Below are positions 1 through 39,681 of a stretch of DNA of 39,681 nucleotides, piece by piece. Source of the stretch: Deltaproteobacteria bacterium (GTDB taxonomy: Bacteria; Desulfobacterota; Binatia; UTPRO1); contig JAJCZP010000290.1 in NCBI GenBank assembly GCA_029262315.1, positions 1-39,681 on the forward strand, read 5' to 3'. Both the position numbers and the translations under genes were made by a program. Positions within the stretch are counted from its first letter, which is position 1; every line of letters begins with the position of its first letter. Under the pieces are notes generated by a model. That model made no database searches, was not told the DNA's origin, and saw nothing but the letters and a program-made list of their open reading frames with translations.

Positions 1-656
1 CACTCCCAGTCGTCGATACCCGTACAGGTCGTGATGAGCTGCGTGACCTTCCCGGCGTGGCGACGGCCGGCCGCCCCGTGCGCCAGCATGAGTTGCTTCC
101 GCTCGTCGAACGAGAGCGTATACCAGTTGTGTCGCTCGCCCCGTGCCTTCGACATCGGATAGAAACAGAGCACCGGGTAGTTGTCGGGTAGCTGCGGATG
201 CATGCGCGCGTCGGCGTACTTCTGCATGCGGCTACGCATCGAAGCCAGCTTGCTCGCGAAATCGGGACTGCCGGGATCCAGCTCCTGGTCCTCGATCAGC
301 GCGCGCGCCCAGTCGGACTCGTTCGACATGTACTCGCTCGCCTCGGACAAGGAGAGAAACGTCTCCACGCACGTCAGATGCTGGCCGACGCCGCTCGAGG
401 CGATCTCTTGGCCGAGCTGCTGGTGCCGGCGCAGATCCGGATGCACGGCCATGATACCCAGGTCGCCCTTGCCCACCAGCCCGAACGGAACCAATTGCAT
501 CCCCTCTTCGGCCGCCACCGAGCGGAGCCAGGCACTGGTATCGGCAATGGCCGACGCGCGCGCGGGCTCCCCCAACGCATGCCAGCCAGCGCGATCGACA
601 CGGTAGAACCAATGCGAGACGGTCCATCCAGCTGCCGGAATCAAGGGCTCGTTCAT
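1..656 (-). CDS. hemQ: Coproheme decarboxylase HemQ/ChdC, C-terminus cut by window edge
   Basis: The gene runs leftwards off the window; 218 residues are present and only the last few dozen should be missing. It belongs to the chlorite dismutase-like fold family; HemQ/ChdC members oxidatively decarboxylate coproheme to heme b, the last step of the coproporphyrin-dependent heme pathway. The motif FYPMSK holds the expected reactive Tyr (Y166) and Lys (K170). The proximal heme ligand is H193 in MLAHGAAGR, 27 residues after the Tyr as in known HemQ proteins. Q206 sits 13 residues after that His, where HemQ has Gln and true chlorite dismutases have Arg, so decarboxylase is favoured over chlorite dismutase. 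The start is the ATG giving MNEPLIPAAGW; the ribosome site is weak. It follows a DUF4149 gene by 57 bases on the same strand, probably one transcript. Confidence 0.9.
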   Translation of the reverse strand, partial: MNEPLIPAAGWTVSHWFYRVDRAGWHALGEPARASAIADTSAWLRSVAAEEGMQLVPFGLVGKGDLGIMAVHPDLRRHQQLGQEIASSGVGQHLTCVETFLSLSEASEYMSNESDWARALIEDQELDPGSPDFASKLASMRSRMQKYADARMHPQLPDNYPVLCFYPMSKARGERHNWYTLSFDERKQLMLAHGAAGRRHAGKVTQLITTCTGIDDWE

Positions 657-713
657 GGCAGTGATTCTGGCAGCGCCCCTCGAGACCGTCAAATCAGAGA
701 CGTCGGCAACGGC

Positions 714-1139
714 TCAGCGCATCACAGCCCCGGCCAAGGCGAGGAAGAGTACCGCAATCACCGTCGAGTTCAGCATCGCGGAGATGAGGTGCAATCGCTC
801 GTAGAGCGCGGGCTGGTTGGCTCTCGCTGCCCGCATCCGAGGCAGTAGAATCTGCTGCGCCACGAGACTACAGACCAGGCCCCCGGCCACGGGAAGTCCC
901 ATCCGCAAGGCCGCTCCGAGGGGCAACGCCCCCCCCGCGCGCGCCAGCGACACGATGGCGAGCGCGACGAAGCCGCACGCCGTTCCCGTCGCGTAGTACC
1001 GCGTAAACAAGCGGCGCAGAAGTTGCGTGACGTCCCCAGGCGCGCTCTCGCGATGAATGGCAGGAAGCACCACGTACGAGAAACAAATGACCGAACCCAA
1101 CCAGACCGAGATCGCACACACGAATAGGAGTCGAAGCAC
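714..1139 (-). CDS. DUF4149 (TMEM205-like) small membrane protein
   Basis: A 141-residue protein of about four hydrophobic segments: LRLLFVCAISVWLGSVICFS near the N-terminus, then GTACGFVALAIVSLA, GLPVAGGLVCSLVAQQ, and a last one ending ALAGAVMR. The first segment plus the conserved FSYVVLPAI stretch is typical of the DUF4149/TMEM205-like family, whose biochemical role is unsettled. I chose a GTG start (VLRLLFV) because a GGAGGA site lies seven bases upstream; the longer ATG starts at 1193 or 1223 would intrude into the 5-prime region of the divergent MaoC gene. It lies directly upstream of hemQ on the same strand, so a link to heme synthesis at the membrane is possible but only inferred from position. 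Confidence 0.72.
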   Translation of the reverse strand: MLRLLFVCAISVWLGSVICFSYVVLPAIHRESAPGDVTQLLRRLFTRYYATGTACGFVALAIVSLARAGGALPLGAALRMGLPVAGGLVCSLVAQQILLPRMRAARANQPALYERLHLISAMLNSTVIAVLFLALAGAVMR

Positions 1140-1149
1140 GGGCGGATCT

Positions 1150-1155
1150 TCCTCC
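1150..1155 (-). promoter_or_regulatory. Shine-Dalgarno site deciding a GTG start
   Basis: On the minus strand GGAGGA ends ten bases before the GTG at 1139 (counting from its first base). No comparable site precedes the upstream in-frame ATGs, so it fixes the start of the DUF4149 gene. Confidence 0.6.
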
Positions 1156-1212
1156 ACGGATTCCGCTTTGACAACTCGTGCCACGGGAGGCATCACATGG
1201 CGCACTCCCACC

Positions 1213-2085
1213 ATGGACGCCACAGCATTCTTTCCACTCCACGAAGTCCACGCCGGCCGCGATATCGGCGGACGCGAGGCCGCAGTCTCGCTCGACGACG
1301 TGCGCCGCTACGAGACGGGCACCGGAGGCTCGGCCTCTTCGCTCCGCCTCGACGACGGCACCGACGTCGCACCGGCCTTGCTCTTCCACTCGGAGGTCTA
1401 CCGATCGCTCGCCTGGTACCTCCCGAATGTGATCGGCAACCTCCACGCGCGCCAGGAATGGGAGCTGTTCGCGCCCCTCGTTGTCGGACAGGCGGTGCGC
1501 ACCCGCTCGACAGTCGTCGAGCGCTATCGCAAGCGGGGTCGCAACTATATCGTGAACGAGGTTCTCGTCACCGACGAGGCGGGCCGCTGGCTACAACGGA
1601 GCCGGACACACCAGAGCTTCCTCATCGAAGACGGCGCGGGCCAGGTCGTCGTCGATCGTGAGCGCGAGAAGCGCCCCGAGCGCCGATTCGAGATCGGTGA
1701 GGGCCCCGGCGAGGCACTGGCTCCGCTCGTACGACCCATCACCATCGCCATGTGCGAGGCGTTCTCCGGCCCGGACAAGAACTACCACACCGACCGCGAG
1801 ATGGCGCAAGCCCTCGGGTTCCCCGATATCGTCGTCCAGGGCATGCTCTCGATCTGCTTCGTGTCCGAGCTCATGTCACATACCTTCGGGTACGGCTGGC
1901 ATGTCGGCGGAAAGATGGACCTCCGCCTGGTAAACGTCGTCTGGGTCGAAGATGTGATCAGTACCTGCGCAAAGCTTCGCGAGACGATCCCCGAAGGCGC
2001 CAAGCAGCGCGCACTCGTCGACGTATGGTGCGAGAAGGCCGACGGCACGAAGACCCTCGTGGGGACCGCCAGCGCACTGGTGTAG
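1213..2085 (+). CDS. MaoC-like hot-dog dehydratase family protein
   Basis: A 290-residue protein with two hot-dog halves: an N-terminal half to about residue 145 and a C-terminal MaoC-type half. The C-terminal half carries the hydratase-like stretch PDKNYHTDREMAQALGFP followed by IVVQGM, recalling the D-x4-H hydratase motif and the downstream (A/V)HGM turn, although the His of HGM is Gln here. MaoC proteins hydrate enoyl-CoA or dehydrate hydroxyacyl-CoA. The start MDATAFFPLHEV was chosen because family members begin shortly before the first hot-dog strand; a good GGGAGG site lies 22 bases upstream and points instead to an ATG at 1197 in another frame, so the exact start is uncertain. It converges on a thiolase gene, consistent with acyl-CoA metabolism. 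Confidence 0.8.
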   Translation: MDATAFFPLHEVHAGRDIGGREAAVSLDDVRRYETGTGGSASSLRLDDGTDVAPALLFHSEVYRSLAWYLPNVIGNLHARQEWELFAPLVVGQAVRTRSTVVERYRKRGRNYIVNEVLVTDEAGRWLQRSRTHQSFLIEDGAGQVVVDREREKRPERRFEIGEGPGEALAPLVRPITIAMCEAFSGPDKNYHTDREMAQALGFPDIVVQGMLSICFVSELMSHTFGYGWHVGGKMDLRLVNVVWVEDVISTCAKLRETIPEGAKQRALVDVWCEKADGTKTLVGTASALV

Positions 2086-2153
2086 TCGGGCGTCCCGTAC
2101 CCGGAGCGCGTGGTCGGGAACCGAGGGGGGCGCGGCGTAGGAACGCCGAGCCG

Positions 2154-2191
2154 CTTGCGAGCGCCGACGTATCAACGCCGACGCTCGCAAG
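2154..2191. terminator. Hairpin between convergent genes
   Basis: Two 17-base arms (2154-2170 and 2175-2191) pair at 15 of 17 positions around the tetraloop ATCA. It sits between the stop of the MaoC gene (+) and the stop of the thiolase gene (-), so it could end both transcripts. There is no clear T-run, so termination may be factor-assisted. Confidence 0.7.
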
Positions 2192-2198
2192 AATCGGA

Positions 2199-3380
2199 TC
2201 AGACGGCTTCGAACAAGCCGGCCATCCCCATGCCTCCGCCGACGCACATCGTAACGATGCCGAGGCGCTTGCCCTGACGCTTCAACTCGCGCAGGAGTTG
2301 GCCCGTCATGCGTGAGCCGGTCATGCCATACGGATGGCCGATCGAAATGGACCCACCGATCGGGTTCAGCTTCTCGTCGGGAATCTCGAGTACGCGCTGA
2401 CAATGCAGCAACTGCGAGGCGAACGCCTCATTCAACTCGACGATGTCGATGTCGTCCATGGTCAAGCCATGGCGCTTGAGGAGCTTTGGTACCGCGAAGA
2501 CGGGACCGATACCCATCTCTTCCGGACGACACCCGGCAACCGCCACCCCGCGAAAGATGCCGATCGGCTGGATACCGAGTTCCTTGGCGCGCTCGTCAGA
2601 CATTAGAATCGTCGCCGAAGCTCCATCGGACAGCTGAGACGCATTTCCGGCGGTGACCGTGCCGTCCTCTTTGAATGACGGCTTCAACTTCGCGAGTCCT
2701 TCGAGGATCGTTCCAGGTCGGTTGCATTCGTCCTTGGTGATCTCGACGTCTTGGAACGTGATGTTCCCCTCCGCGTCCTGGACCGCCTTCTTCGCCTTCA
2801 TCGGGACGATATCACTGTCGAACTTGCCCGCCTCCTGTGCCGCGGCGGTCCGCGCCTGGCTGACCACCGCGTAGGCGTCCTGATCCTCGCGCGATATTTT
2901 GTAGCGCTCGGCCACGACCTCGGCCGTCTCCCCCATGCCCATGTAGATCCCGGGCCACTCCTTGAAGATCCGATCGTTGACCAGGTTGGTCATGTTGACG
3001 ATGTTCTGCACCATCGAAATGGACTCGGTACCGCAGCCGATGGCGGCGGTCGCCCCCTCGTCGGTGATGTGATGCGCGGCCATGGCGATGGCCTGCAGGC
3101 CCGAGGAGCAATAGCGGTTCACGGTGGTCGCTGCGACGGTCGCCGGCAACCCCGCGGCCAGCGCGGCGACGCGCCCCACGTTCATACCCGAGGGCCCCTC
3201 GGGAAGGCCGCAGCCGCAGATGACGTCCTCGATCTCTTCGTGTGAAAGTTGCGGCACCTGGGCGAGCGCGCCTTTGATGGCGTGCGCCGCCATGTCGTCA
3301 GGACGGGTGGCGTTCAGACTCCCCCGGAACGACTTTCCGAGGGGAGTACGAGCACTTGCAACGATGACGGCCTTTGGCAT
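2199..3380 (-). CDS. Acetyl-CoA acetyltransferase / thiolase
   Basis: A 393-residue thiolase, the usual length. Acyl-accepting Cys91 lies in NRYCSSGLQAI, His349 in GHPYGMTGSR and the second catalytic Cys379 in MCVGGGMG, all at canonical spacing. The enzyme cleaves 3-ketoacyl-CoA with CoA or condenses two acetyl-CoA; sequence alone does not set the direction. The start MPKAVIVASARTP was chosen because AAGGAGAG precedes it closely, whereas the longer frame adds 30 residues with no thiolase character. It lies 126 bases downstream of an aldehyde dehydrogenase gene on the same strand and faces a MaoC-like gene, which together suggest beta-oxidation or related thioester metabolism. Confidence 0.95.
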   Translation of the reverse strand: MPKAVIVASARTPLGKSFRGSLNATRPDDMAAHAIKGALAQVPQLSHEEIEDVICGCGLPEGPSGMNVGRVAALAAGLPATVAATTVNRYCSSGLQAIAMAAHHITDEGATAAIGCGTESISMVQNIVNMTNLVNDRIFKEWPGIYMGMGETAEVVAERYKISREDQDAYAVVSQARTAAAQEAGKFDSDIVPMKAKKAVQDAEGNITFQDVEITKDECNRPGTILEGLAKLKPSFKEDGTVTAGNASQLSDGASATILMSDERAKELGIQPIGIFRGVAVAGCRPEEMGIGPVFAVPKLLKRHGLTMDDIDIVELNEAFASQLLHCQRVLEIPDEKLNPIGGSISIGHPYGMTGSRMTGQLLRELKRQGKRLGIVTMCVGGGMGMAGLFEAV

Positions 3381-3506
3381 GGGTCTCTCCTTATTGGTGG
3401 CAAACCGCGAGAGACTATGCGCTCGGCCGGGCCAGAGCAAGGAGGGCAGCGGGAGCCGCAACGGGGCCACGCCAACTCGGCCCCCGCCACGGCCCCCGGC
3501 GGAACA

Positions 3507-5045
3507 TCAGCCGCCGTTCGTCTCGTGCCCGCCGAGATTTACCCACACGCTCTTGACCTGCGTGTACATCTCGAGGGCGGCTTTCCCCATCTCGCGCCCG
3601 AAACCGCTCTTCTTGTAGCCGCCGAACGGCGAGGCCGCGTCGAACTGATTGTACGTATTGATCCACACGGTCCCGGCTCGGAGGATCGAGGCCATCCGGT
3701 GCGCCTTGCCGATGTCCCGCGTCCAAACGGCCGCGGCGAGACCATACTCCGAATCGTTGCCAGCCTTCGCCACGTCCTCTGGATTCTTGAAAGGCACCGC
3801 ACACACCACCGGACCGAAGATCTCCTCGCGGACGATCTTCATGTCGGCGTGCACGTCCGTGAACACCGTCGGCGCGACAAAGTAGCCACGATCGAGGCCG
3901 GCCGGCCGACCACCACCCGTGGCGGCCTTGGCCCCAGCGTCTTTCCCCGCTGCGAGGTAGCCCGTCACGCGCTCGAACTGGGTACTCGACACCAGTGGAC
4001 CCATCTCCGTCGACGGATCCATCCCGGGACCGAGCTTGATCTTCTCAGAAAACTCGATCAGCCGCGGCACCACGGTATCGTACGCCTTTTCCTCGACGAA
4101 GAGCCGTGACCCCGCGGCGCAGCACTGCCCGTGATTGAAGTAGATGGCGGTCGCGGCTCCCACCGCGGCCGCCTCGAGATCGGCATCAGCGAAAACAATG
4201 TTGGGGGACTTCCCACCGAGTTCGAGCGAGACACGCTTCAGATTTCCCGCCGCGGCCCGCATGATCTCGTGCCCGACCTCGGTGGATCCGGTGAAGGCCA
4301 CTTTGTCGATGTCCGGATGGGCCGCGATCGCGGCTCCCGCGGTCTCGCCGAATCCCGTCACGATATTCACGACGCCCGGAGGGAATCCGGCTTCGTCGAA
4401 GAGCGCCCCGAGTCGGAGTGCGGTGAGCGGTGTCTGCTCGGCGGGTTTCAGCACAACGGTGTTGCCGCACGCCAATGCGGCCCCGAGCTTCCAGGCTGCC
4501 ATCAGGAGCGGGAAGTTCCAGGGAATGATCTGCCCCACGACCCCGATTGGCTCGCGCAGCGTGTAGTTCAACACGTACTGGCCCGGTGTCGAGACTGGAA
4601 TCGTCTCGCCCTCGATCTTGGTCGCCCAGCCGGCGTAGTAGCGAAAATGATCCACGACCAGCGGGACATCAACGGCGCGCGAAATCGTGATCGGTTTCCC
4701 ATTGTCGAGCGTCTCGAGTTGGGCAAACTCCTCGGTGTGCGCCTCGATCAGGTCAGCGAGCTTCCAAATGGCTCGTCCGCGCTCCGACGCTGTCATCAGG
4801 CGCCAGGGACCGTGCTCGAAGGCCTCGCGCGCCGCGCGCACCGCGCGATCGACGTCCTCTTTGTCGCCCTCAGCCACCTCGGCGAGCGCACCCTCGCTCG
4901 CGGGATCGACGGTCGTGAATGTCTTGCCAGACGCCGCAGGGACCCACTGGCCACCAATGAGCATCTTGCGCACCCCGGAGCTGACGAAGTCGCGCACGGC
5001 GGGCTCGATGCCCGGATAGTCGGCTTGCATGTTCGGATGTACCAT
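3507..5045 (-). CDS. NAD(P)-dependent aldehyde dehydrogenase
   Basis: A 512-residue protein of the ALDH superfamily that oxidises aldehydes to carboxylic acids. All expected residues are visible: Asn177 in PWNFP, Lys200 in [10 protein letters not shown], general base Glu275 in [11 protein letters not shown] and nucleophile Cys309 in GQCCAAGSR. The C-terminal half has the usual [15 protein letters not shown] stretch, as in betaine/retinal-type ALDHs. The start [12 protein letters not shown] has a G-rich ribosome site AGGGGGACC nearby; the frame is open a further 162 codons upstream but that part overlaps a sugar dehydrogenase remnant on the other strand and has no ALDH homology. It is followed by a thiolase gene in the same direction. 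The physiological aldehyde cannot be told. Confidence 0.94.
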
Positions 5046-5270
5046 CTGAGGTCCCCCTTCGTGTGATCCCAGCCCCGGGCTGTACCCCGCCCGGCCGGAC
5101 CGCTCAAGCCACCCGGCGATGCATGCCACGCCGTGGCCCCGTACTCCTACTGCCGCACGCAAGGCGCACGCCGATGCGCAGGGCGGAGTGCGAGCCTGCA
5201 AGACGCTCTGTAGCCGGCCGCCGCTAACCCGCGTTGCAAGGAGGTACCCCTCCCCCGCTACAACCGAACC

Positions 5271-5495
5271 AGTGAGGATCCTCTGTGCTCCGCATGCCCG
5301 AGCCCGGTCTGCCCGGGGGGCCCCGTCTTCAACGTACCCGTGCTCGAGTACGACCACCTCGCCGGCTGCTCGATCACGGGGGGCTTCGTCTACCGTGGTT
5401 GCGCGTTGCCCGATATCGAGGGCACGTACTTCTATGGCGAGTTGTACGTCGCCGATCGGAACGGAGAAGTGTTCAAGATCGTGCCCGGGGCTTAG
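5271..5495 (+). pseudogene. C-terminal remnant of a PQQ-type (glucose/sorbosone) sugar dehydrogenase
   Basis: The plus strand encodes a stretch that ends in a TAG stop and reads [17 protein letters not shown], then FVYRG and [15 protein letters not shown]. This is the last blade region of soluble PQQ-dependent sugar dehydrogenase beta-propellers, where E-Y-x-H-x3-GCSITGG-Y/F-VYRG is strongly conserved. No start codon, signal peptide or preceding blades lie upstream; the sequence from 5046 to about 5270 shows nothing else I recognise. The frame stays open upstream to about 5220, but homology there is unclear. The fragment overlaps the last bases of the nitroreductase gene on the opposite strand. 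I read it as a decayed, 5-prime-deleted gene; a frameshift in assembly is less likely because other frames upstream show no blade motifs. Confidence 0.7.
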
Positions 5496-6181
5496 CCTGG
5501 CCTTCCGCGCTGCTGGCCCCAGGTATCCCAATAGGTGACGTCCTGCACCGGCGTCCGGGTTGTAGGACCGAAGCGGCCGAGCGGGTATCCGATCGGAATC
5601 AGGGCGGCCGCCTCGACGTCGTCGGGAATGCCGAGCCGCACTTTGATCTCCTGCTCGTACATGAGGTGTAGGGTGGTCAGTCTCCCACCGAGACCAAGTG
5701 CACGACCGGCCAGCAGGACGGTCGGCACCGCGGGAAAGATCGACGCGTACAGCGCCGCGGGGCTCCGCGGATTCCCCTCGGCGTCCTTCAAGAGGATGTG
5801 GTCCCGCGGCTGCATGCAGGCGAACAGCAGGACCGGTGCTTCGTGGAGATGTTCGGCGAGATGGCTGGCGGCTCCAGCCATCCGCATGCGCTTCTCGGCT
5901 TCCTCCGCGGTCGGAGGTGGGTCCGCTGCGGCAGCCGCCTCGAGGTTCGCTTGCAGATAGACGTCCCAGGCTTTCTTGTAGCGCTCCTGAATGAACGCCT
6001 TGTGGCCAGGGTCACGGACAACAACGAACGCCCAGGGCTGCGTGTTGCCACCACTCGGGGCCTTCGTCGCGGCCTCGAGGACACGCCAGAGCAGCGCTTC
6101 CGGCACCGGGTCCGGCTTCAGCCGTCGCATGGCTCGCAGCGAGTAGAGGGTTTCGAACACACCAGGCTCGTCGTTCCGCAT
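5492..6181 (-). CDS. Nitroreductase-family FMN oxidoreductase
   Basis: A 229-residue protein of the nitroreductase (FMN-dependent, homodimeric) fold. The N-terminal FMN-binding signature is complete: [12 protein letters not shown], then [16 protein letters not shown]; the central [13 protein letters not shown] and late [10 protein letters not shown] stretches are also family hallmarks. The natural substrate is unknown; relatives reduce nitro compounds, quinones or act on enones. I chose the ATG at 6181 because homologues begin about a dozen residues before RAMRRLKP; a GTG at 6226 would add 15 residues and reach close to the divergent methyltransferase gene. The window has a second paralogue at 29101-29742 with the same RRLKPDPVP motif. 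Confidence 0.88.
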
Positions 6182-6244
6182 AGAGGCGCCATACGCACGC
6201 ACCGGGTCGTTGTCAAAGAGGCACACCTGCTATACCGATCCCTA

Positions 6245-7129
6245 ATGCCAGCGTCGTCGACCTCACGCTGCCTGCTGTGCGGGCGGCCCCAGGTTCGACG
6301 TCACAGCTTCGGACCCTACGACGTGGTGTACTGTCGAGCGTGCCAGCTGGGACAACTCGCGCCACTCCCCAGCGAGCAGACACTCGCAGAGCTCTACGGA
6401 GCGCGCGAGTACTACGAGGGAACCGACCAGGTCGGGTACGCGGAGTATCTCGCCAACGCCTCCCACTTCCGGCGCACGTTCGGCACCAAGCTCCGCTGGC
6501 TCCTTCAATCAGGTCCGGTTGAAACCCTGGGGGAGATCGGCTGCGGCCCGGGCTATCTGCTCGAAGCCGCGCGGGATCTCGGCATCCGCAGCGCGGTTGG
6601 TGTCGATCGCAATCCCTGGGCGGTGGAACAAGCGTGTCGCCAGGGACTCGATGTCCGGCTGGGATCCGTCGAGGCCCTCCCCTCCGATCGTCGCTTCGAC
6701 GCCATCGCGATGCTCGACCTACTCGAGCACATCCCCGACCCGACAGCATTCCTGAGGGCCGTACGAGCGCGACTCACTCCCGGCGGCCGACTCCTCATCA
6801 TGGTTCCCAACATCCGCTCGTTCCTGGCGCGCGTCTCCGGCCGCCGCTGGGTCTCGTTCAAGATCCCGGAGCACGTCGTCTACTACAGCCGGAGGAGCAT
6901 CCACCTCATGCTCACGCGAGCGGGTTTGCGAACCACGGCGATTCGCCCGGCGTACCAGCATGTCACTGTCGCCTTTGCGCTCGATCGCCTGAGCCGGCTC
7001 GCACCCACGATGAGCGCTTACGTGCAGGCCCCCCTCCGAGCGCTTGGACTGGACCAACAGGTCGTCCCCGTCACCAACGGCTCGATCGATGTCCTGGCAA
7101 CGGTGCAGGCCGACTCGGAACGCCGCTAG
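6245..7129 (+). CDS. SAM-dependent methyltransferase with N-terminal zinc ribbon
   Basis: A 294-residue class I methyltransferase. Residues 9-33 form a four-Cys ribbon (C9, C12, C30, C33; CLLCG and CRACQ), followed by a linker and a Rossmann SAM domain. Motif I is LGEIGCGPGYLLE and the post-II region has AMLDLLEHIPDP, typical of the Methyltransf_23 group that often modifies sugars, lipids or quinone-type substrates in envelope gene clusters. The ribbon-plus-MTase layout resembles family members acting in polysaccharide or lipid pathways, but the substrate is not predictable. It starts 63 bases from the divergent nitroreductase and is followed after four bases by the MMPL exporter, so the two are probably cotranscribed and may act on the same molecule. 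Confidence 0.85.
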   Translation: MPASSTSRCLLCGRPQVRRHSFGPYDVVYCRACQLGQLAPLPSEQTLAELYGAREYYEGTDQVGYAEYLANASHFRRTFGTKLRWLLQSGPVETLGEIGCGPGYLLEAARDLGIRSAVGVDRNPWAVEQACRQGLDVRLGSVEALPSDRRFDAIAMLDLLEHIPDPTAFLRAVRARLTPGGRLLIMVPNIRSFLARVSGRRWVSFKIPEHVVYYSRRSIHLMLTRAGLRTTAIRPAYQHVTVAFALDRLSRLAPTMSAYVQAPLRALGLDQQVVPVTNGSIDVLATVQADSERR

Positions 7130-7133
7130 CCGT

Positions 7134-9491
7134 ATGCCACCCGCCCTGCTTTTCGCTGCCGGCGTCACCGTCCTCGGCACCTGCGTCGCCGTCCTCGCCT
7201 GGCGACGACCGGACGATATCGTCGACCACCCGCGGCTGGTGCTCGGAGCCCTGGTGATGATTTCGCTCGCTGCCGGCATGGCGTTGATCGGCCCCGCCGG
7301 CACCCGGATCCGCCTCGATCCCTCGGAAGAGCCCATGCTGCCCGCCAGCGATCCGGCACGGCTCGTGTACGATGACGCCATCCTGAACTTTGGCGACGAC
7401 GATCTTTTCGTCGTCGCCATGCACACGGACAACGCGTTCACGGCAGATCATCTCCACGCCCTCAAACGAGCCGGTGGCCGGGTCCGACGGCTCGAAGGCG
7501 TGCGCTCCACCGAGAGCCTGGCGGATACGACGACGTATCGGTACATCGCCGCCGACGACCTCGTCGAGGTGGACCGCTTCATTGACGAGGTTCCGACCGA
7601 ACAGACGGCGCTCGACGAACTGCGGGACCGCGCCCTCGCGGACCCGATCTACCCACGCTCGATCGTCTCCCGCGATGGCGCGACCGCGGCCCTGAACATC
7701 GCCTTCCGAACCATGACCGATCGCACGTTCGTCGAACGTGGTATCGACCGAGACATCCAGAAGATCCTCGATGACGAGACCATCCCCGGACGCCAGTTCT
7801 TCGTGACCGGCCGGCAACACGTAAAAGCGCAGGCCTATCATCTGATGCTGAGCGACCTGTTTCGCCTTGTCCCTCTGGCGGTGCTCGTCGGGACCACGAT
7901 CGCCTGGCTCATCAGCGGTCGACTACGGAGTGCGTTCGTTCCCGTTGGCGGCAGCCTGATGGCGACACTGTGGGTGTTCGGGGCGCTGGCCGCGCTCGGT
8001 CGCCCCCTGAACCTCATCACCATCATCCTCGGGCCGACCTTGATCTGCGTCGGCAGCGTGTACGGGGTTCACGTCCTCGCACGCTTCGAGGAAATGGCGC
8101 GCGCCGCCGGTGACGCCCGAGCCGGCGCACGCGCCTGCCTACGCTACACACTGGCTCCTGTGCTGATCGCGGGATTGACTACGATCGCCGGCTTCGGCGC
8201 CCTGCTCCTCTCGGATACCCCTGCCATCCAGGAGCTGGGGGCGCTCTGCGCCCTGGGCGTGGCGTCGATCTCCCTCATCGCCTTGACCGGCATCCCAGCA
8301 TTGCTCGGCGCGCTGGCGCTCCCCGTCGCGTCCGCTCGTCCGCCGCACCGTGTAAGCCGGGCGATCAGCGGGGCCATCGGCCGCATGCTTGCGGTCATTG
8401 CACGATTGGCAACGCAACGACCCGGCGCCGCTCTCGCCTTCTGGCTCGCGGCGTTCCTGCTGGCGCTCGCCCTGATTCCACGCACCGTCGTCGATACCGA
8501 CTACCTGACCTTCTTCCGTCCCGACTCCCGCGTGCGTCGCGACTTTGCCTCGGTGAGCACGCTCCTCGTCGGTGCGGTGCCGCTCTATCTCACTCTCGAC
8601 GGCGGCGCCGAAGGGGCGTTCCGAGAGCCCGCGAACCTCCGAGCACTGGAGCGGCTCCAGGCGGGCGTCGACCAGCTTGACGGGGTCACTGCCACGCTCT
8701 CGGCCGTCGATCTGATCAAGATGCTGAACCGCGCTGTCGAACGCGACGACCCGAGTGCGTTTCGGGTCCCCGATACGCGCGCCGAGGTCGCTGAGCTTAT
8801 GTTCCTGATTCCAAAGAACAAGCTCCGACGCTACGCGAACGCCAATCACAGCAAGGCCAATCTTCTTGTTCGAACGGGCGAAAGTGGCTCGGAATCCATC
8901 CTCGCCCTCGAGCGCCGCCTGCGCGAGGCGATCACGGCGAGCAAGCTACCGGCGAGTATCACCGCCGAGGTGACGGGCAACGCCATCCTCTTCAACCGTG
9001 GCTCCGATACCGTCGTTCGAAACCAGCTCAGCACCGTCGGAGCGGCCACCCTGGCAATTTTCCTTCTCGTGTCGTGGGCGTTCCGATCCTGGCGAATCGG
9101 GATGCTGGCCATGATCCCCAATCTCGCTCCGGTCGCCATGTACTTCGGGCTCCTCGGCCTCGGTGCCGCGACCCTCTCGCTCCCGACAAGCCTGATCGGC
9201 TGTATCGCCCTGGGAATCGCGGTCGACGACACGGCGCACTTCCTGGTCGCCTATCGGTACCGTCGCGAGCGCGGCATGGACGTGCAGGCGGCAGCTGCCG
9301 ACTGCGTGCAGACTCTCGGCCATCCCATCGTCGCCACGTCCCTGATGCTCATCGGGGGCTTCCTCGTGTTGTGGCTCTCGGAATTCGCGACGCTACGCGA
9401 ATTCGGCTACCTCTCGGCGATCACGATGCTGCTCTGCCTGGCCGCGGATCTCGTGCTGCTACCCGCCATCCTGGTCAGCTCCCGATCGTGA
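7134..9491 (+). CDS. MMPL/RND-superfamily exporter
   Basis: A 785-residue inner-membrane transporter with two related halves, each a large periplasmic loop followed by a cluster of membrane segments; about 13 hydrophobic segments can be counted, including an extra one at residues 3-22. The C-terminal half has GIAVDDTAHFLVAYRYRR, the charged motif of MMPL proteins in which membrane aspartates take part in proton coupling. The matching place in the first half reads GSVYGVHVLARFEE and lacks the Asp pair. Such proteins move lipids or other hydrophobic molecules out of the inner membrane and often neighbour a LolA-like periplasmic protein; here that gene (9540-10511) is just downstream but convergent. 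It starts four bases after the methyltransferase stop, with ATG MPPALLFAAG. Confidence 0.88.
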   Translation: MPPALLFAAGVTVLGTCVAVLAWRRPDDIVDHPRLVLGALVMISLAAGMALIGPAGTRIRLDPSEEPMLPASDPARLVYDDAILNFGDDDLFVVAMHTDNAFTADHLHALKRAGGRVRRLEGVRSTESLADTTTYRYIAADDLVEVDRFIDEVPTEQTALDELRDRALADPIYPRSIVSRDGATAALNIAFRTMTDRTFVERGIDRDIQKILDDETIPGRQFFVTGRQHVKAQAYHLMLSDLFRLVPLAVLVGTTIAWLISGRLRSAFVPVGGSLMATLWVFGALAALGRPLNLITIILGPTLICVGSVYGVHVLARFEEMARAAGDARAGARACLRYTLAPVLIAGLTTIAGFGALLLSDTPAIQELGALCALGVASISLIALTGIPALLGALALPVASARPPHRVSRAISGAIGRMLAVIARLATQRPGAALAFWLAAFLLALALIPRTVVDTDYLTFFRPDSRVRRDFASVSTLLVGAVPLYLTLDGGAEGAFREPANLRALERLQAGVDQLDGVTATLSAVDLIKMLNRAVERDDPSAFRVPDTRAEVAELMFLIPKNKLRRYANANHSKANLLVRTGESGSESILALERRLREAITASKLPASITAEVTGNAILFNRGSDTVVRNQLSTVGAATLAIFLLVSWAFRSWRIGMLAMIPNLAPVAMYFGLLGLGAATLSLPTSLIGCIALGIAVDDTAHFLVAYRYRRERGMDVQAAAADCVQTLGHPIVATSLMLIGGFLVLWLSEFATLREFGYLSAITMLLCLAADLVLLPAILVSSRS

Positions 9492-9539
9492 ACTCCGGCA
9501 ACGCGCGGCTCCGAATGTAGCGCGAGCGGCGGCAGCAAC

Positions 9540-10511
9540 TCACGGCGTTTTTTCGAGCACTCCGAGTGTGAACGCGAAATCCTCGAGCGGTGGATTGGGA
9601 TCGAGCTGCTCGATCCGCATCGTCGACTTCGTCTCCTCGAGGAGATCGCGCATCGTCGAAACCGTCGGCACCCAGGCTCCGTCGAACTCCTTGACGGCCG
9701 CGAATGGAGAGCGGAGCTCTTTCGCCTCGACCTCAAACTCGTCCCAATACCGCGTGCGAAGCGGCACGTAGTGCGTCTTGTCGAGGTAGCTGATGCTCCG
9801 GCTATAGGTCGTCGTCGCCGTCGGCCGCATGACGGCCTCGACGACGTAACACGCGACACCATCCACGACTTCGTCCGGGAAACGTCGATAGTCAGCATCC
9901 TCGATATCGTCGATGGTAATCAGGAAGTCATCGACGTTGAAATCTGTACCGACGACGTTCTGACCACGGATGTGCACACGCGTCGTGCGGCGTCGACTCG
10001 GCGAGTACATGAACTGCTGATCCGGCTTGCCGTCATGCTGGATGTAGAGATACCCGGTGTGCCGCAGCTCGTAGGGACCACTGAACTTGAGGATCGCCTT
10101 CGAGAAAATGTCCTCGACCGCCTCATCGTCGGCATCGCGGTAGTCCTTCCACTCCGACCACCAGCGAGTCTCCTGAGGGTTCCCGGCCGGGTCCCTAGAC
10201 AGAATCCGCCCCTTCTGGTGCGCGGTCCGAAGCCGCTTCTTGTTCTTCAGAAAGCGATCGTAGATCTCGCGGCCGGAGAGCGTCTCCCCCTCCGGAAGCA
10301 CCTCTTCGACCTCGTCGGCCGAGGGCGTCTCGACGGTACCGCGGTCGCGCACCGCCGCATCAGCCGTCTCCGCCATGGCGGAGGCCACGCCCACCCCTGC
10401 TGGCACGCCAACGACAACGCTCGAGCCCACGGCGACAAGCACGCCACAAACGAGCAACAGCCCCTTCGTGCGGGACCGATCGACCCGGCAAAACTCGTCT
10501 GTCCCTCTCAT
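9540..10511 (-). CDS. LolA-like outer-membrane lipoprotein-sorting protein (possible separate gene)
   Basis: The last 323 codons of the longer frame look like a complete secreted protein of their own. ATG MRGTDEFCRVDRSRTKG is followed by a strong hydrophobic segment ending near VASAMAETADA, a plausible signal peptide. The mature part matches the LolA-like sorting family often encoded beside MMPL exporters: GREIYDRFLKNKKR, WWSEWKDYRDADD, QFMYSPSRRRTTRVHIRG and VVGTDFNVDDF correspond to the usual order of strands, ending in YDKTHY-type and TRYWDEFEVEAKEL stretches. Members are thought to carry lipid-like cargo across the periplasm. The domain call is firm; whether it is translated from its own start at 10511 or only as the tail of the larger frame is open. 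No strong ribosome site is seen before 10511. Confidence 0.68.
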   Translation of the reverse strand: MRGTDEFCRVDRSRTKGLLLVCGVLVAVGSSVVVGVPAGVGVASAMAETADAAVRDRGTVETPSADEVEEVLPEGETLSGREIYDRFLKNKKRLRTAHQKGRILSRDPAGNPQETRWWSEWKDYRDADDEAVEDIFSKAILKFSGPYELRHTGYLYIQHDGKPDQQFMYSPSRRRTTRVHIRGQNVVGTDFNVDDFLITIDDIEDADYRRFPDEVVDGVACYVVEAVMRPTATTTYSRSISYLDKTHYVPLRTRYWDEFEVEAKELRSPFAAVKEFDGAWVPTVSTMRDLLEETKSTMRIEQLDPNPPLEDFAFTLGVLEKTP

Positions 10512-11378
10512 GAGCACGGCACCACGAACAGCGCGAAGCGTACACGGTGCCCTTGCCCTCGGCAATGTAGGTGCCGGCCCCCGTAGTTCGAACCGGAACA
10601 GGGGAACTACACGCAAAACGGCGCGGCAGGACCGGAGGCCAGCCGCGCCGGTCGACACAATCGACCCGCCTCCGATGCACATTGGCGGTGGCGGCGGTGG
10701 CGGTGGTGGTGGCGGTGGCGGTGGTGGCGGTGGTGGTGGTGGTGGTGGTGGCGGTGGCGGTGGTGGTGGTGGTGGTGGTGGTGGTGGTGGTGGCGGTGGT
10801 GGCACGAAGAATGGAACCGTCGGCGGCGCCCCCGGAGAATTCGAGAAGGGACTCACAGGTGCCGGCGGCGGTGCCTGGGGCTCGGCTACCGGCTCGGGCG
10901 GCACGGGCGGCGGTGGCGGCGGCGCATCCACTGGATTCGCGCAATCGGAGAGAATGGCGAGCCCGCCCGACACCGGATCGAAGAAGCCGATTTCGCCCTC
11001 ATACGGACGACGGCGGTACGTGTTGTCGAGGATCTTCTCGTCGCCCCGCCAACTCTGCAAAATACGCCACGTGGCGTACTCCTTCGAGCTGTCGGTAGGA
11101 CGAGCCTCGAGGCTCTCGATGAAACGCCGGGCAGTCGCCGGATCGTCAGTCTCGATCCATCCGGCACGATGCAGGGCCTCGGCGTAATCGTCCATCGTCG
11201 CGTTGGCCTTGCCGCTGTCGACCATGGCCAGGAGATCCTCGACCGTCTCGAGCGGCTCCGAGATCGTGACGAACTTCCGCGAATAGTACTGGCTCTGGTC
11301 GAAAGCCGCAGCAAGCGACGTGCTGCCAACGATCCCGATGACCAGAAATACGGACACCCAACGCACGCTACTCTTCAT
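9540..11378 (-). CDS. Exported Pro-rich protein reading through 40 prolines into a LolA-like domain
   Basis: The literal frame from ATG MKSSVRWVSVF (AAGGAG site eight bases before) is 612 codons without a stop. Residues 1-26 form a signal peptide. Residues 27 to about 150 are a novel domain (SQYYSRKFVTISEPLETV, then GRDDE-like charged helices) that I do not recognise. A Pro/Ala-rich stretch follows and then 40 consecutive Pro codons (10683-10802). After the tract comes about 55 residues rich in Cys and Arg that look non-coding, then a second signal-like segment and a LolA-like domain. Either this is one fusion protein, or two genes whose intervening stop has been lost or lies elsewhere in the true sequence. 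It follows the 11399-12115 gene by 20 bases, an apparent operon. Confidence 0.55.
   Translation of the reverse strand: MKSSVRWVSVFLVIGIVGSTSLAAAFDQSQYYSRKFVTISEPLETVEDLLAMVDSGKANATMDDYAEALHRAGWIETDDPATARRFIESLEARPTDSSKEYATWRILQSWRGDEKILDNTYRRRPYEGEIGFFDPVSGGLAILSDCANPVDAPPPPPPVPPEPVAEPQAPPPAPVSPFSNSPGAPPTVPFFVPPPPPPPPPPPPPPPPPPPPPPPPPPPPPPPPPPPPPPPPMCIGGGSIVSTGAAGLRSCRAVLRVVPLFRFELRGPAPTLPRARAPCTLRAVRGAVLMRGTDEFCRVDRSRTKGLLLVCGVLVAVGSSVVVGVPAGVGVASAMAETADAAVRDRGTVETPSADEVEEVLPEGETLSGREIYDRFLKNKKRLRTAHQKGRILSRDPAGNPQETRWWSEWKDYRDADDEAVEDIFSKAILKFSGPYELRHTGYLYIQHDGKPDQQFMYSPSRRRTTRVHIRGQNVVGTDFNVDDFLITIDDIEDADYRRFPDEVVDGVACYVVEAVMRPTATTTYSRSISYLDKTHYVPLRTRYWDEFEVEAKELRSPFAAVKEFDGAWVPTVSTMRDLLEETKSTMRIEQLDPNPPLEDFAFTLGVLEKTP
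10683..10802. repeat. Trinucleotide tract of 40 CCA/CCG codons
   Basis: On the plus strand this is an uninterrupted run of 40 units of TGG or CGG (that is, (T/C)GG), giving 40 consecutive Pro codons on the minus strand, only CCA and CCG. The strong purine/pyrimidine strand bias could form unusual structures. Such tracts expand and contract and are prone to assembly error; because the unit is three bases, length changes would not shift the frame. Confidence 0.9.
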
Positions 11379-11398
11379 GTGCGGTCTCCTTGCGAACT

Positions 11399-12115
11399 TC
11401 ATGATCCGAATCCGAAGCGTTTGTATATCTGCCCACTGCCGTAGACGCCGTAATCGCCGCCGCCAACGCCAACGCGCACGCCCGCATCCCACGACCGCTT
11501 GTAGAGCTCGAGAAACGGGCCGACCCGATAGCGCACGTCATCCTTGTCCGAATTGTGCACGAAGTCGTCTCCATCCCAGAGCTCGCCTTCGCTGTAGATC
11601 ACGCTCTCGACACCCCCGAACAAGATGAGATCCTTTGCGGTGTCGGTGATTGGCGTGCTGAGCGAGTTCCAGGTCTGCCAGCGCTCGCTATCGAATCCGT
11701 AGAGGGCGCCCGCACTCAGCTGAAACCAATGTCCGCCGATCATTTGCGAGGTACTGACCCAGCCATCGATGATTGGGTCTTCGATGTCGCCGAAGTAGCT
11801 TCCGCCCAGGAGCGTCACCGTCGTCCGCGGAGCGACCAGGACCGCCACACCTGCTTCGCCGATCCCCGAGTCGCCTTCCCGGAACCGCGACGAGTCGAGG
11901 TAGTGCACGCCGGTGATGCGACCCACCAGCGAGACTCGGTCGTGCACGGCGTATGAACCCGCCACGCCCTCCCAGATCTGAACGAACTCGTCGTTTCCGA
12001 AAACCCCGGCAAACAAGGTCACCGAGTGCCCCGCACCGTGACTCATCGATGGACTGATCCCCACGAGCGTCAACGTCAGTGCCACGGCGGGAAGCATCCC
12101 CCTCGCCATTCTCAT
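11399..12115 (-). CDS. Exported outer-membrane-type beta-strand protein, unknown function
   Basis: A 238-residue protein with a signal peptide (MRMARGMLPAVALTLTLVG, cleavage near HGAGH). The mature part alternates hydrophobic and polar residues with many Gly, Tyr and Phe (VTLFAGVFGNDEFVQIWEG, VSLVGRITGVHYLD, TVTLLGGSYFGD, DAGVRVGVGGGDYGV), the look of an outer-membrane beta-barrel, and it ends KRFGFGS with an aromatic near the C-terminus. I do not recognise the family. Start: GAAAGG lies ten bases before the ATG at 12115; ATG at 12124 sits immediately behind that site and is less likely. The next gene on the strand (11378) starts 20 bases after its stop, so the two are likely cotranscribed and may act together at the outer membrane. 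Confidence 0.7.
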   Translation of the reverse strand: MRMARGMLPAVALTLTLVGISPSMSHGAGHSVTLFAGVFGNDEFVQIWEGVAGSYAVHDRVSLVGRITGVHYLDSSRFREGDSGIGEAGVAVLVAPRTTVTLLGGSYFGDIEDPIIDGWVSTSQMIGGHWFQLSAGALYGFDSERWQTWNSLSTPITDTAKDLILFGGVESVIYSEGELWDGDDFVHNSDKDDVRYRVGPFLELYKRSWDAGVRVGVGGGDYGVYGSGQIYKRFGFGS

Positions 12116-12263
12116 GCTCGCCATCCTTTCTGGTCGGTCCGCCGACGCGACCCACGTGCCCCACGCACGCCAGCGGTACGGCATAGCCTACAGCGCCACT
12201 TAGCGCCCAGCAACGTACGAATACGCTAGCAAAACCTCACATCGCACCACACATGCCATGCAC

Positions 12264-15200
12264 TCACGAGCGCAGCCGCTGCTCGAGTGCCTCGGCATCC
12301 TCGGGGGTCAGGCTGAAATAGCGCGCATCGGGGTGCTGATAGACCAATGCTGAGACCGAGCCCTCCGGCTCCATCATATAACCGTCCGTCAGACGCACAG
12401 CGATACTCCGCTCGACGTCCAATACGCGGAAGAGCTTCTCTTGATCTTCCAACCGCGGACATGCGGGATAGCCGAACGACACGCGGAGGCCTCGATACTT
12501 CGCCTTGAAGAGATCCATTTTCGGCATCTCCGGCGGATCGGCGAAGCCCCACATTCCCCGAATCTTCTGGTGCAACAACTCAGCAAAGCCCTCGGCGCAC
12601 TCGAGCGCAAGCGCCTGCAAGATGTGTGAGCGCAGGTACTCGCCGCTGTCCTTCCACTCCTCGGCAAGCGCGCGTACTCCGGGACCCACCGTCGTTGCGA
12701 AGAGACACACGTAGTCCGACGCGCTCCCGGCAGGGGCCGTGAAGTCCACCAACGACAAACCGCCGTCCTTCGCCTGCCGACCGAACTCGAAGCGTTCCAG
12801 CTCCGTGGCGCCATCGGCCGCGAGCAACACGAGCGCGTCACCGTCGGTGTGCGCCCGAAAGAACTTGTAGACTGCGTGCGCCGCGATGTCCGAACGGCGG
12901 ATCATCTCCTCTTCCACGCTCCGCACGGCGCCCTGCAACTCCTTGGCCTTCGCGTCGCCAGCGGCAAGGGCGTCGGCGAACTTCCCCTTGAATCCGAGAT
13001 GCCGCGTGTAGAGCATCACCGGGTTCACGTAGGCGAAGATCGCGTCTAGGTCGTAGTCGTGAAGCTCGTGAAGCTTCAGATCCGGCGGAACGAGCGCCGG
13101 CGTGTCGTGCGACACGACGGCCTTCGTGAAATTTGTCTTGCCGGCGGTCGTCGGCCGCTTGGCCTGCGCACTGGAGACGAGCGCCTCGGTCTCACGCTCG
13201 AGCTTGGCCGCAAGATCGTCACGCCGGGGTGGGTCCTGCAATTGATTGGCGAGATCCAGGCCGTTCATCGCATCGGTCGCATAGACCGCGAGCCCGTCGT
13301 ACTCGGGTGCGATCCGGGTGCGCGTGAACTTGTTCGTCAACGCGGCGCCACCCACCAAGACGGGACACGCGATCCCAGCCGACTTCAGATCTTGCACGGT
13401 CGCGATCATCATCTGCGCCGACTTCACCAATAGCCCGGAGAGGCCGATGGCATCCGGCGTGTGCTCTTTGTACGCGCGCACGAGTTCCTCGGGCAGCACT
13501 TTGATACCAAGATTGACGATCTGGTAGCCGTTGTTCCCAAGAATGATCTCGACCAGGTTCTTGCCGATGTCGTGCACGTCGCCCTTGACGGTCGCGAGGA
13601 TGATTTTCCCCTTGACGGAGGATTCGCTGCTCTCCATGTGCGGTTCGAGATGCCCGACCGCGGCCTTCATGGCCTCGGCGGATTGCAGCACCTCGGCCAC
13701 GATGAGCTCGTTCTTGTTGAACAGGCGGCCCACCTCGTCCATACCGGCCATCAGCGGACCATTGATGATCTCGAGCGGCCTCCGTCCACCGAGCGCCTCA
13801 TCGAGATCCTCGTACAAGCCCTCCTTCGAACCAACGAGGACGTAACGCGCCAGGCGCTCGTCGAGAGGGAGACTCTTCCAGTCCTCGACGACCTCGGTCG
13901 TCTTCCGGTCGCGGAAATGCGCGGCGAACACCGCGATGGGGTCTTCGCCACGCCACCAGATCAGGTCCTCGGCCAGCGTCCGCTCTTCCTGCGAGATCTC
14001 GGAGTAACGTTCCAGCTTCTCGGAGTTCACGAGTGCCGAATCGAGACCCGCCTGGACGCAGTGATACAGAAAGACCGAGTTCAACACTTCACGGCCGGCA
14101 GGCGGCAACCCGAAGGACACGTTGGAGATGCCGAGCGTCGTCTTGCACTGCGGCAACTTCTCTTTGATCAGCCGGATACCCTCGATCGTTTCGACACCCG
14201 ATCCGATGTAGTTCTTGTCACCGGTACCAACGGGAAATACGAGCGCGTCGAAGATGATGTCCTCGGGCTGCACACCGTACTTCTCGGTCAGGATCTTGTG
14301 CGATCGCTCGGCAATCGCGAGCTTGCGCTCGCGGGTGATCGCCTGCGCCTGCTCCTTGTCCTCATCGATGCAGCCGACGATGAGCGCCGCACCGTAGGCG
14401 CGCGCCAATGGCACGACCTGCTGAAAGCGCTCCTCCCCATCCTCGAGATTCACGGAGTTGATGATCGACTTCCCCTGGGTGCGCTTCAGCCCTTCCTCGA
14501 GCACGACGTGGTCGGTCGAGTCGAGCATGATCGGCACTTTCACCTTCTTGGCCACCATCTCGAGAAAGGACGTCACGTCCGTGACTTCATCACGGTCTGG
14601 ATCCTGCAAACACACGTCGAGGACGTGCGCGCCACGGCGCACCTGCAGTCGGCCGATCTCGCTGGCTTCCTCGATTCCCCCCTCGGCGATCAGGCGCTTG
14701 AATTTGCGGCTGCCGAGCACATTGGTGCGCTCGCCGACGATGACGGGTCGCGTGTCGTCGTCAATGACCAGTGTCTCGATCCCTGAGACCGCCGTCCGCC
14801 GAATGTCGACCGGCTGCCGCGGAGCTTTACCGTCCATCGCCTCGGCGATCAGCTGAATGTGATCGGGCACCGTCCCGCAGCATCCACCGACGAGATTCAC
14901 CCATCCCTGCTCCGCGAAGCGCGTCAACTTCGTGGCGATCATCTCGGGAGTCTCGTTGTAGTTGCCGTCCTCGTCGGGGAGTCCCGCGTTCGGAATGCAT
15001 GCCACCGGAAACCGCGACAACGCCGCGAGCGTCCTGAGGTGGTCGGTCATGAAGTCCGGGCCCGTCGCGCAGTTCAGTCCGATCCAGAGAAGATCGCGAT
15101 GGGCAAGCGCGACGTAGAATGCCTCGACGTCCTGCCCGGCGAGCAGCGTCCCCATCACCTCGACGGTGCCCGAGACCGCGAGCGGCACCGTCGAGCCCAG

Positions 15201-15767
15201 TTCGACCTGCGCGCGATCGATGCCGATGAGTCCCGCTTTCACGTTGAGCGTGTCCTGTGAGGTTTCGAGCAGAAGCACGTCCGCGCCACCCTCGATCAAC
15301 CCTAGCGCCTGAAGACGGTAGTGCTCGGCCAACTCATCCCACGTAACTCCACCGGTCACCGAAATCGTCTTGGTCGTCGGACCCATTGACCCCGCGACGA
15401 ATCGCGGCCGCTCGGGCGTGGAATACTTCTCCGCCGCGGCGCGCGCCAGGCGGGCAGCCGCGACGTTGATCTCGTGCGTCTTGGCCTCGAGCGCGTACTC
15501 GGCAAGCACGAGGGGCGTCGAGCCGAAGGTGTCCGTCTCGACGATATCGGCGCCCGCGGCCAGAAAGCGTTCGTGGATACCCTGAATGACGTCGGGGCGT
15601 GTCAGAACCAAGTTCTCGTTGCAGCCCTCGAGGGCCGGTCCACCGAAGTCGTCCGGCGTGAGATCCAGGGTTTGAACGGACGTCCCCATCGCGCCGTCCA
15701 ACACGAGAATTCTCTCGCTGAGGAGGCGTCGCAAGGTCGCGGTACGGTTGTCGGTCTCTTCACTCAT
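12264..15767 (-). CDS. metH: Cobalamin-dependent methionine synthase
   Basis: A 1167-residue, full-length MetH that transfers a methyl group from methyltetrahydrofolate via cobalamin to homocysteine. Domains in order: homocysteine-binding barrel with zinc ligands C233 (NCATGP) and C296/C297 (GGCCGT), at the same 63-residue spacing as the E. coli enzyme; a pterin-binding domain with VGERTNVLGSRKFK and VKVPIMLDSTD; a cobalamin cap and Rossmann domain with H732 in DVHDIGKNLVEIILG as lower cobalt ligand; and a C-terminal reactivation domain with GLRVSFGYPACPRLEDQEKL that binds S-adenosylmethionine. Start MSEETDNRTATLRR has only a weak ribosome site. It stands alone, with a divergent hydrolase gene 123 bases away. 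I see no SAM or cobalamin riboswitch in the leader. Confidence 0.97.
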   Translation of the reverse strand: MSEETDNRTATLRRLLSERILVLDGAMGTSVQTLDLTPDDFGGPALEGCNENLVLTRPDVIQGIHERFLAAGADIVETDTFGSTPLVLAEYALEAKTHEINVAAARLARAAAEKYSTPERPRFVAGSMGPTTKTISVTGGVTWDELAEHYRLQALGLIEGGADVLLLETSQDTLNVKAGLIGIDRAQVELGSTVPLAVSGTVEVMGTLLAGQDVEAFYVALAHRDLLWIGLNCATGPDFMTDHLRTLAALSRFPVACIPNAGLPDEDGNYNETPEMIATKLTRFAEQGWVNLVGGCCGTVPDHIQLIAEAMDGKAPRQPVDIRRTAVSGIETLVIDDDTRPVIVGERTNVLGSRKFKRLIAEGGIEEASEIGRLQVRRGAHVLDVCLQDPDRDEVTDVTSFLEMVAKKVKVPIMLDSTDHVVLEEGLKRTQGKSIINSVNLEDGEERFQQVVPLARAYGAALIVGCIDEDKEQAQAITRERKLAIAERSHKILTEKYGVQPEDIIFDALVFPVGTGDKNYIGSGVETIEGIRLIKEKLPQCKTTLGISNVSFGLPPAGREVLNSVFLYHCVQAGLDSALVNSEKLERYSEISQEERTLAEDLIWWRGEDPIAVFAAHFRDRKTTEVVEDWKSLPLDERLARYVLVGSKEGLYEDLDEALGGRRPLEIINGPLMAGMDEVGRLFNKNELIVAEVLQSAEAMKAAVGHLEPHMESSESSVKGKIILATVKGDVHDIGKNLVEIILGNNGYQIVNLGIKVLPEELVRAYKEHTPDAIGLSGLLVKSAQMMIATVQDLKSAGIACPVLVGGAALTNKFTRTRIAPEYDGLAVYATDAMNGLDLANQLQDPPRRDDLAAKLERETEALVSSAQAKRPTTAGKTNFTKAVVSHDTPALVPPDLKLHELHDYDLDAIFAYVNPVMLYTRHLGFKGKFADALAAGDAKAKELQGAVRSVEEEMIRRSDIAAHAVYKFFRAHTDGDALVLLAADGATELERFEFGRQAKDGGLSLVDFTAPAGSASDYVCLFATTVGPGVRALAEEWKDSGEYLRSHILQALALECAEGFAELLHQKIRGMWGFADPPEMPKMDLFKAKYRGLRVSFGYPACPRLEDQEKLFRVLDVERSIAVRLTDGYMMEPEGSVSALVYQHPDARYFSLTPEDAEALEQRLRS

Positions 15768-15787
15768 TATTCAGCCCCGGGCTACGT

Positions 15788-15799
15788 CAGGTTAACCTG
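15788..15799. promoter_or_regulatory. Perfect 12-bp palindrome between divergent metH and hydrolase genes
   Basis: CAGGTTAACCTG is a perfect inverted repeat, 21 bases upstream of the metH start and about 90 bases upstream of the divergent hydrolase. Its size and location suit a dimeric regulator operator for metH, but no second copy was found in the window and no regulator can be named. Confidence 0.35.
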
Positions 15800-15890
15800 G
15801 CATTGTAAGGGTAGCTCGCCAGCCAGTCCACTCAGCTCCAAGATTGGCACCAGGATTGACAGGCAAGCCCGCACGCCGGACAAGCGCGTG

Positions 15891-16442
15891 ATGGTGATTA
15901 TCGTACACGGCTACGAGGGTTCTGGCGACGGCCACTGGCAATGCTGGCTTCGGGACGAACTCCAGAGCGCCGGCACGCCGGTCGTCTTCCCAGACCTCCC
16001 GACACCACTACAACCGGACAAGGACGCCTGGGTCGGAGCCCTGGCGTCCCTTGTCGCCGAGACCGCAGGAACCCGACACACCTTCGTCTGCCACTCGCTT
16101 GGCTGCTGGGCGTTCGATCATCTGCTCCACGAAGGCCGAGCCGGGGACGCCCACGCGGCTCTGCTGGTCGCGCCCCCGTCCCCCTTCCTCCTCTTCGAAC
16201 CGGTCCAGAGCTTCTTGCCCCCGCCGCGATCCCAGCCGGCCTGGGCACCGCTGGCCGCACGCTCGCTGGTCGTTGGCAGCGACAATGACGAGCACGCCGG
16301 CGCCGAGGAGTTCCAGGAAATCGCCGCGACGATCGGCACCGCCTGCACCATCATTCCGGGCGCCGGCCACATCAATACCGATGCTGGATTCGGCCCGTGG
16401 CCGCTCGCCCTGGACTGGCTCCGGAGCGTCGGTGCCCGCTGA
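15891..16442 (+). CDS. RBBP9/YdeN-family serine hydrolase
   Basis: A 183-residue small alpha/beta hydrolase, the usual size for the RBBP9/YdeN family. It opens with the oxyanion-type HGYEGSGDGHWQCWL. The nucleophile is Ser69 in CHSLGCWA, an acid is Asp131 or Asp133 in VVGSDNDEHAG, and His160 in GAGHINTDAGFGPWP completes the triad. The substrate of these hydrolases is poorly known. ATG at 15891 was chosen, with GTG at 15888 as an equally close alternative; the frame is open far upstream but that portion is antisense to metH. It is divergent from metH and precedes the molybdopterin oxidoreductase by about 100 bases. Confidence 0.86.
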   Translation: MVIIVHGYEGSGDGHWQCWLRDELQSAGTPVVFPDLPTPLQPDKDAWVGALASLVAETAGTRHTFVCHSLGCWAFDHLLHEGRAGDAHAALLVAPPSPFLLFEPVQSFLPPPRSQPAWAPLAARSLVVGSDNDEHAGAEEFQEIAATIGTACTIIPGAGHINTDAGFGPWPLALDWLRSVGAR

Positions 16443-16545
16443 GCCCGGTCTCGTCCCCTGAAGATCGCCCGTCACGTGTCCATGCACAACACGAGTGTGC
16501 TAGGAATCGAGCACGCGGCCGTGCCCGCGCTCGGAGGACGACAGC

Positions 16546-18804
16546 ATGACGACAGCGAAGACCAGCTACCGCACCTGCCCATTGTGCGAGGCCACCTGCG
16601 GCCTCGCCATCACCACCCGCGACCGTGAAGTCGTCGAAATCCGTGGCGACGAGGACGATGTCTTGAGCCACGGCTTCATCTGCCCCAAAGCCTACGCCCT
16701 GAAAGATCTCGACACCGATCCAGATCGCGTCCGCACACCCCTGCTGCGTGAGGGGGAGACGTGGAAAGCGGTCAGTTGGGACGAGGCCTTCGCCGCGATC
16801 GACGCCGGCCTCGGGAAGGTGATCGCAGAGCATGGCCGCTCGGCGGTGGCAGCCTATGCGGGCAATCCAACCGCACACAACCTCTCCAGCATGACCTATC
16901 TACAGGCTCTGCTCCGCGGCCTCGGCTCGCCCAATACATTCTCCGCCAGCACGGTCGATCAAATGCCGAAGCACGTCTCGGCGGGACTGATGTTCGGATC
17001 GATGATGACCATCCCCGTCCCCGACATCGATCGCACCGACTGCCTGGTCATCATGGGCGCCGATCCGCTCGAGTCGAACGGTAGCCTGCTGACCGCACCC
17101 GACATGAAGGGTCGCATCCGCCGACTGCGCGACCGCGGCGGTCGCGTGATCGTGATCGATCCGCGCCGGAGCCGCACCGCCAGCGTAGCCGACGAGCATC
17201 ACTTCATCCGGCCGGGGACCGATGCACACCTCCTCCTTGGCATCGTGCAGACGCTCTTCGCGGAGAGCCTCATCGCACCGGCTGCCGTCGCGGATCATCT
17301 CGCGGGTCTCGACACGCTGGAGGAAACGGTACGCCCGTTCAGCCCCGAGCGCGTTGCACCGGCCTGTGGCATCGCGCCCGAAGCGATCCGCCATCTCGCG
17401 CGCCAGCTTGCGGGCGCCACGCGCGCGGCGGTCTACGCACGCATCGGCACCTGCACCCAGGAGTTCGGCACGCTCGCGAGCTGGCTGGTCGACGTCGTCA
17501 ACACGCTCACCGGCAATCTGGACCGAGAAGGCGGCGCCATGTTCACCAAGGCCGCCGCGGGCGCCGGCAACACCAAGGGCGCCCCGGGCAAGGGACGCGG
17601 CATCCGCCTCGGCCAGCGCAGCAGCCGGGTCCGCGGGGCGGACGCCGTATTCGGCGAGTTGCCGGTCGCATGCATGGCCGAGGAAATGGAGACCCCGGGC
17701 GAGGGGCAAGTTCGGGCGCTGATCACCGTCGCGGGGAATCCGGTCGTCAGCACCCCGAACGCCGGGCGCCTGCGGAACGCCCTCGCCGGGCTCGACTTCA
17801 TGGTGAGTGTCGACATCTACGTCAATGAAACGACCCGACATGCGAATGTGATCCTGCCCGCGCCCTCGCACCTCGAACGCTCGCACTACGACCTGGCCCT
17901 CTACCAGCTCGCCATCCGCAACGTAGCGCACTACTCAGCGCCGATCTTCCCACGGCCCGCGGACAGTCCCGACGAATGGGAGATCCTGCTCCGGCTCACC
18001 GGGGTCGTCACCGGCCAAGGACCGAACGCGGATCTCGCAGCCCTCGACGATTTCATCGTAGGGCAGCTCGTACAGCGAGAGGTGGCCGGAGCCGGGTCGA
18101 TCGTCGAAGGGCGCGATCCGAACGAGCTCATCGCCGCCCTGGCACCCCGCCGCGGCCCAGAACGACTTCTCGACTTCATGCTGCGCACCGGCCCGTACGG
18201 CGAGGGATTCGGTGCCCACCCCGATGGGGTGAGTCTCGACAAGCTCGAAGCGCATCCTCACGGCATCGATTTCGGCGCCCTCGCGCCCCGCATTCCGGAA
18301 GTGCTTCGCACGCCGTCCGGAAAGATCGAGCTCGCTCCCGATCCCCTGCTACAGGATGTCGCTCGGCTCGAGGAGTCTCTCGCACGAGAAGTTTCCGACG
18401 AGACAGGCGCCATGACACTCATCGGACGCCGCCAACTACGCTCCAACAACTCCTGGATGCACAATCTCGAGGTCCTCGTAAAAGGAAAGGTTCGCTGCAC
18501 CCTGCTGGTTCACCCCGACGATGCGAGCAGCCTCGGCCTCGTCGAGGGGCAGTGGGCGCGCGTCGCGTCGCGCGTCGGGCAAGTCGTGGTGCCCGTCGAG
18601 ATCACCGACGCGATCATGCGTGGCGTCGTCAGCATTCCTCACGGGTGGGGACACGACGACGCTGGCGTACAACTCCAGGTCGCGACCGCCCACGCCGGAG
18701 CCAACAGCAACGTGCTCACCGACGAACAGGCCATCGATCCGCTCTCCGGAAACGCGATACTGAACGGCATCCCCGTACGCGTCGAGGCAGCGCCGGGCGC
18801 CTAG
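16546..18804 (+). CDS. Orphan molybdopterin (Mo/W-bisPGD) oxidoreductase
   Basis: A 752-residue catalytic subunit of the DMSO-reductase superfamily. An N-terminal 4Fe-4S site is visible as CX2CX3CX27C (C11, C14, C18, C46). The cofactor-binding core follows (GADPLESNGSLL, VIDPRRSRTA, HFIRPGTDAHLLLGI), then the late LPAPSHLERSHYD and C-terminal beta-barrel with IPHGWGHDDAG. The metal-ligand neighbourhood reads FSASTVDQMPKH (residues 133-144), with no Cys or selenocysteine, so Ser/Thr/Asp or a non-protein ligand would be needed. No electron-transfer or membrane subunit is encoded nearby. The start is well supported by GGAGGA eight bases upstream. The reaction is not predictable; relatives include formate dehydrogenase-like and assimilatory-type enzymes. 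Confidence 0.9.
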   Translation: MTTAKTSYRTCPLCEATCGLAITTRDREVVEIRGDEDDVLSHGFICPKAYALKDLDTDPDRVRTPLLREGETWKAVSWDEAFAAIDAGLGKVIAEHGRSAVAAYAGNPTAHNLSSMTYLQALLRGLGSPNTFSASTVDQMPKHVSAGLMFGSMMTIPVPDIDRTDCLVIMGADPLESNGSLLTAPDMKGRIRRLRDRGGRVIVIDPRRSRTASVADEHHFIRPGTDAHLLLGIVQTLFAESLIAPAAVADHLAGLDTLEETVRPFSPERVAPACGIAPEAIRHLARQLAGATRAAVYARIGTCTQEFGTLASWLVDVVNTLTGNLDREGGAMFTKAAAGAGNTKGAPGKGRGIRLGQRSSRVRGADAVFGELPVACMAEEMETPGEGQVRALITVAGNPVVSTPNAGRLRNALAGLDFMVSVDIYVNETTRHANVILPAPSHLERSHYDLALYQLAIRNVAHYSAPIFPRPADSPDEWEILLRLTGVVTGQGPNADLAALDDFIVGQLVQREVAGAGSIVEGRDPNELIAALAPRRGPERLLDFMLRTGPYGEGFGAHPDGVSLDKLEAHPHGIDFGALAPRIPEVLRTPSGKIELAPDPLLQDVARLEESLAREVSDETGAMTLIGRRQLRSNNSWMHNLEVLVKGKVRCTLLVHPDDASSLGLVEGQWARVASRVGQVVVPVEITDAIMRGVVSIPHGWGHDDAGVQLQVATAHAGANSNVLTDEQAIDPLSGNAILNGIPVRVEAAPGA

Positions 18805-18814
18805 CCTTCTCGGC

Positions 18815-18840
18815 AACGGGCGGAGTCGCACCCGCCCGTT
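18815..18840 (+). terminator. GC-rich hairpin after the molybdoenzyme gene
   Basis: AACGGGCGG (18815-18823) pairs perfectly with CCGCCCGTT (18832-18840) around an eight-base loop, starting 10 bases after the molybdoenzyme stop. No T-run follows. It may separate that transcript from the GGDEF gene. Confidence 0.5.
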
Positions 18841-18865
18841 CGCACCCTGAGGCCGCACGAGTCTT

Positions 18866-19864
18866 ATGGACACACCCGCACCGCCGGATTTCCAAACGTT
18901 CCTGCGCGTCGCAAACGTACTGAACTCGTCGCTCGAGGTCGATGCCGTCTTGCGGGAACTGCTCAGCGGATTGGAACAGCTGCTCCGCCCCACGCATTGG
19001 TCGCTCCTGCTCACTGACGAGGCCACGAGCGAACTCGTCTTCACACTGGCGCGCGGGGACGTTGGGTCCTCCTTGCACGGACGTCGGCTGGCATCGGGCG
19101 AAGGCATCGCCGGCTGGGTGGCGACCAACAACCGGCCGCTGCTGCTGCCCGATGTCACCCGCGACCGACGCTTCTCCGTTCGCATGGACGAGCTTTCCGG
19201 GTTCGAGACGCGCTCGATCGTCGCGGTGCCGCTGCGCGCGGACGGGCGCTGCATCGGGGTCCTCGAAATCATCAACGCCACCGACGATCGCCCCTTCACC
19301 GAAGCTGACGCTCAGATCCTTGGTGCGTACGCCGACTTCGCAGCTCTGGCCATCCGCAACGCGCGCACCCACGCGGCGGTCGTCGAGCTGACGCGAACCG
19401 ACCACCTGACGGGCCTGCGGAACTCGCAGTACTTCTTGCACTGCGTCGGTGACGCCATCGTCCGCGCCACCCCCTTCGCGCTCGTCTTCTTCGACATGGA
19501 TCGCTTCAAAACCCTGGTGGATACGCACGGACACGTGTGTGGCAGCGCGGCCCTCGCTGAAGTGGGCACGGTGTTGCAACGCGTCCTGGAGCGCGACGAA
19601 GTCGCCTGCCGCTTCGGCGGTGACGAGTTCGCCCTCATGCTTCCCGATCATGATGTCGCCACCGGAAGCGCGCGCTGCGCCATGCTCGCCGAGGCCATCG
19701 AGGCCCATACGTTCCTCCGCAAGGAAGATTTGGCGCTGCGCCTGAGTGCGTCGTTCGGCGCCGCGGCGTTTCCACAGGACGGCGCGACCGCGACAACACT
19801 GCTGCACCAGGCCGACGCGCGCATGTACGAGGCCAAACGCGCCCGCAAGCTCGCGCGTTCTTGA
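18866..19864 (+). CDS. GAF-GGDEF diguanylate cyclase
   Basis: A 332-residue cytoplasmic signalling protein that likely makes cyclic di-GMP. Residues about 10-170 form a GAF sensor domain (SGEGIAGWVATNNRPLLLPDV, FETRSIVAVPLRADGRCIGV). Residues about 175-330 form a GGDEF domain with DHLTGLRN, FFDMDRFK and the intact GGDEF signature at 251-255. The product-inhibition I-site (RxxD, five residues before GGDEF) is absent: the positions hold E242 and E245, so feedback inhibition is probably weak. No membrane segments are present. The ATG lies 61 bases after the molybdoenzyme stop, with a hairpin between them. Confidence 0.93.
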   Translation: MDTPAPPDFQTFLRVANVLNSSLEVDAVLRELLSGLEQLLRPTHWSLLLTDEATSELVFTLARGDVGSSLHGRRLASGEGIAGWVATNNRPLLLPDVTRDRRFSVRMDELSGFETRSIVAVPLRADGRCIGVLEIINATDDRPFTEADAQILGAYADFAALAIRNARTHAAVVELTRTDHLTGLRNSQYFLHCVGDAIVRATPFALVFFDMDRFKTLVDTHGHVCGSAALAEVGTVLQRVLERDEVACRFGGDEFALMLPDHDVATGSARCAMLAEAIEAHTFLRKEDLALRLSASFGAAAFPQDGATATTLLHQADARMYEAKRARKLARS

Positions 19865-19896
19865 CCTGCTGAGCCGACCTCACTACACGGAGCGCC

Positions 19897-20958
19897 ATGC
19901 GCCCTCCCGGCAATCTCGTCGGCGAACGGACCGCCGCGGCCCCGCTCGGACCAGCCGACCTCATCACTAGCTGGCGGCAGATCATCGGCACGGGCAATCT
20001 CGCCGAGGGGCGCCCTGTAGACCGTGTTTCCCGGTGGTTGTTGATCACACGGGCCTGCGTCTTCTCCATGACGATCACGTCGGCCTTGATCGGCGGGCTC
20101 CTCGCCGCGGCAACGGCGGCGGACCCACACCTGGGATATTTCTCGCTCGCGCTCCTTGGCCTCGTCGTCGCGCACGCGACCAACAACATGATCAACGACT
20201 ACTTCGATACGATCGGCGGCGTCGATACCGCGACCTACACCCGGGCGCAGTACGCGCCGCACCCCTTGCTCTCGGGCCTCATCAGTACCCGCGGGCTCCT
20301 GGTGACCATCGTCGCCCTGAACCTCGTCGACCTCGCGGTGGGTCTCATACTGCTGGACGCCCGCGGCTGGACCGTCGCGGCGTTCGCACTCGCGGGGCTG
20401 TTCATCAGCGTGTTCTATGTCGCGCCCCCGCTGAAGCTGAAGCACCATGGCCTCGGAGAGCCCGGGGTATTCATCGTCTGGGGCCCCCTCATGATCGGGG
20501 GCACGTACTACGTGACGGCGGGCACCATGCCAGCGTGGGTGTGGCTCGCCTCACTTCCCTACGCCATCCTGGTCACGACCGTGCTGATCGGAAAGCACGT
20601 GGACAAGTTCGAGCAGGACCGCGCCCGCGGGATCCACACGCTTCCAGTGTTGCTCGGCCGCACCGCGTCGCTGCGCCTGACCCAGGCCATGATGATCGCC
20701 TTCTACCCCATCGTGGCCGGTCTAGTGTTCGCCGGGACGCTCGGGCCAGGGGTGCTCCTGGTCGCCTTCGCACTGCCGAGATTGGCTCAGACGCTCCAGA
20801 CCTACTCCGCACCAAAACCAGATCAGCCACCCTCTGGATATCGCCTCTGGCCGCTCTGGTACGTCGCCCACGCCTTCCGACACAACAAGCTCGTCGGCGG
20901 GCTGTTCGTGCTGGGTCTCGCCCTGAATCTCGGCTTGGGACTCCTCACGAGCCCGTAG
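19897..20958 (+). CDS. UbiA-family prenyltransferase (MenA-like)
   Basis: A 353-residue multi-span membrane protein of the UbiA superfamily, which attaches prenyl chains to aromatic or other acceptors. The first Mg-diphosphate motif is NNMINDYFD (96-104) and the second is VDKFEQDRARGIHTLP (D236, D241). About eight or nine hydrophobic segments follow the usual pattern. The second motif with a following THTLPV-like stretch resembles dihydroxynaphthoate polyprenyltransferases (MenA), but no other menaquinone gene is nearby, so I leave the symbol open. The start ATG follows a CGGAG site. The stop is six bases from the stop of the convergent O-methyltransferase gene, so a quinone-related pairing is possible but unproven. 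Confidence 0.85.
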   Translation: MRPPGNLVGERTAAAPLGPADLITSWRQIIGTGNLAEGRPVDRVSRWLLITRACVFSMTITSALIGGLLAAATAADPHLGYFSLALLGLVVAHATNNMINDYFDTIGGVDTATYTRAQYAPHPLLSGLISTRGLLVTIVALNLVDLAVGLILLDARGWTVAAFALAGLFISVFYVAPPLKLKHHGLGEPGVFIVWGPLMIGGTYYVTAGTMPAWVWLASLPYAILVTTVLIGKHVDKFEQDRARGIHTLPVLLGRTASLRLTQAMMIAFYPIVAGLVFAGTLGPGVLLVAFALPRLAQTLQTYSAPKPDQPPSGYRLWPLWYVAHAFRHNKLVGGLFVLGLALNLGLGLLTSP

Positions 20959-20964
20959 GCGCCG

Positions 20965-21621
20965 TCAACGCTTGCGCACGAGGGTCAGCCCGTCCGCGAT
21001 CGGCAGCATCACCGATTCGACACGGTCGTCGGCCACGATGAAATCGTTCAACGCGCGCAATGCACACGTGTCGTCGTCCTGGGCCTCGGAGTTGGCCACC
21101 ATGCCGAACCACAGAACGTTGTCGAGCAGGATGAGTCCGTTTGGGCGAAGTCGCCGAAGTATCTCTTCGTAGTAGCCGCGATAGTTGATCTTGTCGGCAT
21201 CGATAAAGGCGAGATCGAACACCGGCTCGGACGATAGCGCGCGCAGCGTACCGAGCGCGGGACCGATTCGGAGATCGATGCGTGCGCTCACGCCGGCTTC
21301 GGCCCAGTACCGACGCGCGATCGAGGTCCACTCCTCGCTCACGTCGCAGGCGATCAGACGTCCGTCGGCCGGCAAGCCACGGGCAAGGCAGAGAGCGCTG
21401 TACCCTGTGAAGGTCCCCACCTCGATCACCCGGCGCGCTCCGATGACCTGCGTCAGCATGGTCATGAAGGCGCCCTGCTCGGCAGCGATCTGCATGATGC
21501 TGACGCCCCCGAGCTTGAAGGTCTCCGCGGCGAGCGCCTCGAGCACAGGATCCGCTGGACTGCGATGCGCCACCAGGTACCCGTAGAGTTCCGGAGTCAT
21601 CGTAGTGAACTTGAGATCCAT
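20965..21621 (-). CDS. Class I SAM-dependent O-methyltransferase (caffeoyl-CoA/catechol type)
   Basis: A 218-residue protein of the cation-dependent O-methyltransferase family (PF01596 type). Motif I is VIEVGTFTGYSALCLA, the metal site comes from FIDADKINYRGYYEEI and the following PNGLILLDNVLWFGMV, and the N-terminal ETFKLGGVSIMQIAAEQG is the family lead-in. These enzymes methylate hydroxyls of small aromatic acceptors. The start MDLKFTTMTPELYG has GAGGGGG nine bases upstream; the longer frame lacks homology. It is convergent with the prenyltransferase gene with only six bases between stops and divergent from the nicotinamidase-like gene. Confidence 0.9.
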   Translation of the reverse strand: MDLKFTTMTPELYGYLVAHRSPADPVLEALAAETFKLGGVSIMQIAAEQGAFMTMLTQVIGARRVIEVGTFTGYSALCLARGLPADGRLIACDVSEEWTSIARRYWAEAGVSARIDLRIGPALGTLRALSSEPVFDLAFIDADKINYRGYYEEILRRLRPNGLILLDNVLWFGMVANSEAQDDDTCALRALNDFIVADDRVESVMLPIADGLTLVRKR

Positions 21622-21702
21622 CAGCGAGTGCCCCCTCGTGCGGGAACTCATAGTGCGCCCCCGAGGGCACGTCCAGATGGCGCTTGCTCTAAGCCCATGC
21701 GT

Positions 21703-21716
21703 CCAAGTACGCTTGG
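21703..21716. repeat. Small inverted repeat before the nicotinamidase-like gene
   Basis: CCAAG-TACG-CTTGG forms a five-base-pair stem ending five bases before the ATG at 21722. It could hide the ribosome site of that ATG, which argues that translation may begin at 21752 or 21761 instead. Confidence 0.35.
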
Positions 21717-21721
21717 TGCCT

Positions 21722-22339
21722 ATGCGCTCGCCCCCCCGGACCACGATCTCGATGGGCAAGATGACGCTCGAGGACGGCAATGCCCTGATCCTCGTCGGCC
21801 TCCAACGCGACGCGTTCCCCGGCGGCACCATCGCCATCGCCGACGCCCCGGCGATCATTCCGATTGCCAATCGCTACCTGAGCGCGTGGGCGAATCTCGG
21901 CCTGCCCATCGTGCTCGGCCGCTGCTGGCATCCCCCCAACCACTGCTCGTTTCGAACACATGGCGGACCATGGCCCGACCACGCGATCGCGGACACGCCG
22001 GGCGCTGCGTTCGCGGCCGACCTCCTGGTTCCCCCGACCAGCATCATCGTATCGACCGGGACCGACGCCGCCGATGAGGCCTCGTCCGCGTTCGCCGACG
22101 CCGAACTCGACTCACAGCTCCGACGCCGTGGCACCACGCAGGTGTTCGTCGGAGGCATCGCGACCGAGCACTGTGTGCTGAATACGGTGCGAGATGCGAT
22201 CGACCGCGACTACGCGACGGTGGTGCTCCGCGACGCGAGTCGTGCCACCAACGTCCGCCCCGACGACGGTGCAGACGCCGAGGGCGTCATGGCCGAGCTC
22301 GGCGCCCAATTGCTCGCGCTGGAGACACTCGGTCTGTAG
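21722..22339 (+). CDS. Nicotinamidase/isochorismatase-fold protein with degraded catalytic triad
   Basis: Numbered from ATG 21722 it has 205 residues with the nicotinamidase layout: ALILVGLQRDAFPGG, CWHPPNHCSF, GGPWPDHAIADTPGA and GGIATEHCVLN. However, the usual catalytic Asp of the V-D-x-Q-x-D motif is Gly26, the metal Asp of the D-W-H motif is Cys68, and the Lys before G-T-D is Thr112. Only nucleophile Cys151 and metal His70 and His87 remain. It is therefore not a normal nicotinamidase and may be a structural, regulatory or altered-chemistry protein. Starts at 21752 and 21761 (MTLEDGNALILVG) match family starts better; none has a clear ribosome site. A strong hairpin follows the stop. Confidence 0.75.
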   Translation: MRSPPRTTISMGKMTLEDGNALILVGLQRDAFPGGTIAIADAPAIIPIANRYLSAWANLGLPIVLGRCWHPPNHCSFRTHGGPWPDHAIADTPGAAFAADLLVPPTSIIVSTGTDAADEASSAFADAELDSQLRRRGTTQVFVGGIATEHCVLNTVRDAIDRDYATVVLRDASRATNVRPDDGADAEGVMAELGAQLLALETLGL

Positions 22340-22363
22340 TCGCGGCCAAGGACCGAGATCGTA

Positions 22364-22396
22364 TGCGAAGCGTCGCGGCGTCCGCGACGCTTCGCA
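22364..22396. terminator. Perfect 15-bp hairpin
   Basis: Arms 22364-22378 and 22382-22396 are exact reverse complements (TGCGAAGCGTCGCGG) around loop CGT. Flanking GGCC...CCG/CGG...GGCC bases extend it imperfectly. It lies 24 bases after the nicotinamidase-like stop and 84 bases before the next gene, so it is most simply a terminator, though without a T-run. Confidence 0.7.
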
Positions 22397-22479
22397 CGGT
22401 CTCAGGCCGCTCTACAGGCGTTCTCTACAGAATCTCACTTGCACCACGCCAGCGCGCTGTCCCATTGTAAGGGTCTCCC

Positions 22480-25320
22480 ATGGCTTCTCTCGCGCTCCTC
22501 TTTGCCCTGGCGTTGACCGTCGCGGCGCCTCCCTTGGCTCACGCGGCGACGCAGTGTGACCAAGGACCGACCGTGAATCCCGTCATTCTCGGGTGCGCCC
22601 CTGGGGTAGACCCCTGCGTGATACTCGACCACGACATCCCCGCGGGCTGCGAACTCGATTTCGGCGACCGCGCTGTCATATTCGCCGGCGCGTTGGATGT
22701 TGGTAGGGCCACCCTCACCGTCCACGCCGCACGCATCACCGTCGACGGGCAGCTGCACGCCCGCTCCGACGACAACCTTCCCGGCGGCGCAGTCGCGCTT
22801 ACGGCATTTGCGGCGACATGCGCACCAGAGGATGAGGCCGGTACGATCATCGCCCACGGCACACTCGACGCATCCGGCAACCCGGGAGGACGCATCACCC
22901 TCTCGGCGAGCTGCCACGTCGACATCGCACGCGGGAGTAGACTGTTTTCCAAAGGCAGGCTCAGCACGAGTCCGAACTTCGCCAGCGGTGGCACGATCAC
23001 CGCACTGGCGGGCACGACGTTGCTCGACACCGGCGATCTCGACGTGCGCGGCGGCAGCGGCGGTGGCGGCGGACAGGTATTCCTGAGAGCTGGGAGTGAT
23101 CTTCTCGTGGATCACCCGATCGACGCCACGGGTGGCGAGTCCGACGGCGGATCCATCGATCTGCTCGCAGGCGATCACCTGAGCCTGCTGCGGACTCTGG
23201 ACGTACGCAGCCGCGGCGGCGGTGGGGGTGGCTCGATCACCGTGCTCGCTGGCGTTGATGTCCAGGGGGGCAACGCCCCGGGCGGAGATCTCCTGCTCGA
23301 CGCCGATCTGCTTGCCGATGGTGACGGAGAGGCCGACGCGGGGTTTGATGGAGGCTTCGTCACCCTCGGAGCCGTGGGAACGGTCGAGCTCACGACCGGC
23401 GCCCGTATCCTGGCGTCGGGTGGTAGTCCCGACGGCTTCGGCGGTCTCGTCTCGATCAACAGCGGCGATCTCGTCTCAACGAGGATCAGTGCCCTCGACG
23501 GCGACGTCGTGCTCAACGGCACGCTCATGCTCCGGGCACCCGGTGACGGGATCGGCGGCGAACTCGAGATTACCGCCGGGCGCGACGCCATCATTAGCAG
23601 CACGATCGATCTGAGCGGCGGGTTTGGAGGAGGCGAGATCGCGGTTCTCACCGGACGCAACACGACTTTCGATGGCAGCCTCGATCTCAGCGGCCGCGGC
23701 AACGAAGGAACCGGCGGCGCCGCGGAGATCCGTTCCGGCTTCGCTGACGTCGGCACGACGAGTATCTTGAGTTCATTCAACGCGAGCGGCAACAGCGACG
23801 ACGCCGACGCGGACATCATCATGGCCGGCTGCCATCTCGTCGTGGCCCCGAACGTCACGATCGACGGACGCACCGCCGCCCCCGCCGGTGGCGGCGTGAT
23901 CGATCTCATCGCACGACACTCCATGACACTCGGTCCCGGCAGCCGATACCTGGCCACACCCGCCGGTCCCATCACCCTCGTACATCCCCCCGAGGTCATC
24001 GCGACACTCGACGGCGCGATCTTCGATCCACCAGCGACCATCGAAACCGACGATGCCGGTCTTCTCCCGCCGTGCCCAGACTGCGGCAACGGGATCCGGG
24101 ACCCCGGAGAGATCTGTGACCCCGGCCCGGACGCCGACGGCGCGTGCTGCAACGTGGACTGTAGCGCCTACCTCTGCCCGACGCCGACGTCGACCGCTAC
24201 TCCGACCACAGCGCCCACCGGCCCGACGCCCACGCCAACCGTCACCGCAACCGCGACCGCAACCGTGACGGCAACCGTAACGGCGACGCCCGGCACGCCC
24301 AGTCCATCCACGACGCCAACGCCACCCGCGCCCGAACCGAAGACCACGCTCCGTTGCACGCAAGCCATCGCCAAAGCCACAACGAGCTTCGTCCTTGCGG
24401 ACTTAAAGGCGCTCGAGCAGTGCTCGACGCTCGCGTTCGGTTGCATCCAGGGCGAGACACCAGGCAACGTACGGGACGCGTGTCTCGATGGCGCCGCACG
24501 GCGCTGCCTCTCCCGTATCGACAAGCTGACCGACAGCCGTGCGCGCTTCAATGCGCGCCTGACCAAATCCTGTGGCGGAACTCCCCCGATCGTCCCGCTT
24601 GCCGTCATGCGCGACCCCAGCGCCCTCGCGTTCGCACTTCTCGAACCGACCTGCCAAGCCGAGACAGGCCTCTCCCTCACTTCACACGGCGCGATCGCCG
24701 CCTGCATACACTTGGGCGGGGCGTGCGCGGTGGAGACAAGTCTCGGAACCGCGATGCCTCGCCTAGCCGATGCCCTCGGCCTGCTCTTCCCACTCGAGGG
24801 GCTGCCCTTTTGCATCCCTCCACCGCTCGGGAACGACCTCGGCCTCGACGGCGATGCGGCGCGCGAAGCACCCCGCTGCCAGCGTACGCTCCTCACGTCG
24901 GCGCGGAAGCTGCTCAGGCGTCACGTCGCCGTCGCTGCTCGGTGCGTGACCAAGCTCTTCGCCTGTCGCCTTGCTGACGCCTCGAGCCCCTGCGCGCGAC
25001 CCGCCGACCAGTGCGCCCGAAAGCTCGCCGCTTTGGGGGACCCCGCGCGAGGCACCCGTGCGAAGCTCGTGAGCAAGGCCGAGCGCTCCTGCGGCAAGGT
25101 CGATCTCCCAGGGCTTCGAGATGCGAACGGCCTCGGGTTCGATGGGGCGATGGCCGCTTGCAGCGCCCTCGGCGAAGGCCCGCTCGACAGCATCACCGCG
25201 ATCGCGGGCTGCGTCGCCCAGGCGTACCAATGTGCGGGCAACTCCATCGTGCGTCACGCGCTCCCGCTCGTGGACGATGAACTCGCCCGCGTCGCGCTCG
25301 CGCTCCCCGCCTGCCCCTAA
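22480..25320 (+). CDS. Large secreted beta-repeat protein with Cys-rich stalk and duplicated C-terminal domain
   Basis: A 946-residue exported protein. Residues 1-22 are a signal peptide ending AHA. About 24-520 are Gly/Asp-rich repeats with strand-turn periodicity (DGDVVLNG, TAGRDAIISSTIDLSGG, LTGRNTTFDGSLDLSGRG), as in a right-handed beta-helix. Residues 532-566 contain CGNGIRDPGEICD then ACCNVDCS, a myxobacterial-style Cys-rich repeat. Residues about 567-620 are a Thr/Pro linker. The last 325 residues are two related Cys-rich helical units starting near C626 and C800, each with C-x-x-x-IAKA/LLTS-type helices, inner Cys pairs and a terminal Cys near 750 and 945. Function is unknown; surface attachment or matrix role is inferred. 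Convergent with its small beta-repeat neighbours and ending before a hairpin. Confidence 0.85.
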   Translation: MASLALLFALALTVAAPPLAHAATQCDQGPTVNPVILGCAPGVDPCVILDHDIPAGCELDFGDRAVIFAGALDVGRATLTVHAARITVDGQLHARSDDNLPGGAVALTAFAATCAPEDEAGTIIAHGTLDASGNPGGRITLSASCHVDIARGSRLFSKGRLSTSPNFASGGTITALAGTTLLDTGDLDVRGGSGGGGGQVFLRAGSDLLVDHPIDATGGESDGGSIDLLAGDHLSLLRTLDVRSRGGGGGGSITVLAGVDVQGGNAPGGDLLLDADLLADGDGEADAGFDGGFVTLGAVGTVELTTGARILASGGSPDGFGGLVSINSGDLVSTRISALDGDVVLNGTLMLRAPGDGIGGELEITAGRDAIISSTIDLSGGFGGGEIAVLTGRNTTFDGSLDLSGRGNEGTGGAAEIRSGFADVGTTSILSSFNASGNSDDADADIIMAGCHLVVAPNVTIDGRTAAPAGGGVIDLIARHSMTLGPGSRYLATPAGPITLVHPPEVIATLDGAIFDPPATIETDDAGLLPPCPDCGNGIRDPGEICDPGPDADGACCNVDCSAYLCPTPTSTATPTTAPTGPTPTPTVTATATATVTATVTATPGTPSPSTTPTPPAPEPKTTLRCTQAIAKATTSFVLADLKALEQCSTLAFGCIQGETPGNVRDACLDGAARRCLSRIDKLTDSRARFNARLTKSCGGTPPIVPLAVMRDPSALAFALLEPTCQAETGLSLTSHGAIAACIHLGGACAVETSLGTAMPRLADALGLLFPLEGLPFCIPPPLGNDLGLDGDAAREAPRCQRTLLTSARKLLRRHVAVAARCVTKLFACRLADASSPCARPADQCARKLAALGDPARGTRAKLVSKAERSCGKVDLPGLRDANGLGFDGAMAACSALGEGPLDSITAIAGCVAQAYQCAGNSIVRHALPLVDDELARVALALPACP

Positions 25321-25410
25321 CTGGAACCGCCGAGCGGGCTGGCGCTGCGCACGACCGGAATCGGCTCCGATCGCGCACAGCGCGTGCGTGTCACGTGGAC
25401 GCCACCGCTC

Positions 25411-25446
25411 GGGGCACGCAGCGCGGCACTCCACGCCGCGTGCCCC
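25411..25446. terminator. Bidirectional hairpin between convergent secreted-protein genes
   Basis: GGGGCAC and GCGGC on the left (25411-25417, 25423-25427) pair with GCCGC and GTGCCCC on the right (25435-25446), a 12-bp stem with a five-base bulge and seven-base loop. It sits between the stop of the 946-residue protein (+) and the stop of the 25458-26546 gene (-). Confidence 0.55.
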
Positions 25447-25457
25447 GGGGAGCTGTC

Positions 25458-26546
25458 TTAGCTGTCGGTCGTCGGCGTACCGACGACGTTCGGACATCCG
25501 CCGCGCGGTACGACCTCGCAGCCGTTCAGCTCAGATACGTCGTTGGTCGATGCCGAGTCGTCGTCGTCGATCAAGACGACGGTATCGACCAGGATGTCCT
25601 CGAGATTCTCGTCGGCGGTCATCTCGATCTCGCCGCGCTTCCCGATATCGTTTCGGATGGCCGCCCCCGTCACGTCGATAAAGGCAGGGACCGTTGCCGC
25701 GCCACCACCGACGCCCGACATCACGAAGATATTTTGCGCCACCGTAATCTGACTTCCTGAGAGATCGACGAACCCGAATGCCTGGATCACTAGATCGCTC
25801 TCCGGTCCGCCGAAAATTCGGTTCGGCGTCCGCACGGGATTCGTACCACCACCGCCGCACTTGTTGTTGGGCGGCTGCTGCGGCAGCGTCGCACTTGCGC
25901 CCGCCTCCACGTTGCCGTTCAGGGAAACGATCTCGACCCGGTCCCGCGGGCTGTTGGTGGTGATCGTCACGCCGGAGAGAACGATGTCGCCCACCGCAAT
26001 CATATCCAGCTCTCGGCTCTTGAACGTCGAGGCCAGCGCCGTGATCGTGCAATCGGGCGAGGCATCCGTACAGGTGATCAACAGTTGATCGCCACCGGAG
26101 CCCGCGCCACCAACGACGACATTCGTCCCATCGAAGAGGATGTCCCCACCGGTCACGATATCGACCGATGAGTTCGCGTTGGTACTCTCGATTGCCGAGC
26201 CGAGAGCCGAAAACATTCCGCTGGCGGTGACGCGGATCGCCGTGCCAGTCCCGTCCGCGAACAGGCGCCCTGCCGGCCCCTGAATCGTGATGTTCGCGGC
26301 CTCGAGCACGAGCGTGTCCGTGCTGCCGAGCGGCGCCAGCGCGCATTCAATGACGAGATCGTCCGGCGCCACCTCGATGCGGGTGCTGTCGGTACCGCCT
26401 TGGACGACGATGTTGGGATCGTTGGCACAGTCCGTCACCGTGATGGTAGCCGCGACCGCCGGTCGCGCCACCACCAGAACGGCAGCGAGCGCTAGCCCGG
26501 TCACCCGGAGCGAACGAGACATCTGCAGGCAGTTGTGGGTGATCAT
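25458..26546 (-). CDS. Secreted beta-repeat protein B, tandem paralogue of 26558-27550
   Basis: A 362-residue exported protein with a signal peptide ending near ARPAVAA. The body has strand-turn repeats (DDLVIECALAPLG, ANITIQGPAGRLFADG, GGDILFDGTNVVVGG, GDIVLSGVTITTNSPRDR) suggesting a right-handed beta-helix, and ends in GKRGEIEMTADEN, IDDDDSASTNDVSELNG and VVGTPTTDS. The same motifs in the same order occur in the upstream gene, so the two arose by duplication. Four Cys flank the early repeats and the C-terminus. The upstream gene's stop overlaps an ATG at 26561 (ATGA), but AGGAG seven bases before ATG 26546 makes that the preferred start. It is translated after paralogue A, probably by coupling. 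No known family was recognised. Confidence 0.82.
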   Translation of the reverse strand: MITHNCLQMSRSLRVTGLALAAVLVVARPAVAATITVTDCANDPNIVVQGGTDSTRIEVAPDDLVIECALAPLGSTDTLVLEAANITIQGPAGRLFADGTGTAIRVTASGMFSALGSAIESTNANSSVDIVTGGDILFDGTNVVVGGAGSGGDQLLITCTDASPDCTITALASTFKSRELDMIAVGDIVLSGVTITTNSPRDRVEIVSLNGNVEAGASATLPQQPPNNKCGGGGTNPVRTPNRIFGGPESDLVIQAFGFVDLSGSQITVAQNIFVMSGVGGGAATVPAFIDVTGAAIRNDIGKRGEIEMTADENLEDILVDTVVLIDDDDSASTNDVSELNGCEVVPRGGCPNVVGTPTTDS

Positions 26547-26557
26547 CTCCGTGCTCC

Positions 26558-27550
26558 TCATGAATCCGTGCTCGGGGTGCCAACCGTGTTGTTGAAGCCT
26601 TCGTGCGGCGTTTGCTCGCGGCCGTTGATCTCGGACACATCATTCTGTGACGCGGACCGATCATCGTCGATCAGCGTCGCATCCGTGATGTCGACCTGCC
26701 CGGCACCACCAGCCGCGGTGATCTCGATCTCGCCCCGCTTTCCGAAATCGTTTCGAACGGAGGCCCCAACCAGGAGGATGTCGCCAGCGCCACACAGACC
26801 GGAATCGATCATGATGTTGCGACCGATAGCCAACTCGGCCCCTGACAGATCGATCTCACCGCAGGCCTCGATCGTCATCCGACCCTCGACATCACCGAGA
26901 ACCTGGCCCCCGCAAAAGAGGATATTGCCGTTCCGTGTCTCGATGTGGATGCGGTCACGCGGAGACCGCGTGTGGATGAGCGCGCCGTCCGACACGATGT
27001 CACCATCGACTACGATCCGGATACGCTGCGCCTCGATGGTCGACTGGCAGAGATTCATACCGCAGTCGGCGCCGCTGCACTCGAGGCGCAGTTCACGTCC
27101 CGGCTTGAGGCCGCCCACCTTGATGATCGAGCCGAGAATCGTGAAGCCCGTTTCCGACCTGAACCGTACGCGCCCGTTGCTGTTCGTGGCCTCGACCGTC
27201 GCCATCGTGAGCGTGATGTGCCCGTCTGCCCGCACATCGATCGCGCGGCCTTTGAACGACGAATCGATCCGACCCGTGGGGCCTTCGATGGTGATGTTGT
27301 TCGCGCGCACGTTGATGCGCTGGGTCTTCCCGAGCGGCTGCAACGCGCACTTGAGAACGAGATCGTCGGGCCGCACATCGAGGACGGTCGAGCGCCCCTG
27401 AATCTCGACCGGGCCTGCGATCGTGCAATCGGTGACGGTCACCGTCGCCGCATGGCCAGCCACGGGCACGGCCAGAATGAGCATACCGACCGCACCGAAG
27501 AGCGCGCCCAGTACGTTGGTGGAGATCGGCGTACGCTGGCTCCAAGTCAT
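26558..27550 (-). CDS. Secreted beta-repeat protein A, tandem paralogue of 25458-26546
   Basis: A 330-residue exported protein; signal peptide around VLGALFGAVGMLILAVPVAG. Repeats read DDLVLKCALQPLG, ANNITIEGPTGRID, ADGHITLTMATVEA, GDIVSDGALIHTRSPRDRIH and GNILFCGGQVLGD. C-terminal stretches GKRGEIEITAAGG, IDDDRSASQNDVSEINGRE and VGTPSTDS match paralogue B almost position for position, with more Cys (LECSGADCGMNLCQ, ILFCGG, IEACGE, SGLCGAG) that B lacks. The start MTWSQRTPISTN has GAGGG six bases upstream. A perfect TTGACA box lies further upstream. The last codons overlap the possible first ATG of gene B. Role unknown; surface or periplasmic placement inferred from the signal peptide and repeat content. 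Confidence 0.82.
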   Translation of the reverse strand: MTWSQRTPISTNVLGALFGAVGMLILAVPVAGHAATVTVTDCTIAGPVEIQGRSTVLDVRPDDLVLKCALQPLGKTQRINVRANNITIEGPTGRIDSSFKGRAIDVRADGHITLTMATVEATNSNGRVRFRSETGFTILGSIIKVGGLKPGRELRLECSGADCGMNLCQSTIEAQRIRIVVDGDIVSDGALIHTRSPRDRIHIETRNGNILFCGGQVLGDVEGRMTIEACGEIDLSGAELAIGRNIMIDSGLCGAGDILLVGASVRNDFGKRGEIEITAAGGAGQVDITDATLIDDDRSASQNDVSEINGREQTPHEGFNNTVGTPSTDS

Positions 27551-27645
27551 TGAACCCTCACTCGTGAGTTTCGTTCGGAGACCAGGTCGGGTCGCCGACA
27601 TGCAGTGGAAGGAAAGACAGCACAGGAGACGTTCTCAGTGCCCCC

Positions 27646-27675
27646 TGTTTAGGTCGAAGACCTGCGGCCTGTCAA
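27646..27675 (-). promoter_or_regulatory. Candidate sigma-70-like promoter for the tandem beta-repeat genes
   Basis: On the minus strand a perfect TTGACA (27675-27670) is followed after 18 bases by TAAACA (27651-27646), a three-of-six match to the -10 box. It lies about 95 bases upstream of ATG 27550. The gap 27551-27790 holds only this and two five-base-pair hairpins. Confidence 0.35.
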
Positions 27676-27790
27676 TGCGCGCCGCATGGGATTCAACATG
27701 CAAAATTGGGAACTTGGAGGGCGCATAGCGTCTGCGGGGAGGCCAGCCGCGCAACCGCTCGCGAGAGGCGGGAGAGGCGCCAGGCAGCGC

Positions 27791-28969
27791 TCAGCCTTCT
27801 CGTGGGCGAAACAGCCCGAAGGCACTCGTATACCCGTGCAAGAACGTCGCCCCTTGGACCGGGCCGATCTCGCCGTTGCAGAAGAAGCCCCCGAGGGGCA
27901 CGGCACCCACGTGACGAGCGAAGGCTTTGGAATCATGGTCCGGGCTACCATACAGATGCGCGCCCCTCCCGAGGCACGAAAAGAGGAGCGCGCCCGCGGG
28001 TGGACGCACCGGACGATAGCGTTCGAGCAGATTCACGAGATCGGTCGCGGACGTGTCCGCGTCGCGTAAATGGAACTGGACCACCGCACCCGGTTCGACC
28101 GCCGCGCCGACGGCAAGCGCCCCGCGCTCTCCATCCAGACCGAGGATGTTGCGGATGAGAAAATCACCCTGTTCGTATGAGCCCTGATGCGGGCGCATCA
28201 CCACGCCAACGAAAAGCGAGTGCCCGAGCAACCGACGATCGCGGGCATCGGCCTGCTCCGCGAGCCGCTGCAACACATCGAGCGGCCGGTGGCCATCGAG
28301 CTCGAAGATGAGGTGCTGATCCGCACGCGTCACGAACATCGGCTCGCCAATGGGACGACAACCCTGTGCCACGATTGTATCCAAAGCGATGTTTCCGGTC
28401 AGCGCAAGCCCGACCAATCCGGCACGATGCACTGTGGCATCGTGGTACAAGACCTGCTCACCAGGCGTCCTCCCACCACTCGCCAGACCACCGATCGTCG
28501 TCGACGACGGAAAGGCCCGGTCGAGCGCCTGGATGATGCCTTCAGCGTCACACGACAACGGATCGGGCAACAACACGAATTGCGGAGCATCGGCCGCGGC
28601 GATCCCCAGGCGAGCCTCCCACTCCGCGAAGGGAGCGTCGCGCCCCGGCACCGCAGGGGCCTCCAGGTAGAACGAGCGCACGGCGACGTCGGGAAGCACC
28701 GCCGCGGTGATTGAGAGCCCGGCTTGCCCTTCGATCTCCTCGCCGCCGCCGATCACGCCGCCCGCGGAGCATCCGATGAGACGTACCGGAGCGATCGTCT
28801 CCGCCAAAAGAGGCCAAAGTCGACCGTACCTCTCAGCGTGATGCGGCGACACGAACGCAATCGCAAGGTCGGGCTGGACACCGCCGAGTTGAGCCCCGAG
28901 CGCCGCCACGACTTCGCGAACTGCGACCTCGAATGATGACGCCGTCGATCCTGCCGAAGCCCACCGCAT
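27791..28969 (-). CDS. FIST N/FIST C domain sensory protein
   Basis: A 392-residue stand-alone FIST protein. The N-terminal FIST domain runs from ASSFEVAVREVVAALGAQLGG through LIGCSAGGVIGGGEEIEG, the diagnostic G-C-S-(A/T)-x-G turn, to FPSSTTIGGLASGG. The C-terminal FIST_C domain includes FIELDGHRPLDVLQRL-like sequence, GDFLIRNILGLDGERGALAVG and ends LGGFFCNGEIGPVQGATFLHGYTSAFGLF, the usual C-terminal hallmark. FIST domains are thought to bind small ligands, perhaps amino acids, normally fused to signalling domains; here no output domain is present. The start MRWASAGSTASS is supported by GGGAGAGG upstream. No membrane segment or signal peptide; probably cytoplasmic. Confidence 0.9.
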   Translation of the reverse strand: MRWASAGSTASSFEVAVREVVAALGAQLGGVQPDLAIAFVSPHHAERYGRLWPLLAETIAPVRLIGCSAGGVIGGGEEIEGQAGLSITAAVLPDVAVRSFYLEAPAVPGRDAPFAEWEARLGIAAADAPQFVLLPDPLSCDAEGIIQALDRAFPSSTTIGGLASGGRTPGEQVLYHDATVHRAGLVGLALTGNIALDTIVAQGCRPIGEPMFVTRADQHLIFELDGHRPLDVLQRLAEQADARDRRLLGHSLFVGVVMRPHQGSYEQGDFLIRNILGLDGERGALAVGAAVEPGAVVQFHLRDADTSATDLVNLLERYRPVRPPAGALLFSCLGRGAHLYGSPDHDSKAFARHVGAVPLGGFFCNGEIGPVQGATFLHGYTSAFGLFRPREG

Positions 28970-29100
28970 GCCTCTCCCTAAGACAGCGAAGGCCGCGCAG
29001 CAACCGCGTCCAGCGCAACGACTGACCTGGCTCCATGGCTGTCTAGGAGACCGCGACCGCAACGTCGCATCAGTGTCCAACTGCTCCTTCTAGCGAGTGA

Positions 29101-29742
29101 CTAGGCACCGAAACGCTCAAACTGGAGGCAGTCGTCTACGGAACGTCTCTTCGGGCGACCATAGCGTCCTTCGGGCCAGCCGATGGGCAGGAGGGCACAC
29201 GTGGGGCAATTGTCGGGCAAGCCCAGGAAGGCGTCGATCTCGGCGCCGTGGGCTCGATGCAGGGTCGTGAGCGATGCCCCGAGCCCTACCGCGCGGCACG
29301 CCAAGAGAATGTTCTGTATCGCCGGAAAGAGCGCCTGGTGCTGCGGCTCCCCCCGACGCGTCCAGCCGGCCACGAACAAATGCACGGGCGCCTCGTGCAG
29401 ATGATCCGCGAGGTGCAGCGCCGCCCGGATGTTTCGGCGCTTGGCCTCCGGGAACGCTGGATCTTTGGCGGCTTCGAGCGCCGGCGCTATGTAGGCGTGG
29501 AAGGCGGGCCGATACCGCTCCGCAATCCAGGCGCGGCGCTCGGGTTCGGTCACCGCGATGAAAAACCATGGCTGCCGGTTTCCTCCGCTCGGAGCGAACG
29601 TTCCCGCTTCGCACACAGTCCGGATGAGCCCAGCCGGCACCGGATCGGGCTTGAGGCGCCGGATGGCCCGTGTGGTGCGAATGCCCTCGAGGAGCGACAC
29701 CCCGTCGCTGCCGGGTTTATGCTGACCTATGTCATCCACCAT
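29101..29742 (-). CDS. Nitroreductase-family FMN oxidoreductase, second paralogue
   Basis: A 213-residue nitroreductase-fold protein with [52 protein letters not shown] and GLGASLTTLH, motif for motif like the paralogue at 5492-6181. FMN-dependent reduction of nitro, quinone or other electrophilic compounds is the family role; the substrate is unknown. The ATG at 29742 (MVDDIGQHKPG) was preferred over the one at 29778 since the extra residues have no homology, though the ribosome site is weak and a GTG nearer the conserved region is possible. It sits downstream of nothing obvious; the FIST gene follows it by about 130 bases on the same strand. Confidence 0.85.
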   Translation of the reverse strand: MVDDIGQHKPGSDGVSLLEGIRTTRAIRRLKPDPVPAGLIRTVCEAGTFAPSGGNRQPWFFIAVTEPERRAWIAERYRPAFHAYIAPALEAAKDPAFPEAKRRNIRAALHLADHLHEAPVHLFVAGWTRRGEPQHQALFPAIQNILLACRAVGLGASLTTLHRAHGAEIDAFLGLPDNCPTCALLPIGWPEGRYGRPKRRSVDDCLQFERFGA

Positions 29743-29872
29743 ATGAGGGTCTGAACGCCACCAGGTGGGCCAAGTCAACCCGAACCGTCAACGTCCGCAC
29801 CCACTTGCCTCCCTGCCACAACGAAGCTAGTACCCACAGCCGCCGCCACTAGCGGCGCGCAAAGGAGCCTTC

Positions 29873-30613
29873 ATGCGAAAGACTGTTCTCACCATAGCGC
29901 TGACCGCCGTCGTCTCGATCGTCGTGGCCTGCAATTCCAACTCGACCCCACAGGCGAGTGACGGGGCGGCCCCCGCGGCAGACGCAGACGCGGGCGCGGC
30001 CAGCGAGTTCACCACCGACGATCAGCGAGTCTTCTACGCGCTCGGGCTCGGCCTCGCGCGGCAGCTCGCGGCATTCAAACCTACGGAAGACGAGCTCAAG
30101 TTCGTGCAGCTGGGTCTCGCCGACGCCGCGCTCGGCCGGCCGGAGAAGGTCAAGATGGAAGAGATGCGGCCGAAGGTGCAAGAGCTCGCTAAGACGCGTG
30201 CCGAAGCCCAAGCCTCAGGCGAGAAGACGAAGGGCGTGGCGTACGCCGAGAAAGCCGCCGCCGAAGCGGGCGCCACAAAAACCGCGTCGGGCATGATCCT
30301 GCAGGAGATCACGGCCGGAAGCGGCGCCTCGCCGGCAGCCACCGACCGCGTCAAAGTGCACTACACCGGAACGCTCATCGATGGCACCGTCTTCGACAGC
30401 TCGGTGGAGCGCGGCCAGCCGGCGACGTTCCCGCTCAATGGTGTCATCAAGTGCTGGACCGAAGGCGTGCAGCTCATGAAGGTCGGCGGCAAGGCGAAAC
30501 TCACTTGCCCGTCCGACATCGCCTACGGCGACCGTGGCCGGCCGCCGACGATTCCGCCGGGCGCCACGCTCGTGTTCGAGGTCGAGCTGCTGGAGATCGT
30601 CGCGGCAGAATAG
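29873..30613 (+). CDS. FKBP-type peptidyl-prolyl isomerase lipoprotein
   Basis: A 246-residue lipoprotein. Signal peptide with lipobox VVAC, so Cys20 is the lipidated residue. An acidic Ala-rich linker leads to an FkpA/Mip-like N-terminal helical dimerisation region (FTTDDQRVFYALGLGLARQL to about 135), then an FKBP domain from about 150 (VHYTGTLIDGTVFDSSVERG, FPLNGVIKCWTEGVQLMKVG, SDIAYGDRGRPPTIPPGATL, FEVELLEI) with the expected active-site Tyr, Phe, Asp and Trp. It catalyses proline cis-trans isomerisation of periplasmic or outer-membrane clients. AAAGGAG precedes the ATG. The acyl-CoA ligase gene begins 13 bases after its stop, a likely operon with no obvious functional tie. Confidence 0.94.
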   Translation: MRKTVLTIALTAVVSIVVACNSNSTPQASDGAAPAADADAGAASEFTTDDQRVFYALGLGLARQLAAFKPTEDELKFVQLGLADAALGRPEKVKMEEMRPKVQELAKTRAEAQASGEKTKGVAYAEKAAAEAGATKTASGMILQEITAGSGASPAATDRVKVHYTGTLIDGTVFDSSVERGQPATFPLNGVIKCWTEGVQLMKVGGKAKLTCPSDIAYGDRGRPPTIPPGATLVFEVELLEIVAAE

Positions 30614-30626
30614 CGGAGGCGATCCC

Positions 30627-32234
30627 ATGCGGGGCACCATCCAGGACCATCCGCTCACCATCCGCGACATCCTGGCTCACGGGCGGACGGTGCACGCAGG
30701 CAGTCAGGTCGTCACCCTAGAAGAAGGCGGCGCTCGCCGTACCTCGTTTGCCGAGGTCGGCGAGCGCGCCGCCCGTCTTGCCGGCGCATTGCACCGGCTC
30801 GGCGTCCGCCCCGGCGATCGTGTCGCCACCTTCGGGTGGAACACCCAAGAGCACCTCGAGGCCTACCTCGCCGTCCCGTCCATGGGGGCGGTGCTTCACA
30901 CGCTGAACATCCGGCTGTTCCCGGAGCAGCTCGTCTACGTCGCGAATCATGCTGAAGATCGCGTCATCATCGTCGACGATGCAGTCGTCCCATTGCTGGC
31001 TCAGGTCCGCGATCAGCTGACGACGGTAGAGCACATCATCGTGACCGGCAGTGGCAACGCCGCCGGTCTCGGCGAGACGCTCCGCTACGAGACGCTCCTC
31101 ACCGCCGAAACGCCCTCGTACGACTGGCCCGCGGTCGACGAGTCCTCCGCAGCCGCCATGTGCTACACCAGCGGCACGACCGGCAACCCCAAAGGCGTGG
31201 TGTACACACACCGCTCAACCTACTTACACACGCTGGCCACCTGCACCGGGTCCGCGCTCGGCCTAACCGAGCGCGATCGCCTGTTGGTCCTCGTCCCGAT
31301 GTTCCACGCCAACGCCTGGGGTCACCCCTACGCGGGTTGGCTCACTGGCTGCGATTTCGTCATGCCGGGCCGCTTCCTGCAGGCCGAACCCCTCTGCAAA
31401 GCCGTCGCCGAGGAACGACCGACCGTATCGGCAGCCGTCCCGACGATCTGGAGCGACATTCTCCGCTACTCCGAGACGCATCCGGTCGATCTCTCATCAC
31501 TCCGGCTGATCGTCTGCGGAGGCTCCGCCGTACCGCGGAGCCTCATGGAACGCTTTCAGGAGCGCCACGGGGTTCCGATCATCCAAGCGTGGGGCATGAC
31601 GGAAACCAGTCCGCTCGCGGCCGTCTCCTTCGCACCGAAGGGCACCGAGGCCGCCGAGGAGATGAGCTGGCGGGCCAAGACTGGGCGCATCATCGGCGGC
31701 GTACAACTCCGCATCGTGAACGACGCTGGCGAGACGCTGCCCTGGAACGGGGCCGACGCCGGCGAGATCGAGGTCCGCGGACCCTGGATTACGAGCAGCT
31801 ACTATCTCGACGACGATGCAGAGAAGTTCCACGATGGCTGGCTCCGCACTGGCGACGTCGGCACCGTGGACGAGCGCGGGTTCGTGCAGATCACCGATCG
31901 GGCCAAGGACGTCATCAAGTCGGGCGGCGAGTGGATCTCCTCGGTCGAGCTCGAGAACGAGATCATGGCGCATCCCGACGTCTTGGAAGCTGCCGTCGTC
32001 GGCGTGCCCGATCCTCGCTGGGAGGAGCGTCCCCTCGCCTGCGTCGTCCTGGGAGCGGACAAGACTCCCGACGTCGAGGCTCTCAAGCACTTCCTGCAGG
32101 ACCGTGTCGCGAAATGGTGGGTGCCGGAACGCTGGGCGTTCATCGCCGAAGTTCCCAAGACGAGCGTCGGCAAGTTCGACAAGAAGGTCCTGCGCGCGCG
32201 CTACGCCGACGGGAAGCTCGACGTGGTTTCCTAG
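30627..32234 (+). CDS. Acyl-CoA ligase (AMP-binding, medium/long-chain fatty acid type)
   Basis: A 535-residue ATP-dependent carboxylic acid-CoA ligase of the ANL superfamily. The P-loop-like YTSGTTGNPKGVVYTH is at 180-195; VPMFHANAWGHPYAGW, AWGMTETSPL and GWLRTGDVGTVDERGF follow in the usual order, and the hinge/C-terminal part has ITDRAKDVIKSGGEWISS and PKTSVGKFDKKVLR with the catalytic Lys. FHANAWG is typical of medium/long-chain ligases of the FadD type. Product CoA thioesters would feed thiolase-type steps elsewhere in the window. The start MRGTIQDHPLTIRD has a GGAGG site a few bases upstream and is 13 bases after the FKBP stop. It converges on the HupE-like gene. Confidence 0.93.
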   Translation: MRGTIQDHPLTIRDILAHGRTVHAGSQVVTLEEGGARRTSFAEVGERAARLAGALHRLGVRPGDRVATFGWNTQEHLEAYLAVPSMGAVLHTLNIRLFPEQLVYVANHAEDRVIIVDDAVVPLLAQVRDQLTTVEHIIVTGSGNAAGLGETLRYETLLTAETPSYDWPAVDESSAAAMCYTSGTTGNPKGVVYTHRSTYLHTLATCTGSALGLTERDRLLVLVPMFHANAWGHPYAGWLTGCDFVMPGRFLQAEPLCKAVAEERPTVSAAVPTIWSDILRYSETHPVDLSSLRLIVCGGSAVPRSLMERFQERHGVPIIQAWGMTETSPLAAVSFAPKGTEAAEEMSWRAKTGRIIGGVQLRIVNDAGETLPWNGADAGEIEVRGPWITSSYYLDDDAEKFHDGWLRTGDVGTVDERGFVQITDRAKDVIKSGGEWISSVELENEIMAHPDVLEAAVVGVPDPRWEERPLACVVLGADKTPDVEALKHFLQDRVAKWWVPERWAFIAEVPKTSVGKFDKKVLRARYADGKLDVVS

Positions 32235-32290
32235 ACTCCGATTGCAAACGATGCAGCGATGACCAGGTGGGGTGAAATCTCCACCGAGCG

Positions 32291-32332
32291 CCCGGGTACT
32301 ACATCAATCGGCCCCGGGTACTACATCAATCG
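32291..32332. repeat. 22-bp tandem duplication over the stop of the HupE-like gene
   Basis: CCCGGGTACTACATCAATCG occurs at 32291-32310 and again at 32313-32332, two bases apart. The second copy contains the last codons and TAG stop of the minus-strand HupE-like gene, so the end of the gene has been copied once just past its stop. Confidence 0.85.
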
Positions 32333-33502
32333 ACTGACGAACCAGTAGAACCCGAGAGCGGTCACACCGCCCAGGCTGGCCTCGCGCCAAAGTCCGCGAC
32401 CGAGGACACGAACGATAGGCCAGGCGAGTGCAACCACGATCAATTGGCCGATCTCGACGCCGACGTTGAACCCGAAGAGCGCGCCGGCGACGCGTGCTGG
32501 CGGAAGGCCCACGTCGAGTAGAAAACCGCCGAAACCGAGCCCGTGGATCAGGCCGAATAGAAGAGCAACGGCGGCACGCACACGCTCCGGGTGGGTCGCC
32601 CGCGCGAGCAATGGGAAATGGCAGCCAGCGAAGAGCGCAAGACCGAGCAGGCTGATGGTTGGCACCGCGTCCACGCCGAGCCCCCCCGCCCCGGCAACCA
32701 ACCCCAGTCCGAGAGCCCAGGCGATACCCCACGTCCGGGCGCTCCCAACGGTGATGACGCCTTCACACGCGACGAGCGCGATCGACAGACCGATCAATGC
32801 CTCGACGGCGGGCGCCTCTGGTCGCAGTAGCTGGAGTGCGGCCACCGCCAAGGTCACACTGTGACCGATCGTGAAGCCGCTGACGACCACGACGACCTCC
32901 CGTCCGCCACGACCGACCAGGAGCAGCGCGAGCAGGAACGCGAGATGGTCGAGGCCGGTCGCGATGTGGGTGAACCCCAGCCAGACATACCGGCCGAGGC
33001 TCCGCCCTTCGGACGTCCCGGGAGCATCACCCAACGCCCAACGGGGCTCGCGCGCGGAGAGGATACGTTCGGCGGTCTCTCCGGCCCGACGCACCTGGGC
33101 GAAGTGCAGATGTGCGGGGGCCACATCGAGCAAGAAACGACTCTCGATGGTACGCGCACCCGGTCCACAGCGCAGCGCCCACGCGATGCCGACTCGATCC
33201 TCCGCGGGGCGGAGCACCTCCGGCGGCGCGACGACAGTGCATCGCTCTTCGCCCGCACGCAGACCCAGGCGCGAGGTCGCATACGCTGCCAGCCATTGGT
33301 CGAGTTCGTCGCGCGCGCGGCTCGCCACCTCCGCCTCAGGAACCCTGGTGAGCTCGAGCAACGGCACCCGCACGACGACGCGCGCCCCATGCTCGGTGAT
33401 GGTCCACTGTGACACCGATTGACTGCGGGTATGTGCCTCGGCGATGAGCGGCACGCCCACCAAGATACACACGAACGCGAGCGTGGGCGTGCGGATCCTC
33501 AC
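32321..33502 (-). CDS. HupE/UreJ-like membrane protein
   Basis: A 393-residue protein of the HupE/UreJ_2 type. A signal peptide (ending AEAHTRSQ) precedes a periplasmic domain to about residue 165, then six or seven membrane segments beginning YVWLGFTHIATGLDHLAFLL, the family G-x-x-H-I-x-x-G-x-D-H-L motif, with further His in HFPLL and GLIHGLGFGGF. The family is linked to nickel or cobalt transport in some members; metal and direction are not known here. The start is a GTG overlapping the TGA of the isomerase gene (GTGA), indicating translational coupling. It is the last gene of a five-gene operon; a 22-bp tandem repeat covers its stop. Confidence 0.85.
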   Translation of the reverse strand: MRIRTPTLAFVCILVGVPLIAEAHTRSQSVSQWTITEHGARVVVRVPLLELTRVPEAEVASRARDELDQWLAAYATSRLGLRAGEERCTVVAPPEVLRPAEDRVGIAWALRCGPGARTIESRFLLDVAPAHLHFAQVRRAGETAERILSAREPRWALGDAPGTSEGRSLGRYVWLGFTHIATGLDHLAFLLALLLVGRGGREVVVVVSGFTIGHSVTLAVAALQLLRPEAPAVEALIGLSIALVACEGVITVGSARTWGIAWALGLGLVAGAGGLGVDAVPTISLLGLALFAGCHFPLLARATHPERVRAAVALLFGLIHGLGFGGFLLDVGLPPARVAGALFGFNVGVEIGQLIVVALAWPIVRVLGRGLWREASLGGVTALGFYWFVSRLM

Positions 33503-34395
33503 GGCAGCGGGTCGGACCGAACGATGGTCGCTCGCGCCCGGAGATCCCGCAGATACTCGGCAAGCGCTCGCTCGCCTGCACGACGGCGATACTCGGCACG
33601 GATCGTCGCCTCCATACCGGCAAACTCCGGCAGGAAGGCGTCACCACGCTCGACGAGTTCGAGCACACGGTACCCGCCCCCAGACCGTATGGGCGCGCTC
33701 ACGGCACCGACCTCGAGAGCCAGCACCGCCCGGAGCGCTGTCGGACCGACGTATTCGCGGAGCTTCGCTGGAGGCAGCATGATGTCGGGCACGCCAGCAC
33801 CGATCCTGGGGCCCACGGAAGCGGCGACCACCGCGAAGGACTCTCCCGCCTCCACGCGCGCGCGCACGGCCTGGACACGCCGCCGCGCGGCCGCCTCGTC
33901 CGCCCCGACAGGCACGAACACCTCGCGAACCCGAAGGCGTCCCGGTTGCCGAAAGAGATCCGGCTCGTCCAGGTAGAAGCGCTCCAGCTCGGCCGGCGAG
34001 GGTTCCGCATCGCGCGCCGCGGTCGTGACCGAGGCGATCATTGCATCGACCAGACTCGCGCGCACCGTCCGATCTACGCGGGCGAACCCCAGATCGAGCG
34101 CCCGCTGGACGAGCAGCTCCTCGTCAATCAAACGCTCGAGCACCCGACGTTGCTCGGCAGCGTCGGGTGCTGTGCGACGATCACGCGTCAGCGCGTCGAC
34201 GGCGCGCGCGAAGTCCTCGGCATCGATCTCCGCCTCGCCTACTCGAGCGGCAACATCGGCGTGCAACGCGCCGGAGCCCGCCGGGCGTCGCACCAGTCCC
34301 AGCAAGGCCACCGTCATGCCAACGACGGCACCGGCGATTAGGAGCGCGGACGGACGTCGGGACGATGGCGGGCCCCCGGCGTCCCCCGACCGCAT
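33499..34395 (-). CDS. Membrane-anchored parvulin-like (PpiC/SurA-type) peptidyl-prolyl isomerase
   Basis: A 298-residue protein. An N-terminal anchor (ALLIAGAVVGMTVALLGLV) places the rest in the periplasm. The region to about residue 150 is a SurA/PrsA-type chaperone part (VGEAEIDAEDFARAVDAL, LERLIDEELLVQRALD), followed by a parvulin-like domain (REVFVPVGADEAAARRR, AGESFAVVAASVG, LPPAKLREYVGP, GGGYRVLELVER). Key parvulin residues are partly diverged, so isomerase activity is not certain. The ATG overlaps the TAA of the DUF3604 gene (TAATG) and its stop overlaps the HupE-like start, so all three are translationally coupled. A foldase role for the Cys-rich DUF3604 protein is a reasonable inference. 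Confidence 0.82.
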   Translation of the reverse strand: MRSGDAGGPPSSRRPSALLIAGAVVGMTVALLGLVRRPAGSGALHADVAARVGEAEIDAEDFARAVDALTRDRRTAPDAAEQRRVLERLIDEELLVQRALDLGFARVDRTVRASLVDAMIASVTTAARDAEPSPAELERFYLDEPDLFRQPGRLRVREVFVPVGADEAAARRRVQAVRARVEAGESFAVVAASVGPRIGAGVPDIMLPPAKLREYVGPTALRAVLALEVGAVSAPIRSGGGYRVLELVERGDAFLPEFAGMEATIRAEYRRRAGERALAEYLRDLRARATIVRSDPLP

Positions 34396-36641
34396 TACCG
34401 ACCCGGTCCGCGCGATCCGTGCAGGTAGATCGGAGACGACCAGGCGCGTTCTTCGGCCAGGAGGAGACAGTCGTCGTCAATCGACGTCCGCTCGTCCCCA
34501 TGACACGGATGCACGGCAATGCAGTTCCCCTCGACGTCGCGATCGCAGCGGAGATTTCCGGCGTTCACGGTCGGACTCGCCTCCTCGATCGCACGGACGT
34601 AGTAGACCATGTCGCGGCCAGCGCTGCCGTACTCTGGGTCATCGAACTCCACGGCACACCCCGCGGGATCGCCGCATGCGAAGACGCGCCACGGATCCTC
34701 GATGAGTTCGTCGATCGGCTCGTCGGGGCGCGTCTGCGGACGGACACGCACGACCTCGATCCGCGTGATGATCTTGCGTGAGTCGCTGGGATGATAGCAC
34801 TCGCCGCGGCAGAGCGACTCGAGCCGGTCGGCCGGCAGACCGGAGACACTGTGGGCGGGACAGCCCGGTTGTTGCTCCAGGGCACCCACCGCTCGCACCC
34901 GAAAACGCGGCGCGCCCTGGAACTCCACGATCGACCCCATGGGCTGTGCGCCCTCGTCGGCATTCAAGAGATCGAACCAGAGGAGGATCCGATCCCCGCT
35001 CGTGCCATAGACCTCGCGCCGCTCCAGCGCCTCCCAAACCGAATCTCTGTCACGTCCGCTCGCATGCGTCGCCACCAACCCGCCCGTCACGAAGAAGGAC
35101 GATTGGCGCTCGGTGTCCCACACCTGCAGCTGGATCAACTCACGCGGTGCCGTGGGATCGAAGGCCACCGACGTCGGGTCATCCCCGTCCGGCACATGCG
35201 TCGTGGCGTACTTCGTGCCGAGTTCATTCGCGGTCCGCGCCTCGGTCATGCTCGTCCGAGCATACTCCTTGTAGCCTGTCCCAGGGCGCGCACTGTGGTT
35301 GTCGCTGGACGCCAGAAAGCCGAACTGGAAATGCCGAGGAGCCGCAGGATCATCGAAATTCCCGATCGCAAGCGCGTACTGCGCACTTCCACCGGGACGG
35401 TAGGCGAACGCCGGTGCGTAGCAGTCGGTGCACTGCCCGCACTCGCCCCAATCCTCCATCGTGGCGCCGGGAACCGTCTGACGCCCAGCGGCCCCGGCCG
35501 CGAGAAAATGCCGCTCCGCCTGCGCCACGCGACGCTCACACTCGTCGGCGGGCAGGTCGCCACAACGTGCGCGAATGATCTCGCCCGCGACGTGGCAGCA
35601 CGGTTGATAGCCCTCGGACGGCTCCGGGCAGATGGTGTTCCCCTCCGCATCGTATTCGGCGGCTCGCCAGTCACGATACTCCTCCGAGTTACCGTGGCCG
35701 GAAAAAACCTCGAGTAGTCGTTGGCGCCCGGGATCGTGCTGGTCCCCTCCAAGCTGTTTGTCGAGCGATGATCCCGGCGGGGTATAGAGTCCCCATGACA
35801 GGCCGTGCGGTATCACCATGCTCGGAAAGCCCCACTGTCCGAGCTTTTCGAACAGGACCTGCGGTGTCGGCGCCTCCTCGATACAATCCGCCGGAAGCGC
35901 GCGGGTATCGACGCCTTCTGGACAGAACGGCTTACCGGCGAGGTCCTCGACCTTGTAATCGAGATCCTGCACCTGACGGCGGCTCGCAAAGTCGGCATAC
36001 GGCGCGAGGAAGCGCAGGAACAGCGAGCGATCCTGGCGCATCGCCTTGGTCGCGACCGCGCCGGACGTAATCGGACGCGCAGGCACCTCATCCTCGGCGG
36101 TGTCGCGAAAAATGACGTTCTTGTGGCCCCAGTGGGTCGCCGGCGTCAGCCCAACCTGCGTCCACTCGAATCCGAGAAAGGTCACGAGGTCCGGATTGGT
36201 CGGATCGCCGGAGAGCGCATTGCATTGCCGCACGCTGTCCTTGATGAGGCCCCAATGGCGCGGCGTCAGGGCCTCGGCATGGTCGGTGTGGGCCCAGAAA
36301 TCTAGATCGGCGCAGTAGCGCGCGAAGTCACACGCGTCGGCAGGCGGATGCGCGCCCTCTCCCTGAAAGATCGGCAGGCTCCAGGCGAACGCGTCCATCG
36401 AGTACGTCGTGTGGACGTGGAGATCCCCGAACAGGATCTGCTTGTCGGACGACCGGGCGCCGATCTCGTGCCGCGCCACTCTCTGGCGAGCGGCACGTTC
36501 CGCCACCCACTGCGCAGGAAGCGCCGCCCCCTGAATCTCCCCGCTCCCCTCCGGTGTCGGTCGATAGTCCAACCAGATCGCCAGGACCAAGACCACCAGC
36601 AACAGCGCCACCCCTGCCAACACGCGAACAAGCCGCTTCAT
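34395..36641 (-). CDS. DUF3604 protein with PHP-type metal site
   Basis: A 748-residue exported, membrane-anchored protein of the DUF3604 family. A hydrophobic segment at residues 7-23 is the signal/anchor. The fold has PHP-type metal motifs: H75 and H77 in FGDLHVHTTYSMDAF, H118, D120 and H121 in FWAHTDHAEAL, then VTFLGFEWTQ, MVIPHGLSWGLY and FLASSDNHSARPGTGYKEY. Many Cys in the middle and end (ECERRV, GECGQCTDCYAP, CHGDERTS) suggest disulfides. No substrate is established; PHP folds hydrolyse phosphoesters, but this family is uncharacterised. It starts 12 bases after the amidohydrolase stop and overlaps the next gene by one base. The last three operon genes look like one functional unit. Confidence 0.9.
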   Translation of the reverse strand: MKRLVRVLAGVALLLVVLVLAIWLDYRPTPEGSGEIQGAALPAQWVAERAARQRVARHEIGARSSDKQILFGDLHVHTTYSMDAFAWSLPIFQGEGAHPPADACDFARYCADLDFWAHTDHAEALTPRHWGLIKDSVRQCNALSGDPTNPDLVTFLGFEWTQVGLTPATHWGHKNVIFRDTAEDEVPARPITSGAVATKAMRQDRSLFLRFLAPYADFASRRQVQDLDYKVEDLAGKPFCPEGVDTRALPADCIEEAPTPQVLFEKLGQWGFPSMVIPHGLSWGLYTPPGSSLDKQLGGDQHDPGRQRLLEVFSGHGNSEEYRDWRAAEYDAEGNTICPEPSEGYQPCCHVAGEIIRARCGDLPADECERRVAQAERHFLAAGAAGRQTVPGATMEDWGECGQCTDCYAPAFAYRPGGSAQYALAIGNFDDPAAPRHFQFGFLASSDNHSARPGTGYKEYARTSMTEARTANELGTKYATTHVPDGDDPTSVAFDPTAPRELIQLQVWDTERQSSFFVTGGLVATHASGRDRDSVWEALERREVYGTSGDRILLWFDLLNADEGAQPMGSIVEFQGAPRFRVRAVGALEQQPGCPAHSVSGLPADRLESLCRGECYHPSDSRKIITRIEVVRVRPQTRPDEPIDELIEDPWRVFACGDPAGCAVEFDDPEYGSAGRDMVYYVRAIEEASPTVNAGNLRCDRDVEGNCIAVHPCHGDERTSIDDDCLLLAEERAWSSPIYLHGSRGPGR

Positions 36642-36653
36642 CTACTCACCATG

Positions 36654-38339
36654 TCAGGCTGTCCTCGCACCGCGCAGCAACCGTCCCGGCAACGGGCTCT
36701 CCGGGTCGAGCAAATCGCGCCCATCCTCTCGAAGCGGAACGCCATTGACGATCACCGCGCGCACACCCGTGGCGTCGGCGATCAAGCGATCGGCTCCCGC
36801 CGGCAGATCATACACGCGTCGCACCGGCGCGCACCCGACCGTTGCCGGATCGAAAACCGTGACATCGGCGACAAACCCACGGACGAGGCGACCACGATCG
36901 CGGAGCCCGAAAAGATCGGCACCACCGGACGTGAGCTGCCGCACGCCCTCTTCGAGGGTCAGCGTCCCTTTGTCTCGTACCCAGTGCCCGAGGAGATGCG
37001 TCGCGGCCCCGGCGTCGCAGAGCTGGCTCGCATGTGCCCCCGCGTCCGACAGACCCAGCACCGTTGTGGGATCCGTGAGCAACTCGGCGACGATGTCCTC
37101 GTCGGTATTCATCACCGCCATCCGGAACCGCGCCTCCAGCTCCGATGCCAAAGACAGGTCGAGCACCAGATCGACCGGATGCACGCCCCGCTCCGCCGCC
37201 ACCTCGACGACATTGCGCTCGTTCAACGCGGGCTCGCTTGGACAGGCCGAGATGACGGTCTTGTTCCACCGGACCGACAACGCACCGCGCTCGCCGTGCT
37301 CCCTAAACGCGTGGCGGAATCGCGGATCGGCGTAGATCCGCTTCTTGCCCTCGAAATCGGCGGCCGAAACCGGCTGAAAGATGGACAGGCTTTCGAAAAT
37401 GAAGGGCGCCTTGAACTGCAACTCGAACAGAAGGGGCCGACCGGTGACCTGCGGTACGACCTCGACACCATCCGCGCGCAGCTTGGCCATCTGCTCGAGC
37501 ACCGGCCGGTGCCCCTCCGGCCCGAGCATCCCGCCGAGCAACGCCGTCCAGGTAACGGGACGCCCGATCCGCTGCGCAATCGCCGCGAACTCGTCGGTGA
37601 ACAGGCCCATGCCGATGGTCGCCTGCATGACCCCATGCCCGGCCGCCGCGAGACAATCGGCGAGCGTCTCGATCTCCTCGAGACTCGCGGCGCGACTCGG
37701 AACCGGTCGGCCGCCGTACCCTACATGCGTCGGTGCCTTCGAGGTCGCGAAACCGAGCGCGCCCGCGCGGAGCGCCTCACCCACGAGGCTCCGCATCGCC
37801 TCGATCTCGGCGGCGGTCGCCTCGCGCTCCGTGGCGGCCTCGCCCATCACGTACATCCGGACCGGCGTATGCCCCACGAGGGCGCCAACGTTGATGGCCG
37901 TACCCCGTCGCTCAATGGCATCCAGGAACTGCGGAAAGGTCTCGAACGGCCATTCCGTTCCGACGCCCGCCCGCAACGCCGCCAAGGACATGCCCTCGAC
38001 GCTCTCGAGCGTCCGCATGATCAGGTCACGATGCTTCGGCCGGGTCGGGGCGATCCCGAAGCCACAGTTCCCCATCACGACCGACGTCACCCCGTGCCAC
38101 GGAGAAATCGTCAGCATGCGATCCCAGAAGACTTGGGCGTCGTAGTGCGTATGAATGTCGATGAATCCCGGGGCCACGACGTGACCCGTGGCATCGATGG
38201 TACGCGCCGCCGTTCCGTCCACCGTACCAATCGCCGCGATCCGCCCATCGCGCAGGCCAAGGTCACCCGCCCGCGCCGGCGCGCCGGTGCCATCGACGAG
38301 GGTCCCGCCGCGAATCGCCACCTCAAAGTCGTGGGCCAT
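36654..38339 (-). CDS. Amidohydrolase family 3 (N-acyl-D-amino-acid deacylase-like)
   Basis: A 561-residue amidohydrolase-superfamily protein of the D-aminoacylase/COG3653 group. N-terminal beta part (GGTLVDGTGAPARAGDLGLR) then the metal site H63/H65 in GFIDIHTHYDAQVFWD, Cys92 in GNCGFGIAP, KAPTHVGYGGRPVPSR and late LSDAGAHASQLCDAG with the conserved Asp. D-aminoacylases cleave N-acyl-D-amino acids; for this subgroup the real substrate is often unknown. ATG MAHDFEVAIRGG follows GGAGAGGATC. It lies between the CoA-transferase (92 bases upstream) and DUF3604 gene (12 bases downstream). Confidence 0.92.
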   Translation of the reverse strand: MAHDFEVAIRGGTLVDGTGAPARAGDLGLRDGRIAAIGTVDGTAARTIDATGHVVAPGFIDIHTHYDAQVFWDRMLTISPWHGVTSVVMGNCGFGIAPTRPKHRDLIMRTLESVEGMSLAALRAGVGTEWPFETFPQFLDAIERRGTAINVGALVGHTPVRMYVMGEAATEREATAAEIEAMRSLVGEALRAGALGFATSKAPTHVGYGGRPVPSRAASLEEIETLADCLAAAGHGVMQATIGMGLFTDEFAAIAQRIGRPVTWTALLGGMLGPEGHRPVLEQMAKLRADGVEVVPQVTGRPLLFELQFKAPFIFESLSIFQPVSAADFEGKKRIYADPRFRHAFREHGERGALSVRWNKTVISACPSEPALNERNVVEVAAERGVHPVDLVLDLSLASELEARFRMAVMNTDEDIVAELLTDPTTVLGLSDAGAHASQLCDAGAATHLLGHWVRDKGTLTLEEGVRQLTSGGADLFGLRDRGRLVRGFVADVTVFDPATVGCAPVRRVYDLPAGADRLIADATGVRAVIVNGVPLREDGRDLLDPESPLPGRLLRGARTA

Positions 38340-38431
38340 AGATCCTCTCCGCTATGCGAGTGTGCGCCCGGCCGTCAAGCGATGCGCCAGACGCGGCGCC
38401 CCGTCAGGCCCTCCCGCACCACCCACGCCAT

Positions 38432-39616
38432 TCAGGAGACGACGCCCGCGGTGCGCAGGTCGGCGATCTCCGACGAGGAGCAACCAAGCTCCCCCAGCAC
38501 CTCGTCCGTATGCTCGCCGTGCACGGGCGCCGGCCGTCGAATCGCCGCGGGTGTCGCCTCGAACCTAGCCGCCGGCCGGGGCTGGCGCATCCGACCGGCA
38601 CGCGGGTGCGTCGACTCCACCAGCAGCTCGTTGGCAACGATCTGCGGATGCGTGAGGAGCTCGTCGCGCGTGACGACTGGTGCGCATGGGACCTCCTCGG
38701 CATCAAGGCGCTCCAGCCACTCGCGTGAAGTCCGAGTGCGAAGCGCGTCCGCGGTCAGACGCATCCGAGCCTCCGCGTTCTTCTCGCGGCGAGACGGGGT
38801 CCGAAACCGCTCGTCGTCCAGTAGCTCGGGCTGCTCCAGGACGCGAACCAAGCCGCGCCACTCCGCATCCGACACGACGCCGACGGTAATGTACCCATCG
38901 GAGGTCTCATAGATCAGATCGCGGACTCTGTTCGGCCGCCAGTCCTCCTCGTCGTTATCGAGAAACGTGTGCGAGGCCATGCCCTCGGGCCACAGAAAGG
39001 CCACGGTGGCATCGAGCATCGCCAGGCGCACGTGCTGCCCGACACCGGTCCGCTCACGTGCGACCAACGCCGCCGTGATCGCCTGTGCGGCCGTAATCGC
39101 CGTCAGTTTGTCCGGCACGATCGTCCGCATCATACGTGGTCGCCCCGTCGCCGCGTCAGCTTGAATCGTCGCCAAACCCGACAAGGCCTGCACGATGGGA
39201 TCGTAGACCCGCTTGGCAACGTAGGGCCCACGCTCTCCGAAACCGCTGATCGAAACGTACACGAGATCGGGCTTGATCGCGCGCAGGACAGACTCGCCGA
39301 TGCCCATACGCTCGACGGCACCCGGCCGGAAGTTCTGCACGAAGACGTCAGCGCTCGCCACCAGGCGTTCGAGAAGCACTCGACCACGCGTCGACTTCAG
39401 GTCGAGCACGATCGAGCGCTTGTTGCGATTCGTGGTGGCGAAGATGGCCGGCACTCCCCCCCTGCGGGTCCCGAACGCACGCACCAGATCACCGACGCCT
39501 GGCGGCTCGACCTTGATGACATCGGCCCCCTGATCGCCGAGGATCATGGTCGCCAGCGGCCCCGACACCATCGCCGAGACGTCGATCACGCGAATCCCGT
39601 CCAGCGGTCCTGGCAT
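38432..39616 (-). CDS. Family III (CaiB/BaiF) CoA-transferase
   Basis: A 394-residue class III CoA-transferase, which moves CoA between carboxylic acids through a glutamyl/aspartyl anhydride. Features: GPLDGIRVIDVSAMVSGPLA at the N-terminus, ADVIKVEPPGVGD, NRNKRSIVLDLKS, FVQNFRPGAVERMG, GFGERGPYVAKRVYDP with the catalytic Asp139, then MMRTIVPDKLTAITAAQAI and the C-terminal DVPCAPV-like stretch (EEVPCAPVVTRDEL). Donor and acceptor are not predictable. The start MPGPLDGIRV was chosen since the family begins exactly there; the frame stays open to the window edge and no strong ribosome site is seen. It is the first visible gene of the operon that runs to the HupE-like gene. Confidence 0.93.
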   Translation of the reverse strand: MPGPLDGIRVIDVSAMVSGPLATMILGDQGADVIKVEPPGVGDLVRAFGTRRGGVPAIFATTNRNKRSIVLDLKSTRGRVLLERLVASADVFVQNFRPGAVERMGIGESVLRAIKPDLVYVSISGFGERGPYVAKRVYDPIVQALSGLATIQADAATGRPRMMRTIVPDKLTAITAAQAITAALVARERTGVGQHVRLAMLDATVAFLWPEGMASHTFLDNDEEDWRPNRVRDLIYETSDGYITVGVVSDAEWRGLVRVLEQPELLDDERFRTPSRREKNAEARMRLTADALRTRTSREWLERLDAEEVPCAPVVTRDELLTHPQIVANELLVESTHPRAGRMRQPRPAARFEATPAAIRRPAPVHGEHTDEVLGELGCSSSEIADLRTAGVVS

Positions 39617-39681
39617 GCACACTCGTGTACGTGTCTCGTCCGGACTGACGCAAGCCGGCTCGCATTCGTCTCCGGGCACCG

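Follow-up and report, generated by a model that had tools for sequence, protein, structure and literature searches.

Three adjoining genes in the window, that is the whole 39,681-nucleotide stretch of DNA that was analysed, encode a DUF3604 protein, a parvulin-like protein and a HupE-like permease, and we favour, at odds slightly better than even (a probability of roughly 0.55), the reading that they form a co-inherited envelope module for transition-metal handling which serves an exported PHP-fold metallohydrolase. That the trio is inherited as a whole in many bacteria suggests a common, apparently undescribed task in the cell envelope; literature searches did not return the trio as a described system. 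The one-to-one pairing of subfamilies reported below offers a direct handle on the way in which exported metalloenzymes beyond the well-studied examples obtain their metal.

Organization of the locus

The genes follow one another head to tail in the order DUF3604, parvulin-like and HupE-like (Table 1). A preliminary description had them coupled through the short overlaps TAATG and GTGA, which are borne out by the gene coordinates, and had seen in this coupling a sign of stoichiometric partners. However, overlaps of 1 and 4 nucleotides are common in bacterial operons and alone mean little, so that we have rejected them as proof of such a partnership, the more so as only the one between parvulin and HupE is well conserved. 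A start codon is available at −4 or −1 in 58/71 related parvulin/HupE junctions against 8/30 DUF3604/parvulin junctions, which indicates that the former joint is tight and conserved and that a short gap usually separates DUF3604 from parvulin. Scanning the locus for promoters and terminators yielded nothing exceeding shuffled sequences.

Table 1. Features of the three-gene locus, in window coordinates.
Feature	Position	Strand	Remarks
Predicted DUF3604 (PF12228) PHP-fold metallohydrolase	34395..36641	minus	748 aa, ATG start, N-terminal membrane anchor, 22 Cys
SurA_N/parvulin (Rotamase_2) protein, membrane-anchored	33499..34395	minus	298 aa, ATG start, both usual parvulin His missing
HupE/UreJ_2 permease with N-terminal anglerase-like domain	32321..33502	minus	393 aa, GTG start
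TAATG, base common to DUF3604 stop and parvulin start	34395..34395	minus	
GTGA overlap, parvulin stop TGA and HupE start GTG	33499..33502	minus	
Signal peptide of HupE-like protein, 23 aa (...AEA/H)	33434..33502	minus	read from pattern
Codon for mature His1 of HupE-like protein	33431..33433	minus	His in 38/38 complete W-clade rows
Codons for invariant H-x-H (mature His108, His110) of HupE-like protein	33104..33112	minus	row alignment
HX5DH motif of permease (mature 156-163)	32945..32968	minus	row alignment; motif name presumed

Co-occurrence and linkage of the three genes

The window-type (W-type) versions of DUF3604, parvulin and HupE were traced through 98 genomes belonging to the window's class. 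All three are present in 43 of these and all three absent in 48, and for each gene pair presence and absence agree in 92 to 96 of the 98 genomes, also within families. For DUF3604 and parvulin (table 44-3-3-48; Fisher, 2e-20) the agreement of 92/98 compares with 79.6 under within-family shuffling of the labels, and none of 20000 shuffles was as high. All three genes are carried, for example, by the named strain Sinimarinibacterium flocculans DSM 104150 (L016). As to whether homologues rarely co-occur, these figures, together with the matched subfamilies described below, mostly favour the earlier reading of the trio, and the adjacency of DUF3604, seen in a minority, goes against it.

Parvulin is located at most 1 kb away and on the same strand in 41 of the 45 W-type HupE genes of the class genomes, the other four being those of G043, G042, G055 and G067. 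In G043 parvulin stands about 7.5 kb from HupE and in G042 on another contig; in G055 and G067 a second, weaker parvulin adjoins HupE. W-type DUF3604 is found within 5 kb of W-type parvulin in 19/96 copies and within 5 kb of W-type HupE in 18/96, with about 0.25 expected in either case; the trio arrangement is not chance. The other 77/96 copies in the class genomes are away from the parvulin-HupE pair, and among close relatives only 3/41 adjoin the pair and 38/41 do not. Parvulin and HupE are the constant unit, and DUF3604 is a frequent but looser neighbour; since its adjacency is the minority state, a strict stoichiometric partnership is unsupported. Some genomes carry about ten W-type DUF3604 copies. 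No recurring fourth gene was observed in the neighbourhoods around the trio, and the upstream amidohydrolase and CoA transferase, considered as extra members, did not stand out in the neighbourhood survey.

Pairing of the DUF3604 and HupE subfamilies

The pairing was followed in 95 HupE-anchored regions (35 W and 60 B by profile score), hand-picked, mostly from among the matches listed, the stretch G014:C257 having been chosen on account of the parvulin list and G043:C99 widened to take in parvulin. In the tree of these hand-picked regions, HupE adjoining W-type DUF3604 falls into one clade in 20/20 cases and HupE adjoining canonical DUF3604 into another in 17/17, 55/62 B rows having passed the His1 pattern (see below) and the 7 others being absent from the B alignment and the HupE tree. 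Each DUF3604 subfamily is thus matched with its own HupE clade, and locus L122 carries both kinds of DUF3604. In two rows, L150 and L178, an apparent W with B-type DUF3604 comes from W-type DUF3604 fragments that are truncated; two others, L122 and L182, read as B with W, L182 being W-type with its HupE frame broken in two.

The three proteins

The DUF3604 protein had been depicted as a Cys-rich, anchored PHP-type protein, and this holds in view of its cysteine content (Table 1), an N-terminal run of 18 residues that are all hydrophobic and the fold match. PF12228 is matched with 80.7 bits against a cut-off of 20.4, but in just two partial stretches, and in the tree the window protein is a divergent branch beside canonical copies. 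Its structural model matches 3e38 best (Z 16.7, rmsd 3.3, 232 aligned), followed by EndoQ, RNase AM and Pol III PHP domains. Residues D73, H75, H77, D83, H121, E159, H170, H173, H279, H316, D447 and H449, whose assignment to PHP motifs is presumed, are at least 95% conserved in an alignment of 24 sequences, comprising the window and 23/41 related loci and leaving out 16 loci in which the motif pattern failed, L034 (best copy on the other strand) and L053 (short). Model and alignment give the enzyme a predicted PHP fold and a conserved site of metal type, and it lies outside the cytoplasm. Membership of the CehA/McbA family metallohydrolases (NF038032) was rejected at 23 bits against a curated cut-off of 80, and searching PDB sequences with the protein and its profile gave nothing credible. 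In the literature searched a single paper names DUF3604, in passing in a table, and no function for it was found.

The description of the HupE-like product as a metal-type membrane protein is confirmed by a profile match to PF13795 (HupE_UreJ_2) of 134.4 bits against a cut-off of 24.5. A His directly follows the signal peptide (...AEA/HTRSQS) in 38/39 W-type rows, the 39th being without its N-terminus; here the cleavage site was taken from a pattern and not from a predictor, and this pattern, a small residue then His behind a hydrophobic stretch, favours finding His. In the alignment, the H-x-H is present in 38/38 W-clade rows against 1/55 other rows, the Cys pair of the N-terminal domain in 38/38 W-clade rows, and HX5DH, which we take to be the HupE nickel permease motif, in 38/38 W rows and 53/55 others. 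Residues 1-134 of the structural model, whose confidence is modest (mean pLDDT 64.7, built from 4 sequences), match ZrgA 8f1b (Z 10.2, rmsd 4.5, 129 aligned), PA4063 7bgo (Z 9.6, rmsd 4.7, 130 aligned) and RbAng-1a 9gce (Z 8.7, rmsd 3.9, 133 aligned). With His1 and a 9GCE-like domain before the permease, the protein is by sequence and model a predicted anglerase-type permease, which seems to fish for metal by its first amino acid. A likeness of the membrane part to ZIP and MFS proteins (Z 5-7) is inside the noise range for helical bundles and was not used; a PDB sequence search with the HupE protein and profile gave nothing credible.

The parvulin-like protein matches PF13145 (Rotamase_2) at 44.8 against a cut-off of 27, as well as a SurA_N_3 domain, and falls just below the cut-off for PF00639 (21.0 against 21.7); its alignment with SurA is weak, and a PHROGs search returned one weak match, of unknown function, for parvulin only. 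Both active-site His, at positions which we assume from Pin1 and SurA, are missing in the window copy, which reads VREVF and GYRV; the second is kept in many relatives. The former label of periplasmic foldase is doubtful in the sense of an isomerase, as without both usual catalytic His a chaperone is likelier.

Proposed function and alternatives

In the module that we favour, the His1/H-x-H domain would bind Cu, Ni or Zn as its transition metal on the periplasmic side and exchange this metal with the channel of the permease. The parvulin-like protein would not be a general isomerase but a chaperone devoted either to the permease domain with its Cys pair or to the hydrolase with its many Cys, and the DUF3604 hydrolase would get its metal from the module or act on a substrate connected with it. 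The proposal of a folding helper, a metal supply and a metallohydrolase is thus plausible, while metal supply to DUF3604 in particular would encounter a topological difficulty: HupE/UreJ permeases are considered to import into the cytoplasm and the hydrolase is periplasmic, so that direct supply would need export or a periplasmic hand-over. Only tentatively do we extend this further, to a third anglerase-permease class (His1 + H-x-H site) which together with its private anchored chaperone would be devoted to metallating exported PHP-fold hydrolases, each of several DUF3604 subfamilies having a matched permease-chaperone set.

A rather improbable course is the scavenging of metal for the cytoplasm, in which DUF3604 would cleave a periplasmic ligand, phosphoester or metallophore-like compound and the anglerase-HupE would import the freed metal, with parvulin folding the permease domain, so that the hydrolase serves the permease. 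This agrees with the specific DUF3604/HupE pairing and with the inward transport that the sections of the anglerase paper drawn on here (PMC12537917) propose for anglerase-HupE proteins, but no DUF3604 substrate is known, and genomes with many unlinked DUF3604 copies suggest varied substrates and not one metal complex. It is unlikely that parvulin and HupE are the sole functional partners and DUF3604 a frequent bystander on the same mobile or clustered block: the pair is nearly invariant, DUF3604 adjacency is in the minority and on the DUF3604 tree its linkage to the pair changed at least 4 times, all of which would suit a bystander, whereas W-type DUF3604 is missing from nearly all genomes without W-type parvulin (48/51) and so clean a match of subfamilies is not expected of one. 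That the HupE-like protein moves a non-metal cargo, for example the product of the DUF3604 enzyme, is very improbable, for although no transport assay of the window clade was found in the literature and the sequence of the clade sets it apart from Ang-1 and Ang-2 as given in the sections used of PMC12537917, its His1, H-x-H and HX5DH are invariant and the modelled domain fold matches zinc- and copper-binding domains.

Comparison with known systems

The window parvulin shares SurA_N_3 and Rotamase_2 domains with the SurA/parvulin family, and differs in its N-terminal helix anchor, its tie to HupE genes and the loss of both usual His. DUF3604 likewise has the PHP fold and metal-type residues of PHP phosphoesterases (BVU_3505, PDB 3E38; RNase AM; Pol III PHP), but it is extracytoplasmic and Cys-rich, and has an extra C-terminal beta-rich part and no known substrate. 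The best fold matches to the HupE N-terminal domain, ZrgA and PA4063 (8F1B, 7BGO), have a Cys pair as the window clade does, that of ZrgA being a solved disulfide; unlike the window HupE, both are free-standing, beside ABC transporter genes and without HupE fusion, and their zinc ligands are not at the mature N-terminal His, according to the portions of PMC9820375 relied on.

The HupE/UreJ_2 proteins with Ang-1 and Ang-2 domains (PDB 9GCE), as presented in the portions of PMC12537917 relied on, have the same layout as the window protein, namely signal peptide, invariant His1, beta-sandwich domain and then the PF13795 permease; section 8 there names other neighbour genes, and searching the main text for the terms gave no mention of DUF3604 or parvulin. 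The metal sites given there are His1+Asn41 in Ang-1 and His1/Asp33 in Ang-2, whereas the window clade has in addition an invariant H-x-H and a Cys pair, with His108/His110 as invariant candidate ligands. The recent anglerase class thereby gains a clade whose set of invariant His is different and richer.

Organization of the three-gene locus

The order DUF3604, parvulin-like and HupE-like gene, with overlapping junctions, had been put forward in the preliminary description and is correct on the sequence. The first two genes share one base (TAATG), the last two overlap by four (GTGA), and Pfam confirms the domains of all three, in the case of DUF3604 through partial stretches only. Directly upstream of the trio lie an amidohydrolase gene, which ends 12 nt before the DUF3604 gene on the same strand, and a CoA-transferase gene; neither stood out as recurrent at related loci. 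A few kb from the parvulin-like gene there is an FKBP-type peptidyl-prolyl isomerase gene, adjoined by an AMP-binding (acyl-CoA ligase-type) gene, and the 3' end of the HupE-like gene carries a perfect 20-nt direct repeat with a start-to-start spacing of 22, the second copy spanning the stop codon.

Features of the three-gene locus and its surroundings
Feature	Position	Strand	Assignment
FKBP-type peptidyl-prolyl isomerase gene	29873-30613	plus	PF00254
Direct repeat, first copy	32291-32310		
Direct repeat, second copy	32313-32332		
HupE-like gene	32321-33502	minus	Pfam
Parvulin-like gene	33499-34395	minus	Pfam
DUF3604 gene	34395-36641	minus	Pfam
Amidohydrolase gene	36654-38339	minus	PF07969
Type III CoA-transferase gene	38432-39679	minus	PF02515

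Linkage and co-inheritance

Among close DUF3604 relatives in named genomes, both partners were nearby (flanks up to 8 kb) at only 3 of 41 loci (L016 Sinimarinibacterium; L019, L020 Sandaracinus sp.), which at first argued against a non-chance neighbourhood; HupE_UreJ_2 occurred somewhere in 36 of the 36 genomes holding these loci. The picture was altered by a survey of 98 genomes of the window's class, where HupE_UreJ_2 is found in 60, DUF3604 in 58 and parvulin relatives in 90. Window-like (W-type) genes were delimited by E-value cut-offs of our choosing (parvulin ≤1e-20, DUF3604 ≤1e-60, HupE ≤1e-35), that for HupE being placed at a clear score gap between W-type (E ≤1e-39) and the remaining B-type proteins (next match 5e-26). 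W-type DUF3604 gave 96 matches in 47 genomes; 19 have a W-type parvulin gene no more than 5 kb away (18 of the 19 on the same strand) and 18 have a W-type HupE gene at most that far off, against about 0.25 linked copies expected from a rough calculation using genome size. As 41 of the 45 W-type HupE genes have a same-strand parvulin gene at a distance of 1 kb or less, these counts indicate that the core unit is the parvulin-HupE pair, DUF3604 being a looser third member. Most W-type DUF3604 copies lie away from the pair, and the strictly stoichiometric partnership originally suggested is not supported.

In 95 HupE regions, typed by score and hand-picked mostly among the matches listed, a same-strand parvulin gene was nearby in 33 of the 35 W-type regions and in 33 of the 60 regions of B type. 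When all their open frames were compared with one another, the genes that recurred were those for HupE, parvulin and DUF3604; the remaining large clusters consisted of frames antisense to these three or of rare neighbours, and no fourth partner stood out. The genome of the window itself holds two further DUF3604 genes with parvulin and HupE alongside (contigs C182 and C40).

Distance-free co-occurrence is stronger than linkage. All three W-type genes are present, at any distance, in 43 of the 98 genomes and none in 48; W-type DUF3604 and parvulin occur together in 44, singly in 3 and 3, and are both missing from 48. Pairwise agreement in presence and absence reached 92 to 96 of 98, compared with 79 to 81 on within-family shuffling; none of 20000 shuffles attained the observed level. 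Of the six genomes in the family to which the window belongs, only the one containing the window has the set, and there it is complete.

Separately, two parvulin-like matches were seen at loci L164, L166 and L169, and at L160, which lacks DUF3604; the order at L164 and L169 is parvulin, DUF3604, parvulin, HupE. Genomes G021, G027, G062 and G068 each contain about 10 or more W-type DUF3604 matches, mostly unlinked to HupE.

Pairing of subfamilies

In a tree of 93 HupE proteins, built by a quick method, the 20 adjoining W-type DUF3604 fall into one clade of 38 rows, the 17 adjoining canonical DUF3604 into a separate clade of 33, and the three adjoining a third DUF3604 kind into a third, with the neighbour labels changing only the minimum number of times. 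At one locus, L122, a B-type pair has DUF3604 genes of both kinds nearby. Across the DUF3604 tree the linkage state is clustered but has changed repeatedly, with 7 changes (at least 4 of them forced) against 16.3 in shuffles. Contig C113 of the window's genome (L087) and loci L101, L108 and L130 hold DUF3604 genes that are more distant and score low against the profile; at the last three such a gene adjoins a HupE belonging to its own clade, with no parvulin.

Predicted properties of the three proteins

The parvulin-like protein combines SurA_N and Rotamase_2 domains and aligns weakly with SurA. At the positions which we take to be those of the two usual parvulin histidines the window copy reads VREVF and GYRV, without His, the second His being often kept in relatives. 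The foldase role assigned earlier is therefore doubtful in the sense of an isomerase; for this copy, with both histidines replaced, a chaperone role is more likely than isomerase activity.

The DUF3604 model (mean pLDDT 84.5, from 24 sequences) best matches the PHP-fold protein BVU_3505 (3e38; Z 16.7, rmsd 3.3, 232 aligned), followed by EndoQ, RNase AM and Pol III PHP domains. The metal-binding-type residues of PHP domains are kept, and for 16 Cys the conservation is at least 95%. Since the N-termini of relatives, judged by eye and by a hydrophobicity count, are membrane anchors or lipoprotein-like signals, the domain lies outside the cytoplasm.

The HupE-like protein has a predicted 23-residue signal peptide followed by a mature N-terminal His (His1), and the N-terminal beta-sandwich of its AlphaFold2 model (mean pLDDT 64.7, from 4 sequences) matches ZrgA, PA4063 and 9GCE, so that it belongs with these proteins. 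A 2025 paper (PMC12537917) describes this His-first terminus in HupE/UreJ_2 'anglerases', presents a structure with bound copper (9GCE) and gives Kd values of 74 nM (Cu) and 220 nM (Ni).

Proposed function and comparison with known systems

In the best-supported reading the trio, with its observed co-inheritance, subfamily pairing and metal-type sites, is an envelope metal-handling module, through which we infer a flow of metal. The permease N-terminal domain would catch a transition metal, the parvulin-like protein would aid folding of either the permease or the Cys-rich hydrolase, and the enzyme served by the module would be the PHP hydrolase. The direction of transport is the weak point, because the anglerase model moves metal into the cell (PMC12537917), whereas the hydrolase is outside: the permease domain might pass metal over in the periplasm, the permease might act outward, or the hydrolase might assist uptake.

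The permease domain type (since 2025), the PHP fold and the parvulin fold are already known. The literature searched, which mostly excludes subscription papers and preprints, yielded no description of the trio, the subfamily pairing or the H-x-H clade described below, and no papers for 'HupE UreJ' or the Pfam accessions; in it DUF3604 appears only as a table entry in one paper and 'anglerase' only in PMC12537917. The main text of that paper lacks DUF3604 and parvulin, and its neighbourhood survey, as given there, names DUF4198, indigoidine A-like proteins, PfkB kinases and unknown proteins. Compared with the 2025 anglerases, His1 and the domain are common to both, whereas the window's HupE clade is new in its invariant H-x-H (mature 108, 110) and Cys pair in addition to His1, found in 38 of 38 rows, the H-x-H occurring in one of 55 other HupE rows; the proteins from Sinimarinibacterium and Sandaracinus also keep all of these residues.
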